NCBI GenBank assembly: GCA_029011315.1
Contig: JAQXLA010000010.1
Coordinates: 16,253 to 80,252 of the forward strand
Direction: 5' to 3'
Source of the DNA: Desulfovibrionaceae bacterium
Lineage (GTDB): Bacteria > Desulfobacterota > Desulfovibrionia > Desulfovibrionales > Desulfovibrionaceae
DNA: 64,000 bases
Shown here piece after piece: positions 1 to 64,000 of this stretch (position 1 is its first letter; every line of letters starts with the position of its first letter). The position numbers and the translations under genes are program-made. The notes under the pieces are model-generated. The model was not told the DNA's origin, made no database searches, and worked only from the letters and a program-made list of their open reading frames with translations.

Positions 1-987
1 AATGCATCTGCGCGATCAGGATGACTGACCGATGCCGATCCCTGCGTCCAATGATGCAGAATTCTGTCCAGCAGCGCACGCTGATCCTGAAGAGGCGTTA
101 CGGCAAAAACCCGGGAAACGCCGTAGCAACGAGAACAACGCGCAATATCATGAATATCAAGGTTTGTCAAAGATGAAGCACCTGTTTTTCGCTCATCGAG
201 ATAAACAGGATAATGCACAAGAGCGCAAAATAAATTGCGTCCCAAACGCTCTCTGCCTTCTTCTGCGACAATGTTCCTTAAGAAAATCCGATCCTGACTA
301 TCAAGCGACGCATCAGTCAGCAGATCCGGACGCATCTCCATTGTTCTTTTCAGCGATTGCTGACGACGCCATGCGGATATCGCCGCGTGATTTCCAGACA
401 GCAAAACCGGATCCACTTCATGCGTACCATATCGCTCAGGACGCGTATACTGAGGATACTCAAGCAGACCGTCGGAAAAGCTTTCCTCATCTCCGGACGC
501 TTCCTTGCCCATAAATCCGGGAATGAGCCGCGTCACAGCCTCAATAATCAGCATCGCCGCAGCTTCGCCGCCGTTCAGGACCGCTTCCCCCACGCTGACC
601 GGTTCAATCGGAAGCACATCGGAAATGCGATCATCAATGCCTTCATATCTCCCGCAGATTAAGGTCAAACATGCTTCCCTGGCCAGTTCCCGAGCTCTTT
701 TCTGGGAAAAAGGACGACCAGAAGCCGACATAAGAAGTGCAGATCCTAAAGCGGAGTTTTTGCCAGCTTCTTCCAAAGCTTTTACAACAGGATCGACCAT
801 CATGACCATCCCCGGTCCGCCTCCATAAGGACGATCATCTACAGAATGATGCACGTCGAAAGTAAAATCCCGGGGATTAATAAAGCGCATCTCTACCAGC
901 CCGCTGCTGCGAGCTTTGCCCAAAAGCGCAGCAGCAACGGGAGAATCAAACCATTCTGGAAAAAGCGTGATAACGTTGATGAGCATG
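1..987 (-). CDS. trmD: tRNA (guanine-N1)-methyltransferase TrmD with C-terminal RNA-methyltransferase-like extension; partial, C-terminus off left edge
   Basis: Manual reverse-strand translation MLINVITLFPEWFDSPVAAALLGKARSSGLVEMRFINPRDFTFDVHHSVDDRPYGGGPGMVMMVDPVV...ICGRYEGIDDRI...SVGEAVLNGGEAAAMLIIEAVTRLIPG, then extension LFCALVHYPVYLDERKTGASSLTNLDIHDIARCSRCYGVSRVFAVTPLQDQ. Not in the ORF track because it is open at the edge; start accurate to about 1 nt. Confidence 0.93.
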
Positions 988-988
988 C

Positions 989-2983
989 CTAACGACGAAG
1001 GAGCGCTGCTGCGGTATCCGCAACATGACGAGCTGTAAAACCAAAATGTTCAAAGAGAACGGAAGCCGGAGCCGATTCTCCAAACGTCTTCATTCCAACG
1101 ACAGCCCCGTCAAGCCCGACATACTTACGCCAAATATCCTCAGCGCCGGCTTCCACGGCAACTCTCGTCCGTACAGAAGAAGGAAGAACCGATTCTCTGT
1201 AAGCGGCGTTCTGCCGATCAAAAGACTCCGTACAAGGCATGGAAACGACACGAACACGGTGTCCTGCCGCTTCCAGAATCTGAGCGGCCTCAACTGCAAT
1301 CCCGACTTCCGATCCCGTCGCAATCAGGATAAGCTCCGGCATTCCCTCGCAATCTCTCAAGATATAGCCGCCTCTGAAAATACTGGCGAGCTGCGATTCT
1401 GTCCTCGGCATAGCTGAAAGCTTCTGACGGGACATCACCAGACAGGACGGATGATCCGCCTCAATAGCCTGTTTCCAGGCAACAGCCGTCTCCGCTCCAT
1501 CACAGGGACGCCAGACATCAATACCTGGCATAACCCGAAGAGAAGCAAGGTGCTCAATTGGCTGATGCGTCGGTCCGTCCTCTCCCAAACCGATGGAATC
1601 ATGTGTCAGAACCCAGATGACTCGCAGCTGCATTAACGCGGAAAGCCGGATAGCTCCGCGCGCATAATCAGAAAAGACGAGGAAGGTTCCGCTGTACGGA
1701 ATAAAGCCGCCATGCAGAGCCATACCGTTCATAATGGCACCGCCGAGAAATTCCCGCACGCCATAGGAAAGATAGTTTCCCTCCCAATGATCGTGATCAA
1801 TACGGACGGCATGCTGATGGTAGGTTCCAACCGATCCACTCAAATCTACGGATCCGCCAAAGAGTTCGGGCAAAGATCCCTCGATGGCATCCAGTACATT
1901 TTTGCCGGAAACGCGTGTTGCGGCAGACTGCTCGCGCTGCTGATCGAAAACGCACTGTTCCGAAACTTCGGCAAACTCTTCCGGAAGAATACCAGACATG
2001 CGTCTGGTCAGCTCTTCTGCTGCATCAGGCCACTGCTGCGCATAGGCCTGAAAAAGCGCGTTCCATTCAGCTTCACAGCGTGCTCCAGCTTCACGGGAAT
2101 CCCAGGCATCCCGAATGTCTTCGGGAATCTCAAACGGATCATACGGCCAATCCAGCATCTTTCGAGCGGCACTCTGTTCCGATTCTCCAAGCGGTGATCC
2201 ATGACAGGAAGCCTTACCGGATTTATTCGGAGAACCGAATCCTATCACCGTACGGCAGCAGATCAGCGTCGGACGATCTTCCTGGGAAACAGCCTGTCTC
2301 AAGGCGGCGTCTACAGCTTTCGGATCATGTCCGTCGACATTCCGCACGACATTCCAGCCGCAGGCCTCAAAACGTGCCGGCGTATCATCGGCAAACCACT
2401 GTTTCACATCGCCATCAATGGAAATACCGTTGTCATCATACAGAACTGTCAATTTGCCAAGCCCCAACGTTCCAGCCATGGAAATCGCTTCCTGCGAAAT
2501 ACCTTCCATCAGACAGCCGTCACCAACAAACACATAAGTACGGTGATCAATGATCGAAAAACCGGGACGATTGTAGCGCCTGGCCAGAATCTTTTCCGCC
2601 AGAGCCATACCGACAGCCATTGCAATTCCCTGCCCCAGGGGTCCGGTAGTGCATTCCACTCCCGGAGTCAATCCGTACTCAGGATGACCTGGAGTTTTGG
2701 AACCGAACTGCCGAAAGTTCTTCAAATCCTCAATGGAAAGATCGTAGCCGCTCAAATGGAGCAGTCCATACAGCAGCATGGACGCATGCCCATTCGACAG
2801 AACAAACCGATCTCGATTCATCCATTGCGGATTGGCCGGATTATGCCTCAGAAAATGCCTCCACAGGGATTCTGCGATATCCGCCATTCCCATGGGAGCC
2901 CCAGGATGACCGGATTTTGCTTTTTCAATAGCATCTACGGCCAGCATTCGCAGTGCATTGGCCAATTCTCTGCGCGTACGCAC
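989..2983 (-). CDS. tkt: transketolase (GTG start)
   Basis: 664 aa; transketolase motifs [51 protein letters not shown]. Confidence 0.97.
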
Positions 2984-2998
2984 CTGTTCCTCCTTGCG

Positions 2999-3637
2999 TT
3001 AACACTTCTCAAAAGCTAACCGCCGTTCCGCATACGGCGTTCCATTGAAAAACGATGATCCAGAAACCAGAATTTCCGCTCCGGCATCAAGCAGATCCAA
3101 AGCATTTTCAGGCGTGACGCCTCCGTCAATTTCTACGGGTACATGGCGTTCTCCAAAAAGAACGCGGAATCTTCGTATTCTTTCATAGGTAATCGGCAAA
3201 AATTTCTGCCCGCCAAATCCTGGATTCACGCTCATCAGAAGCGCCATATCCAGATCATCAGCGACATATTCCAAAAAGGAAAGAGGCGTCGCCGGATTCA
3301 GTGCGGCTCCGGCTTTCATGCCAAGCCGACGGATTTCCGTCAATGTCCTCTGCAGATGCGGACACGCTTCTGCATGCACGGTAAGCATATCTGCACCGGC
3401 ATCCCGAAACGCTCCAAGATACCGATCCGGATCTTCAATCATAAGATGCACATCAAAAAACAGACGGGAACGCTTACGCATCATGCCGATGACATGCTGG
3501 CCAAACGTAATATTCGGGACGAAATGCCCATCCATGACATCCCAATGCACCCAGCGGACACCAGCCTGCTCCAAAGCCTGCAATTCCTGCTCCAGCCTTC
3601 CGATATCGGCTGAAAGCAACGAAGGAGACAGTATCAT
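2999..3637 (-). CDS. rpe: ribulose-phosphate 3-epimerase
   Basis: LSPSLLSADIGRLEQEL, WVHWDVMDGHFVPNITFG, VNPGFGGQKF, EIDGGVTPENA. Confidence 0.97.
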   Translation of the reverse strand: MILSPSLLSADIGRLEQELQALEQAGVRWVHWDVMDGHFVPNITFGQHVIGMMRKRSRLFFDVHLMIEDPDRYLGAFRDAGADMLTVHAEACPHLQRTLTEIRRLGMKAGAALNPATPLSFLEYVADDLDMALLMSVNPGFGGQKFLPITYERIRRFRVLFGERHVPVEIDGGVTPENALDLLDAGAEILVSGSSFFNGTPYAERRLAFEKC

Positions 3638-3645
3638 AGCTTTTA

Positions 3646-3981
3646 TTATTCCTTCACTACGTTTTTCAGAATTTGGCGCACTTCCAGCAGTTCCTCATAC
3701 ACCTGTTGCAAAATTTCCTGTGTTTTCTCTTCCGAATCCGAAGATTTCACCCTTTCCCTGTCCGCTTTCAGTTCCCGACGCGCTCCCTCGATAGTCATGC
3801 CCCTGTCATGCAGCAGTTCACGGATACGCCGAATCATCTGGACATCTTCGTCGCGGTAACGGCGCTGTCCTCTCTCTGTGCGCACGGGACACAGTTCCGG
3901 AAACATTTTTTCCCAAAACCGAAGCGTTGAACTTTCGATTCCGAGCTGTTCGGCAATACTGCTGATACGATACAGTTTCAC
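3646..3981 (-). CDS. MerR family transcriptional regulator
   Basis: N-terminal MerR HTH YRISSIAEQLGIESSTLRFWEKMFPEL..RRYRDEDVQMIRRIRELL; downstream of pheT. Confidence 0.9.
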   Translation of the reverse strand: MKLYRISSIAEQLGIESSTLRFWEKMFPELCPVRTERGQRRYRDEDVQMIRRIRELLHDRGMTIEGARRELKADRERVKSSDSEEKTQEILQQVYEELLEVRQILKNVVKE

Positions 3982-4030
3982 AAGTCAGCCTCCCTTCCGT
4001 GCCGAACAGCAAACGGAATCTCTTCAAGAT

Positions 4031-6421
4031 CTACAAACGAACACTGAGTTGCTTCACCAAAGCAGATGCAATCTTTTCCCGTTCCCGATCAACTTCGGAA
4101 TCCCTGAGAGTTCTCTCAGCATCTCTGAAGGTGAGTCGGAACGTCAGGTTTCTTTCCTCAGAATGCTCAGGCTCATACAGATCCAGCAGGCAAATGCTTT
4201 CGAGAAGCGGCATTTTCATCGCCTGCACGGTTTCCAGAACAGTCTTGACAGAAAGAGAGAATGGAGCTGTCACCGTGATATCCCGACGAGACGGAGGAAA
4301 AACGGGCAAAGGAGCAAAACCCGGACGGAATCCGAAATACAGATTGCGCAAAGCCTCCATATCAAATTCCGCAAGCCACACAGGATGACGCGCATTATAC
4401 TGCGCCGCGATATCGGGTTTGACCCTTCCCAAAAAGCCTATGCTTTTATCTCCGGCAAGCACTTCAATCCGAGGTTCCAGAAAAGATGCCGCTGAACGAA
4501 TGAAGCGAACCGAGCCGCCGGCATGGACGCAAGAGGCGACATATTCCACAACACCGCGCAAATCGGAATAATCTGCTTCCCGCACGGTATTCGGCCAGGC
4601 CTGAGCACACATTTCTCCATACAGAACAATCCCCAAACGGACATGTTCCTCCGCGCTCGTTTCACTTTCCGCATTTTTCACAAAGCGCTTGGCGATCTCA
4701 AACAACTGAACCCCAGCATTGCCGTGCGCAGTATTCTGCCGGACATTTTGCAGAAGTCCGGGAGCCAATTCTGTGCGCAGCACACCCTGATCTTCTGAAA
4801 GAGGATTCAAAATATGAATCCTCTCCTCTTTGGGAAGATCGAGAATATCCAGATCTCTATCCCCGACGAAACTGTAATTTTCTACTTCGTGCAGACCGAT
4901 ACTGGCCAGACGATATTTCATCATGGTAATGAAATCGTGCATAGGCATGATTTTGCCGAAATCATCAATGGAACGGGAAACAGCAGGCAGATTTTCCGGA
5001 ATGGTATCCATGCCCTTCACTCGAGCCGCTTCCTCCACCAAATCGATTTCCCGCGTCACATCACCCCTCCAGCCAGGAACAGTAACGCGCCAGCATTCCG
5101 GATCAGCATCATTAATGCCGCATCCGAGGAAATGCAGCGTATCGCGGCAGAAATCGTCACCAAGCTTCATTCCAAGAATATCTTCAGCTCGAGAGACTCG
5201 AAACGGCACTTCTGGAGATTTCCAGGGAGAAGGCTCACAGGTCATCGTACCGCGGCAGACCACGCCTCCGCCCAATTCTGCCATCATTGCAGCCGCACGA
5301 TCCAGAGCGTAGACGCTGCCAGGCTGATCCACGCCTCTTTCGAAACGATAAGAAGATTCACTGGAAATACCGAGCCGGCGCGCCGTCATGCGGATGGTGC
5401 CGGGCTTAAATACCGCAGATTCAATAATGACGTTCCGGCTGTCTTCACGGATTTCAGAATTCAAACCGCCCATAATGCCAGCCAGAGCCACGGGAGTGTC
5501 CCCGTCCCGAATCAGCAGATCGGAATCCTTCAGAACCCGTTCCTGACCATCAAGCGTTACGATCCGCTCACCTTCGGCAGCACGGGAAATTTTCATACTT
5601 CCGTTCCGCAGAAAAGCCTGATCAAAGGCGTGCAGAGGCTGGCCAAGCTCCATCAAAATATAATTTGTTACATCCACGATGTTGGAAATAGGACGAACCC
5701 CTACGGCATGGAGACGGCAGCGCATCTGAAGAGGTGAAGGCGCGATCTTCACTCCCGCAACCCGGCGGAGACGGTATGAAGGACAGTATTCTCCTTCAGG
5801 AATCTCAATATCCCAATGCCAATCTTCACCAGATTCCCTCAAACCGGCCTGAGGAAGAGTCAATGGAAGATGACAGGAAAGAGCGGCTTCTCTTGCCAGC
5901 CCCAAAACGGAAAGGCAGTCAGCCCTATTTGGAGTGATGCCGATATCCAAAACCTCTTCGTCCAAATCCAGAGCTTCAATCAGCCTTATTCCGGGGTTAA
6001 AGGTATCGGGCAGCACCATGATACCATTGTGATCATCGCTCAGACCGAGTTCTCGTTCAGAGCAAATCATGCCGTATGACGGCACCCCGCGCAGTTTGGC
6101 CTTTTTGATCGCCATGCCTCCGGGCATCACCGTGCCAGGCAACGCAACAGGAACTGTCTGCCCCTGCGCCACGTTGGGGGCTCCGCAGACAATTTGCACA
6201 GACTCTCCCTGATTGACATCCACTGTGCAGACAGACATATGGTCTGAATCCGGATGCGGTTCGCATGTCAGGACGCGACCAATGACAATATCGCGAATGG
6301 ACTCAAAGGGATGCACGAGATCTTCGAGTTCCAGGCCGAGCATGGTCAGTCTGTCTCCGAGTTCCTCTGCCGTTCCCTCAAACGGCACGAACTCACGCAG
6401 CCATTTTACACTCAATAACAT
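4031..6421 (-). CDS. pheT: phenylalanyl-tRNA synthetase beta subunit
   Basis: 796 aa; tRNA-binding, B3/B4, B5 and FDX-ACB-like architecture; follows pheS. Confidence 0.97.
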   Translation of the reverse strand: MLLSVKWLREFVPFEGTAEELGDRLTMLGLELEDLVHPFESIRDIVIGRVLTCEPHPDSDHMSVCTVDVNQGESVQIVCGAPNVAQGQTVPVALPGTVMPGGMAIKKAKLRGVPSYGMICSERELGLSDDHNGIMVLPDTFNPGIRLIEALDLDEEVLDIGITPNRADCLSVLGLAREAALSCHLPLTLPQAGLRESGEDWHWDIEIPEGEYCPSYRLRRVAGVKIAPSPLQMRCRLHAVGVRPISNIVDVTNYILMELGQPLHAFDQAFLRNGSMKISRAAEGERIVTLDGQERVLKDSDLLIRDGDTPVALAGIMGGLNSEIREDSRNVIIESAVFKPGTIRMTARRLGISSESSYRFERGVDQPGSVYALDRAAAMMAELGGGVVCRGTMTCEPSPWKSPEVPFRVSRAEDILGMKLGDDFCRDTLHFLGCGINDADPECWRVTVPGWRGDVTREIDLVEEAARVKGMDTIPENLPAVSRSIDDFGKIMPMHDFITMMKYRLASIGLHEVENYSFVGDRDLDILDLPKEERIHILNPLSEDQGVLRTELAPGLLQNVRQNTAHGNAGVQLFEIAKRFVKNAESETSAEEHVRLGIVLYGEMCAQAWPNTVREADYSDLRGVVEYVASCVHAGGSVRFIRSAASFLEPRIEVLAGDKSIGFLGRVKPDIAAQYNARHPVWLAEFDMEALRNLYFGFRPGFAPLPVFPPSRRDITVTAPFSLSVKTVLETVQAMKMPLLESICLLDLYEPEHSEERNLTFRLTFRDAERTLRDSEVDREREKIASALVKQLSVRL

Positions 6422-6435
6422 CTCTAGCCCCCGCT

Positions 6436-7476
6436 CTAGGCAAACTGCGTCAGAAAACGCATATCGTTTTCAAAGAACATCCGAAGATCGCCGATGCCGT
6501 ACTTCAGCATGGCAATGCGCTCAACACCAAGACCAAACGCAAAACCGGTATACGCCTCAGGATCATAACCCACGGCTTCGAATACGGCAGGATCGACCAT
6601 GCCGCATCCCAAAATTTCCAGCCAGCCGGTTCCCTTGCATACGCGGCAGACCGTCCCATCATGATCATGTCCCTTGCCGCCGCACATACAGCAGGAAATA
6701 TCTGCTTCGGCACTTGGTTCAGTAAAGGGAAAAAAGCTTGGACGAAAACGAATTTTCGTATCGGATCCAAAAACAGAACGCATAAAAGCCGTCAGAGTTC
6801 CCCGCAAATCCGCCATGGTGACATGCTTATCAACCAGCAGACCTTCTACCTGATGAAACATCGGCGTATGCGTGATATCAGAATCACGACGATACACCCG
6901 TCCCGGAGCTACAACAGCAACCGGAGGCTTCTGACTAAGCATCGTACGCACTTGCAGAGGAGAAGTATGCGTTCTCAGCAACACACCGTCAGAAACATAC
7001 AAAGTATCCTGCATATCCCGAGCTGGATGCTCCCTGGGGATGTTCAACGCCTCAAAATTATGATATTCTGTTTCTACTTCAGGACCTGATACAACGCTGT
7101 ATCCCAGCTGGCGAAAAACAGAACAGATCTCCTCAGTGACCAAAGTAATCGGATGCAGGGATCCGATTTGCGGCGTACGGCCTGGAAGACCAGCATCAAA
7201 ACGAGCCAGTTCCTCAGCTTCCGCAGCCTTCTCCAAAGCGGTTTTGCGCTGCTCAAACAGCCCCACAAGCCCGTCCTTGACCTTGTTTGCCGTTTGCCCC
7301 AAAAGAGGACGCGCCGCAGGTTCCGCTTCCGGCAAATGAGCCATGATGCGGGCAAGACGGCCTCTGCGCCCGAGAAAATCCACTCGAAGCGCTTCCATAT
7401 CCTGTAAAGAAGAAGCCTGATCCAGACCTTTTTGCAGTTCGGGGATCAGGCTTTCGAGTTCCGTGAGAAGGTCCAT
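6436..7476 (-). CDS. pheS: phenylalanyl-tRNA synthetase alpha subunit (track ORF extends to 7548; start [10 protein letters not shown] preferred)
   Basis: Motifs [58 protein letters not shown]. Confidence 0.95.
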
Positions 7477-7548
7477 CTCGTTGACCTTTATGATATAAGA
7501 TTGAGTCGGAGGCAGAGTGTCGTGTCCCTGCCTCCGCAATGAGTTCAA

Positions 7549-7902
7549 TTAGGCAAGCTGCGTCTTGGCCAATTCTACCAATTTGGCAAAATCTTCCTTC
7601 TGACGCACCGCGAGATCAGCCAGAATCTTCCGATTCAGGACAATACCGGCCTGAGCAAGGCCAAACATCAGCTTGGAGTAGGACAAGCCGTTTTCACGGG
7701 CTCCGGCGTTAATGCGGAGAATCCACAATTTACGAAAATCACGTTTTCTCTGCTTACGACCCTCAAAAGCATAGGCAAGTGAACGTTCAACGGCTTCACG
7801 GGCTGTTCTGTACAGACGGCTACGGCCTCCGCGGAAGCCCTTAGCCATATCCAAATATTTCTTGTGCCGACGATGAGCAGCAAGACCTCTCTTTACACGC
7901 AT
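7549..7902 (-). CDS. rplT: 50S ribosomal protein L20
   Basis: [42 protein letters not shown]. Confidence 0.98.
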
Positions 7903-7976
7903 TGTATTACCCTCTGAATGCTTGAGACACCGGCGAGGCGGAGATCATGCCAGCCGGGTCGGTTACAAAAATACGC

Positions 7977-8174
7977 TTAGGCGTACGGCATCATACGGCG
8001 AACGGCCTTCAAGTTGGTACCATCCACCAATGTTTCCTGACCGAGACGCATCTTGCGTTTAGAATCTTTCTTAGTAAGAATGTGACGAAGGTTCTGACGG
8101 CGACGTTTGAACTTGCCGGTACCCGTCGTCGAAAAACGTTTGGCGGCACACCGTCTCGTTTTAAGCTTAGGCAT
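7977..8174 (-). CDS. rpmI: 50S ribosomal protein L35
   Basis: MPKLKTRRCAAKRFSTTGTGKFKRRRQNLRHILTKKDSKRKMRLG. Confidence 0.97.
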   Translation of the reverse strand: MPKLKTRRCAAKRFSTTGTGKFKRRRQNLRHILTKKDSKRKMRLGQETLVDGTNLKAVRRMMPYA

Positions 8175-8239
8175 AATCCTCTCCTGACTTTGATGTAATC
8201 TTTCTCACGGAAAGATGCCGGGGACACGACTCCCCGAAA

Positions 8240-8818
8240 TTACGCTCCGACGGAAGAAGAACGTTCTTCAGACGCCGGATTGACCGTTTCCTGCGAGATT
8301 CCTTTTTTTGAAACCGGGACGAGCAGCATCTGAAGCGTACGCCCCTCAGCCCGGGGGTCCTGCTCCACTCTGCTGATATCCTTCGTGTCGGCGATGACAC
8401 GATCGAGAATGGCAAGGCCGCGATCCTTATGGACTATTTCTCTGCCGCGGAAAAAGACAGTCACCTTTACGCGATCGCCATCTTCAAGGAAACGCCGCAC
8501 ATGCCGAACCTTGGTTTCAAAATCATGATCGTCCGTTTTCGGACGAACTTTGATTTCCTTAATCTGCACCACGGTCTGGCGTTTCTTGGCTTCCTGCTTT
8601 TTTTTCTGCGTTTCGTACTTAAATTTGCCGAAATCCATAATCCGGCAAACTGGCGGTTCCGCAGCAGCGGCCACTTCGACCAAATCCAATCCGTGCTCTC
8701 TGGCCAAGGCGATAGCCTCATTACGGCCAAGAATACCGAGCTGATCCCCCTCGGCGCCGATAACCCGTACTTCACGGGCGCGGATCATTTCATTACAGCG
8801 AACGCCATCCTGTGGCAT
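8240..8818 (-). CDS. infC: translation initiation factor IF-3 (exact start uncertain)
   Basis: IREVRVIGAEGDQLGILGRNEAIALAREHGLDLVEVAAAAEPPVCRIMDFGKFKYE; thrS-infC-rpmI-rplT order. Confidence 0.95.
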   Translation of the reverse strand: MPQDGVRCNEMIRAREVRVIGAEGDQLGILGRNEAIALAREHGLDLVEVAAAAEPPVCRIMDFGKFKYETQKKKQEAKKRQTVVQIKEIKVRPKTDDHDFETKVRHVRRFLEDGDRVKVTVFFRGREIVHKDRGLAILDRVIADTKDISRVEQDPRAEGRTLQMLLVPVSKKGISQETVNPASEERSSSVGA

Positions 8819-8837
8819 TTCGCGCCGGGGTCTGGCA

Positions 8838-10772
8838 TTAAGAGAAGCGATAGCTCATCCCTCCACGTTTGAACGGTTCCATACAATCTTCGGCGATACG
8901 TTCAGCCAGCTCTGAAACCGACTGCCCACCGATGTTTTCTCCGCTGCGCAGGCGTACGCTGATACGCTTCTCTTCCTTTTCGCGATCACCAATGACGCCG
9001 ATATAAGGAATTTTCGCAACCTGAGCTTCGCGGACTTTAAATCCAAGTTTTTCATTGCGCACATCCGTTTCTGCACGGACGCCCAATCTAAGCAGTTCTT
9101 TCCGAACTTCCTCAGCATACTCGTTCTGGGCATCGGTTACAGTCAACAGACGAATCTGCACTGGTGCCAGCCATGCGGGAAAAGCTCCGGCATAATGTTC
9201 TGTAAGCACGCCGATAAAACGTTCCAGAGATCCCAAAATGGCTCGGTGCACCATAACCGGACGATGCCGTTCTCCATCACTGCCCACATATTCCAGTTCG
9301 AATCGTTCCGGAAGAGCAAAATCACACTGGATAGTCGACAGCTGCCATTCACGGCCGATTGCATCCGTTACCTTCACGTCAATTTTCGGTCCGTAAAACG
9401 CCCCGTCTCCCTCATTAATACCGTAAGGCAGTCCTGCACGCTTAACAGCTTCAATCAGAGCATTGGTCGCCTTTTCCCAAATCTCATCTGATCCGATGGA
9501 GCCCTCAGGACGGGTTGAAACCACCACACGGTATTCAAAACCAAACAGAGACATCAAATCACGTACAAGCGCAATAACGCCGATGATCTCATCCTCAAGC
9601 TGTTCGGAAGCGCAGATGATGTGCGCATCATCCTGAGTAAACTGACGAACGCGCAGCAGACCATGCAAGACGCCGGACTTTTCATGACGATGAACAACGC
9701 CAAGTTCAAAATATCTCTGAGGAAGATCCCTATAACTGCGCAGATGCTGGTTGTAAATCAGCATGTGCGCTACACAGTTCATAGGCTTAATGCCGTAAAT
9801 ATCGCCTTCAATTTCCGTGAAATACATATTTTCACGATAATGTTCGTAATGTCCTGAACGCTCCCATAATTCTCTGCGGAGAATTTGAGGCCCCTGCACG
9901 ATCTGATAATCGCGCTTCAAATGCTCCCGACGCAGAAAATCCTCGAGAATTGTACGCAGCAGCATCCCCTTGGGCATCCAGAAAGACATGCCCGGAGCGA
10001 CATCTTCATGAAATGTAAAAAGATCCAGCTCACGTCCAAGTTTGCGGTGATCACGGCGTTTTGCCTCTTCCTGCATGGCAAGCCAGGCGGCACATTCTTT
10101 TTCAGTTGCAAAAGCCGTACCGTAAATACGGGAGAGCATTTTGTTTTTTTCGCTGCCGCGCCAATACGCTCCGGCTACAGAAAGCAGCTTAAAAGCTTTG
10201 ACTCGATTGGTGGCAGGAATATGCGGACCACGGCACAGATCCACAAAATCTCCGCAACGATACAGAGAAACCGTATCCGCCTCCACATCTGCCGCCAGTT
10301 CCGCCTTATAAATGTCTCCCGACTCAGAAAACATCCTTACAGCTTCTTCCTTCGGCATCTCGATTCGTTCAAAAGGAACGGCCGCACTGACAATTTTGCG
10401 CATCTCAGCTTCAATTTTTTCGAGATCTTCAGGAGTAAAAGGGGTTTCCTTGTCGAAATCATAATAAAAGCCGGTAGAAATAGAAGGTCCGATGGCGCAT
10501 TTGGCTTCAGGAAACAAACGCTTTACAGCGGCTGCCATCACGTGGGAAGTCGAATGCCGAAGAAGAGCAAGCCCCTCTTCAGAGTTCGCGAAAACGGGTT
10601 CCAGCTCCGCACATTCGCTGGGCATACTTGCAGAAATATCCAGAAGTGCTCCGTTTGCACGGCACGCCAGCACTTCACCGAACCGCTTCCGGCTCAACGC
10701 CTCTTTCAGCACACTTTCACAGGAAGCGCCGTCAGAGCATTCTACTGTTTTTCCTTCCACTGTAACCTGCAT
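8838..10772 (-). CDS. thrS: threonyl-tRNA synthetase
   Basis: 644 aa; TGS-like N-terminus, [19 protein letters not shown] editing domain, class II core, [40 protein letters not shown]. Confidence 0.98.
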
Positions 10773-10805
10773 ATTTTAGACCTTCTTTATTACGCATTCT
10801 CTTGC

Positions 10806-10822
10806 ATCGGCAACATGCCGAC
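10806..10822 (-). promoter_or_regulatory. thrS 5' leader hairpin resembling an anticodon arm (candidate)
   Basis: Reverse strand GTCGG CATGTTG CCGAT: 5-bp stem with one G-U and a 7-nt loop, TGT at loop positions 3-5; 33 nt upstream of thrS ATG. Confidence 0.35.
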
Positions 10823-10969
10823 TCTTATTCCAGCATACCTTTTTCCTGCGCAAACAGTACAAAAATTATAAGGATACCGGAAGACATATTTTGAAACATG
10901 AATGCCAAAAAGGCAAGAAGAAAAAATTAGAATTGATGCGGATCCGATACCTCAAAAATAATAAAAATA

Positions 10970-11000
10970 AAAATAAGGGAAGGAGATTACTCTCCTTCCC
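10970..11000 (-). terminator. rho-independent terminator downstream of tRNA-Val
   Basis: Reverse strand GGGAAGGAGA-GTAA-TCTCCTTCCC followed by TTATTTTTATTTTTATT. Confidence 0.8.
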
Positions 11001-11014
11001 TGAACAAATCGATA

Positions 11015-11090
11015 TGGTAGGCATGAACAGACTTGAACTGTTGACCCCTTCCGTGTCAAGGAAGTGCTCTGCCACCTGAGCTACACGCCT
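11015..11090 (-). tRNA. tRNA-Val (GAC), CCA encoded
   Basis: Reverse strand AGGCGTGTAGCTCAGGTGGCAGAGCACTTCCTTGACACGGAAGGGGTCAACAGTTCAAGTCTGTTCATGCCTACCA; anticodon loop TTGACAC. Confidence 0.93.
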
Positions 11091-11108
11091 TTGCATTTCG
11101 CAAAACGG

Positions 11109-11137
11109 TTTGTATCCAACTCCGCAGATTCTGTCAA
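11109..11137 (-). promoter_or_regulatory. sigma70-type promoter for tRNA-Val
   Basis: Reverse strand TTGACA (11132-11137), 17-nt spacer, TACAAA (11109-11114). Confidence 0.65.
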
Positions 11138-11169
11138 CAGATTTTTAAAAAAATCTGAAAAAATTCGCT

Positions 11170-11895
11170 CTACATCCAAGAAAACCAATCCCTCCAGCTG
11201 CCATCTACCGCTCTGCGGCTTTCCTCGGAACTCTGCTCACGATACAGATAATACGCGGCAATGCCTTTTGTTCTGGCATGTTCGCAGATATCCGAAACAT
11301 CTGCATATTCTTCTGTAATAAACGTATATCTCTTCCAGGCTGATCCGTATTTTTTCATCTGCCAAAAGACATCCGCCTGATACAGCTCATGTTCGGCAAG
11401 AATATGACGAGCACCACGGATTTCATTTTCCGCAGCCACGGCGTATTCGGAATCAGGATAGGTTTCTCTCAAACGATTAAAATACTCCAGAGCTTCTTTA
11501 ACACCGGTAGTCGGACGATCAATAGAAATAAAGGCTTTCAAATCCGCCATGCCAATACGGTACAGGACATACGGAATGGCTTCATGCCGGGGATGAAGCA
11601 GTTCAAAATCCTTATAGGCCTCCACAGCATCGGCATAACGACCATCCAGATAAAGCGCATCTCCCAGACCCAATTCAGACTGAAGGGCATAAGGGCTGAA
11701 AGGATAATTATCTTTAATGCGCGTGTAGTAATCTATCGCTCGAACATAATCCTTTTCCCGAACAGCATCATTGGCGCCTTCAAACAGCTCCTGCACAGTG
11801 TCTTCAGCCGGAGGCAGAAAAAAGACATCCAGAATACCGCATCCAGGCAGAGGAAGCAGCAGCATCAGCAGCAGTAAACAACGCAGAACTTTCAT
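11170..11895 (-). CDS. bamD: outer membrane protein assembly factor BamD (ComL-like lipoprotein)
   Basis: Lipobox LPLPGCG; TPR-like VRAIDYYTRIKDNYPFSPYALQSELGLGDALYLDGRYADAVEAYKDFELLHPRHEAIPYVLYRIG. Confidence 0.9.
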   Translation of the reverse strand: MKVLRCLLLLMLLLPLPGCGILDVFFLPPAEDTVQELFEGANDAVREKDYVRAIDYYTRIKDNYPFSPYALQSELGLGDALYLDGRYADAVEAYKDFELLHPRHEAIPYVLYRIGMADLKAFISIDRPTTGVKEALEYFNRLRETYPDSEYAVAAENEIRGARHILAEHELYQADVFWQMKKYGSAWKRYTFITEEYADVSDICEHARTKGIAAYYLYREQSSEESRRAVDGSWRDWFSWM

Positions 11896-11915
11896 CGCGC
11901 ACCCTAGATTGATAC

Positions 11916-12236
11916 TTATGCCAGCACTTTATCCAGCATGGTCTTCACAGCGTCTTTCGGCAAAGCCCCGCTGACCTGATCCACAATTTTACCATTTTTA
12001 AACAGAATCAGCGTGGGAATGGCCCGAATGCCCAACTGTTCCGGCACAGTCTGGTTTTCATCGACATTCATTTTCAGCACCTCAACGCGTCCGGCATATT
12101 CTTCGGCAAGAGCCTCAATAACCGGAGCAAGACTTCTACACGGGCCGCACCAGGGAGCCCAGAAATCCACCAACACAGGAAGTTCTGCCTGAAGTACGCT
12201 TTCTTCAAACGTCAAATCATTAATTTCAATCGCCAT
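11916..12236 (-). CDS. trxA: thioredoxin
   Basis: VLVDFWAPWCGPCRSLAPVIEALAEEYAGRVEVLKMNVDENQ...IRAIPTLILFKNGK. Confidence 0.97.
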   Translation of the reverse strand: MAIEINDLTFEESVLQAELPVLVDFWAPWCGPCRSLAPVIEALAEEYAGRVEVLKMNVDENQTVPEQLGIRAIPTLILFKNGKIVDQVSGALPKDAVKTMLDKVLA

Positions 12237-12263
12237 AACAGCTCTCCTTTGTTGTTACAAAAC

Positions 12264-13346
12264 CTATTGTTCGCCAAAAAAGGGCTTCAGCCTTCCGGCA
12301 TCATCCGGAATGGATCGCCCCCGGGGAACGCTTTCAAACTCAGCTCCGTGCCCGTATCCAAGCTGAGCCAGACGACACCCGAGATACGCAATCATCGCCG
12401 CATTATCCGTACAGAGTTTGCCGGAAGGCATCATCAGCTCAATGCCCCGATCCGCAGCGAAGCATTCCGCTGCAGCCCGAAGCTGAGAATTTGCGGCAAC
12501 GCCCCCCGCAATCACCATCTGATGAATATCAGAAAAATGATCTACAGCTCTTCCCAACTTCACCAGCAGCGTATCCACCACAGCAGCCATATATGAAGCA
12601 CAGACGTCTTGCAATGCCCTAGATGCCGTATCCAGCCCTCTCTGCTGCAGCAGATTCCCCTCAGCAACGATCTCCGGATGCGCTTTCAGCCATGTCAACG
12701 CAGCCGTCTTCAGCCCGCTGAAACTGTAGTCCAGCGTATCGGAACGAAGATATGGACGGGGAAAAAGCTGTCGATCCGCCGTGCCATGTGCAGCCAGACG
12801 ATCCAGAATGACTCCGCCGGGATATGGCAAACCCAACATTTTCGCAAACTTGTCGCAGGCTTCACCAGCGGCGTCATCCAGCGTACGTCCCAAACGAATA
12901 AATCGATCCGGACCTTCGATGCGATACAGGTGCGTATGCCCCCCGGAAACCAGAAGACCAACAAGAGGCCAACGCAATTCCCTCTCCAGCCCGACAGCCA
13001 GCAGATGCGCATGAAGGTGGTTTACGGCCACAAGAGGCTTGTTCCCGGCAACGGCAAGCCCCTTGGCAAATGCCGCTCCCACCAGAAGCGATCCCAGGAG
13101 CCCTGGACCTCTGGTTACAGCGATCACGTCCGCATCACTCAGCTTCATCCCCGTACGCCGCATCAATTCATCATATAAACGGCCGATAAATCGATAATGC
13201 TCACGGGAAGCCAGCTCGGGGACAACTCCACCGAACAAGGCATGCAGATCAATTTGAGTCGCCAATACGGAATCGATCAAACGTCCATCCCGCACCAAAG
13301 CCAGCGCGGTCTCATCGCAGGAACTTTCTATCCCCAGGCACAGCAT
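12264..13346 (-). CDS. tsaD: tRNA N6-adenosine threonylcarbamoyltransferase
   Basis: [55 protein letters not shown]. Confidence 0.97.
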
Positions 13347-13366
13347 ATCCGTCGTTCCGCCTCGAC

Positions 13367-14374
13367 CTATTTTGTTTCGCCGGAATAAATACGTTGCACG
13401 GCTTCCACATTCTTTCTGGATCCGATAAACAGAGGAACACGGGCATGCAGAGAAGTCGGTTTAATATCCAAAATTCTCTGAGTTCCATCGGTCGCAGCAC
13501 CTCCAGCATTCTCCGCGATAAAGGCCAGAGGAGAAGCCTCACAAAGATAGCGTAGCTTGCCGCGGCTTTTGCCGATGCGGCTGTCCGGAGGATACATGTA
13601 AATTCCCCCGTTCAAAAGCGTGCGGTGAAAATCAGCTACTAGAGCTCCGACATATCGGGAACATCCCTGAGGCTTCCCGAAGCCATTCCGGAAAGTTTCC
13701 ACACACTGCCTTGCCCGTGCATCCCACAAAGGCCAATTTCCTTCATTCACAGAATAGATATTTCCCTGTTCAGGAATCCGGATATCCGGATGAGACAGCA
13801 GAAATTCACCGATGCTCGGATCCAGAGTAAAGCCGTGCACTCCCTGTCCGGTAGTATAGACAAGCATCGTGGAAGTTCCGTACAGAAAATAGCCGGCTGC
13901 AACCTGCTCACAGCCCGGCTGAAGCAGCTCTTCCGTTTCCACTTCCCCGGTTTTGCCAGGCTTGCGGCGCAGGATTGAAAAAATCGTTCCCACATCAATA
14001 TTGACATCAATATTGGAAGAACCGTCCAGCGGATCAAAAATCAGCATGTAATCCCCACGGGGAAACGCTGCGGATACGCGCACAACATCAGGATTTTCCT
14101 CTGATGCCATAGCGCAAAGTACGCCGGATCGCTCCATTCGATACAGCAAAATACGGTTTGAAAGTTCATCGAGCTTCTGAACGTATTCTCCCTGGACGTT
14201 GATTTCTCCAGTTCCTCCGAGAATATCAACCAATCCGGCCTTGCTGACGCTCCGATGAATCAATTTGGCGCACAGTATCAAGTCATGAAATAATGCGGTA
14301 AAATGCCCTGTAGCCTGGGGAGCGCGTTTCTGCTGAAGCAGCAGATGTTCGGTAACCGTAACTTCAGAAGACAT
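13367..14374 (-). CDS. fbp: class 1 fructose-1,6-bisphosphatase
   Basis: [52 protein letters not shown]. Confidence 0.97.
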
Positions 14375-14428
14375 AAAAAAAACCTCCCTGAAAGTTTTCG
14401 GCGGTATTCCGTCGCGGGATTCATAAGG

Positions 14429-15382
14429 TTAAAAATAAATGGATTTCAATGCCGGAGGCACTGAAGGCAGGCCTTCATCCGAATGATTCTCTTCCTGTTC
14501 CGCTGCACGCATCTCATCTTCGCTGGGAACAGCATCGGACAATACGGAATCTGTATTCCCTTCGGATTCCTTCAAAAGTGAAACTTCGTCCGGATTTTCT
14601 GACATGGCGAAAACCAGAGGCTGACGACCGATAAAACGAGACATCCAATAAAAACGGGAAGGGCTGCTGCCGACACTGCCTGAAACGTTATCCTTCAGTA
14701 TTTTTTCCCAGTTTTCTGAAAAAACTGGCAAAGTATCGTTAAAGCGGCCGCGACACAGTATTCCCTGAGGAGCAACAGCTACGATACTGTCATCGCATCC
14801 GGCATCCCGCAAAAGTGACTGCATATCAAAATGGACAATAAGCATGCCCATCAGATCCATATTGTTATAGACAGGAGAAGCAAGAAAGACTTCCGCTCCA
14901 AAAGGCGTATCCTGCACCCATCCGCGAACGCCTCGCAAATCCGTGCCAACAGGTTTCTGTTCAATCAGGGCCGAAAAATCCAGATCTTTGATATACGTCT
15001 CCGGAGCTCTGGCCAAAACTGTGCCGAGAGCGTCAATGGCAGCTACACCGGAAATCCAGGAGAATCTGCGAAAAATTGATGCGACGAGTTCATCATTCGG
15101 CTTATCAGCATTCAGCAGAACCCTTTCCAATGCTTCAAGCCGAATATCGACGCCAACCATAGCCAAGGCAAGACGCGTTTGCACCTCGGTCAGGGGACTT
15201 TTATCCTGATAATCTATTTCAGCCGGAGGATTGAGATATTCGGCGTACAAAGACTTCGTTGATTTCCATGTTTCATGGAATGAAGCCTGTTCTCCGCATC
15301 CGCTTACAACAAGCATCCCCGCTACAACCGGGAGCAAACAGGCAGCTTTTGTTTTCACCATTCTCTCCATCGAAGGACTCAA
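14429..15382 (-). CDS. putative lipoprotein with Cache/PDC-like sensory region
   Basis: Signal/lipobox LPVVAGMLVVSGC; central WISGVAAIDALGTVLAR...FGAEVFLASPVYNNMDLMGMLIVHFDMQSLL resembles Cache folds; no signalling domain. Confidence 0.6.
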   Translation of the reverse strand: MSPSMERMVKTKAACLLPVVAGMLVVSGCGEQASFHETWKSTKSLYAEYLNPPAEIDYQDKSPLTEVQTRLALAMVGVDIRLEALERVLLNADKPNDELVASIFRRFSWISGVAAIDALGTVLARAPETYIKDLDFSALIEQKPVGTDLRGVRGWVQDTPFGAEVFLASPVYNNMDLMGMLIVHFDMQSLLRDAGCDDSIVAVAPQGILCRGRFNDTLPVFSENWEKILKDNVSGSVGSSPSRFYWMSRFIGRQPLVFAMSENPDEVSLLKESEGNTDSVLSDAVPSEDEMRAAEQEENHSDEGLPSVPPALKSIYF

Positions 15383-16428
15383 GATCTGGTTCTGGACTCG
15401 AAACGCTCTGCCAGAACAGTCAATAGGCGCTTCATTTTTGTTCCTGATCCGACAGAGGATCCTCCGCTTCCCTTTTCCTCTGAAGCGGACGATTCCGTTT
15501 CCGATTTTCTTTTTTGCAGTTCCCCAATACGTCTGGCAATACCCGCAGCTTCTTCAGCGGACAGAGAGCGCTCGGCAAGTTCTTCATAAATTTCCAAAGC
15601 TCCGTCGACATCCCCTTGATCAGCCAGAATTTCTGCCATGGACCGGGTACGAAGTGTTACAGCTTCCAGCTGCTCGTGAGAACTTTCTAAAGGTTTCATC
15701 TTCATATCAGAGCAGGATAAATTCGCAAGCTCTTCGTTTTCGGATTCACTTTCCTCATTGTCGTTTTGATCAGACAAATCGACAGGTGCGGCAGGCGGCT
15801 CAGAAAAATTCAGAGCAATATCGGCGGGTTCTTCCTGATTGTTTGCGGAGGATGAAGCTCCGATTTGAGCCAGATAGCTTAGTGCTTCATCATGCGACAG
15901 TGTCCGCTCCTCATCAACTGAAAACAGCTCGCTCGCTCCATGGGAATGATCTGACGGCAAACTCTCCGCAACGGAAATATCTGTGACATGTTCCGGCACA
16001 ACGACCGTTTCAGCCTGAGGACTGACAGGAATCGCCTCTGCTTCAAGCCCCTTTTTCAGCAAAATATCTAAAGTCAGCTTGCTGTGACGATAGCAAGCTC
16101 CCATCAACCGTGCCGGAAAAGCCCTCGAATCTCCGTCAAGAGCAAGCATATCTGCCCAGCAGAACCAGAAAAGCGGATCCGAAGGCAGAGACTGTCCAAC
16201 TGATCTGGCAAGATCTGTTTTTTCCTGGGCCGCATCGTTCGGCAGAATCTGGAAAAGCAGCAGCTTCGCTTCCAGATATTCAGGATGAAAACGGAGTCCA
16301 TTCCGCAGAATTTCCGCAGCTTCCGCGACAGATCCTTCAGCAATGAGCTCACGGGCAAACGACAGAAAAATTTTCGATCCGGGATCCTGCTCCAACAGGT
16401 TTTGATACCATAGCTTCTTTTCGTTCAC
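15379..16428 (-). CDS. tetratricopeptide-repeat protein with acidic low-complexity linker
   Basis: N-terminal helical repeats AEILRNGLRFHPEYLEAKLLLFQ; C-terminal SMAEILADQGDVDGALEIYEELAERS; 4-nt overlaps with both neighbours. Confidence 0.65.
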   Translation of the reverse strand: MNEKKLWYQNLLEQDPGSKIFLSFARELIAEGSVAEAAEILRNGLRFHPEYLEAKLLLFQILPNDAAQEKTDLARSVGQSLPSDPLFWFCWADMLALDGDSRAFPARLMGACYRHSKLTLDILLKKGLEAEAIPVSPQAETVVVPEHVTDISVAESLPSDHSHGASELFSVDEERTLSHDEALSYLAQIGASSSANNQEEPADIALNFSEPPAAPVDLSDQNDNEESESENEELANLSCSDMKMKPLESSHEQLEAVTLRTRSMAEILADQGDVDGALEIYEELAERSLSAEEAAGIARRIGELQKRKSETESSASEEKGSGGSSVGSGTKMKRLLTVLAERFESRTRS

Positions 16429-16787
16429 TTCGTTTTTTCTCCGGAAGAGTTTTTCCCATCTTCAAAAAGATACTGAATTTCTCCTGCACGCATATAGTTC
16501 AATTTCTGCCGAATCATTTTTTCCATGTATTTGCCATCTGTCTTCAGCATGAGAATCTGTCGGCTCAGCAGGATCTGACTTCGTTCACATTCCTGATATT
16601 CCATTTGCAGTGCCCGATATTCCTCCGTCAGCTCACGATACGCTGCAATACCCGTCAGACTGTTGCCTCCGAAAAGCAGTGAAACAATAAGGACAATATT
16701 GACACTGACGACAGCAGCTAAAGCGACCCTGCCCACCCTGCTACTCAGAAAAGTTTCCCGATCGCCGCCTTCGGCTACCTCAGGCAT
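16425..16787 (-). CDS. FtsB/DivIC-like septum formation initiator family protein
   Basis: Single TM followed by coiled coil ending KYMEKMIRQKLNYMRAGEIQYLF, typical of DivIC/FtsB. Confidence 0.75.
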   Translation of the reverse strand: MPEVAEGGDRETFLSSRVGRVALAAVVSVNIVLIVSLLFGGNSLTGIAAYRELTEEYRALQMEYQECERSQILLSRQILMLKTDGKYMEKMIRQKLNYMRAGEIQYLFEDGKNSSGEKTK

Positions 16788-17328
16788 TGTTTTTCTCCCT
16801 CACGGCACGTCGATATTCTGCAAAATAATTCCATCCGGAAAAGACTGTCAGAGCCAAAGCGATATACAACAGAATCATACCAATGGCATGAGAAGGCAGA
16901 AGCAGCAACGGATAATGAATCAGCAGCGCAATCAGCGCGGCAAGCTGAAAGCCGGTTTTCCACTTACCGTATGCGTCAGCAGGCATAAAAATACCATTAT
17001 CCACGGCAACAGTCCTCAATCCCGTTACCGCAAGCTCTCTGCAGATAATCAAAATAACTATCCAGGACGGAACTCTGCCCATGGAACACAGCTGCACCAG
17101 CGTTGACACAACCAGCAGCTTGTCAGCCAGAGGATCCAGAAACGCACCGAAACGGCTTACAAGATGCAGCCGCCTCGCTAAAACTCCGTCAAAATAATCA
17201 GTTATTGATGCCAGTGAAAAAAGAATCATGGCCAAAAAGCAATTCAAGCGGCTTTCCCACATCAAGAGACCGATAACGGGGAAAATCAGAAAAATCCGGG
17301 AAATCGTGAGAAAAACAGCAAGATTCAT
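16780..17328 (-). CDS. pgsA: CDP-diacylglycerol--glycerol-3-phosphate 3-phosphatidyltransferase
   Basis: CDP-alcohol phosphotransferase motif DYFDGVLARRLHLVSRFGAFLDPLADK. Confidence 0.93.
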   Translation of the reverse strand: MNLAVFLTISRIFLIFPVIGLLMWESRLNCFLAMILFSLASITDYFDGVLARRLHLVSRFGAFLDPLADKLLVVSTLVQLCSMGRVPSWIVILIICRELAVTGLRTVAVDNGIFMPADAYGKWKTGFQLAALIALLIHYPLLLLPSHAIGMILLYIALALTVFSGWNYFAEYRRAVREKNNA

Positions 17329-17471
17329 CGTTACGCTCTCAAAATGGAATCGTCATTGACGATCCGGGAATGACCGCTCAAATCATAACAAAAACGGCAC
17401 CTTCAATTTTTATCATAAGGAAGATCCTCTGTCAAAAGTCCCCATGTCTTTTCAGTCAAAACATCCGTCCA

Positions 17472-18275
17472 TCATGAAAAAACCAACTTGTCAAGAAAAG
17501 TGGAATCCGTTTCCAACTTCACATCAGGAACATACTGAAAATACGCCAGATATTCCTGATTACCCTTCGGGCCTTTTATGGCAGACGGGACGATTCCTTC
17601 AAGGCGTAAAGAAAGCTGCTCCCGGCAAAAACCGACAATTTTTTCCACGGCCTCCCGGCGCAGGGCAGGATCACGAACCACTCCTCTTTCCGTACGATGA
17701 GGCCCGACTTCGAACTGAGGCTTAATCAAGGCAATCACTTTTCCCCCAGGGATCAGCCAGCGAAGGCAGGGAGGAAGCACCAGAGTCAGGGAAATAAACG
17801 AAACGTCGGCAACGATGACATCCACAGGTTCGGGAATCAAATCTTCCGGAGCATGACGAAGATTGATTCCTTCAATACTGATGACTCGATCATCCGCACG
17901 AAGCTTTTCATGCAACTGATCTTTTCCGACATCTGCCGCATAGACTTTTGCAGCACCATGCTGAAGAAGACAATCCGTAAAGCCTCCAGTAGAAGCACCG
18001 GCATCAAGACAAATCGCGCCGGCAACATCGATAGCAAACGTTTCCAAAGCCGTAAGAAGCTTATAGGCACCGCGGCTGACGAAACGCTCAATGCCCGTCA
18101 GATGAAAAACGCTGTCCGCCGGATAATGGTGCCCGGGCTTATCCACCTTGATCAGTCGATTCTTTTCCTCAACGGTAATCTTGCCTTCCATGATCAGCCT
18201 TTTGGCCAGCTCACGGCTTTCGGCCAGACCTGCCATATAGACCAGAGAATCGGCTCGATCCTTCAATTGCGCCAT
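17472..18275 (-). CDS. tlyA: TlyA family RNA methyltransferase
   Basis: S4-like N-terminus (RADSLVYMAGLAESRELAKRLIMEGKI), FVSRGAYKLLTALETF, CLDAGASTGGFTDCLLQHGA. Confidence 0.92.
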   Translation of the reverse strand: MAQLKDRADSLVYMAGLAESRELAKRLIMEGKITVEEKNRLIKVDKPGHHYPADSVFHLTGIERFVSRGAYKLLTALETFAIDVAGAICLDAGASTGGFTDCLLQHGAAKVYAADVGKDQLHEKLRADDRVISIEGINLRHAPEDLIPEPVDVIVADVSFISLTLVLPPCLRWLIPGGKVIALIKPQFEVGPHRTERGVVRDPALRREAVEKIVGFCREQLSLRLEGIVPSAIKGPKGNQEYLAYFQYVPDVKLETDSTFLDKLVFS

Positions 18276-18297
18276 ACGCTTACCCTGCGAGGGTCGT

Positions 18298-18336
18298 AAA
18301 AAGGCGGTTTTCTCCTGATGAAAAAAACCGCCTTAA
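18298..18336 (-). terminator. intrinsic terminator downstream of ihfA
   Basis: Reverse strand AAGGCGGTTTT-loop-AAAACCGCCTT-TTTA. Confidence 0.65.
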
Positions 18337-18347
18337 CCCTATTGACC

Positions 18348-18677
18348 CTATTCTCTATCCTGATTCAATTCTGCTTTGAATTTTCTCGAAATGCGAAATG
18401 CCAGTACAGCATGCGTGCCAAGAACAATATCCTCACCTGTTTGGGGATTGCGCCCGCGCCGATCCCGCTTCATGAAGGTTTCAAACTTTCCAAAACCGCT
18501 CAGCAGAAGCTCCTGATCGTTTTTCAACGACTCTCGCATCAGAGCCAGAGTCATATCCAGCAGTTTCTTAGCCTTTTGCTGACGAAGAGTCTGAGAGCGT
18601 TCACAAATGGATCGGGCAATCCCGGCTTTTGTCACCGTATTGTTCATGTTCAGGCTCCTAAAATCTATCAATCCCAT
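18348..18677 (-). CDS. ihfA: integration host factor / HU family DNA-binding protein (IHF alpha-like)
   Basis: ELLLSGFGKFETFMKRDRRGRNPQTGEDIVLGTHAVLAFRISRKFKAELN. Confidence 0.85.
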   Translation of the reverse strand: MGLIDFRSLNMNNTVTKAGIARSICERSQTLRQQKAKKLLDMTLALMRESLKNDQELLLSGFGKFETFMKRDRRGRNPQTGEDIVLGTHAVLAFRISRKFKAELNQDRE

Positions 18678-19942
18678 TCCCGCTTATCTTCAATCACCCG
18701 ATACTGGGGAGGAAGCTCTCCGGGAGAAAGGATCTTCAATTCAGGTCTCAATTTGATGCGTTCACGGAACAGGTGCAGCAATTCATCCTGCTGATGAAAA
18801 TTGCTGGCTTCAATATACAGAGTCATTTCGTCAATGCCACCAGGGTTGCTGACTTCAATCTGCCACCGCTTGATTTCCTCAAACCGGGCCATGACCTGCT
18901 CAACCTGATGGGGATACACAAACATGCCCTTGATGCGCGCCGTCGTGTCAACACGTCCTACAATACTCCCAAGACGCGGACTCGTCCTGCCACAGGGACA
19001 GGGACTGCGATCTATATAGGAAAGATCTCCTGTCGCCAGACGAATCAGCGGATAGGTTTTGTTGAACGCTGTAACGACAATTTCTCCGACTTCGCCGTCC
19101 TTCAGGGGAATGCCCGTATCCGGATGACAGATTTCCACATAGCAGCGATTGGAAATATGCAGACCGTTCTTATGGAAACATTCATAGCCGATGCATCCGA
19201 CATCTGCCGTGCCATATGCCTGGCGCAAAATGATGTCTAATTTCTTTTCCAGCTGGTTGCGCATCTTTTCAGACAGCCGTTCTCCCGTGACGAAAGCGAC
19301 TTCCTGAAACAAATCCTTGCGGAGGTTAATGCCTTTTTCTTCTGCTTTCTGCGCCAGATGCATCAAATAGCTTGCTGTACCGACATATCCGGACACCCGC
19401 AGTTTCTGCATAATGTCCAGCTGCGTTCCAGCATCTGTCGGGCCGGCAGGAATCGAAGTGCATCCAAGATTCCGAAGCGGTTCTTCAAACATCAGGCCTG
19501 CAGGTGACAAATGATAATTGAAAGTTACCTGTACGACATCTCCGGGCCGAAATCCGACAGAGTAAAAAGCCTCAGTATATCCCCAGTAGTCATCAGAACG
19601 ATCTTCAGGATCGAAGATAGGACCGGGAGAAAGAAAAATCCGCTTTAGATCGCCGATATCCTTGGTCAGAAGTCCGCCCAAACGCGGCCCCATGCCCTGC
19701 AGATAAATCAGCTCTTTTTTCTTCAAGATCGGAATATGCTTGATATCCGAAAGCGTTTTAAATTTTTCGACATTGAACTGCGCTCTGTCGAACCGTTTCT
19801 TCACATCTTCAGAATAACGGTACGCATAAGACAGCAACTCTTTCATCTGTATAAGATTGTGCTGTCTGCGTTCGCTTTCGTCAAGAACCTCTCGCCTATT
19901 ATAGATGCCTTCCGTGCGATCCTTACGCGTCATAAACCGCAC
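18668..19942 (-). CDS. phenylacetate-CoA ligase family (AMP-forming) protein
   Basis: AYGTADVGCIGYECF, YPLIRLATGDLSYIDRSPCPCGRTSPRLGSIVGRVDTTARIKGMFVYPHQVEQVM. Confidence 0.9.
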   Translation of the reverse strand: MRFMTRKDRTEGIYNRREVLDESERRQHNLIQMKELLSYAYRYSEDVKKRFDRAQFNVEKFKTLSDIKHIPILKKKELIYLQGMGPRLGGLLTKDIGDLKRIFLSPGPIFDPEDRSDDYWGYTEAFYSVGFRPGDVVQVTFNYHLSPAGLMFEEPLRNLGCTSIPAGPTDAGTQLDIMQKLRVSGYVGTASYLMHLAQKAEEKGINLRKDLFQEVAFVTGERLSEKMRNQLEKKLDIILRQAYGTADVGCIGYECFHKNGLHISNRCYVEICHPDTGIPLKDGEVGEIVVTAFNKTYPLIRLATGDLSYIDRSPCPCGRTSPRLGSIVGRVDTTARIKGMFVYPHQVEQVMARFEEIKRWQIEVSNPGGIDEMTLYIEASNFHQQDELLHLFRERIKLRPELKILSPGELPPQYRVIEDKREWD

Positions 19943-20063
19943 ACCTCCGTACAGCCACGCTTCATCTATGACTCAGTGGATTAGTATTACACCTTTTTTT
20001 CATAAATCCGCAACAGGAACGCCTCTCTTTAGAGGCCACCTGAAAAAACATCTCTTTCTTAAC

Positions 20064-20333
20064 TCACACCAGCTCGCCGAAAAGACACACTCTTTTCTGC
20101 AATTCCCGAACGATCAGATCTTCATAATTATTGGCAGGGATGATGGCATCACGGCTTTGTGCGCGCAGAAACTGCTCAATTTGCTGAGTTTCTCTCCAGA
20201 AATCCAGCAATTCTTCGTTTCCGAGTCCCTGGATCCGCTCTTCAAAGGAAAAATTCTCTTCAGAAATGCGTTGTGCCATATCTCGTACTTTCCTCCCGAC
20301 GAAATCTGCCGCAAGGGCCGGATGCCTGTGCAT
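20064..20333 (-). CDS. hypothetical protein (start may be internal at MAQRISEENF)
   Basis: 89-aa ORF directly downstream of infB on the same strand; no family recognised. Confidence 0.55.
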   Translation of the reverse strand: MHRHPALAADFVGRKVRDMAQRISEENFSFEERIQGLGNEELLDFWRETQQIEQFLRAQSRDAIIPANNYEDLIVRELQKRVCLFGELV

Positions 20334-20347
20334 CCGGCCAATAAAGA

Positions 20348-23300
20348 CTAAAGTGTCGCCGCCTCTTCAATGACTTCAAAGGCTTCGATGACATCTCCGT
20401 CCTTGATATCGTTGAAATTCTCCAGGCAGATACCGCATTCATATCCCTTCAGGACTTCTCTCACATCATCCTTAAAGCGACGCAAAGACGCAATCTTACC
20501 TGTATAAACAACGACACCGTCGCGGACAAGACGAGCTCCGGCAGTACGGGTGATCTTGCCATCCGTAACGAGACTGCCGGCAATGGCTCCGACTTTCGGC
20601 ACGCTGATGACCTTGCGCACTTCCGCCTGTCCCAAAGCCTGCTCTCGGCTGACAGGAGCAAGAAGCCCCGCCATAGCACTTTTAATCTCATCTACGAGCT
20701 TGTAAATAATATCATAGAATCGAATATCAATACTTTCATGCTCAGCCAAATCGCGAACCTTGGAAGCCGGACGAACATTGAAGCCGATCACAATTGCGTC
20801 AGAAGCCGAAGCCAGAAGAATATCTGATTCTGTGATTGCTCCTGTACCGCCATGAATGATATTGATCTGCACCTTGTCCGTGCTCAGCTTGCGCAACGCT
20901 TCCAAAATGGCTTCCAGAGATCCCTGCACGTCGGCCTTCACCACAAGATTCAGAGCCTTGGCCTCTTCATCATCAGCTCCGGAAGCAAGGAATGTCTCCA
21001 AAGTAACGCGGGTCGCCTTGGCCAGTTCTCTTTCTCTCTGTTTAATAGCACGGCTTTCCGCAATGCGGCGAGCCAGCTTTTCATCGGAGAGACAGATAAA
21101 CTCCTCGCCGGCTTCCGGAACTCCGTCAAAACCCTGCACCTCAACAGGAATGGAAGGTCCGGCTTCACGGGTCTTTCGTCCCTGATCATTAAACATGGCG
21201 CGCACGCGGCCGCTGAAAACACCGCAAACGAAATTATCTCCCTGATGCAGCGTACCTTCCTGAATCAGTACGGTAGCCACAGGTCCGCGTCCCTTATCCA
21301 GCTTTGCCTCCACGATGTGTCCTCGGGCAAGCTTGTCAGGATTGGCTTTCAGTTCCAGAATTTCAGCCTGCAATGCGAGAAGTTCAAGCAAATCATCAAG
21401 ACCTTCCCGTGTCTTCGCCGAAACCTTCGCTACGATGGTGTCTCCGCCCCATTCTTCGGGAACAAGACCGATTTCCGCCAGTTCTCTCAGCACTCTGTCC
21501 GGATTTGCCGTTGGCTTATCCATTTTATTAACGGCTACAAGAATCGGAACACCCGCAGCACGGGAATGGTTCACCGCTTCTCTTGTCTGCTCCATCACGC
21601 CGTCATCCGCCGCCACGACAAGAACCACCAGATCTGTCATCTGCGCGCCTCTGGCTCGCATGGCTGTGAATGCTTCATGACCGGGAGTATCCAGAAACAC
21701 GATTTCACCGCGCTTCGTCGTGACGTGATACGCGCCGATATGCTGCGTGATGCCGCCAGCTTCGCCGCTGGTCACATTGGTTTTGCGAATGGCGTCAAGC
21801 AGAGAAGTTTTGCCGTGGTCAACATGCCCCATGATCGTCACAACCGGAGGACGAAGGCGAAGCTGTTCAGGCTTATCCGGCACAGCATTTGCCAGGTACT
21901 CCTCTTCCATAAAGCCCACATGCTCTACTTCATATCCAAACTCTGACGCCACGACGGCTGCCGTATCGAAATCCAGAGACTTATTAATCGTCGCAATAAT
22001 TCCAAGATTGAACAGAACTTTGATAATTTCTCCGGCTTTCAATCCCATCTGATGCGCCATATCATTGACACGAATGGCCTCTTCCACACGAATTTTTCTC
22101 TTGGCGGCCTTAATGGGCTGCGTCGTAACCGGAGAAGCGGCATGAGCCGACGCCTTTGGACGACGCTTCACGCTGCGCATGCGCGGCATTTCTTCATCAT
22201 CTTCTCTGCGACGACCTCCAAAATCTTCAAAATCCGTATTTCTACGGACATTCTTGTTCCGCTTCTTCTTGCTCTGTCCCTCTCCGGCGAGTGCCGCGGG
22301 GATACCAGCAGGCTGACGGGATCCTCCGCCCGCAGAACGTTGAGGACGAGACGGACGGGAACTTTCCGCATCCCTGTCAAAGCCGTCTCTGCCTTCACCT
22401 CTGCCAGATCCCTGAAAGGAACGGCCGGAAGAACGTGAAGCATCCCGATTTCCTTCGGAACGGGAACGCCCCTCACCACGATTCATGCGTCCGGAATCGG
22501 CACCTTCTCCACGGCGATTATTGAAATCACGACGTTCACGAAAATCTTTTCCAGTGCCTCCCCCATCTCTGAAACGATTTTCCCGAGGATTCTCTCCCGC
22601 AGTAGCCTGAGGAGTCTGCGAGACAGTCTGAGTCTGAGGAGAAGGACGCGAGATAACTCGAACATGTGGGACGGCTGCCTCCTTGCGGGAACGGCGACGT
22701 TCCGCGCCGTCTTCCCTGGCTGATCCGGACCTAACAATCGCCGCTTCTTCCGGAGAAGCGGAAAAAACCGGCGTGCTGCGTTCATGCTTTTTCGCTTCCT
22801 CAGCTTTTCGGGCTTCTTCCCGAGCCGCTGCAGCTTCCTCAGCTTTTCTGGCCTCTTCAGCAAGGCGAGCGGCTTCTTCAGCCAGTCGTTTCTCTTCAGC
22901 AAGCCGAGCTTCTTCAGCGGCCTTAGCCGCTGCAATATCCTCAGGACGGCTGATGATTCTGGCAGGAGCTATCTCCATAGGAGCTCTGCGCGCACGTTTT
23001 CTCGCCGTATTTTTGGCCGCCTGGGCTTTGTCCGGCTTTGATTCTTCAGCAGTCGCCTCCGTTTCGGAGGACTTAGCGGAAACGTCTTCCGCTTCAACAG
23101 TGCCGTTTCCCTCAGCAGCTTTCGAAACAGACTGGCGACGACGGACTATCACTCCTGATCCACGGCGTTCCGTGCCAACAGATCCGACACCGTTCTTCTG
23201 AACTTCAGCCCGAAGACGTCCGGCCTCATTTCCGGTCAGACTGACGCTTTTGCGTACCTGAATATCCAGCCGACGTCCAACTTCGGCCAGCTCTTCGGCT

Positions 23301-23353
23301 TTAATGCCGAGTTCTCTGGCAAGATCTCCCGCTTTTATCTTTTCTTCACTCAT
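20348..23353 (-). CDS. infB: translation initiation factor IF-2
   Basis: 1001 aa; [45 protein letters not shown]; long charged N-terminal linker. Confidence 0.98.
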
Positions 23354-23580
23354 GCGTTTTTCTTCCTTCCCCCGCGATTCCGTCCAGACGGAGGACGGCG
23401 CCGCCGAAATTTTTCAAGACATTCTCCGCTTGCACAGACATAAAAACCTCTTCCCTGAGCCGTCTGTCCGGCATCGGATTCAAAGGACTCTCCGTCAGCT
23501 GACGGTACGAAACGGTGCAGTTCCCATTTCGGAAAATGCCGTCTGCATACGGCGCACATTCTCATCGGCACATGCTTCAC
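23350..23580 (-). CDS. YlxR family (DUF448) protein
   Basis: [19 protein letters not shown]...[19 protein letters not shown]; between nusA and infB. Confidence 0.88.
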
Positions 23581-24836
23581 TCTTCGGCATTCTCCGTATT
23601 CCCGGCAGGCCGATCCCGATACAGATTAATGGCCATGCGCAGTTCTTCGATTTTTTTCGCAGACAGCCCAAGTCTCTCACCAAGATCATCGTCCGAAGCC
23701 GCATCAATCCGATCCAGAGACGTATACCCAGCCTTTTCAAACATGTCCTCAGGAAGATTGACCACCTTCGCCGCCGAAGCAATAAAAGCATCAATCTTCG
23801 CATCAGATTCCTTGATAATATTGATCTTCATGCCAAGCAGCGTTGCAGCCAGGCGAGTATTCTGTCCGCGTACGCCAATGGCACCTGTCAGCTGGCTTTC
23901 AGGAACCACGACTTCAAGCTGAGTTTTGCCGTCTTCTTCGACCGTGCGGATACGAGAAACCACAGCAGGAGCGAGGGCGTTTCTGGCATAGACGGAAATA
24001 TCGGAACTCCATACGACGATATCAATGCGCTCTCCATGCAGCTCCTGCACAATATTCTGAATGCGGGATCCGCGTACGCCAACGCAGGAGCCAACAGCAT
24101 CGACATCTCTGTCTCTGGAAAAAACAGCCACTTTTGCACGGCGACCCGGATCTCTGGCAACATTAATAATCTGCACAATTCCGTCATCCACTTCGGGAAT
24201 CTCTCGTTTGAAAAGCGCAATCATATATTCACGTCCAGCCCGAGAAAGAACTATCTGAGGGCTGCGCCCGTCATTGCGTACCTCCTTGATGACTGCCTGA
24301 ATCCGCTGATCTCTGCCGAAATGCTCTCCGGGGATCTGTTCACTTTCCGGCAGAATTGCTTCCGCACGTCCGTTTAAATTGACAATGATATTCCGACGAT
24401 CCCGACGCTGCGGCACGCCGATAACGATTTCGCCGACGCGCTTGACATATTCATCATAAATGCTTTTCTGCTCAGCTTCGTGCATACGCTGAATAATAAC
24501 CTGCTTGGCAGATTGAGCGGCAATACGGCCGAGATCCTCAACTTTCAGAGGAAATCCCATTTCATCATTGAGCTGTACGCCAGGATCCAATTTCAGAGCC
24601 TGCTCCAGAGTGACTTCTCTGTCAGGATCCTGAACCGTTTCGACAACGACCTTGAACTGAAAAACCTTTATTTCTCCTGTATCGTCATCATACGTCACTT
24701 CAATATCTATGCGTTCGCCATATTTCCTCAGAACGGACATTTCCACGGCAGCCTCAAGAGTCTCAATGAGCGTCGCCTTATCGATTCCCCGATCTTTGCA
24801 GATTTGATCAATGGTTTTCTTCAATTCCAGATTCAT
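23577..24836 (-). CDS. nusA: transcription termination/antitermination factor NusA
   Basis: S1/KH arrangement; VGSCVGVRGSRIQNIVQELHGERIDIVVWS. Confidence 0.97.
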   Translation of the reverse strand: MNLELKKTIDQICKDRGIDKATLIETLEAAVEMSVLRKYGERIDIEVTYDDDTGEIKVFQFKVVVETVQDPDREVTLEQALKLDPGVQLNDEMGFPLKVEDLGRIAAQSAKQVIIQRMHEAEQKSIYDEYVKRVGEIVIGVPQRRDRRNIIVNLNGRAEAILPESEQIPGEHFGRDQRIQAVIKEVRNDGRSPQIVLSRAGREYMIALFKREIPEVDDGIVQIINVARDPGRRAKVAVFSRDRDVDAVGSCVGVRGSRIQNIVQELHGERIDIVVWSSDISVYARNALAPAVVSRIRTVEEDGKTQLEVVVPESQLTGAIGVRGQNTRLAATLLGMKINIIKESDAKIDAFIASAAKVVNLPEDMFEKAGYTSLDRIDAASDDDLGERLGLSAKKIEELRMAINLYRDRPAGNTENAEE

Positions 24837-25479
24837 GCTCTACCTCCGCCGGCTTTTCTTTAAGAGTATTGGCCTTCCGGCCTTTTTTCTGCTGAGATCC
24901 GTTCTTTTTTCCGGGTTCAGGGAAATGATGCACAAGCCTGGCACGCCGTACGTTTTCCCATGCCAGAGAAACTGTTTCTGGCTGCTCGGCAAGGCGATTT
25001 TCCTCAGCGATGCGCAGTATCAGGGATTCTCCGTCAAGCTTTTCCAAAATTCCCGTAAAATGTCTGCGCCCGTACCACGCATCAGGCGCTTGAAAAAGCG
25101 TTATATCAAGTTCCCGGCCAATATAGGAAGCAAGCTGATCCAAACGGAAAAACGTCCGCTCCAGTCCTGGCGAAGATACTTCCAGTGTCCATCTGGAACT
25201 GAACAGATCCTCCACTTCCAATGCCAGTCCAAGCATTCGCGACAGTTTTTCGCACTGTCCTATGCTGACACCGCCCTGAGATTCCGTCCCCTGCATGATG
25301 ATGCTATCTTCGGCAGGATCTTCATCTGCTTCAAGGGAAATATCGGGATGGGCATCAACAAAGAAACGGACTACCGGAACTCCCTGCCCGATAATTTCAA
25401 CTCCCCAGACCTTCAATCCTAACGACTCCGCAAGAGGTTCCGCGAGAGAGGTCAGCCGTGCGGCAAGCGATTCACTCAT
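24808..25479 (-). CDS. rimP: ribosome maturation factor RimP
   Basis: ESLGLKVWGVEI, GGVSIGQCEKLSRMLGLALE, YTLEVSSPGLERTF-like WTLEVSSPGLERTFF; upstream of nusA. Confidence 0.93.
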   Translation of the reverse strand: MSESLAARLTSLAEPLAESLGLKVWGVEIIGQGVPVVRFFVDAHPDISLEADEDPAEDSIIMQGTESQGGVSIGQCEKLSRMLGLALEVEDLFSSRWTLEVSSPGLERTFFRLDQLASYIGRELDITLFQAPDAWYGRRHFTGILEKLDGESLILRIAEENRLAEQPETVSLAWENVRRARLVHHFPEPGKKNGSQQKKGRKANTLKEKPAEVEHESGIEENH

Positions 25480-25537
25480 AGATCAACGAATCCGTCCGCA
25501 CTTCACGTGCGGCATTAATTTTATTTTTATTTCAGCA

Positions 25538-25565
25538 TAAAAAAAGGGGGCCTGAAAGGCCACCC
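25538..25565 (-). terminator. strong intrinsic terminator in the rimP-nusA leader
   Basis: Reverse strand GGGGTGGCC-TTTCA-GGCCCCC-TTTTTTT. Confidence 0.8.
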
Positions 25566-25622
25566 CAGCTAAGCCGTCTCATTACGGCTGAACAGGAGAA
25601 CAGATTCCAAGAATCTGTTTCA
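25539..25622 (-). ncRNA. candidate structured leader / attenuator or small RNA upstream of rimP-nusA-infB
   Basis: Reverse strand after promoter: CTGAA..AACAGATTC-TTG-GAATCTGTT..TTCAG, then GCCGT-AATGAG-ACGGC, then terminator hairpin and T7. Confidence 0.5.
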
Positions 25623-25627
25623 GGAAA

Positions 25628-25657
25628 AGAATAGGCTATTTTTATGGCATCTGTCAA
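25628..25657 (-). promoter_or_regulatory. sigma70-type promoter upstream of rimP-nusA leader
   Basis: Reverse strand TTGACA (25652-25657), 18-nt spacer, TATTCT (25628-25633). Confidence 0.7.
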
Positions 25658-25693
25658 GACTGCCGTCCAGACAGAAAAATTTATAGAGATGAA

Positions 25694-25719
25694 CAGGAAT
25701 CCGCCTTCCGGCGGATTCC
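25694..25719 (-). terminator. hairpin downstream of zinc-ribbon protein gene
   Basis: Reverse strand GAATCCGCCGGAAGGCGGATTC; weak T tract. Confidence 0.5.
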
Positions 25720-25729
25720 CAATGAGTTT

Positions 25730-26614
25730 CTACTGATTCCGAACGGGGACAGAGGCCGCAACAACTTTTACATTGTAATTTACAGCTTCCGCAGGTGCTC
25801 TGTAAAACACGACCATGAACGGCACCTGTCCGCCGGGATGCACATTCGTATTGTTTGCCAGAACATCAATCCTGTTGGTAAGCAAAGTCTCTATTTCCTG
25901 CTCCGACAAAACACGAAGCTGGAACGGCGTAATAACCGTTCCGGCGATCTGGGTCTTCGCAATCAAAACCCGGCCGTCCTTATCCATCAGACTGGCTTCC
26001 ACCCGAATATTTTCACGGGGCGAAGAGGCATTGTTCATTAATGTCCCTTCTACCACACAGATATCGCCGCATTTTTCATTCTTGATGCTGCTTTGCTTTG
26101 CTGTAATGCCAATATCACGAATCAGTTCCTGCGACGATATTCCGCTATTGGCTCCAGCTTTCAGATTCAGCATGACCTTGACGGAGTCCAGATAAGACGT
26201 CTGCGTCCAAAGCCACCAGGAACCTCCTCCCAGAGCACAGAGGATGATTAAGGCCGCAAGCCATCCAAAACCGGAGCTTTTTGGCGCAGGCGGCATACGG
26301 AGCTCTCCATTTTTCACAGCACAGCTCTCATTGTCCGCAGCCTCCTCTCCAGGCATTCGAAGCGTTCCGGAATCATTCCTCTCAGCAACAGGCTGCGTCT
26401 GCAGTGCCGAATTCACGGGAAAAGAATCCTGCTGCCCCCCTTTTTCTTCCCGGTCTGAAACGGGCTGAGAGAGGTTTTCCGTTTCTTCCAGGACAAAGAC
26501 ATGCTTGCAGACTGAACAGCGAAGCCTTGCACCTGGCCTGGCAACATTTTCTGGCAGCTTAAAGACCGTACTGCATTTCGGACATGCAATTTTTCTCATA
26601 AACATATCTCTCAT
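25730..26614 (-). CDS. MJ0042/zinc-ribbon domain membrane protein (DUF3426-like)
   Basis: MRKIACPKCSTVFKLPENVARPGARLRCSVCKHVFVL; TM segment; C-terminal NNASSPRENIRVEASLMDKDGRVLIAKTQIAGTVITPFQL. Confidence 0.8.
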   Translation of the reverse strand: MRDMFMRKIACPKCSTVFKLPENVARPGARLRCSVCKHVFVLEETENLSQPVSDREEKGGQQDSFPVNSALQTQPVAERNDSGTLRMPGEEAADNESCAVKNGELRMPPAPKSSGFGWLAALIILCALGGGSWWLWTQTSYLDSVKVMLNLKAGANSGISSQELIRDIGITAKQSSIKNEKCGDICVVEGTLMNNASSPRENIRVEASLMDKDGRVLIAKTQIAGTVITPFQLRVLSEQEIETLLTNRIDVLANNTNVHPGGQVPFMVVFYRAPAEAVNYNVKVVAASVPVRNQ

Positions 26615-26677
26615 TATCTTAAAAGATTAGGGTATTCCGCCGTTGGCTCCAAAGACCTTGACGACATGACACAGACA

Positions 26678-26696
26678 ACATGTCTGCCAGACATGT
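26678..26696. promoter_or_regulatory. 19-bp perfect palindrome (candidate operator or leader hairpin)
   Basis: ACATGTCTG-C-CAGACATGT, upstream of 25730..26614 and downstream of promoter-like TTGACC-N17-TACTTT. Confidence 0.4.
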
Positions 26697-26760
26697 CCCC
26701 TCTACATTGAAAAACGCTATGAAAGTACGTTACATCGCTCTCATGGTCAACAGCCGTTTT

Positions 26761-27243
26761 TCATGACAGACGCCTGGCAACGGCAAATTCATCGCAATCC
26801 GGAAATTTCGGACAGTGAATGCAATCCATCCAGACTTTTTGAGGCAGAATATCCTTGCTTACTTCTTCAAAGCCAAGAGCCTGAAAAAAAGCCAGCTGAT
26901 AGGTCAGCGCGAAAACGCGATCAATGCCAAGACTTTTTGCTTCATCAAGACAGGTATTGACAATCTGTCTTCCGCATCCTCTGCGCCGAATCTTTGGATC
27001 AAGAGCCAGAGAACGCACTTCGCACAGGTTGTCCCAGATAATTGCCAACGCGCAGCATCCGACAATGGATCCATCCTGCTCCGCCACATAAAAATCGCGC
27101 AAATGTCCGTACAAATCCGAAAGAGAACGAGGCATTAAAACCTGATCCGCAGAACAGGTCAGCAACAGACCATGAATAGCCCGGATATCGTGCATCCGAG
27201 CCTTGCGCACCACAATATTCAGTGCCGAACATACATTGCTCAT
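26761..27243 (-). CDS. GNAT N-acetyltransferase, short ArgA-like
   Basis: VRKARMHDIRAIHGLL, LCEVRSLALDPKIRRRGCGRQIVNTCLDEAKSLGIDRVFALTYQLAFFQALGFEEVSKDILPQKVWMDCIHCPKFPDCDE. Confidence 0.85.
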   Translation of the reverse strand: MSNVCSALNIVVRKARMHDIRAIHGLLLTCSADQVLMPRSLSDLYGHLRDFYVAEQDGSIVGCCALAIIWDNLCEVRSLALDPKIRRRGCGRQIVNTCLDEAKSLGIDRVFALTYQLAFFQALGFEEVSKDILPQKVWMDCIHCPKFPDCDEFAVARRLS

Positions 27244-27770
27244 TGAACATCCCGTTGATTTCGCCTGATCGATTCATCAAGAAAATCGCGCAGCCCGTCA
27301 GCATCCAGCACCCCGGAAGCGGCATGGACTGCCGTTCCCGACGCATCATATATTCTGTTGTAGGGAATGGTAACAAAACCGGTTTTACGCGCCACAGAAG
27401 ATTCAGCGAGCCATACCGGATACGTAATAGCAGATTTCTGCACAAACGAACGCATGGCATTCGCATCTTCATCCAGGGAAATCCCGATAATCATCAGATC
27501 TTCAGGAGAATATTCCCTGCGAATCCGAATCAGATCCTGAATTTCCATGCGGCATGGCGGACACCACGAAGCGAAATAGTTGATGAGAACGATCCTTCCC
27601 CGAGCACTCTGCACAACGGATTCAATCTCTTCATAGGACAAGGCACGTTGAGAATCCGCATTTTCTCCAAAGGCATCAGTGGCTCCGGCATGCCCCAGCA
27701 TGATGAGCAAAAACAGCGCTACTGCAACAAGCTTCCGGAACAATCCGCACATAGACTCAGGCCTCCGCAT
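27240..27770 (-). CDS. TlpA-like thioredoxin-fold protein (periplasmic)
   Basis: Signal-like N-terminus; IVLINYFASWCPPCRMEIQDLIRI. Confidence 0.88.
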   Translation of the reverse strand: MRRPESMCGLFRKLVAVALFLLIMLGHAGATDAFGENADSQRALSYEEIESVVQSARGRIVLINYFASWCPPCRMEIQDLIRIRREYSPEDLMIIGISLDEDANAMRSFVQKSAITYPVWLAESSVARKTGFVTIPYNRIYDASGTAVHAASGVLDADGLRDFLDESIRRNQRDVQ

Positions 27771-30189
27771 TCCGCACCAGCATCTGCGCCACCCGTACGG
27801 CCTCTACAGCATTGGAAGAATAAAATGCGCCGATTTTTTCAGCGTATGCTCCGGTTACCACGGCTCCGCCGATCATCACGGGAATATCCAGATGCCTTTT
27901 TCGCAATTCCATCAATGTTTCCGGCATCCTGGTCATCGTCGTCGTCATCAGGGCGGAAAGGCACACGAGTGACGCCTTTCTGGTTTCCGCTTCCGCCGCA
28001 ATGACTTCGGCTTTGACATCCTTGCCGAGATCGACGACATCAAAGCCATGATTGCCAAGCATCAAGCCTACAATATTTTTTCCGATATCATGAATATCCC
28101 CTTCAACTGTCGCTAAAATAGCGACTGGCCTGGCTTCGCCCCCGCTTCTTTTTGCAAGAATCGGCCTCAGCGTTTCAAATGCGTCTTTCATCGTTTCCGC
28201 AGAACGCAAAAGCTGCGGCAGAAAATATTCTCTTCTCTCATATCGGCATCCGACTTCGTTAATAGCCGGAATCAACGTCTCCTGAACGATCTGAAATGGA
28301 TCGCGCCCTGACTTCAATTCCCTGTCCAGAAGCGCAGGCATGCCATCACGATCTCCGACGAGCACCGCATCACCCAATGTCTCTGCAGTATGAGATACAC
28401 TCTGGCCGGAAGAGGCTTTCGATTCAGACCCGCCTCCGGAAGGTTTCCAATTCGCATACGACGCAACAAAGCGCTCTGCCCTATCGTCCCGACAGCAAAG
28501 AACATTGGACGCTGCCACAATTTCTCGCAGTCGCACGCTGGACGGATTGGCAATACAGGCTGAAAGTCCGGCACCTGCGGACATCGCAAGAAAACTCGTA
28601 TTGATAAGATCTCTGGCAGGCAGCCCGAATGAGATGTTCGACAGCCCCATTACCGTAGGCAAGCCGTTTTTCCGACACCACTGTATCGTTTTCAGCCCCT
28701 CCTCTGCAGCCTGCGGCATAGAAGCTACTGACAGAGCCAGAACGTCAACAAGTATCAGTCTCCGGGGAATGCCGAGTGATTCAGCCCTGTTCAGCAGTTC
28801 CTCAATAATGGCAATGCGATCTGCGGAAGAAACAGGAAGCTTTTTGCCTTTCAGCGGAAGGAGAATAAATGGCGCACCCCACTGACGGCAAAGAGGAGCC
28901 ATGCGCTCCATACGATCGCCCTCTCCGCTGATGGAATTGACGAGGGGCGATCCGGGCACAAGAGGCAGGGACAATTCCATAGCGGCAGCCGAAGAAGAAT
29001 CAAGACTGAGAGGAACTGCGTGGCGTTCTGTAAGACGGAGAACGATTTCCGGCAGCATCCGGGTTTCATCTACCAACGGATCTCCGACGTTCACATCAAG
29101 CAGGGAAGCCCCCAATGCGATCTGATCCGCAGCCATTTGCATGGCCAGAGAAAAGATGCCGGACTGGAGCTCTGCCTGCAATGCCTTTTTCCCTGTAGGA
29201 TTCAGGCGTTCTCCAATGATCGCAATAGGCGAAGAACCGCCTATACGCACCATTTCTGAACGGGAGGTCAGCACAATGCTGTTCCCCTCCGAGACGGACA
29301 GCGGACGGCCTTCCCTGCCGTGTATTGCAGCCGACAGAGCTGCAATGTGCGCAGGCGTCGTACCACAACACCCCCCAAGAAGACTTACGCCCTCATCTGC
29401 AAACTCCGCAGTCTGTTCCGCAAAGGCTTCGGGACTGAGACGGAAAACCGTTTTATCGCCGTCCAATTCCGGCAATCCGGCATTTGGTTCTGCCAGAACG
29501 GCAATTCCCGCTTCCCGACAGACCGATAGAAGACGGCGAATAACCGGTTTCATGCCTTCGGGGCCGACACCGCAGTTTGTGCCAATACCGTCAACCCCCA
29601 TATTGGCCATGGTCTCAGCCATGATTTCCGGAGTCGTCCCCGTCAAACTCACACCATCTTCAAATGTCATTGACACCAGAACCGGCAAATCGCTCTCAGC
29701 CCGCACGGCTGCGACAGCCAGTCGCATTTCAGCGAGATCAAACTGCGTTTCGATAAGAAAAAGATCAACGCCACCCTGAAGCAGTCCGCGAGCCTGCTCG
29801 CGATAAGCCTCATACAGATCGGCAGCATCGACATCTCCAAGGGGCCTGGCAAAATGTCCCGTCGGCCCCATATCCCCCGCAACCCATACTTTGCGCCCCG
29901 CTTCGGAAGCCGCCTCTCTGGCAATTTCCGCCATACGGCAGGAAAAGCTCCGGGGATCCAGATCATTCGGAAGCTTAAACCGCGTTCCTCCAAACGTCGC
30001 TGTCAGAATGATATCCGATCCGGAGCGGATATATTCACGATGAACGCCCTGCAGAATATCCGGACGATCAAGACAGAAGCGCTCCGGCGATGCTCCGGGA
30101 GGAAGCCCTCTGGACTGAAGCATGGTTCCCATACCGCCATCAAGCAGAAGAATGCGTCCAGAGCGCAGAATACTGCGGAAATCATTCAT
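27757..30189 (-). CDS. metH: cobalamin-dependent methionine synthase, short form without reactivation domain
   Basis: Hcy domain GTNCGVGPE, LLGGCCGTTPAHIAAL; pterin domain; B12 domain EGDIHDIGKNIVGLMLGNHGFDVVDLGKDV; ends at residue 810. Confidence 0.92.
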   Translation of the reverse strand: MNDFRSILRSGRILLLDGGMGTMLQSRGLPPGASPERFCLDRPDILQGVHREYIRSGSDIILTATFGGTRFKLPNDLDPRSFSCRMAEIAREAASEAGRKVWVAGDMGPTGHFARPLGDVDAADLYEAYREQARGLLQGGVDLFLIETQFDLAEMRLAVAAVRAESDLPVLVSMTFEDGVSLTGTTPEIMAETMANMGVDGIGTNCGVGPEGMKPVIRRLLSVCREAGIAVLAEPNAGLPELDGDKTVFRLSPEAFAEQTAEFADEGVSLLGGCCGTTPAHIAALSAAIHGREGRPLSVSEGNSIVLTSRSEMVRIGGSSPIAIIGERLNPTGKKALQAELQSGIFSLAMQMAADQIALGASLLDVNVGDPLVDETRMLPEIVLRLTERHAVPLSLDSSSAAAMELSLPLVPGSPLVNSISGEGDRMERMAPLCRQWGAPFILLPLKGKKLPVSSADRIAIIEELLNRAESLGIPRRLILVDVLALSVASMPQAAEEGLKTIQWCRKNGLPTVMGLSNISFGLPARDLINTSFLAMSAGAGLSACIANPSSVRLREIVAASNVLCCRDDRAERFVASYANWKPSGGGSESKASSGQSVSHTAETLGDAVLVGDRDGMPALLDRELKSGRDPFQIVQETLIPAINEVGCRYERREYFLPQLLRSAETMKDAFETLRPILAKRSGGEARPVAILATVEGDIHDIGKNIVGLMLGNHGFDVVDLGKDVKAEVIAAEAETRKASLVCLSALMTTTMTRMPETLMELRKRHLDIPVMIGGAVVTGAYAEKIGAFYSSNAVEAVRVAQMLVRNAEA

Positions 30190-30353
30190 GTTTCCACTCC
30201 TTCATCCTTATATTTGTAAGCTAACAGGGACTGAAGTTGCCCGATGCTTCCGGCAAGAATCGCTTGCCTTTCACTGTTGAGTGCTACACAATAAGACAAC
30301 CGCAGGTCATCCGACAGGCGGCAAAGCTTTTACACTCCCTTGAGAGTCCCCTC

Positions 30354-31469
30354 ATGAATACGTTGAAACAGCTTCCCGCGCAAGACAAAAACGTTCAGGA
30401 ACAATCGGATATTCAGGATATTCAGATAGATGAAGCGGAAAACAAAACAGAAATTCTCCTCCCCGGGGAATTGGACGGAGATGGTTTTGACGAAGAGGCT
30501 GAAGATGGGGAAATCGTTGACATTTCTCCAGACGGAGAATTCATTGATTCCGATGATGAAGCCTGCGTTCTGCTTCCTGCAGAACCATCTTCCAATCTAC
30601 CTTCTCTGAGCAAAAACGGAGATTCTCTTCAGGCCTACCTGCAACGTATCGGCCGCTTCCCCATGTTGAAGCCTGAAGAGGAGCAGGAACTGGCCCGCCG
30701 CGTCCGCGAGTACGGAGACGGCGATGCCGCCTTCCGTCTCGTCACCTCGCATTTGCGACTGGTTGTGCGCATTGCCATGGATTTTCAACGACGCTGGATG
30801 CAGAATGTGCTGGATTTGATTCAGGAAGGGAATGTCGGCCTGCTCCGTGCTGTTGATAAATTCGATCCGGATAAGGGAATCAAATTCTCCTATTATGCGG
30901 CATTCTGGATCCGGGCCTATATTCTGAAATTCATCATGGATAACTGGCGCATGGTCAAAATCGGCACGACGCAGGCGCAGCGCAAGCTTTTTTACAATCT
31001 TAACAGAGAACGGCAGAAGCTGCTTTCCGAGGGATTCGATCCCAATGAGCAAATTTTGGCAGAAAGGCTCGGCGTCAGCAAAGATCAGATTGTCGAAATG
31101 GAGCAGAGGCTCAATGCATCGGACACGTCCCTTGACGTCAACGTCAATGACGAATCCGGAAGCGCAACCCGCATGGATTTTCTTCCTTCTCCGACACCCG
31201 CCATTGAAGAGTCTCTCGCCGATATGGAAATTTCCGATTTGCTGCGCAGCCGTCTTGAAAAAATTATGCCCACGCTTTCTGAAAAGGAAGTCTACATTTT
31301 GAAAAACCGCCTTCTGACGGATGATCCCGTTACTCTTCGGGAAATCGGCGAACGCTACCATATTACAAGAGAACGCGTACGCCAGCTGGAAGCGCGGCTG
31401 CTGCAAAAGCTGCGGGACTTCTTTCTGAGAGATATCAGCGATTTTTCCCGAGACTGGATTCGACATTGA
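30354..31469 (+). CDS. rpoH: RpoH-type (sigma32) RNA polymerase sigma factor with acidic N-terminal extension
   Basis: RpoH-box-like QAQRKLFYNLNRERQKL; DLIQEGNVGLLRAVDKFDPDKGIKFSYYAAFWIRAYI; region 4 VTLREIGERYHITRERVRQLEARLLQKLRDF. Confidence 0.9.
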   Translation: MNTLKQLPAQDKNVQEQSDIQDIQIDEAENKTEILLPGELDGDGFDEEAEDGEIVDISPDGEFIDSDDEACVLLPAEPSSNLPSLSKNGDSLQAYLQRIGRFPMLKPEEEQELARRVREYGDGDAAFRLVTSHLRLVVRIAMDFQRRWMQNVLDLIQEGNVGLLRAVDKFDPDKGIKFSYYAAFWIRAYILKFIMDNWRMVKIGTTQAQRKLFYNLNRERQKLLSEGFDPNEQILAERLGVSKDQIVEMEQRLNASDTSLDVNVNDESGSATRMDFLPSPTPAIEESLADMEISDLLRSRLEKIMPTLSEKEVYILKNRLLTDDPVTLREIGERYHITRERVRQLEARLLQKLRDFFLRDISDFSRDWIRH

Positions 31470-31497
31470 AAAATTGTAAAAAAACAAAAAAAAACGC

Positions 31498-31526
31498 TTG
31501 ACGAAAAAATCGTGTTTCTGTATAGC
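31498..31526 (+). promoter_or_regulatory. sigma70-type promoter for tRNA-Lys
   Basis: TTGACG (31498-31503), 17-nt spacer, TATAGC (31521-31526). Confidence 0.65.
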
Positions 31527-31569
31527 TATTTTCCGTTGAACGGAACAAAAAATGTTTCGGGAAGCAAAA

Positions 31570-31645
<76 letters not shown>

Positions 31646-31657
31646 TCAGAAATTCAG

Positions 31658-31690
31658 GAATCCGCGAAGCTTTTCGTGGATTCTTTTTTT
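31658..31690 (+). terminator. intrinsic terminator after tRNA-Lys
   Basis: GAATCCGCGAA-GCTT-TTCGTGGATTC-TTTTTTT. Confidence 0.8.
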
Positions 31691-31745
31691 ATATCCTTAG
31701 TACCGACAATGACCATGACAACAGGCACTGATTTTCGTAAAAACT

Positions 31746-32009
31746 TCAGCAATTCAAATGCTGATTCGGAAACAGCCCGGACTGTTTCAGCCCTTTTGCC
31801 ATCTGGTTTACCGCTTCATAAAGGCTGAGAAACCCCTGCGGCGTCATCAGAAGCCTGGCGAAATCGTCCGGCTCAGCTTCTCCATTTTGAAGAGGCTCCA
31901 TTCGATACAAATCCAATCGAATCATTCCTCTGATAAAATGCATTTTTGACACGCCATCCAGAAAAATTTCCTGTTTTATGTCCATATTTTTACCTGCTGT
32001 ATCATTCAA
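31746..32009 (-). CDS. hypothetical protein (start may be internal at MDIKQEIFL)
   Basis: Non-overlapped ORF, TTG first start; MDIKQEIFLDGVSKMHFIRGMIRLDLYRMEPL. Confidence 0.5.
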   Translation of the reverse strand: MNDTAGKNMDIKQEIFLDGVSKMHFIRGMIRLDLYRMEPLQNGEAEPDDFARLLMTPQGFLSLYEAVNQMAKGLKQSGLFPNQHLNC

Positions 32010-32287
32010 TCAACTTGAAAGAACCCTAAAAATTCTGCAACATCGCATGAATCCGCTTCATGTTCAGGATATCCAAACGACACGCCTTCCGCAAGATATC
32101 GAAGAAAATCGAAAGGTTTCCTGACTGCACTCACCACCGGTCTTTTTACCTTGACACTGTTGAAGCTGCGCAATATTTTGATGATAGATGATAAAGGATT
32201 TTGAAAAGCAGGCTTTTTCCGAATGTGCACCATGCGCTTTTTCAGCCTCAAAGAATCTTCTTTTTCTCTTTATTGAGGACTACTTTT

Positions 32288-32707
32288 ATGAAATATGTCA
32301 AAGAATTAATGCACGGCAATCCAATTACCCTCTTGCCTGGAGACAGCATGCAAAAGGCCAGAGAACTTATGGCAGAATATTCTGTTCGTCATCTCCCCGT
32401 TGCCGAATCTGACGGACGGTTCGTAGGGCTGGTGACCCATCGAGATATTCTGGACTGTTCCGTCTCCAGATTCGCCGATATTCCCGCTTCGGAACAAAAA
32501 TCCATAGAAAAAAATGTTCCTGTCAGAGAAATCATGCATGTGGATATCATCACGATTTTTCAGGACTGTACGCTGCGCAAGGCAGCGGAGACCATGTTTC
32601 GATACAAAATAGGCTGTCTGCCGGTTCTCGATCAGGACGATCACATTACAGGCATTATCACGGAATCTGATTTTCTCCGTCTGGCCATTATGAGCCTGTC
32701 TGAATAA
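32288..32707 (+). CDS. CBS domain pair protein
   Basis: MKYVKELMHGNPITLLPGDSMQKARELMAEYSVRHLPVAESDGRFVGLVTHRDIL and second CBS repeat LPVLDQDDHITGIITESDFLRLA. Confidence 0.92.
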   Translation: MKYVKELMHGNPITLLPGDSMQKARELMAEYSVRHLPVAESDGRFVGLVTHRDILDCSVSRFADIPASEQKSIEKNVPVREIMHVDIITIFQDCTLRKAAETMFRYKIGCLPVLDQDDHITGIITESDFLRLAIMSLSE

Positions 32708-32727
32708 GATTTCTGAAGGAGATCCGC

Positions 32728-34047
32728 ATGTCATTCTTTCGATTTATATTTCGGATTCTGCTACTCTTCATTCCTCTCGCCCTTATTGCCTGCGGTATCG
32801 GCTTTTTTCTGAATGATTTCTCCGGACCGGTTATTACGATGACGCCCGACACAGGACGCATTTCTCCGGTACGAGACATTCATCTGAATATCCGGGATGC
32901 GAAGTCAGATTTGGCATCGGTCAAAATTCTGCTGAAAACTGGCAGCAGGGAAATCGTCATTGCTGAACAAAACTTTGCTGAAAAACGGCGTGAACAGAAT
33001 ATCGTCTTCAATATGAAGAATTTCGATATCCGTTCCGGATCCGCCGAGCTTGAAGTCAAGGCCAAGGATACCGCTCTTTTTGGCCTCGGAAACAGCACGA
33101 AGAAAGTCTGGAATGTGGTTCTTGACGCACAGGCTCCGCGTACGCGCATGTTGACCGGAGCGCCTTCCGTACGCAGAGGCAGTATCGGAGCTGTGGCATT
33201 TTCCGCATCCGAAGATCTTGCCCGGGCTGGCATCCGCATCGGAGATCTGTTTTTCCCGGCCTTCCAGCAGCCTGGCGGCGTTTATTTCTGTCTCTTCGCC
33301 TTTCCTCATGATCTGCCTGCGGGCAACTTCCGTCCGGAACTGATTGCCGAAGATACGGCTGGCAACGAGTCAAAAACACGGATTGCCGTACACGCTGTAG
33401 AAAGACGTTTCCGCAGTGACACGCTGACCATCAGCGACGCTTTTCTGGAAAATAAGATGCCTTTGTTTGAAGAACAGATTCCTGATGCTGCCACTCATCT
33501 GGAACGATATATCCGGGTCAATACGGAAATTCGCAAGGCCAATGCCGAAAAACTCATGGAAACCGGCCGGGATACGGCTTCTTCTATTCTGTGGAAAGGC
33601 TCCTTCCGCAGACTGCCACGTTCGGCGACAAGAGCCATGTTCGGTGATGACCGCACATATCTGTATAACGGCGTAAAAATCGATCGCCAAACCCATATGG
33701 GCATTGATTTGGCCTCAGTCGCCCACGCCCCTATTCCCGCAGGAAATGATGGACGAGTCGTTCTGGCAGAAGATCTCGGCATTTTCGGTCTGCTCGTAAT
33801 CATTGATCACGGACTCGGCCTTCAGTCTCTGTATTCCCATATGAGCGAAATCACGGTGAAAGTCGGGGATATTCTCAAAAAAGACGACATTATAGGCTAC
33901 ACGGGGAAAACAGGTTTGGCCGGAGGCGATCATCTGCACTTCGGTATTCTTCTCAGCGGTATCCAGTTGCAGCCGCTCGACTGGTTTGACGAAAAATGGA
34001 TTCGCAACGCGATTACCGATCCGCTGAACAATGCCGCAGTAAAATGA
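32728..34047 (+). CDS. M23 family metallopeptidase (membrane-anchored)
   Basis: N-terminal TM; HMGIDLASVAHAPIPAGNDGRVVLAEDLGIFGLLVIIDHGLGLQSLYSHM...KTGLAGGDHLHFGILLSG. Confidence 0.93.
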   Translation: MSFFRFIFRILLLFIPLALIACGIGFFLNDFSGPVITMTPDTGRISPVRDIHLNIRDAKSDLASVKILLKTGSREIVIAEQNFAEKRREQNIVFNMKNFDIRSGSAELEVKAKDTALFGLGNSTKKVWNVVLDAQAPRTRMLTGAPSVRRGSIGAVAFSASEDLARAGIRIGDLFFPAFQQPGGVYFCLFAFPHDLPAGNFRPELIAEDTAGNESKTRIAVHAVERRFRSDTLTISDAFLENKMPLFEEQIPDAATHLERYIRVNTEIRKANAEKLMETGRDTASSILWKGSFRRLPRSATRAMFGDDRTYLYNGVKIDRQTHMGIDLASVAHAPIPAGNDGRVVLAEDLGIFGLLVIIDHGLGLQSLYSHMSEITVKVGDILKKDDIIGYTGKTGLAGGDHLHFGILLSGIQLQPLDWFDEKWIRNAITDPLNNAAVK

Positions 34048-34166
34048 TGGCAACCAAGACTGACTCTAGACAGATGCGCTGAAAAGCAGTATTGTCACAG
34101 TATAGAAATTATCAGTAACCTGTACTCGGCTACAGTAGCCATCCTCAACCTTATGGAGGAATTTTC

Positions 34167-34547
34167 ATGATTGGCGATATCTATCACTGCAAAACCTGCG
34201 GCAGAACTGTAGAGGCCGTTTCTGAAGGATCTACGGATATTATCTGCTGCGGCCAGCCGATGGAACTTCAGGTTCCGAACACCTCTTCAGCTTCCAGGGA
34301 AAAGCATCTGCCTGTCCTTGAAGCCAGCGGTTCGGGAAGCATTGTACGGGTAGGAGAGGTGGCTCATGTCATGGAAGCCGTACACTGGATCGAATGGATT
34401 GAAATCATCCATGCGGACGGTAAAAAATGTCGGAAATATCTGAATCCTGGCGATGCTCCGGAAGCAAGTTTTACCTGTCCGCCTTCGGAAATCCGTTCCG
34501 TTCGCATTTTCTGCAATCTGCATGGCGTCTGGTCTATCAACAACTGA
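34167..34547 (+). CDS. dfx: desulfoferrodoxin (superoxide reductase)
   Basis: N-terminal [14 protein letters not shown]...ICCGQPM; C-terminal HWIEWIEI...IFCNLHGVW. Confidence 0.96.
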
Positions 34548-34566
34548 TTACACAAGGATGATAAAA

Positions 34567-34722
34567 ATGGAAAAATACACGTGCGAAGTCTGCGGCTATG
34601 AATATGATCCCGCTACCGGAGATCCTGATGCCGGCATTCCTGCCGGAACCGCTTTTGAAGATCTTCCTGAAGATTGGGTCTGCCCTGTCTGCGGCGTCGG
34701 CAAAGATTCTTTCTCTAAGTAG
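34567..34722 (+). CDS. rub: rubredoxin
   Basis: 51 aa [51 protein letters not shown]. Confidence 0.98.
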
Positions 34723-34753
34723 ACAGGCTCTTTCGCTGTTTTGAAACCTTCTC

Positions 34754-34786
34754 TTGAAAAGGCGGCATCTCATGCCGCCTTTTCAA
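34754..34786. repeat. 15-bp perfect inverted repeat / hairpin between rub and roo
   Basis: TTGAAAAGGCGGCAT-CTC-ATGCCGCCTTTTCAA. Confidence 0.9.
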
Positions 34787-34807
34787 ATCCCGGGAAAAAT
34801 ACAAGAA

Positions 34808-36028
34808 ATGCAACCGATTGAAATTCTTCATCATGTCTGGTGGATTGGGGCCGTAGACGGAAACAAACGCAATTTCCATGGATACAGCCGCTCTCCAAAA
34901 GGAACGACGTATAATGCGTATCTGATTCAAGATGAAAAAAACGTCATCTTTGATACTGTCGATGAGAAATGGTCGGGAACCATGCTTTGCCGTCTGGCTC
35001 ATATCCTGCCTTTGGAAAAAATCGACTACATCGTCGTCAATCATACGGAACTCGATCACTCCGGATCGCTTCCTCTTCTGGTAGAAAAATGTCATCCGGA
35101 AAAAATCTTTGTGTCTCCCCAGGGAAAACGATTCCTCGATGCCCAGTTTGATACTGAAGGATGGCCTGTTGAAGTTGTCAAGACTGGAGACTCCATTTCC
35201 ATTGGCCAACGAACAGTGCAGTTTATCCAAACGCCTATGCTGCATTGGCCGGACAGCATGTTTTCCTATATTCCTGAGGATAGGCTCCTCATCAGCAATG
35301 ACGCTTTTGGACAGAACATTGCCTCAACGGAACGCTTTGCCGATGCTGTTCCCCGTCCTATTCTGCTCCAGGCTGTCAAGGAATATTACGGCAACATCGT
35401 TCTGCCTTTCTCTCCACAAGTGCTCAAAACTCTCGAAGCCGTTGCCAGTCTGCATCTCGACATTGAAACCATTGCACCGGATCACGGCCTGATCTGGCGT
35501 GGATCAGAAGACTGCGACTTCATTCTGAATGCCTACAGGCAGCTTGCCGAACAGAAGCCTCAGGCAAGAGCCTTGATCGTCTTCGACACCATGTGGAATG
35601 CAACAGAGAGAATGGCGCGTGCCATTGCTTCCGGCTTTGAAGATTCCGGCATTCCGTGCACGCTGCTCGATATGAGGGTCTGCCATCACAGTGATGTCAT
35701 GACAGCCCTTACGGACTGCGGGGCCGTTGTCGTTGGATCATCCACCCATAACAACAATATGCTGCCGCAGATTGCCGACGTTCTCACCTATATGGGAGGA
35801 CTGCGCCCCGCAAACCGAATCGGTGCAGCGTTCGGATCCTATGGCTGGTCAGGAGAAGCTCCGGCTCTCATTCAAAATCATCTCGCGGCCATGAAAATGG
35901 ATCTTCCGGAAAAACCGCTGAAAATCGCTTTTTCTCCGAAGCACAAAGACTTAGCTGCGTGCCACGATTTCGGCGCACGGCTTGCTCAGGCCCTCAAACT
36001 TCGCTGCGAACTCCCTGTCAGCGAGTAA
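34808..36028 (+). CDS. roo: rubredoxin:oxygen oxidoreductase, flavodiiron protein
   Basis: Beta-lactamase-like VNHTELDHSGSLPLLVEK, APDHGLIWRG; flavodoxin domain ALIVFDTMWNATERMARAIASG. Confidence 0.95.
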   Translation: MQPIEILHHVWWIGAVDGNKRNFHGYSRSPKGTTYNAYLIQDEKNVIFDTVDEKWSGTMLCRLAHILPLEKIDYIVVNHTELDHSGSLPLLVEKCHPEKIFVSPQGKRFLDAQFDTEGWPVEVVKTGDSISIGQRTVQFIQTPMLHWPDSMFSYIPEDRLLISNDAFGQNIASTERFADAVPRPILLQAVKEYYGNIVLPFSPQVLKTLEAVASLHLDIETIAPDHGLIWRGSEDCDFILNAYRQLAEQKPQARALIVFDTMWNATERMARAIASGFEDSGIPCTLLDMRVCHHSDVMTALTDCGAVVVGSSTHNNNMLPQIADVLTYMGGLRPANRIGAAFGSYGWSGEAPALIQNHLAAMKMDLPEKPLKIAFSPKHKDLAACHDFGARLAQALKLRCELPVSE

Positions 36029-36052
36029 ACCTCCTTCATAAAGGAGTCCGGT

Positions 36053-37360
36053 ATGGATGTTGTTCTTCTTTCACGGCTGCAGTTTGCCATAGCTGTTTTT
36101 TTTCATTTTATTTTCGTGCCGCTTACCCTCGGCATGACGGTTCTTCTGGCCATTATGGAAACAGCCTATGTGCGTACGGGCAAGGAAATCTGGAAAAGAG
36201 CTGTTCGTTTCTGGGGTAAACTTTTTCTCATTAACTTTACGCTCGGCGTTGTTACAGGCATTTCTCTGGTCTTCCAGTTCGGCATGAACTGGTCGCGCTA
36301 TTCAGCCTTTGTAGGTGATATTTTCGGTTCCCTGCTGGCTATTGAAGCGACTGTTGCCTTTTTTCTTGAATCGGTCTTTGTCGCTGTCTGGGCTTTCGGA
36401 TGGAATCGGATCAGCCGCAAGGCGCATCTTGTGGCTATCTGGCTCGTCGCATTGGCTTCAAACACGTCCGCTTTATGGATTATCTTGGCAAACGGCTGGA
36501 TGCAGAATCCCGTAGGCTATGTTCTGCGCAATGGACGCGCCGAGCTCGAAAGCTTTGGAAGCGTATTTTTCAACGGATTCGCCTGGGGACAATATTCCCA
36601 TACTATCTTTTCTTCATGGATGCTCTCCGGATTTTTCATTCTCGGTATTTCCGCATGGCATCTCCTTCGCGGCAACGAAACGGAATTTTTCAAGAAATCC
36701 GTAAAAGTTGCGGCTCCATTTACGCTGATTCTTGCGCTTCTTCTCGGCATGACAGGCCACAAGCATGCCGTTGATGTCGCCCTGCATCAGCCGATGAAGC
36801 TGGCTGCTATGGAATCTCACTGGGATACCGCGAAAAACGTACCGATGTATCTTCTTGTCGTACCGGATCCGGATAACAGCACCAATCTTGTTGAGGCATT
36901 CCCTGTCCCGGATATGCTGAGCATGCTGGTTGGCGGTTCCGGAGATACGGAAGTGAAGGGGCTGAAAGAAGTTGCTCCCGATCTTCGTCCTCCTGTCACT
37001 CCCACTTTCCTGTCCTTCCGCTTCATGGCCGGATGCGGCGTGCTGTTCATTCTGCTGGCCTTCCTTGCCTGGCGCCATCGCAGAGATCTGGAACAGTGTC
37101 CTCGTCTGATGAAGTGTCTCGTTTACTGCATTCCGCTGCCGTATATTGCCATTATGGCCGGATGGGCCGTTGCGGAAATCGGCCGTCAGCCATGGATCGT
37201 CTATGGCTTGATGAAGACTTCAGATGCGGCTTCCCCCGTACCTTCCTATTCCGTTTTCTTCTCCATTCTGGCCTTGATTGTTATTTACGGCTTTCTTGGA
37301 ACGCTGGATATCGCACTGCTGCGCAAGTATGCAAAGCGCGGTCCCGATCCGCGGAACTAG
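36053..37360 (+). CDS. cydA: cytochrome bd ubiquinol oxidase subunit I
   Basis: SRLQFAIAVFFHFIFVPLTLG; GWAVAEIGRQPWIVYGLMKTSDA. Confidence 0.97.
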   Translation: MDVVLLSRLQFAIAVFFHFIFVPLTLGMTVLLAIMETAYVRTGKEIWKRAVRFWGKLFLINFTLGVVTGISLVFQFGMNWSRYSAFVGDIFGSLLAIEATVAFFLESVFVAVWAFGWNRISRKAHLVAIWLVALASNTSALWIILANGWMQNPVGYVLRNGRAELESFGSVFFNGFAWGQYSHTIFSSWMLSGFFILGISAWHLLRGNETEFFKKSVKVAAPFTLILALLLGMTGHKHAVDVALHQPMKLAAMESHWDTAKNVPMYLLVVPDPDNSTNLVEAFPVPDMLSMLVGGSGDTEVKGLKEVAPDLRPPVTPTFLSFRFMAGCGVLFILLAFLAWRHRRDLEQCPRLMKCLVYCIPLPYIAIMAGWAVAEIGRQPWIVYGLMKTSDAASPVPSYSVFFSILALIVIYGFLGTLDIALLRKYAKRGPDPRN

Positions 37361-37393
37361 CCACTCGTTTTTCCTTAAAAAGGAGTCAACACC

Positions 37394-38419
37394 ATGCTTG
37401 AAACCGTCTGGTTTGTTCTCTGGGGCCTGCTGTGGGCCGTGTATTTTGTACTTGATGGATTTGATTTCGGCCTGGGCATCATGCTCCCCCGCGTAGCCCG
37501 GACAGAAGATGAAAAACGTATCGTTTATAATGCCGCCGGTCCTTACTGGGATGGCAACGAAGTATGGCTGATCACCGCTGGCGGCGCGACATTCGCAGCC
37601 TTTCCCGGGGCGTATGCCGCTCTGTTTTCCGCACTTTACGCTCCTTTGTTCATCATTCTGATTGCACTCATTTTCCGCGCCGTTTCCTATGAATTCCGCA
37701 GCCATCATCCCTCAGCCAGATGGCGCGCACGCTGGGATAGGTGGCAGTTTATTGGCAATGCGGTTCCGGCCTTTCTGTTCGGTGTCGCGTTCGCCAATCT
37801 GTTCCGAGGCATTCCTCTTGATGCCCAAGGCGTCTATCACGGCAATATTCTGTTCCTGCTCAACCCCTATGGATTTTTTGGCGGAGTACTCTTCCTGCTC
37901 ATGTTCTCACTCCACGGCGCGCTGTGGCTGGCTCTGAAGAGTACCGATGACATCCACGAACGGGCTTTACAGAAAGCTGAAGCGATTTGGGGCTGGCTGG
38001 CTGCTGTTACGGTCATTTTCCTGCTGCTGACGGCCGTCAGCACCAATCTTTATGACAACAGCCTGGAACATCCCGTCTTGTTTGTCTTCCCGATTCTTGC
38101 GGCCCTGTCTCTGATTGCTGAAAAGATTCTGATTCGCCGCTGTATTCCCGGATCCTGGATATGCAGCTCTCTGTTCATCATCTGCGTCGTGTTCTTCGGC
38201 GTCTGCGGCATGTATCCAAGCCTGATCATTTCCAGCATGGATCCAACTGCGACACTGACCATTTTCAACAGTGCTTCAAGCGAACTGACCTTGAAGATCA
38301 TGCTCGGCGTCGTCGCCATCTTCGTCCCACTGGTTATCGGGTATCAGGCCTGGGCGTATTCCATCTTTGCGCAAAAGATCACGCCTGAAAGCCTGAAGGC
38401 TGAGGATCACGCTTACTGA
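37394..38419 (+). CDS. cydB: cytochrome bd ubiquinol oxidase subunit II
   Basis: ETVWFVLWGLLWAVYFVLDGFDFGLGIMLP; PYWDGNEVWLITAGGATFAAFPGAYA. Confidence 0.97.
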   Translation: MLETVWFVLWGLLWAVYFVLDGFDFGLGIMLPRVARTEDEKRIVYNAAGPYWDGNEVWLITAGGATFAAFPGAYAALFSALYAPLFIILIALIFRAVSYEFRSHHPSARWRARWDRWQFIGNAVPAFLFGVAFANLFRGIPLDAQGVYHGNILFLLNPYGFFGGVLFLLMFSLHGALWLALKSTDDIHERALQKAEAIWGWLAAVTVIFLLLTAVSTNLYDNSLEHPVLFVFPILAALSLIAEKILIRRCIPGSWICSSLFIICVVFFGVCGMYPSLIISSMDPTATLTIFNSASSELTLKIMLGVVAIFVPLVIGYQAWAYSIFAQKITPESLKAEDHAY

Positions 38420-38448
38420 TTTTTCGTTCAGAGCAGACTTTTTATTCT

Positions 38449-38478
38449 GAGGCTCCTGCAAAGGAGCCTCTTTTTTTT
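38449..38478 (+). terminator. intrinsic terminator after cydB
   Basis: GAGGCTCCT-GCAA-AGGAGCCTC-TTTTTTTT. Confidence 0.9.
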
Positions 38479-38589
38479 GCATAAAATACGAAATTTTTAT
38501 GGCATATCCGGCATGTATAAACTCGACTTTTTAGGTAAAAACAATTAAAATATGCAATTCTTTATATGTTTCATATCCGGAGTAAAGCC

Positions 38590-39894
38590 ATGATCTGTCA
38601 TACAATGTCACTGCGGAGCGCAGAGGAAGAACAACAGCTGACCAGTCTCCTGTTGCAGCGCAATCAGCCGCAGGAATCTGTCGAGACAGCAGTAAAAGGC
38701 ATGATTGCTGACGTCGCTGAACGCGGCGATGCAGCGCTTTTCGACTACTGCCGGAAATTCGACTGCCCCGATATGGAAGGTTCTCTGAGTATTTCTGAAG
38801 AGACCATTCAGCAGGCATACAGCGGAGTCTCTTCCGAAGAGCTGAACCGAATCCGCATCGCCGCCGGAAATATTCGTGCTTTCCATGAAGCGCAAAAAGA
38901 ACGCTCGTGGTTTCAAAGCCGTGAAGACGGAACAATCCTCGGACAAATGACTGTTCCCGTCGATCGGGCGGGGCTGTATGTGCCCGGAGGACGCGGAGGC
39001 AACACTCCTCTGCTGTCCAGTCTGCTAATGACCGCTATTCCAGCACAGGTTGCCGGCGTCAAGGAAATTGCTGTCGTATCGCCACCAAGAGCCGATGGCT
39101 CTCTGAATCCTTCTCTGCTCGCTGCCGCCCATGAACTCGGAATCCGGGAAATCTACAGAATGGGCGGAGCCTGGTCCATCGCCGCTTTGGCGCTTGGCAC
39201 AAAATCCGTACCGAAAGTCGATGTCATTGCCGGCCCGGGCAATATCTGGGTTACGACGGCAAAGCGTCTGGTCATCGGTCGTGTCGGCATTGACATGATT
39301 GCCGGACCAAGCGAAGTGCTGATTCTGGCCGATTCCACAGCGAATCCGAAATGGATTGCTGCTGACATGCTCGCTCAGGCTGAACACGACAGGCTCGCGT
39401 CTGCAATCTGTCTCACAACCGATGAATCTTTGGCCAGACAGATCCAGATCTGCCTGGAAGAGCAGATCGCGACCCTTCCCCGGGAAGAAATTGCCCGTCA
39501 GTCCCTGGCCGAATGGGGCGTTGTGGCAGTGGTTTCCGACCTTGATAAAGCCATAGACATCGCAAACCGGATCGCTCCCGAACATCTCGAAATTCTTACG
39601 GAACAGCCATGGAGCGTTCTGCCGCGCATCCGTCATGCAGGAGCGGCTTTCCTCGGTCCGTACTCGCCGGAAACGCTCGGCGACTACTGCGCCGGCCCCA
39701 ATCATGTTTTGCCCACATTGTCAACAGCACGCTTTTCCTCGGCTCTGTCAGTCCAGACATTCAGCCGCAGAATGAGTATTATTTCTGCCGGACGCGCTTT
39801 TGCGGAAAACCATGCTCCTGTAACCGCTGCATTGGCCCGAATGGAACAGCTTGAAGCACACGCCCGTTCCATGGAATGCAGGGTCTCCCGGTAA
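38590..39894 (+). CDS. hisD: histidinol dehydrogenase
   Basis: GLYVPGGRGGNTPLLSSLLMTAIPAQVAGV, DMIAGPSEVLILAD, GPYSPETLGDYCAGPNHVLPT. Confidence 0.97.
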   Translation: MICHTMSLRSAEEEQQLTSLLLQRNQPQESVETAVKGMIADVAERGDAALFDYCRKFDCPDMEGSLSISEETIQQAYSGVSSEELNRIRIAAGNIRAFHEAQKERSWFQSREDGTILGQMTVPVDRAGLYVPGGRGGNTPLLSSLLMTAIPAQVAGVKEIAVVSPPRADGSLNPSLLAAAHELGIREIYRMGGAWSIAALALGTKSVPKVDVIAGPGNIWVTTAKRLVIGRVGIDMIAGPSEVLILADSTANPKWIAADMLAQAEHDRLASAICLTTDESLARQIQICLEEQIATLPREEIARQSLAEWGVVAVVSDLDKAIDIANRIAPEHLEILTEQPWSVLPRIRHAGAAFLGPYSPETLGDYCAGPNHVLPTLSTARFSSALSVQTFSRRMSIISAGRAFAENHAPVTAALARMEQLEAHARSMECRVSR

Positions 39895-39918
39895 CCTTTC
39901 ACAGAAGGAATATACATT

Positions 39919-40683
39919 ATGATGCTTGAAAACAAAAAATGTCTCATTCTTGGTGTTGCCAATCAGAAAAGCATTGCCTATGGAATCGCCTCTGCCTTCC
40001 GGCGTGAGGGTGCCCGCCTTGCCTTCAGCTATCTCGGAGAAGCCATCAAAAAACGTGTTGAGCCGATTTCTGAGGAGCTGGGAGGCGAATTCATTTTTCC
40101 CTGCGACGTCTCCAGCGATGAGAGCATCGCACAGGCCGTTCAAACCGTAAGGGAACAGTGGGGAACTGTGGACGTTATCGTGCATTCCGTCGCCTTTGCG
40201 CCGAAAGAGGCACTGTCCCAACCCTTCATTGAAACCACCCGTGAAGCATTCCGTGTGGCTCTCGATGTCTCCGCCTACTCTCTTCCGGCCGTATGCAATG
40301 CCTTCCTGCCCATCATGAACCCCGGGGCATCTGTTCTGACCATGACCTATTACGGCGCACAGAAAGTGATTCCCAACTATAACGTCATGGGCGTTGCCAA
40401 GGCGGCTCTGGAAGCTTCAGTCCGTTATCTTTCCGCCGATCTCGGACTGAAGGGCATGCGCATCAATGCCATCAGCGCAGGAGCGGTGCGCACGCTTGCC
40501 GCTTCCGGCATTTCCGATTTCCGACATCTGTTCAAGCAGTTTGAAGACGTTGCCGCCCTGCACCGCAACATTACCATTGAGGAAATCGGCAACGCTGCGG
40601 CATTCCTCTGCTCTGACATGGCATCCGCTATAACTGGAGAAACCGTATTTGTGGACTGCGGCTGCCACAATATGGCTCTTTAA
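39919..40683 (+). CDS. fabI: enoyl-[acyl-carrier-protein] reductase FabI
   Basis: KKCLILGVANQKSIAYGIASAFRREGA; MTYYGAQKVIPNYNVMGVAKAALEASVRYLS. Confidence 0.96.
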   Translation: MMLENKKCLILGVANQKSIAYGIASAFRREGARLAFSYLGEAIKKRVEPISEELGGEFIFPCDVSSDESIAQAVQTVREQWGTVDVIVHSVAFAPKEALSQPFIETTREAFRVALDVSAYSLPAVCNAFLPIMNPGASVLTMTYYGAQKVIPNYNVMGVAKAALEASVRYLSADLGLKGMRINAISAGAVRTLAASGISDFRHLFKQFEDVAALHRNITIEEIGNAAAFLCSDMASAITGETVFVDCGCHNMAL

Positions 40684-40691
40684 GGAGTCGT

Positions 40692-42545
40692 TTGGTGAAA
40701 AGCTCCGTCCGTAATGAAAATTTGCGCAATATTGCGATCATCGCTCACGTTGACCACGGCAAGACCACGCTTGTCGACGCCCTGTTCCGTCAGGGAGGCG
40801 TTTTTCGTGCTGACCAGCAGATGGACGATCGCGTCATGGACAGCATGGATCTGGAAAGGGAACGTGGCATCACTATTTCCGCAAAGAACTGCGCAGTCTC
40901 CTGGAACGGCGTCAAAATCAATATTATTGATACGCCAGGGCATGCGGATTTCGGCGGCGAAGTCGAACGGGCTCTGTCAATGGCTGACGGAGCAATCCTG
41001 CTCGTCGACTCCGCTGAAGGTCCTCTGCCTCAGACACGCTTCGTGCTCCGCAAGGCGCTTGCTGCAGGACTGAAAATTATCGTTGTCGTCAATAAAATTG
41101 ACCGAAAGGATGCCCGTCCGCAGGAAGTTCTCAACGAAATCTATGATCTGTTTATCGATCTGGATGCCGACGAAGAACAGCTGGAATTTCCGGTTCTGTA
41201 CGCTATCGGCCGCGACGGTGTGGCCATGCGCAATATTGACGATGAAAGGAAAGACCTGTCACCTCTCTTTGAAACACTGCTGGAAACGGTTCCTGGTCCG
41301 GCCTATGATCCGGAAGAGCCCTTTCAGATGCTTGTCTCGGATCTCGATTACTCAGACTATCTGGGAAGGCTGGCTGTCGGCCGTATTGTCCACGGCACGG
41401 TCCAGTCAAAAGACGCTTTGGTCTGTGTCAATGCACAGAATGTGCCCGTTCCCCTGAGAGTCACCCGTCTTCAGGCATATCAGGGGCTCCGACTCGTGGA
41501 AATCGATTCCGCTCAGCCTGGAGATATTGTCGTCCTCGCCGGTCTGGAAGATGTATCCATAGGCGATACAATCTGCAACCGCGACAACGTGCGGGCCCTG
41601 CCGCGTCTCCGTGTTGATGAACCGACCGTATCCATGCGCTTCGGCATCAATACCTCGCCTCTGGCCGGACGTGAGGGAAAAATTGTCCAGGCACGCAAAA
41701 TCCGGGAACGTCTGGATCGTGAAGCGCTGACCAACGTCGCCGTACGCATTGAGGACAGTGAAGATCGGGACTGCTTCATTGTGAAAGGCCGAGGAGAATT
41801 CCAGATGGCCATTCTCATTGAAACCATGCGTCGCGAAGGCTTCGAACTGTGCGTCAGCCGTCCGGAAGTTATTTTCAAAAAAGACGAAAACGGCAATCTT
41901 CTCGAACCTATCGAGCAGCTTTATGTCGACTGCGATGAAACATTCATGGGCGTGGTGACGGAAAAGCTCGCGCAACGCAAAGGCCGTATGGTCAACTGCG
42001 TCAACAACGGCACAGGACGTGTACGCATTGAATTTTCCGTGCCTTCAAGAGGTATCATCGGCTACAGGGATGAATTTCTGACCGATACCAAAGGCACCGG
42101 CATCATGAACTCTCTGCTTGCGGGATATGAGCCGTATCGCGGTGATTTTCCCAGCCGTTTTACCGGATCTCTTGTCTCCGATCGTGCTGGAAACGCAGTA
42201 GCCTACGCTCTGTTCAATCTTGAACCCCGAGGACAGCTCTTCGTCGTTCCCGGAGATCCCGTGTATGAAGGAATGATTGTCGGCGAACACAATCGGGACA
42301 ACGACATCGACGTTAATCCCACGAAGGAAAAACATCTGACAAATCTGAGAGCCTCCGGACATGATGAAGCCATCATTCTGACACCCGTACGTCAGATGAC
42401 GCTGGAAAAGGCGCTCCATTTTGTACGCGAAGATGAACAGGTTGAAGTCACGCCCGTTTCTATCCGGCTGAGAAAAACGGAACTGAGTGCTTTTAAGCGA
42501 TATCAGGCGGCAGGCAAAAAGAAACTTGCCTCGCCCGGAAAGTAA
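40692..42545 (+). CDS. typA: translational GTPase TypA/BipA (GTG start)
   Basis: NIAIIAHVDHGKTTLVDALFRQ, MDSMDLERERGITISAKN, PSRGIIGYRDEFLTDTKGTGIMNSLLAGYEPY. Confidence 0.97.
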   Translation: MVKSSVRNENLRNIAIIAHVDHGKTTLVDALFRQGGVFRADQQMDDRVMDSMDLERERGITISAKNCAVSWNGVKINIIDTPGHADFGGEVERALSMADGAILLVDSAEGPLPQTRFVLRKALAAGLKIIVVVNKIDRKDARPQEVLNEIYDLFIDLDADEEQLEFPVLYAIGRDGVAMRNIDDERKDLSPLFETLLETVPGPAYDPEEPFQMLVSDLDYSDYLGRLAVGRIVHGTVQSKDALVCVNAQNVPVPLRVTRLQAYQGLRLVEIDSAQPGDIVVLAGLEDVSIGDTICNRDNVRALPRLRVDEPTVSMRFGINTSPLAGREGKIVQARKIRERLDREALTNVAVRIEDSEDRDCFIVKGRGEFQMAILIETMRREGFELCVSRPEVIFKKDENGNLLEPIEQLYVDCDETFMGVVTEKLAQRKGRMVNCVNNGTGRVRIEFSVPSRGIIGYRDEFLTDTKGTGIMNSLLAGYEPYRGDFPSRFTGSLVSDRAGNAVAYALFNLEPRGQLFVVPGDPVYEGMIVGEHNRDNDIDVNPTKEKHLTNLRASGHDEAIILTPVRQMTLEKALHFVREDEQVEVTPVSIRLRKTELSAFKRYQAAGKKKLASPGK

Positions 42546-42551
42546 TGCCAC

Positions 42552-42581
42552 AAAAAACCCCGGAAAATTCCGGGGTTTTTT
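42552..42581. terminator. bidirectional intrinsic terminator between convergent typA and lon
   Basis: AAAAAACCCCGGAAAATTCCGGGGTTTTTT. Confidence 0.85.
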
Positions 42582-42603
42582 GTTATCATTGAGAATCATT
42601 CCA

Positions 42604-45060
42604 TCAGGCTGCGGAAGATGCTGTTCCGGAACGCAACGTCTTCACCAACATATCCGAATTTTCGCATTCAGCAAAATCAGGTGCCGTTTCTAGTGCCAGC
42701 TTGAGGACATCATCCATATGATCCATCAGACACACATCCAGATTCCGCAGAATATCCTGAGGAATTTCTTTTAAATCCCGCGCATTTTCACTGGGGATCA
42801 GAACACGTTTCATACCTGCGCGACTTGCAGCCAGAAGCTTTTCACGCAGGCCGCCGATAGGCAGCACATTGCCTCTCAGTGTGACTTCTCCAGTCATGGC
42901 CACATCATAGCAGACGGGAATCCCTGTCAGGGCAGAAACCAGAGCTGTCGTAATCGTCACGCCTGCTGACGGTCCGTCTTTTGGCGTCGCCGCTTCAGGA
43001 AAATGCACATGGATATCAATTTTATCATAAAAATCCTGACGCAGTCCAAAAACAGAAGTACGGGAACGCACATAGGACAATGCAGCGCGAGCCGACTCAT
43101 TCATGACATCGCCAACTTTGCCGGTAATCATGACATTGCCCTTGCCTGGCATGATGGCGGTTTCAACCTGAAGCATAACGCCTCCGACTGAAGTGTACGC
43201 CAGTCCGTTGACGACGCCGACTCGAGATTTTTTCTCGGATTCGCCGATCCGGTAGCGGCGAACGCCAAGCAATTTTTCCAGACTTCTCGGTGTCACCACA
43301 TGCGCGATTTTCTTCTTCGGATGCTCGACCACATCAATAGCCGTTTTGCGACAGAGATGCGCCAATTCCCGCTCAAGGCTTCGAACACCGGCTTCCAGAG
43401 TGTATCCTCTGATAATTTCCGTAAGAGCGTCATCAGAAACTCTTAGAGATTTCGGATCCAATCCATGTTCGCGAATCTGCTTTGGCAAAAGGAAATCCCT
43501 GGCAATATGCTTTTTCTCTGTTTCCAGATAGCTTGGAATTTCAATAATTTCCATGCGATCCTGCAGTGGAAGCGGAATGCCCTGCAACGTATTGGCCGTT
43601 GTAATGAAAAAAACCTTGGACAAATCATAATCCAAATCAAGGTAATTATCGCAAAACGTCGCATTCTGTTCAGGATCGAGCACTTCCAGAAGAGCCGAAG
43701 CTGGATCTCCCCGGAAATCCGCACTTAATTTATCAATTTCATCAAGGCAGAACAGAGGATTGCTGGATTGAGCTCTTCGCAGCGAAGAAATAATCCGTCC
43801 GGGCATGGAGCCGATATACGTCCTTCGATGACCTCGTATTTCAGCTTCATCATGCACACCGCCTAAAGACAAGCGTACATATTCTCGTCCTGTAGCGTCC
43901 GCAATAGAACGAGCAAGCGATGTTTTTCCAACGCCTGGAGGCCCAACAAGGCATAAGATCGGCCCTTTAATTCCGCCGTTCAGTTTCTGAACAGCCAGAA
44001 ATTCAAGAATCCGCTCCTTAGTTTTTTCCAGTCCGAAATGATCGCGATCCAGCACAGAACGAGCCCTGGCGAGATCGATATCAATATCCTTCAGCTCATT
44101 CCACGGCAGATTGAGAATCCACTCAATGTAATTGCGGGATATGGCATTTTCCGATCCCTGCCCGGGAATACGGAGTTTCCGCACTTCCTGCATGGCACGA
44201 TCAAGTGCTGCGGACGGCAAAAATTTTGCCTTGTTCTGAATACGTTTTTCCAATTCATCAACTTCAGCAGACGGATCCACTTCTCTGCCAAGTTCCTTTG
44301 TGATGGCCTTCATCTGCTCAGACAGGTAGTATTCCCGCTGATTTCGATCCATCTGTTCCTTCACATCGGCCCGTATTTTCTGTTCCAGATTCGAGATCTG
44401 GACTTCTTCCTGCATCAGCCTGTAAATCAGCGTAATTCTTTTCAATGGATCAAGCGTTTCATGAATCATCTGCTTATTGAGCTTGCGGCTGTCACGCATC
44501 ATTGGCAGGATCATATCCGCCAGCTTGCCGGGCTCTGACACGCTCTTCAGAGAATCCACAATCTCCAAAGACAGCTTTTTATTGGCACGAGCATACTCTT
44601 CAAGATACTCATGAATCAGATTGACAAAGGCTTCAGCCTGAACGGAATCACAGGCTGGCTCTTCAAGAGTGCGCACTAAAACTACCGGAAAAGGATCCTG
44701 CCGCAGAACTTCGCCATCGGCTGACTCCCAGCTGACACGGTAAAGGCCTTCAAGTATCGCCTTATATGTTGTTGAACTGTCCGGAATTTTGACAAATTGC
44801 ACGACACGACACACAACCCCCATAGAATGCAGATCTTTCATTTCGGGCTTTTCCGTTGCCGCATCTTTTTGAGAAACCAGACAGATTTTTCTCCCGTAGT
44901 TCTTCAAAGCCGCTTCAATAGCATGGATGGAAGCTTCACGACCTACAAAAAAAGGAATCACAGCATGCGGCGTCATCACCGCATCTCGCAGAGACATCAG
45001 AGGCAGCTCAACAGCCTCATGCAGAATCTCCGTATCAGGTGCAGATATCCGTTTATCCAT
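42604..45060 (-). CDS. lon: ATP-dependent protease Lon
   Basis: [73 protein letters not shown]. Confidence 0.98.
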
Positions 45061-45063
45061 AGT

Positions 45064-46323
45064 CTATTTTGCTCCTTTCTCCGAACCGCCGGTATCGAAG
45101 ACATATTTCGGTTCCGCGCCTTTCTCAATAGTATCCGCATCGACAATGCAGGTTTTCAATCCGTGCATGGAAGGTACGCGAAACATAATGTTCAGCATGG
45201 CTGCTTCAAGGACATTGCGCAAACCACGAGCTCCGGTCTTACGCTCCAAAGCTTTCTTGGCCGCTGCTCTCAAAGCTTCAGTCGTAAACTTCAACGTAAC
45301 GCCATCCAGCTCAAAAAGCATACGGTACTGCCGAACCAACGCGTTTTTCGGCTCTGTCAAAACACGGACGAGATCCTCTTCGTTTAATTCCCCGATATGC
45401 GTAAGCACAGGAAGTCGGCCGACAAATTCCGGAATCAGGCCAAAGCGAACCAGATCATTCGGCATCAGGCGATCCAGAAGATCCTCCAGCGAATGCTCCT
45501 TTTTTGAGATTACGGAGGCTCCAAAACCTATGCTTCCGCCTTTCATGCGCTGTTCTATAATCTTTTCAAGACCGACAAACGCCCCTCCTACGATAAAGAG
45601 GATGTTGGATGTATCCATGCGGATAAATTCCTGCTGCGGATGTTTCCTGCCTCCCTTTGGGGGAATATTGGCTTCTGTACCCTCAATAATCTTCAGCAGA
45701 GCCTGCTGCACGCCCTCTCCAGAAACATCTCGAGTAATGGACGCGCTTTCACTTTTTCGTGAAATTTTGTCAATTTCATCGATATAAATAATGCCGTGCT
45801 TTGCCGCTTCCATATCATATTCCGCATTTTGGAGCAGCTGCACCAGAACATTTTCCACATCTTCGCCCACATAGCCGGCTTCCGTAAGCGTCGTCGCGTC
45901 AGCTATGGCAAAAGGTACATTCAGAATCTTCGCAAGCGTCTTGGCCAGCAGCGTCTTGCCGCTTCCAGACGGACCAACCAGCAGAATATTGCTTTTTTCC
46001 AGCTCCACGGAACCGGAATGAGCTGACGCAGATGCGTAGCGAATTCTCTTATAATGATTGTACACCGCTACGGACAGGACACGCTTTGCGCTTTCCTGAC
46101 CAATAACGTATTCATCAAGCCTGGACTTAATCTCCTCAGGTGTGGGCAGCGCGTCTCCTCCACGGGTTTGGCTGAGCTCATGCCGTGCCGCTGCACGGCC
46201 GCATGCTTCCACGCAATCCCTGCAAATCAGGACTCCATCGGAACCGGAAAAGAACTGTCCGCCTTCTTCTTCTTTCTTTCCGCAGAAAGAGCATACCAAT
46301 TTGGACTGCTGGTCTTCAGTCAT
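45064..46323 (-). CDS. clpX: ATP-dependent Clp protease ATP-binding subunit ClpX
   Basis: Zn finger [67 protein letters not shown]. Confidence 0.98.
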
Positions 46324-46336
46324 TATCTTGCCCTCC

Positions 46337-46945
46337 TTATGCCCGTTCCGCAGATTTTGCCAAATCAGCCCGAGAAGACAGCACTTTGTCAATCAGTCCA
46401 TAGCGCGCCGCCTCTTCTGCAGTCATGAAATTGTCGCGATCCGTATCTCTGGATATGGTTGCCAACGGCTTGCCCGTGTGCTGCGCCAGCAATCCGTTCA
46501 AGCTGCGCTTCATGCGCAGGATTTCTTTTGCATGGATATCGATATCCGTTGCCTGCCCCTGAAAGCCCCCAAGTGGCTGATGTATCATAATCTGACTGTG
46601 AGGCAGAGCATATCGAAGTCCGGGGTGCCCGGCACTGAGCAAAACAGCGCCCATGCTGGCTGCTCTCCCAATACAGAGCGTGGCAACAGGTGCCGTAATA
46701 TACTGCATGGTATCGTAAATCGCCATGCCTGCAGTCACAGACCCTCCTGGACTGTTGATGTACATGTAAATTTCTTTTTCAGGATCGTCTCCTTCAAGAA
46801 ACAGGAGCTGCGCACAGACAAGAGACGCCACATTATCATCTATCTCACTACCCAGGACGATGATACGATCCTTCAATAAACGGGAATAAATATCATAGGC
46901 GCGCTCATAGCGGCCATTATTTTCCAAAACTGTAGGAATGAACAT
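46337..46945 (-). CDS. clpP: ATP-dependent Clp protease proteolytic subunit ClpP
   Basis: [53 protein letters not shown]. Confidence 0.98.
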
Positions 46946-47054
46946 GAAAAATCTCCGAGAACTGTATGTAAAAAAGCTGAAAGTATTGCTATGAAATATA
47001 AAGCACATCGCAAAAACGGCAAGATGCCGAAGAAAAAAAACTTCTTTTCCCGAA

Positions 47055-47087
47055 TAAAAACGCCGAAACGGCTGTCCGCTTCGGCGT
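47055..47087 (-). terminator. intrinsic terminator after tig
   Basis: Reverse strand ACGCCGAA-GCGGACAGCCGT-TTCGGCGT-TTTTATTCG. Confidence 0.7.
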
Positions 47088-47129
47088 GTTGCTCAAATAT
47101 TACGCGGCATTACACCGCAATCCGCTTGA

Positions 47130-48545
47130 CTATTCCGCAGATTTGGCGTCTTCTGCAGCCTTTTTAGAAGATTTTCTCGCTTTCTTGGCGGGTTGTTTTG
47201 CCTCTTCTTCAGACTTTGCTTCTTCCTTCACGTCCTCATCCGGTGCCGCATTCGGATCGACTTCGGTGATTTTTGCCTTGCTGTACACGAACTCCATTCC
47301 CTTGTCAGCCAGAAGACGATCCTGCAGATCAAAAATGAATCCAGACTTCTTATAGGAATCCAGAAGCTCATTATAGTCACGTCCGGCACGTTGGGCGATA
47401 TTGTACACAGCCAAAGAAATTTCATAATCTGAAACAGACAGATTTTCCTTTTGAGCCAGAGCCATCAGAAAAACCTGAGGACGAAGGCTTTCAATCGCTT
47501 CTTCCCGAGCTTCCTTCGTCATGTCTTCATCCGTTTTGCCCAGCTTTTCAGGGGTCTGTCCGGCGCGGCGCAGCTGATACAGATGATCGTCTTTAATTCG
47601 CTGAGTTCTGTCTTCCACCATTTTTTCCGGAAGTTCGAAAGACAGATTTTCCAGAAGTCCATTCAGCAACGCATCCATAGCGCGGCCACGGGCACCCTGA
47701 ATCCACTGCAGACGAAGATTTTCACGAATCGCTTCCTTCAGGGATTCCATGGAATCCTGTCCCGTCCGCTTGGCGAGTTCATCATTCAATTCAGGAAGGA
47801 TGGTTTCACGAATGGCGGTCAGCTTGACTTTAAATGTAACAGTCTTGCCGGCCAGAGGCTTATGAGCATAATTTTCCGGAAAAGCAACAGGACCTTCCTT
47901 CTCTTCGCCGACTTTGACACTTTTCAGCAATGCTTCAAAGTCAGGGAGCACTTCACCTTTACCAATATTCACCGTCAGATTGACACCCTTGACATCGGCG
48001 ACAGGCTCACCTTTTTCGTCAAAGCCCTCATAATCGACAACAGCGGCATCGCCTTCCTTCGGGCAACGCACTTCAGAAGCATTGACGACATCGGCATAAT
48101 TGTGCTGCAGCTGATCAAGCACAGCAGCCACATCAGCATCCGTCACATCAGCGACTTTATCCTGATTCACTTCAACGCCTTCATACACAGGGAAATCTAT
48201 TTCCGGAAGCGTATCAAACGTTACCTTGCAGGCGAAGCCAATGTTACGGGCAAACAGCGTTGAATAATCCGCATTCATACCGCCGACAGGCCGCAGATTC
48301 TTTTCCCTGAGAGCCGCATCAACATTTTTCTGCAAAGTATTCTGCGTCACCGTTGCACGGATTTCATCGCCAAAACGCTTTTCAATCATCGTGGCAGGAA
48401 CTTTTCCCTTGCGAAAACCGGGCAGTGCGACATCATTTCTGTAAGAAGCGACGCCTTCATCAAGCAGTGCGTTCACCTCTTCTGCAGTAAAGGAAAGCGT
48501 CAGAGTTTTGCGGGTTGCGGAAACGTTTTCAACGACTGATTCCAT
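47130..48545 (-). CDS. tig: trigger factor
   Basis: VALPGFRKGKVPATMIEKRFGDEI; FKBP-like domain; upstream of clpP-clpX-lon. Confidence 0.97.
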   Translation of the reverse strand: MESVVENVSATRKTLTLSFTAEEVNALLDEGVASYRNDVALPGFRKGKVPATMIEKRFGDEIRATVTQNTLQKNVDAALREKNLRPVGGMNADYSTLFARNIGFACKVTFDTLPEIDFPVYEGVEVNQDKVADVTDADVAAVLDQLQHNYADVVNASEVRCPKEGDAAVVDYEGFDEKGEPVADVKGVNLTVNIGKGEVLPDFEALLKSVKVGEEKEGPVAFPENYAHKPLAGKTVTFKVKLTAIRETILPELNDELAKRTGQDSMESLKEAIRENLRLQWIQGARGRAMDALLNGLLENLSFELPEKMVEDRTQRIKDDHLYQLRRAGQTPEKLGKTDEDMTKEAREEAIESLRPQVFLMALAQKENLSVSDYEISLAVYNIAQRAGRDYNELLDSYKKSGFIFDLQDRLLADKGMEFVYSKAKITEVDPNAAPDEDVKEEAKSEEEAKQPAKKARKSSKKAAEDAKSAE

Positions 48546-48587
48546 AATGCCTCCTCAGGCCGGCGGCGACGGCGCCGTAAATGCTAA

Positions 48588-48659
48588 ATTATAGTCGCGT
48601 TCCCGCTTTTGATGCGCTAAGAACGCGACTGAATAATGTACAGAAAAAACAGACTGTAC
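48588..48659 (-). promoter_or_regulatory. tig promoter region with two inverted repeats
   Basis: TATAAT (48588-48593, reverse strand); AGTCGCGTTC-N18-GAACGCGACT (48593-48630); GTACAG-N10-CTGTAC (48638-48659). Confidence 0.55.
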
Positions 48660-48691
48660 GCAAGATGGAAAAATCGGCGAGATTCTGAAGA

Positions 48692-49174
48692 CTACCTGCT
48701 GCCAGCTTCCCTTTTTGGAAGAAGATAACCGTACATGGTGGCCAAACCGTCCGTACGTTCCGCAAGCTTCGTTACCAAATCTTCCAGATTATCCGCAGAA
48801 AACGTACCCGTTTCCTGTACCAGATACGATCCAAGCGTCTCTTTGGATTGAGAGAAAATCCAGACGGCGGCATATGCGGATCCGACACTCGGACGGGAAG
48901 GAAATTCCGGAGCTGTGGAAAGACGAAGAATCAGCTTCGGTTCGTCACGATCCGTAAGCGTAAAAAGGCTTCCGGAATTGAATGTCTCCTTCATGCGCAT
49001 GGCCAGACGGGCTCCCAAACTGTCTGTACCGTTCAGCTCGATAAAAACAGGCGTACAGCGATCGACAGCCTTGGCAGGTCGTGCGGGGACGGCCTCGCTT
49101 TTCTTTTCCGCAGAAAGAACCGGAACTGCGCACAGCAATACGGATAAGGACAAGGCAAAGGCAAATCGGAACAT
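48692..49174 (-). CDS. hypothetical secreted protein
   Basis: Signal peptide MFRFAFALSLSVLLCAVPVLSA; no family recognised. Confidence 0.7.
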   Translation of the reverse strand: MFRFAFALSLSVLLCAVPVLSAEKKSEAVPARPAKAVDRCTPVFIELNGTDSLGARLAMRMKETFNSGSLFTLTDRDEPKLILRLSTAPEFPSRPSVGSAYAAVWIFSQSKETLGSYLVQETGTFSADNLEDLVTKLAERTDGLATMYGYLLPKREAGSR

Positions 49175-49183
49175 AATGACCTC

Positions 49184-50380
49184 CTATTTTGCAGAATCTG
49201 CTCTCACATTCCGCATCATGTCGGCACGGCGTATTTCCGCATCAATGAACTGAACAAGAATAAAAGAAAGGATTGACAGCACCATGCCTCCGTAAAAAGG
49301 CACAGCCGATCCCCATGCCACCCATGCCGCTCCACCGAGAGCGGGAATGATGACTGCGGAAATATGGTTAATTGTCTGCCCTACGGCCATCGACGGCGCA
49401 ATATCTGAAACATCGGCGATTTTCTGGAAAAATGTCCGCAATGCAATAGAAAAATTGAAAAAAATATAATCCAGAATATACAGCATGCCTACAATCCAAG
49501 CGGTATCAAGCGAGGCATATCCCAGAAAAATCAGCGTGGAAAAACCGTATTCGCAGCTCAGCAGGAAACGTTCACCAAAATAATTGATAGCTTTTCCAAG
49601 AAGCGGATTTAAAAACCAGTTGATGGCATAGTTTGCCATGAACAGCATGGAAACCGTACGAACGGAAAAACCAAATTTCTCTACCAGCAGAAACAGAGCA
49701 AAAGCGATGAAAATCTGCCTTCTTGCGCCGGCCAGAAATGTTAAAGCATAGAAAAGACGATACCTGAGTCTGAGGACTATTTTTTTCCGTTGCGCCGGCA
49801 ACCCCTGTTCTGAAGGACGCATAAACCAGCCGACACAGGCAGCTGCGATACAGATGCCGCCGATCAAGGCAAAAAGGACCCAATATGGCAGAAGACCGGA
49901 CAGGAAAAAAACCAGGCAGGCAGCAAGAAGACTGCCTCCGGCAGCCAATCCTCTCAGCTTCCCGATGACCAGTGGAGTCGTGCGAAGATCAAAATACTGA
50001 AGCTGAAGCGACTGATTGATCGCCTCGTAGTAATGAAATCCGAACGACATGCACAATGTCGTCAAAATCACCATCCCATATGAAGGAAACAGTCCTGCAA
50101 TAGCCGTACCGATTCCCGTAGCCAACGTCGCCGCAACGGCCAGCGTATGCTCTCTGAAAAGGCAGAGCAGCGGAATAATCAACAGACCGAGCAACCCTGG
50201 AATTTCCCGCAACGATTGCACGACACCGTTCTGAGCCGCAGACAGGCCGGCCACTTCGACGGCAAAATTTGTATACAGAAGCGTCCATCCCTGAAAACTC
50301 ATCGTAGTGCCAAACGTCAGAAGCACCAAAAAGAGATACCGGGAGGATGAAGCACCTGGAGGTGGAGCGAGCAAAGCCAT
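49184..50380 (-). CDS. MFS transporter
   Basis: Multiple TM segments across 398 aa; SLREIPGLLGLLIIPLLCLFREHTLAVAATLATGIGTA. Confidence 0.85.
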   Translation of the reverse strand: MALLAPPPGASSSRYLFLVLLTFGTTMSFQGWTLLYTNFAVEVAGLSAAQNGVVQSLREIPGLLGLLIIPLLCLFREHTLAVAATLATGIGTAIAGLFPSYGMVILTTLCMSFGFHYYEAINQSLQLQYFDLRTTPLVIGKLRGLAAGGSLLAACLVFFLSGLLPYWVLFALIGGICIAAACVGWFMRPSEQGLPAQRKKIVLRLRYRLFYALTFLAGARRQIFIAFALFLLVEKFGFSVRTVSMLFMANYAINWFLNPLLGKAINYFGERFLLSCEYGFSTLIFLGYASLDTAWIVGMLYILDYIFFNFSIALRTFFQKIADVSDIAPSMAVGQTINHISAVIIPALGGAAWVAWGSAVPFYGGMVLSILSFILVQFIDAEIRRADMMRNVRADSAK

Positions 50381-50388
50381 GAATGCTC

Positions 50389-51069
50389 CTAAAAGCCGGC
50401 TTCCAGTGCCGGACTGATCAGCACGCCGCCCTGCACTGCGGCAAGAGCACGTGATGCAGGACGAAGCCCGACAGTTCGGGAATTCTCAACAAAGAAAAGA
50501 CGATCCTCAGCCAGCCATTGAAGTGCCTGAGGATAAATCCGGTGCTCCTGTTCATGGACGCGAGCCGCAAGCGTCTCCTCCGTATCTTCCGCAGACACGC
50601 GAACCGCCGCCTGAATGATGACAGAACCGTGATCCATGGCCTCGTCAACAAAATGTACGGTACACCCGCTCAGCTTAACGCCCCACGCCAGCGCATCCGG
50701 CATACCGTGCACGCCAGGAAAAGAAGGAAGAATAGCCGGATGGATATTCAGCACCCGATGCGGAAAAGCCCGAAGAAAATCAGGCGTCAGCATCCGCATA
50801 TAGCCGGCAAGCGCGACTGTATCGGCTCCGGAAGCCAGAACTGCTTCCGCAGCGGCATGATCATACGCAGAGCGGCTGCTCCATTCCGTATGATCCATCA
50901 CAATGGCCGGGACACCAAAAGACCTGGCACGTTCCAGAACTCCAGCTCCAGGACGGTTGCAAAGTACCAGCCTGATGTCAGCGTCAAGTACGCCGCGCTG
51001 CACAGCCTGCGCGATGGCTTCGAAATTCGTACCGCTTCCAGAAGCGAGAACAGCCAGTTTTATCGTCAT
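50389..51069 (-). CDS. purN: phosphoribosylglycinamide formyltransferase
   Basis: KLAVLASGSGTNFEAIAQAV, VALAGYMRMLTPDFLRAFPHRVLNIHPAILPSFPG; track ORF extends to 51231 but start 51069 overlaps upstream stop as ATGA. Confidence 0.95.
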   Translation of the reverse strand: MTIKLAVLASGSGTNFEAIAQAVQRGVLDADIRLVLCNRPGAGVLERARSFGVPAIVMDHTEWSSRSAYDHAAAEAVLASGADTVALAGYMRMLTPDFLRAFPHRVLNIHPAILPSFPGVHGMPDALAWGVKLSGCTVHFVDEAMDHGSVIIQAAVRVSAEDTEETLAARVHEQEHRIYPQALQWLAEDRLFFVENSRTVGLRPASRALAAVQGGVLISPALEAGF

Positions 51070-52595
51070 GCCTTTGCTCCACTGAACTCCGATTCCGACG
51101 AAAAATATGCACAGACGGCATCTGTCAAAGCCTGAATCGTATAGATATCCGGTGTAATATCGGCCTTCATGCCGTATTGGGACAACGTTTTTGCTGTAAC
51201 AGGGCCGATACAGGCTGTTGCGACGCCGCATACCGCATCCGGAGGAATGGCGGAAAAGAAATTTTTCACGGTTGAAGACGATCCGAAAGTGATGCAGTCA
51301 ATTTCACCATGCTTCAGCCGGGTCAAAACGGCCTCCGCATCACCGGTATCGGGAACAGTCTCGTACAGCGGAATTACAGAAACATCCGCTCCGGCCTGAC
51401 GCAGCATTTCAGGCAAAACGTCTCTTGCCTCCCTGGCGCGCAAAATCAGAATCCGGCGATTTTCCACTCCCTGTGCAATCAGACCAGATGCGACATCTTC
51501 GGCGACAAACTTTTCCGGAATGAAATCCGCCTTCAGGCCATGGGTTCGCAAGGCTGCAGCAGTCGCTGTTCCAATGGCGGCGATGGCGGTATTCGCAAAA
51601 ATTCTGGCATCCAGGCCAAGATCTTCCAGACGAAGAAAGAAAAATCGAACGCCATTTGCCGAAGTAAAAACAACCGTATCATATTCCGCAAGATGAGCGG
51701 CAGCGTCATCAACCGCCCTGAAATCCTCCACAGGCTGCATGCGAATGGCAGGGAATTCTACAATTTCGGCACCGTTTTCCTCAAGCTTCCGGGAAAGAGC
51801 ACTGGCCTGCTCCCGCGATCTGGTGACAATAACTGTTTTGCCGAGCAGCGGCTTTCTCTCAAACCAGTTCAACATATCGTGCAGACGCACAACATTGCCA
51901 ATCACAATAACGGATGGATTGGAAAATCCGTTTTTCACGGCATCTGAAGGCAGCGAAGCCACCGTCCCCGTCAAACTGCGATGACGCGAAGTCGTGCCCC
52001 AGTGCACCAAAGCAGCTGGCGTATTCGGATCCAAACCTGCGGCTATCAGCTTTGCGGAAATATCAGGCAGGTTCTTCATTCCCATTACGAAAACAAGTGT
52101 GCCTCCGATAGAAGCCAAAGCCGACCAATTCAGCGAGGATCCGGGCTTGTCCGGATTCTCATGCCCCGTAATGAGCGTTACGGACGAAGTAAAATCCCTG
52201 TGCGTGAGCGGAATGCCCGCATAGGCCGGACCTGCAATCGTGCTGGAAATACCGGGAATTTCCTCAAAGGGAATGCCTGCGGCTATCAGCTCTTCGGCTT
52301 CTTCTCCGCCTCGACCAAAAATGTACGGATCCCCGCCTTTCAGTCGAGCAACCGTTTTGCCTTCTCTGGCCTTACGAATGATCAGCTGATTGATTTCACT
52401 CTGAGGCAGCGTATGGCGTCCAGCAGTTTTGCCCACGTAAATGCGTTCCGCATCCGGTCTGATCAGTCGCAGAAGCGAAGATCCGGCCAGATAATCGTAA
52501 ACCACCACGTCGGCTCGTTCCAAAATTTCTCTTCCGCGCACAGTCAGAAGACCGGGATCGCCAGGCCCCGCGCCGATAAGATAGACTTTCATCAT
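51066..52595 (-). CDS. cobA-hemD: uroporphyrinogen-III C-methyltransferase / uroporphyrinogen-III synthase fusion
   Basis: SUMT: VYLIGAGPGDPGLLTVRGREIL, VARLKGGDPYIFGRGGEEAEEL; HemD: GKTVIVTRSREQASALSRKLEENGAEIVEFPAIRM, TVVFTSANGVRFFF. Confidence 0.95.
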   Translation of the reverse strand: MMKVYLIGAGPGDPGLLTVRGREILERADVVVYDYLAGSSLLRLIRPDAERIYVGKTAGRHTLPQSEINQLIIRKAREGKTVARLKGGDPYIFGRGGEEAEELIAAGIPFEEIPGISSTIAGPAYAGIPLTHRDFTSSVTLITGHENPDKPGSSLNWSALASIGGTLVFVMGMKNLPDISAKLIAAGLDPNTPAALVHWGTTSRHRSLTGTVASLPSDAVKNGFSNPSVIVIGNVVRLHDMLNWFERKPLLGKTVIVTRSREQASALSRKLEENGAEIVEFPAIRMQPVEDFRAVDDAAAHLAEYDTVVFTSANGVRFFFLRLEDLGLDARIFANTAIAAIGTATAAALRTHGLKADFIPEKFVAEDVASGLIAQGVENRRILILRAREARDVLPEMLRQAGADVSVIPLYETVPDTGDAEAVLTRLKHGEIDCITFGSSSTVKNFFSAIPPDAVCGVATACIGPVTAKTLSQYGMKADITPDIYTIQALTDAVCAYFSSESEFSGAKA

Positions 52596-52607
52596 TCAAA
52601 AGCCTCA

Positions 52608-53198
52608 CTATTTTTTATCAACATACCGACGCATTTTGGACATGGCCGGGGAAATCAAATCTCGCAACGTATCGGCAAGCAGAGACTGGAGAGCCGTCGA
52701 TGTGGGCAGACTCTGGCGATCCTGCGTCGCCGTCAGATTTTCCGAATAGATGACGCCTTTGGCATTCGACAGCGAAAGCGTCACACGTATAGTCGCCGTA
52801 TAGCTCGTGGGGCCGTTTTCCTTAACCCACAGTTCGCGCACAATGCCTGTAAGTATATAGTCCGGGCGTCCGTTGCGCGCCTGATTCAGAGTTGCGGCAT
52901 AGGAAACCTGCGTTCCTGTTGATTTCAGCTCTTCAGCAAAAGCACGCCCCACCCAGTCGGCAACTGAAGAATCGGCCGTAAAGGATGCTCCATCCTTACG
53001 CACGCCGATCGCGCTATTCATGCGCTGATCGTCAAACATCACCACGGCCAGCCGTTTGGCCTGAGGCTGAGGAAGAATATTACTCTGAGAGGAAGTATAG
53101 GACAGATGCACCACATTGCCAGGAGCGCAGGCCGTCATGCCGAAAGCCAGTCCCAAAGCCAACGCCGCCGCAAAAATTCTTTGAGCTAAGATCTTCAT
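52608..53198 (-). CDS. putative lipoprotein (track ORF to 53795 is an over-extension)
   Basis: [28 protein letters not shown] lipobox; upstream part of the track ORF is antisense to serS. Confidence 0.8.
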
Positions 53199-53276
53199 AA
53201 ATACAATGCACCTCCGCAAAAAACGCTTTTGCCAGTCTACTAACATACATGCCGAAAAAGCAAGTATATTCTTTCG

Positions 53277-53305
53277 TTGCAAGAACGGCCGCTGTCTGCT
53301 ATTCT
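53277..53305 (+). promoter_or_regulatory. sigma70-type promoter of serS
   Basis: TTGCAA (53277-53282), 17-nt spacer, TATTCT (53300-53305). Confidence 0.55.
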
Positions 53306-53328
53306 CAAGAGAAAAGGAGTGCCTGAAA

Positions 53329-54630
53329 GTGCTTGATCTTAAGTTTTTACAGAAAAACCCCGAAGCTGTGTCTGAAGCCTTGAAAAAACGGCATTCAGCA
53401 CTGAACATTGATACATTTCTTGAACTGGATGCCCGCCGCCGTGAACTTCTGGCGGAAACAGAAGCATTAAAGGCCGCTCGCAATCGGTTGTCTGCTGAAG
53501 TTGCTAAACGCCGCCGCGCCGGAGAAAACGCCGATGATATTTTGGCCGAAGCTGCTGCTGTACCGGCAAAAATCGCTGAAGCGGATGCCAGGCTTGAAGA
53601 AGTGAAAAGCCGTCTGAATGACTGGATGCTGACTGTGCCCAATATTCCCGCGCAGGATGTTCCGGTCGGGCTTGATGAACGAGACAACCCGGAAGTGCAC
53701 CGCTGGGGAGCACAGCCAAAATTTGACTTTCCCGTAAAAGAGCACTGGGAACTGGGAGCTGCTCTTGGCGGACTGGACTTCGAACGAGGAGCCAAGCTTG
53801 CTGGAAGCCGCTTTACTGTTTCCTGGGGCTGGGCCTCCCGCTTGGAAAGAGCCCTGGCTTCTTTTTTCCTCGATTGCCACAGGGAAGAAGGCCGTATGGA
53901 AATACTGCCGCCTTACATGGTCAATCGCAAAACCATGCAAGGCACCGGACAGCTGCCCAAGTTCGAAGAAGATCTGTTTAAACTCCGTGAAGCGGACTAC
54001 TATCTCATTCCCACAGCCGAAGTCCCGGTCACCAATCTTTTTGCCGATGAAATTATCGACGAATCCATGCTCCCTGCCAAATTTTGTGCCATGACCCCCT
54101 GCTTCCGCTCAGAAGCAGGGTCAGCGGGCAAGGATACTCGCGGTTTGATCCGTCAGCACCAGTTTACAAAAGTGGAAATGGTCTACCTTTCGCATCCCGA
54201 TAATTCCATTGCCTGTCTTGAAGAAATGCGCCGTTCTGCGGAAGTGCTTCTGGAGAAGCTGGGACTGCCCTACAGAACGATCGTTCTCTGCACAGGAGAT
54301 ATGGGATTCTCCGCAAACAAAACCTATGATGTGGAGGTCTGGCTCCCCGGACAAAATACTTATCGGGAAATTTCCTCCTGCTCCAACTGCGGCGATTTCC
54401 AGGCGCGCAGAGCCAACATCCGCTTCCGTCCGCATGGAGGCGGAAAACCGGAGTTCGTGCACACGCTCAACGGCTCAGGCCTTCCGACCGGCCGCGCTCT
54501 GGTCGCTGTTCTGGAAAATGGACAGCAAAAAGACGGATCCGTCGTTCTTCCCAAGGCTCTGGTTCCCTATATGGGCGGTCTGGAAGTCATCGAGCCTGGA
54601 ATGCAGCCGGCTATCCGCAGCTACAATTAG
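53329..54630 (+). CDS. serS: seryl-tRNA synthetase (GTG start)
   Basis: [20 protein letters not shown]; class II motifs [36 protein letters not shown] 10 nt upstream of GTG. Confidence 0.96.
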
Positions 54631-54643
54631 CGCTTCTTTTCCA

Positions 54644-54669
54644 GGGTCGGAGAGGAATGCTCCGACCCT
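54644..54669 (+). terminator. terminator-like hairpin between serS and der
   Basis: GGGTCGGAG-AGGAATG-CTCCGACCC-TT. Confidence 0.55.
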
Positions 54670-54717
54670 TCCTTCCGTTTTTCAGATTCTAAGATTTTTA
54701 ATTTTGAGGGACAGCGT

Positions 54718-56199
54718 ATGCGTCGTGTTAAAATTGCTCTGCTCGGTCGGCCGAATGTGGGCAAATCCACGCTTTTCAACAGACTGATCCGCAGCAACCG
54801 CGCCATAACCCACGATCGCCCGGGTGTGACTCGCGACAGAATGGAAGGTTTTGTACGCCCGCGCGGCGGGAAGCAGTTTATTCTTGTCGATACCGGCGGT
54901 GTTACGCTTGATGCTCACCATATTGCAGCCGAAGGGCCACAGGCCTCAAGAGGCTTTGAGCAGGAAATCCTACATCAGGCTGAAGCGGCTGTCGCCGAAG
55001 CTGCGGCACTCTGTCTGGTCATGGATGGGAAGGAAGGTCTGACGCCTTTTGACGAGCATCTGGCATCCTATGTTCGCAGAAGCGGAAAGCCGACTATCCT
55101 CGCTGTAAACAAAGTGGATGGCATCGAAAAGGAAGATCTCTTTCTGGCGGAATTTCACGCGCTTGGATTTCCGCTTTTAGCGGTATCGGCTGAACACGGA
55201 CATAACGTGCGGGCACTTGAAGAAGAGCTTTCTCTGATGGCGGAAACAGCTGCTAACGTGCCTGAAGATGCCGATTCGAATGCTGTATCGCCGGAAGATG
55301 TCCCTGATACAGCTTCCACAGCGCATCCGGATGCGCCTCTTCGTCTGGCCATGCTCGGCAAGCCCAATGCGGGAAAATCCTCTCTGGTCAATGCGCTGAT
55401 CGGAAGGGAGCGCATGATTGTCAGCAATATCGCCGGCACCACGCGCGACAGCATTGACATTCCTTTTACGGATAACAGCCAGGAATATGTCTTTATTGAT
55501 ACGGCCGGAATTCGAAAGCGTGCCCGCATTACAGATACTGTCGAACGTTTTTCCGTTAACGCTTCAATCAAAACAACCACAAAGGCTGATGTCACGCTGT
55601 TTGTCGTTGATGCAACTGAAGGCATCACAGCTCAGGATAAACGGTTAATTGAACTCATGGATGAGCGCAAAACGCCTTTTCTTATCCTGCTGAATAAAAT
55701 TGATCTGCTTTCTGGTGACGAACGGAAAAAATTGCGGGAAAACCTGAAGGATATTCTGGGATTCTGCTCTCATGTTCCGGTCATTCCTGTGTCCGCTCTG
55801 AAAAAGACTGGTCTTCGCAAAATCATTCCCACAGCACGAGATATTGTTGAACAATGCCGTGTGCGCATCAGCACCGGACGCCTCAACAAGGCCATGGATG
55901 AGGTTCTGACCCGCCATCAGCCTCCCGTCGTCAAGCGCGTGCGCCCCAAATTCTTCTACCTCACCCAGGCTGAAACCGAGCCTCCAACTTTTGTCTTCTT
56001 CGTCAGCGATGCCGATCGCGTGTCAGAATCCTATGCCAGATATTTGGAAAAATCCCTTCGCCGTATCTTCGGCATTGAGCTGGCTCCCGTCCGCATCCGT
56101 CTGCGCTCATCGCATGGAAAAGGAGCCAAAGAACGCAGAGCTTCCCGATCGGAAACTCTTCCCGGAAGCGTTCACAATCCTGCCGAGGCAGATTCATAG
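54718..56199 (+). CDS. der: ribosome biogenesis GTPase Der (EngA)
   Basis: Two GTPase domains: LLGRPNVGKSTLFNRLI and MLGKPNAGKSSLVNALIG; KH-like C-terminus. Confidence 0.97.
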   Translation: MRRVKIALLGRPNVGKSTLFNRLIRSNRAITHDRPGVTRDRMEGFVRPRGGKQFILVDTGGVTLDAHHIAAEGPQASRGFEQEILHQAEAAVAEAAALCLVMDGKEGLTPFDEHLASYVRRSGKPTILAVNKVDGIEKEDLFLAEFHALGFPLLAVSAEHGHNVRALEEELSLMAETAANVPEDADSNAVSPEDVPDTASTAHPDAPLRLAMLGKPNAGKSSLVNALIGRERMIVSNIAGTTRDSIDIPFTDNSQEYVFIDTAGIRKRARITDTVERFSVNASIKTTTKADVTLFVVDATEGITAQDKRLIELMDERKTPFLILLNKIDLLSGDERKKLRENLKDILGFCSHVPVIPVSALKKTGLRKIIPTARDIVEQCRVRISTGRLNKAMDEVLTRHQPPVVKRVRPKFFYLTQAETEPPTFVFFVSDADRVSESYARYLEKSLRRIFGIELAPVRIRLRSSHGKGAKERRASRSETLPGSVHNPAEADS

Positions 56200-56241
56200 T
56201 TTTTCTTGCCACCCTGAGGTATTACCGATATAACCCACCAC

Positions 56242-57750
56242 ATGGATACTCTCTGGCAACAAATATGCGCCCAGCTGGAACGGACGTTACCCGCAGGTTA
56301 TTTTCAAGTCTGGGTGTCTCCGCTTCATGCCAAAATTTCCGGAAACAACATCACGCTCACAGCTCCGACTCCCTTTGTGGAGACATGGATCAAGGAGCGT
56401 CTTGAGTCGTCCATCGTTCAGGCAGCACGCGATGTGTCCGGACGTTCCGATCTTACCCTGTGCATTGAAAGCCGACGAAGCGAAACACCTCAGAACACGC
56501 TGCGTCCGATGGCCGCTCCCACTCTTCCTCAGTCTGTCCAGACGGCATGCAGCAAAGCTCCAGGGCGTATTCCAAACAATCCGTCCCGACCCAGGCTGCA
56601 AGGGCTGACACCGCATGTCACAGAATCTTCTTCGGAGCACGATCGCCGAACCGATTCCAGCCTAGATCAGCCAGTAGCGGGTTCCCATATGGAACAGGCT
56701 TTTCTACCTATTTCCGTGCCCATTTCCCGGAGGCCAATAGTCTGGAAATATTCCTTTGATGATTTTGTCACTGGTCCGGCCAACCGTCTTGCCTATACAG
56801 CTGCAGTCAGCATGACAAATAATTCAACCGTAGCCGATACGCTGTTTCTCAGTTCCGCACCAGGACTGGGCAAAACACACTTGACGCAGGCTGTTGGTCA
56901 TCAGCTTTGCCAGAACTGCAATCATGACAATCCAAAAATCGAATACCTGACTGCTGAAGAATTTTCTTCAGGATTCGTCCAGTCTTTGCGCTACAAAACG
57001 ACGGAGCAATTTAAAAATCGCTTCCGCGATCTGGATGTTCTGCTGCTGGAGGACATCCAATTTCTGCAAGGCAAGGAAAAAATGCAGCTTGAGGTGCTTT
57101 CGGCCATTAAATGCCTCCAGGAACACGGCGGACGTGTCGTTCTGACCAGCTCCTTTGCGCCTTTTGAACTGAAGAATGTCGATACGACGCTTGTTTCCCG
57201 CTTCTGTTCCGGATTTCTTGCGGATCTGGAAAAACCGGACGAGGATACCAGAAGGCGCATCTTGATGGAAAAGGCAAAACGCAGCAGTGTGGTGCTTCCT
57301 TCCGATGTAGCGGATGTGCTGGCCTCCAGTCTGAAGGGTGACATCAGAAGCATGGAAAGCTGCATTTCCAATCTGGCACTGAAAGCCAAAATGCTTGGTG
57401 AGCCCGTTACTCTTGCCATGGCCAGGGAAATGATCGCGAAATATGTCAGAGAAGCCCCCTCGCTGGACATCGATACGATCATTCGCAAGGTATGCGAGGG
57501 CTTTCATCTTACCTTTCAACAGATTGCTTCCAAAAGTCGCAGACAGACCTTCGTTCTGGCCCGCAATACCATTTTCTATTTGGCAAGAAGGCATACCGAT
57601 CTTTCCCTGCAGGATATCGGAGACCGTTTCAACCGCCGTCATTCTACAGTGCTGAAAGGCATTTCTTCTATTGAACGGGAAATCAAGAAGGAAAGCTCCG
57701 TCGGCCGCCAAATTGCGGGAACCATTTCTCTCATCGAACGGCAAAGCTAA
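56242..57750 (+). CDS. dnaA: DnaA family replication initiator, divergent domain IV
   Basis: Domain I LWQQICAQLERTLPAGYFQVWVSPLHA; Walker A SAPGLGKTHLTQAVGHQL; Walker B DVLLLEDIQFLQGKEKMQ; domain IV TDLSLQDIGDRFNRRHSTVLKGI. Confidence 0.9.
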   Translation: MDTLWQQICAQLERTLPAGYFQVWVSPLHAKISGNNITLTAPTPFVETWIKERLESSIVQAARDVSGRSDLTLCIESRRSETPQNTLRPMAAPTLPQSVQTACSKAPGRIPNNPSRPRLQGLTPHVTESSSEHDRRTDSSLDQPVAGSHMEQAFLPISVPISRRPIVWKYSFDDFVTGPANRLAYTAAVSMTNNSTVADTLFLSSAPGLGKTHLTQAVGHQLCQNCNHDNPKIEYLTAEEFSSGFVQSLRYKTTEQFKNRFRDLDVLLLEDIQFLQGKEKMQLEVLSAIKCLQEHGGRVVLTSSFAPFELKNVDTTLVSRFCSGFLADLEKPDEDTRRRILMEKAKRSSVVLPSDVADVLASSLKGDIRSMESCISNLALKAKMLGEPVTLAMAREMIAKYVREAPSLDIDTIIRKVCEGFHLTFQQIASKSRRQTFVLARNTIFYLARRHTDLSLQDIGDRFNRRHSTVLKGISSIEREIKKESSVGRQIAGTISLIERQS

Positions 57751-58034
57751 CTCCTAATCCATTTGGACAGGTGGGATTTTCTTCTGCAAGAAGCTTGATT
57801 TCTATCAAATTTTATGACATTAGAACTGTTTCTAACGGATAAGACGCCGTTTAGACGTTATTTTGCGACGATGTCCGAATCAATTCAGGTATCCCCGTTC
57901 ACCCGAATAGGATTTTACAGGACATGCAGTTACAAAGCTTATCCTAATGTTGCGGCAATGCGCATACTCACTTCGCGCGAAGCATCGGTTTCTGCCGGTG
58001 GTTACATGTTATACTGAAGAGGAGACGCTTCATT

Positions 58035-58469
58035 ATGAAGACGTTCAGCCCCACTCCGGAGCATATCGAACACAAGTGGTTTGTTGTGGATGCACAGGAC
58101 CAGATTCTCGGTCGTCTGGCCAGCCAGATTGCGCATCGTCTTCGCGGAAAGCACAAACCTGAATTTGCCCCCAACACGGATAACGGCGATGTGATCGTTG
58201 TTATCAACTGCGAAAAAATTAAAGTCACGGGAACCAAGCCCGCGCATAAAAAATATTACAGCCATTCCGGTTATGTCGGTGGCCTTACCGAAGTAACTCT
58301 GGAAAAGCAGCTGGATGAAAAGCCCGCCGAGGTGCTTCGCCACGCCGTCCGCGGCATGCTCCCGAAGAATCGTCTCGGGCGCGCCATGCTTAAAAAGCTG
58401 AAGATTTACGCCGGTCCCAGCCATCCCCATACGGCTCAGGATCCCAAACCTCTGTCCTTCCAGTACTAA
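58035..58469 (+). CDS. rplM: 50S ribosomal protein L13
   Basis: [52 protein letters not shown]. Confidence 0.98.
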
Positions 58470-58488
58470 TTACGGTTAGGAGTCTGAT

Positions 58489-58881
58489 ATGTCCACGAAA
58501 TTCGACTACGGCACTGGCCGCCGTAAAAATGCAACGGCCCGTACCCGTCTGTATGCCGGAACCGGTGCTATTGAAATCAACGGCCGTTCTCTTGAAGATT
58601 ATTTTCCCCGCAAAACACTGCAGATGATCGTGCGTCAGCCCATGCTCCTCGCTAAGGTTGCCGATAAGTACGATGTTAAAATCAATGTCTGCGGAGGCGG
58701 TATTTCCGGTCAGGCAGAAGCTGCCCGCCATGGCATTTCCCGTGCCCTGCTTGAAGCTGATCCTGAACTTCGTCCTCTGCTGAAGCGCGCCGGATTCCTG
58801 ACCCGCGATGCCAGACAGAAGGAACGCAAGAAGTACGGTCTGCGTGCTGCCCGCGCCAGATATCAGTACTCCAAGCGTTAA
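58489..58881 (+). CDS. rpsI: 30S ribosomal protein S9
   Basis: [33 protein letters not shown]...[25 protein letters not shown]. Confidence 0.98.
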
Positions 58882-58910
58882 TTTTCCATATTCAGAACAA
58901 ATTGCGCTTA

Positions 58911-58948
58911 AGACGCCGATGGAGTTAAAGCCGGAGGCGTCTTTTTCT
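58911..58948 (+). terminator. intrinsic terminator after rpsI
   Basis: AGACGCC-loop-GGCGTCT-TTTTCT. Confidence 0.7.
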
Positions 58949-59102
58949 ATTTTTCTATCCTCTCATGCTATTACGAATCTCAACACTGGAATTTCAGCCG
59001 GTTCTATGATATGCAGACAGTTTGAGCATATCAGATTTCTTAAACTTCTTTGACTACGCAGCGTGCGCACCTGCTTGCATGACGCCGCACCACAGGATTT
59101 TC

Positions 59103-60764
59103 ATGACGGAAACATCGTCTTTGACTATTACCCCGCTCGGGGGACTTGGCGAAATAGGCATGAACTGCCAAGTATGGGATACCGCTGCAGGTTCCGTTCT
59201 CATCGATGCAGGCTTAATGTTTCCCGATGATCAGCAGCTCGGAGTCGATGTCGTCATTCCGCCTCTTGATCCAATTCTGACTCGCAGAGAACATCTGCTC
59301 GGCGTGATTCTTACGCATGCACATGAAGATCATATCGGTGCGGTTCCATGGCTTGTCTCGTTTATCAATGGACTGAAAATTTACGGTTCTCCCCTGACTC
59401 TGGCTTTTGTGGAGCATAAACTGCATGAACGGTGCCTGCTTGATCGGGCTCAGCTCATTCCTGTCGGTCCGGGCGAAGATCTGACTCTCGGCGATATGAC
59501 TTTTCATTTCGTTCCTGTCAGTCACTCCGTTCCTCAGGGATACGCCCTCGCAGTCGACACTCCCGCAGGCAAAATCGTACATACAGGAGATTTCAAGATC
59601 GAACCCCATCCCTTCAATGGTATCGGAACTGATCTCAACATGCTCAGAACTTTTGCCGCCGGAAAACCCGTGCAACTTCTTCTTTCAGATTCTACCAATG
59701 CGGAAAATGCTGGCTGGACGCAATCAGAACTCATCGTCAGTGAAACCTTTGATCAGATTTTCCAAAAAGCTGAGGGACGCATCATTCTGACGCTGTTCGC
59801 CAGCCATATCGAACGGATCCAGATGGTCTTTGACACTGCCGCCAAAACGGGGCGGGAAGTGATCGTCAGCGGTCGCTCTCTCCTCAACAATATCGAAATG
59901 GCTCGGGATCTCGGATTGATGCATCTGCCGGAAACACTGCATACCGATCAGATGCCTCCGGATATTCCGCCGGAACAAACCGTTATTATAGCTACAGGTT
60001 CACAGGGAGAAACGCTGTCTGCACTGTCCCGCATTGTAAATGGAGAACATCGTCGACTTTCCCTCCATAGCGGCGATACGGTTATTATGTCCTCCAGAGT
60101 CATCCCGGGAAACGCCCGTGCGGTCAATCGTCTTGTCAACCGCATGTATCAGCTTGGAGCCAGAGTCTTTCATGCGGAAGAGTACCCTGTTCATGTCTCC
60201 GGTCATGCCCGCAGAGAAGAACTCAGAACAATGATCCGCACCATCAGACCGAGATGTTTTATTCCGGTTCATGGAGAGTATAGACATCTGATCCGCCACA
60301 GAGATCTGGCTCTGGAAGAAGGCATCCAGCCTGAAAACGCACTGATCTTCTGCGATGGAGAACCGATTACTCTGCTATCCGATGGCACACTGATCAGAGA
60401 GCAGCCTATTCCCATGGAATCAATTCTTGTTGATGGCAAGGGGGTGGGAGACGTTGGAAATCTTGTCTTGAGAGAACGTCAGCTTCTCGGAGGAGACGGC
60501 GTTGTTATCGTTTCGATGGTTCTGGATGAAATCACCGGTGAATTGCTTCAGGGGCCCAAGATTATTTCAAGAGGCTTTGTCTACGAACAGCGTTTTGATC
60601 ATATTCTTGAAGATTCCAAATGCCTTGTGCTGGATCAGCTTGAGGTCTCGCCCCGTCCGGATATCGCCCGTCTTGGAGATCGAATCCGTTCCTCAATGCG
60701 CAGTTTTTTCCGCAGCGTTGTAGGGAGAGATCCGATTGTTATTCCAATTATTACGGAAATGTAA
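59103..60764 (+). CDS. rnj: ribonuclease J (metallo-beta-lactamase / beta-CASP)
   Basis: ITPLGGLGEIGMNCQVWD, LTHAHEDHIGAVPWL, HVSGHARREELRTMIRTIRPRCFIPVHGEYRHL. Confidence 0.96.
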   Translation: MTETSSLTITPLGGLGEIGMNCQVWDTAAGSVLIDAGLMFPDDQQLGVDVVIPPLDPILTRREHLLGVILTHAHEDHIGAVPWLVSFINGLKIYGSPLTLAFVEHKLHERCLLDRAQLIPVGPGEDLTLGDMTFHFVPVSHSVPQGYALAVDTPAGKIVHTGDFKIEPHPFNGIGTDLNMLRTFAAGKPVQLLLSDSTNAENAGWTQSELIVSETFDQIFQKAEGRIILTLFASHIERIQMVFDTAAKTGREVIVSGRSLLNNIEMARDLGLMHLPETLHTDQMPPDIPPEQTVIIATGSQGETLSALSRIVNGEHRRLSLHSGDTVIMSSRVIPGNARAVNRLVNRMYQLGARVFHAEEYPVHVSGHARREELRTMIRTIRPRCFIPVHGEYRHLIRHRDLALEEGIQPENALIFCDGEPITLLSDGTLIREQPIPMESILVDGKGVGDVGNLVLRERQLLGGDGVVIVSMVLDEITGELLQGPKIISRGFVYEQRFDHILEDSKCLVLDQLEVSPRPDIARLGDRIRSSMRSFFRSVVGRDPIVIPIITEM

Positions 60765-60848
60765 AGCGAATAACTGGTGCATGATTTCGTTAGAGATACA
60801 TTCCGTATATATACCTTTCAGCATAAACAGGAATCGCTTCCCTGTCCG

Positions 60849-61715
60849 TCAGAGCATCAGCGACTGACGATGCTGTTTCAACTGTTCATAAATAGCCTGT
60901 GTCACGCGCAGTCCGCCTTTTCCTCTTCCGAGCGCAATGTCCGGCTTGCGCAGCCCGTGATAATCTGATCCGCCGCTGCACGCCAATCCATTCCGAGCCG
61001 CAAGAGACACGCAGAAATGCGTATCCGCTTGGGAATATTCGCTGTAATAGGCCTCAATCGCTTTCAGACCGTTCCGCTTCATCTCTGGCAGGATATCCAC
61101 AATCCAGGATCTCGGACAGCGAAGCAGCAGCGGATGCGCCCAACTGACAAGCACGCCGCACTCCGACAAAAAGGCGATGACCTTCTGAAAATCAGGCAAT
61201 GGCCTTGGAACATACGCTGACGCTCCCTCGGCAAGATATTGAGTAAAGGCATCTTTGTAGGAGGACACAGCATGCCTGTTCAACAGGACAGCGGCAATAT
61301 GAGGCCTTCCCGGCGTCATATGCGGAGTACCACACTGTTCCAGTACTTCCTCATATTCTATGCGAATACCGAAAGACGCAAGCTTTTCCAAAATACGCAG
61401 ATTTCTTTCATCCCTCAGACGGCGCTGCATTTTCAAAAAATCTTCTAAATCTGGACAGTGCTTCGGAATCCACAGCGCAAGCAGATGCAAATCTCCAAAA
61501 GGACTGCGGCTGCTGACCTCGCATCCCCGCACAACTTCAACTCCGTAGCGCAATCCAGCTTCTTCTGCCTCATCAAGACCAGATATGGTATCATGATCGG
61601 TGATCGCGATACTGGAAAGCGAAAGCCGTGAAGCCTTTCGCATCAGTTCTTCAGGAGTATCTGTTCCATCTGAATACAGGGTATGTGTGTGCAAATCAAC
61701 AAAGGACGGATGCAT
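60849..61715 (-). CDS. PHP domain phosphoesterase
   Basis: FVDLHTHTLYSDGTDTPEELMRKA, IAITDHDTISGLDEA, SGGSDYHG. Confidence 0.92.
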   Translation of the reverse strand: MHPSFVDLHTHTLYSDGTDTPEELMRKASRLSLSSIAITDHDTISGLDEAEEAGLRYGVEVVRGCEVSSRSPFGDLHLLALWIPKHCPDLEDFLKMQRRLRDERNLRILEKLASFGIRIEYEEVLEQCGTPHMTPGRPHIAAVLLNRHAVSSYKDAFTQYLAEGASAYVPRPLPDFQKVIAFLSECGVLVSWAHPLLLRCPRSWIVDILPEMKRNGLKAIEAYYSEYSQADTHFCVSLAARNGLACSGGSDYHGLRKPDIALGRGKGGLRVTQAIYEQLKQHRQSLML

Positions 61716-61849
61716 AAGCTCTCCTTGATGAAGCCTTTTTCGGCATTGATATGAAGTATATTGACAAACATGCAACTTTCAGGGACAGTTACGAAACCCA
61801 AACATCCCTAATTGACAAATCTTTCCATATACTGAGCTTCGGAGGAAAA

Positions 61850-62041
61850 ATGAATCCCAAATTGCTTGAACTTCTCGCCTGTCCAGTATGCCGTACAGCT
61901 GTTGAAGCCGTAGACAACGGCGAAGGTCTTCTGTGCCGAAAATGTGGTCTGATTTATCCTGTACAGGATGAAATTCCAATTATGCTTCAGGAAGAAGCGA
62001 TTCCCCAACAAGAATGGAAAAACAAAAAGAAGAATCGCTAA
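61850..62041 (+). CDS. Trm112 family protein
   Basis: 63 aa MNPKLLELLACPVCRTAVEAVDNGEGLLCRKCGLIYPVQDEIPIML; GGAGG RBS. Confidence 0.95.
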   Translation: MNPKLLELLACPVCRTAVEAVDNGEGLLCRKCGLIYPVQDEIPIMLQEEAIPQQEWKNKKKNR

Positions 62042-62046
62042 AAAAT

Positions 62047-62071
62047 CGGGGAGATTCTCCGTGAATCTCCC
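62047..62071. terminator. bidirectional terminator between convergent Trm112 gene and lipoprotein gene
   Basis: GGGGAGATTC-TCCGT-GAATCTCCCC; T-rich downstream on the reverse strand (GATTTTTTAG). Confidence 0.7.
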
Positions 62072-62077
62072 CTTCTC

Positions 62078-62803
62078 TTAATTTCTGCTGATAAAGATAT
62101 TTCTATAGGACAGGCTTCCGAGGAATACGCCAAGCCGACGTCCGTCAATTCCCTGCGCTTCTGCATCAGAATATTCACCCAATGAGGAATAGGAAAACGC
62201 CGCAACAAGAGTCTTCTTGGCACGCTCCTGAAATGCACGAATTTCCGGCTTCCATTCAGGGATTTCCACCAGACCGAAACACCATGCCGGCAGGGGTTCA
62301 CGATATTCCAGAATAATTTTGATTTTTTCAAAATTCGTGACCAATGCATACCTCTGCACTAACCATATCAGAGAAGAAGCTTTCTCTGCATCCTTCTCAA
62401 CCAGGGAAACAAACGGATCCCTGTCTCCCTTTAAAGCGTACAGCCTTCCTCCAAAGACATTGCCATCCACAATGATTCCATCTGACACAGGGCTGTCCCA
62501 GTAACTGAACGACAACGCATCCCATTCCAATTGATCATTCGGCGTTTCTGCAAAAATCGTGACTGCCATAGGAGACGACGCATCTGTGCCATACACGGCT
62601 ACGACAGTTTTCGGCACCACATGCGAAGCCCCCATATATTTCAAAGGCGTATACCGTCCCGCAGACAGCAATGGAAGATCTCTGGCATACAGCGTCAAAG
62701 CTGGTTGAGATGAAGAAACGACCTTACCATTTTCCACACCTCTTTTCATGGGACTACAGGCACACACCAGAGTCAGGAGCAAAAGCATCAGTGTTTTTTT
62801 CAT
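62078..62803 (-). CDS. hypothetical lipoprotein
   Basis: MKKTLMLLLLTLVCACSPMKRG signal/lipobox; no family recognised. Confidence 0.75.
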   Translation of the reverse strand: MKKTLMLLLLTLVCACSPMKRGVENGKVVSSSQPALTLYARDLPLLSAGRYTPLKYMGASHVVPKTVVAVYGTDASSPMAVTIFAETPNDQLEWDALSFSYWDSPVSDGIIVDGNVFGGRLYALKGDRDPFVSLVEKDAEKASSLIWLVQRYALVTNFEKIKIILEYREPLPAWCFGLVEIPEWKPEIRAFQERAKKTLVAAFSYSSLGEYSDAEAQGIDGRRLGVFLGSLSYRNIFISRN

Positions 62804-62877
62804 GATATTTTTCTACCTTAGAAGTTCCATGCAACGGCATAATACTGATAAAACATTCTCGCTGTCAATCAATATAG

Positions 62878-62917
62878 AAAAACCCGCATTCCCATGGAAG
62901 GACTGCGGGTTTTCAAG
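62878..62917 (-). terminator. intrinsic terminator after ftsZ
   Basis: Reverse strand AAAACCCGCA-loop-TGCGGGTTTT-TCTAT. Confidence 0.75.
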
Positions 62918-62935
62918 TCATACCGAAAAACTCAC

Positions 62936-64000
62936 TTAATTTTGCGATCTGCGAAGAAAGGCAGGGACCAGCAGAGGATCCTCATCAAAAAGAAAATCCT
63001 CAGAATGATCAGGACGTTGCGCGCGACCGTCATGATTCTCCCGAAGATACGTCGGGCGGCTGATTTCCGAATTTTCCGAATCAAACGCAAAAGCGTCTCG
63101 TCCTGCAGGAGCAATAATCTCAGACTGCGATCCAGTCTGAGACGGAGTCGAAGGCATAACAGGATTCGACTGCGATCCTCCAGCAGCTGGCGAATTCTGC
63201 ATATTCTGCTCGGCATTGCCATTTTTAGGCTGACTGACATCACCAGACACAGGCGATGAAGCATCCGATTTTGCCGCGCCAACGGTTTGAACAGCCCGCC
63301 AATCCGTTGGATGAAGATTCGGCTTTTTCGATTTGCTTCCAGCATCGATCCCCGTAGCAATAAGCGTAATGCGCAACTCATCCCCGGCATTTTCATCAAG
63401 AGCCGTACCGACGATGACATCTCCGTCACAGGCACCCAGTTTTTCTGTAATATACGACACTGCGTCGTTATATTCCAGCATGCCAAGCTCGGAGGATGCT
63501 GTTACGTTCACCAAAGCTGACTTGGCGCCTGTAATGGAAATATCCTCCAGCAACGGACAGGTTAAAACTGCTGTAGCCGCTTTGATAGCTCTGTCTTCAC
63601 CCTTGGCGGAAGCTGTGCCCATCATGGCCATTCCCTGAATACCCATGACCGTTCTGACGTCGGCAAAGTCCACATTAATGATGCCGGGTTTCGTAATCAA
63701 ATCCGAAATGCCCCGCACTGCGTTGTACAGCACATCATCCGCCATTTTCATCATAGACTGAAAAGAGGCTTTCGGATCGGCAATCTGGAGCAAACGGACA
63801 TTGGGAATCACGATCAAACTATCCACATGTTCGCGAAGTTCGGCAATTCCGCGTTCCGCCACAGATTCACGTTTTTTGCCTTCAAAGGGAAACGGCTTCG
63901 TCACGACCCCAACTGTCAGTGCTCCGGCAGCTTTCGCCGTCTGGGCGATGATCGGAGCGGCTCCTGTACCGGTGCCTCCCCCCATGCCGGCCGTCACAAA
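62936..64000 (-). CDS. ftsZ: cell division protein FtsZ, partial (N-terminus off right edge)
   Basis: VTAGMGGGTGTGAAPIIAQTAKAAGALTVGVVTKPFPFEGKKR; SISTGAKSALVNVTAS-like; C-terminal LLVPAFLRRSQN. Confidence 0.97.
   Translation of the reverse strand, partial: FVTAGMGGGTGTGAAPIIAQTAKAAGALTVGVVTKPFPFEGKKRESVAERGIAELREHVDSLIVIPNVRLLQIADPKASFQSMMKMADDVLYNAVRGISDLITKPGIINVDFADVRTVMGIQGMAMMGTASAKGEDRAIKAATAVLTCPLLEDISITGAKSALVNVTASSELGMLEYNDAVSYITEKLGACDGDVIVGTALDENAGDELRITLIATGIDAGSKSKKPNLHPTDWRAVQTVGAAKSDASSPVSGDVSQPKNGNAEQNMQNSPAAGGSQSNPVMPSTPSQTGSQSEIIAPAGRDAFAFDSENSEISRPTYLRENHDGRAQRPDHSEDFLFDEDPLLVPAFLRRSQN

Follow-up and report, generated by a model that had tools for sequence, protein, structure and literature searches.

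The leader in front of the rimP-nusA-ylxR-infB operon of a Desulfovibrionaceae bacterium carries an intrinsic terminator before the first gene, which raises the question of whether this terminator controls the operon, ends a small RNA of its own, or simply closes the gene upstream. We studied the locus in a 64,000-nucleotide stretch of DNA (the window) and in relatives, and we consider it fairly probable that the leader is a cis-acting transcription attenuator of rimP-nusA-ylxR-infB with two poised folds, for which NusA is the likeliest effector. The elements of the leader all lie on the minus strand between a zinc-ribbon/DUF3426 gene and rimP:

26614-25730, minus strand: zinc-ribbon/DUF3426 gene upstream of the leader
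25628..25657, minus strand: sigma-70-type promoter TTGACA-N18-TATTCT, matching the consensus at 10/12 positions (-35 TTGACA at 25657-25652, -10 TATTCT at 25633-25628)
25599..25619, minus strand: hairpin 1, AACAGATTC-TTG-GAATCTGTT, found by folding at the expected 5' end of the transcript (arms 25619-25611 and 25607-25599)
25595..25598, minus strand: CTCC, putative 5' strand of an antiterminator, at the position of the conserved CATCC(TG) of relatives
25572..25589, minus strand: hairpin 2, AGCCGT-AATGAG-ACGGCT, enclosed by the putative antiterminator helix (arms 25589-25584 and 25577-25572)
25563..25566, minus strand: GGGG, the contested segment (putative 3' strand of the antiterminator and lower part of the terminator 5' arm)
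25539..25566, minus strand: intrinsic terminator GGGGTGGCC-TTTCA-GGCCCCC-T7 (5' arm 25566-25558, GGCCCCC 25552-25546, T7 25545-25539)
25496..25512, minus strand: fourth hairpin, CCGCAC-GTGAA-GTGCGG, before rimP
24808..25479, minus strand: rimP, first gene of the operon, ATG at 25479 (Pfam RimP_N, 2.5e-15)
23577..24836, minus strand: nusA (Pfam NusA_N, 4.6e-35)
23350..23580, minus strand: ylxR (Pfam YlxR, 7.3e-15)
20348..23353, minus strand: infB, encoding IF-2 (Pfam IF-2, 1.9e-42)

Neither rbfA nor truB was seen directly downstream of infB. The gene is immediately followed by an 89-aa open reading frame (20064-20333) without a Pfam match and, beyond it, by one at 18668-19942 that by eye resembles a phenylacetate-CoA ligase.

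A search of 119 genomes of the family yielded RimP in 115, and the upstream region was read for 110 loci. An intrinsic terminator stands directly before rimP at 109 of these 110 loci, spread over 38 genera, a count guided by inspection rather than blind, as the pattern rules were tuned while the loci were read. Two types of leader can be distinguished. Type A (56 loci in 18 genera, including the window) is mostly without a tRNA gene and has the core CATCC(TG)-hairpin 2-GGGGTGGCC-loop-GGCC(T)CCC-T7. In type B (53 loci in 20 genera), most leaders have a tRNA-Gly(CCC) gene of the same orientation directly upstream together with a terminator of the form GTGGGCC...GGTCCAC or related, while three type-A genera (g10, g14 and g15) combine the tRNA with a type-A terminator.

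The near-consensus promoter that the preliminary description had placed ahead of rimP is borne out by these relatives. Its start is expected near 25621-25620, and 45 of the 56 type-A loci carry TTGACN in the corresponding region, -150 to -78 as counted from the terminator arm, where shuffles predict 2.9. A strict two-box scan was positive for 15 of the 56 leaders versus 3.9 expected, a low yield because many -10 boxes depart from the scan rule, and the -35 box alone is the clearer promoter signal.

Downstream of the promoter, hairpin 1, hairpin 2, the terminator and the fourth hairpin just before rimP are all present as first described, and the 85-nt leader (the predicted terminated RNA) folds at -34.3 kcal/mol compared to -21.7 +/- 3.0 for dinucleotide shuffles (z = -4.1; 0 of 200 shuffles as good), with z = -4.7 for a 143-nt leader. 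A hairpin at the site of hairpin 1, which is the place held by tRNA-Gly in relatives, is predicted in most type-A leaders with varying sequence and length. The CTGAA/TTCAG outer stem claimed for it is doubtful, and we set it aside because CTGAA (25623-25619) straddles the expected start.

Could the terminator belong to the upstream gene, with the other hairpins arising by chance? The hairpin that had been assigned to that gene as its own does exist at 25719-25696 with a perfect stem of 10 bp; it lacks a U-tract and was not flagged in the terminator scan, so that it is no canonical terminator and readthrough from the upstream gene is possible. This lends something to the idea of a plain end-of-gene terminator, but the promoter between the two genes, the synteny with rimP in 38 genera and the folding z-score of the 85-nt leader make it highly improbable.

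A second possibility, raised by the preliminary description for an RNA of about 85 nt, is a stand-alone sRNA (by our coordinates of about 80 nt) with rimP under another promoter. The leader has its own promoter and a strong terminator, and a stable terminated RNA may well exist. However, it always lies directly before rimP and adjoins that gene in relatives, whereas a trans-acting sRNA should be conserved independently of the downstream gene. It is also single-copy, as the only match of a type-A covariance model in that genome of the window lies at rimP; between terminator and rimP, no promoter was flagged by the scan, and the sequence of hairpin 1 is not conserved. A stand-alone role is thus disfavored, and we regard it as very unlikely. 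When the type-A model was searched against the order, 28 of 30 among the matches listed were at rimP-nusA, in families f1 and f5 (two from f5), and the other two (L165 and L168) were not at rimP. The match at L165 (genome G142 of family f4, about 1500-1540; 34 bits) has a strong hairpin, GGGGGGGCC...GGCCACCCC-T7, that is probably an ordinary terminator. Beyond the order, covariance model R1 gave weak matches with no detectable rimP or nusA among the matches listed. A DNA similarity search with the leader returned short, weak matches, some of which are rimP terminators of relatives, and a RimP query against genome contigs gave no match.

The main feature of the leader was missed by the preliminary description: CTCC (25598-25595) can pair with GGGG (25566-25563) around hairpin 2 as an antiterminator, in competition with the terminator. 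Most type-A leaders, when folded up to the terminator 5' arm, pair CAUCC(UG) with (C)GGGGUG around hairpin 2, and the probability that their terminator arm pairs upstream is 0.96, compared to 0.75 for shuffles. At 4 bp, the CTCC·GGGG helix of the window is shorter than the CAUCCUG·CGGGGUG of its relatives, and its arm-pairing probability of 0.59 falls short of the 0.75 of its own shuffles, so that the case for the antiterminator in the window rests on the relatives. There, with both strands anchored, 94.7% of 245 cells are standard pairs, a share that falls to 42-65% if the 3' strand is shifted by 1-3 columns. The two pairs closest to the loop show compensated variation (U-G, U-A and C-G; G-C, G-U, A-U, U-G and U-A), giving a covariation score that was reached by 13 of 500 shuffles, while the core five pairs, CAUCC/GGGUG, are nearly invariant and therefore uninformative for covariation.

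Type-B leaders have the same topology built from other sequences such as CCGCC/GGUGG, GCCUC/GAGGU or CCUCG/CGAG(U)GG. Across 38 genus representatives, binding is stronger between native strands than between swapped strands (p = 1.5e-4), a signal that comes largely from the contrast between the two types given the values of p = 0.07 for type A alone and p = 0.21 for type B. The leaders thus offer two mutually exclusive helices with one shared strand, kept in relatives, and the alignments point to compensatory changes in the antiterminator that are modest, including within subtypes. The terminator 5' arm is more conserved than the 3' arm (1.65 versus 1.12 bits per position), as one would anticipate for an arm that takes part in two helices or is recognized.

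When the window leader is folded stepwise, the antiterminator is the most stable fold up to nucleotide 25547. It is compatible with the upper terminator (GGCC/GGCC), and the lower terminator reclaims GGGG only once 25546-25545 are made. The predicted energy of the terminator minus that of the antiterminator has a median of -0.1 kcal/mol (interquartile range -0.9 to 0.8) across 49 type-A leaders, a near-equality that follows partly from sequence conservation. For the window, a leader truncated at the 3' arm and lacking hairpin 1 favors the antiterminator by 0.7, and the terminator is favored in the full 85-nt fold. By these rough energy models, the leader looks poised between two near-isoenergetic folds.

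We therefore propose the following sequence of events, with switching during transcription. RNA polymerase would start near 25621 and make hairpin 1, CTCC, hairpin 2 and GGGG in turn, whereupon CTCC would pair with GGGG around hairpin 2 as the antiterminator. Synthesis of GGCCCCC would then allow the upper terminator half to form alongside the antiterminator, while the lower half, adjoining the U-tract, would need the same GGGG. With the predicted stabilities of the two folds almost the same, the outcome, a released leader RNA of about 80 nt or readthrough into rimP, would hinge on pausing or on a bound factor.

NusA stimulates pausing and intrinsic termination, and much NusA would thus give more termination and little NusA readthrough, a physiological feedback by which the leader probably lets the cell meter its own NusA supply. 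Since NusA stimulates many terminators, such autoregulation need not use a special structure; Mondal et al. in 2016 are said to have reported no reliance on an antiterminator in B. subtilis, which differs from the conserved antiterminator found here. In our analysis, NusA feedback is the best guess for the effector because it has been proposed for rimP leaders (PMC2965389) and because NusA-stimulated termination in the leader before nusA is reported to autoregulate NusA in B. subtilis (PMC12288461, citing Mondal et al. 2016). In both cases leader termination before nusA would control the operon, with an effector that was demonstrated for B. subtilis and is suggested by analogy here.

Other signals or none might set the balance between the two folds, and these readings, NusA, cold or constitutive, cannot be told apart from sequence. 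In Desulfobacterota from outside the order, 24 of 30 sampled loci (L224-L253) have a terminator like AAAGTGGGC...GCCCAC-T6 directly before rimP, often with tRNA-Gly(CCC) upstream. The complementarity of the arm to upstream sequence is 0.59 there versus 0.50 shuffled, compared to 0.94 versus 0.66 in type A, which suggests that the terminator persists outside the order without a clear antiterminator. This would suit a constitutive attenuator, in which the terminator sets a fixed partial readthrough and the antiterminator tunes the ratio without any regulatory signal, and near-equal energies would yield just such an output. However, the complementarity of the antiterminator strand is kept by differing sequences across genera, and NusA regulates this operon in another phylum (PMC12288461); we consider a purely constitutive device unlikely.

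The anatomy of the leader would fit a cold-shock or RNA-chaperone effector as well as NusA. Cold or a CspA-type protein might weaken the terminator and raise NusA and IF2, for which the poised predicted folds would be suitable. In E. coli, where the tRNA gene metY and terminators t1 and t2 precede rimP, transcripts of the operon rise strongly on cold stress (PMC6511841), but this rise has been ascribed to higher promoter activity, and transcripts of the same operon also rise when NusA termination is reduced (PMC6511841). We give the cold-shock explanation little credence and retain feedback by NusA as the preferred reading.

How does the leader relate to known regulators? Naville and Gautheret named the rimP-leader in 2010; they described it as the commonest transcription attenuator, favored NusA as its effector, and saw neither a larger conserved element nor, outside some Gammaproteobacteria, an antiterminator (PMC2965389). 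Like members of that class, the window leader has a premature intrinsic terminator with a G-rich 5' arm and a C-rich 3' arm before rimP of rimP-nusA-infB, and the 59 nt between the end of T7 (25539) and the rimP ATG (25479), followed by rimP-nusA-ylxR-infB, lie within the 4-130 nt described for the class. The published stem GGGc(...)gCCC appears here as GGGGUGGCC...GGCC(U)CCC, which is a loose fit (GGGG-U-GGCC/GGCCCCC in the window), and GTGGGC...GCCCAC of other Desulfobacterota is nearer to it. What is new here, judging from the compared sequences, is an antiterminator that appears to be conserved across the order and would compete for the lower half of the terminator stem.

The Rfam model of the gammaproteobacterial rimP leader, RF01770, describes an element at the same position and with the same presumed role, which differs in holding two tandem terminator-like hairpins. 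The E. coli leader scores 102 bits with this model, whereas our leader locus was unmatched even at E 10 and below the 47-bit threshold, the best score in the window's genome being 28.9 bits at another place; Rfam scans of the leader at gathering and E-value thresholds likewise gave no meaningful match. The preliminary description did not recognize a known riboswitch, and RF01770 fails to detect the leader, but its kind is known: by position and terminator it is a lineage-specific version of the rimP-leader class. A literature search for a rimP leader in Desulfovibrio found no paper. We also considered a T-box riboswitch for GGGUGG, which resembles the T-box core, and T-box models had no match in the window or its relatives. 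In sister families UGG even pairs with the CCA end of a tRNA, as in a T-box, but the tRNA there is a cis-encoded one, which the window's leader lacks, and no specifier stem was recognized.

In these sister families (f2-f6; L193-L222), the same operon is preceded by tRNA-Gly(CCC) with the switch within a few bases. Most of the 24 leaders have a CCACUCC that pairs with GGAGUGG or GGGGUGG of the terminator arm and whose first three bases are the tRNA's own CCA. Changes such as CCAC-A-CCUC/GAGG-GUGG keep the pairing, native strands again do better than swapped ones (p = 0.023, 14 leaders), and family f5 has the tRNA plus a separate CATCC as in type A. In the window's genome, tRNA-Gly(CCC) lies away from rimP in a cluster with Gly and Cys tRNA genes (L256; G000:C6, 610-939), and in several type-A relatives it is likewise clustered with other tRNA-Gly genes and not before rimP. 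The simplest history suggested by this modest sample would be an old tRNA-terminator-rimP arrangement to which an antiterminator was added in the order and from which the tRNA was lost in the window's branch. It is possible, though on balance doubtful, that the Desulfovibrionales leader ancestrally contained tRNA-Gly(CCC), with CCA plus four bases as antiterminator, and that the window leader is a tRNA-less descendant that kept the switch.

If so, readthrough into rimP-nusA-infB would depend on folding or 3' maturation of a nascent tRNA, and tRNA processing would be linked to the supply of NusA and IF2. The tRNA-bearing leaders thereby raise the testable idea of a nascent tRNA's CCA end as part of a transcription switch. 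More broadly, the operon of NusA, a core transcription factor, is attenuated in distant phyla, and how a leader senses NusA is unsettled. The Desulfovibrionaceae offer a small leader, missed by the Rfam model, with two conserved folds of near-equal predicted stability in many genera, and simple mutations combined with in vitro transcription can therefore test whether NusA tips the balance between them.
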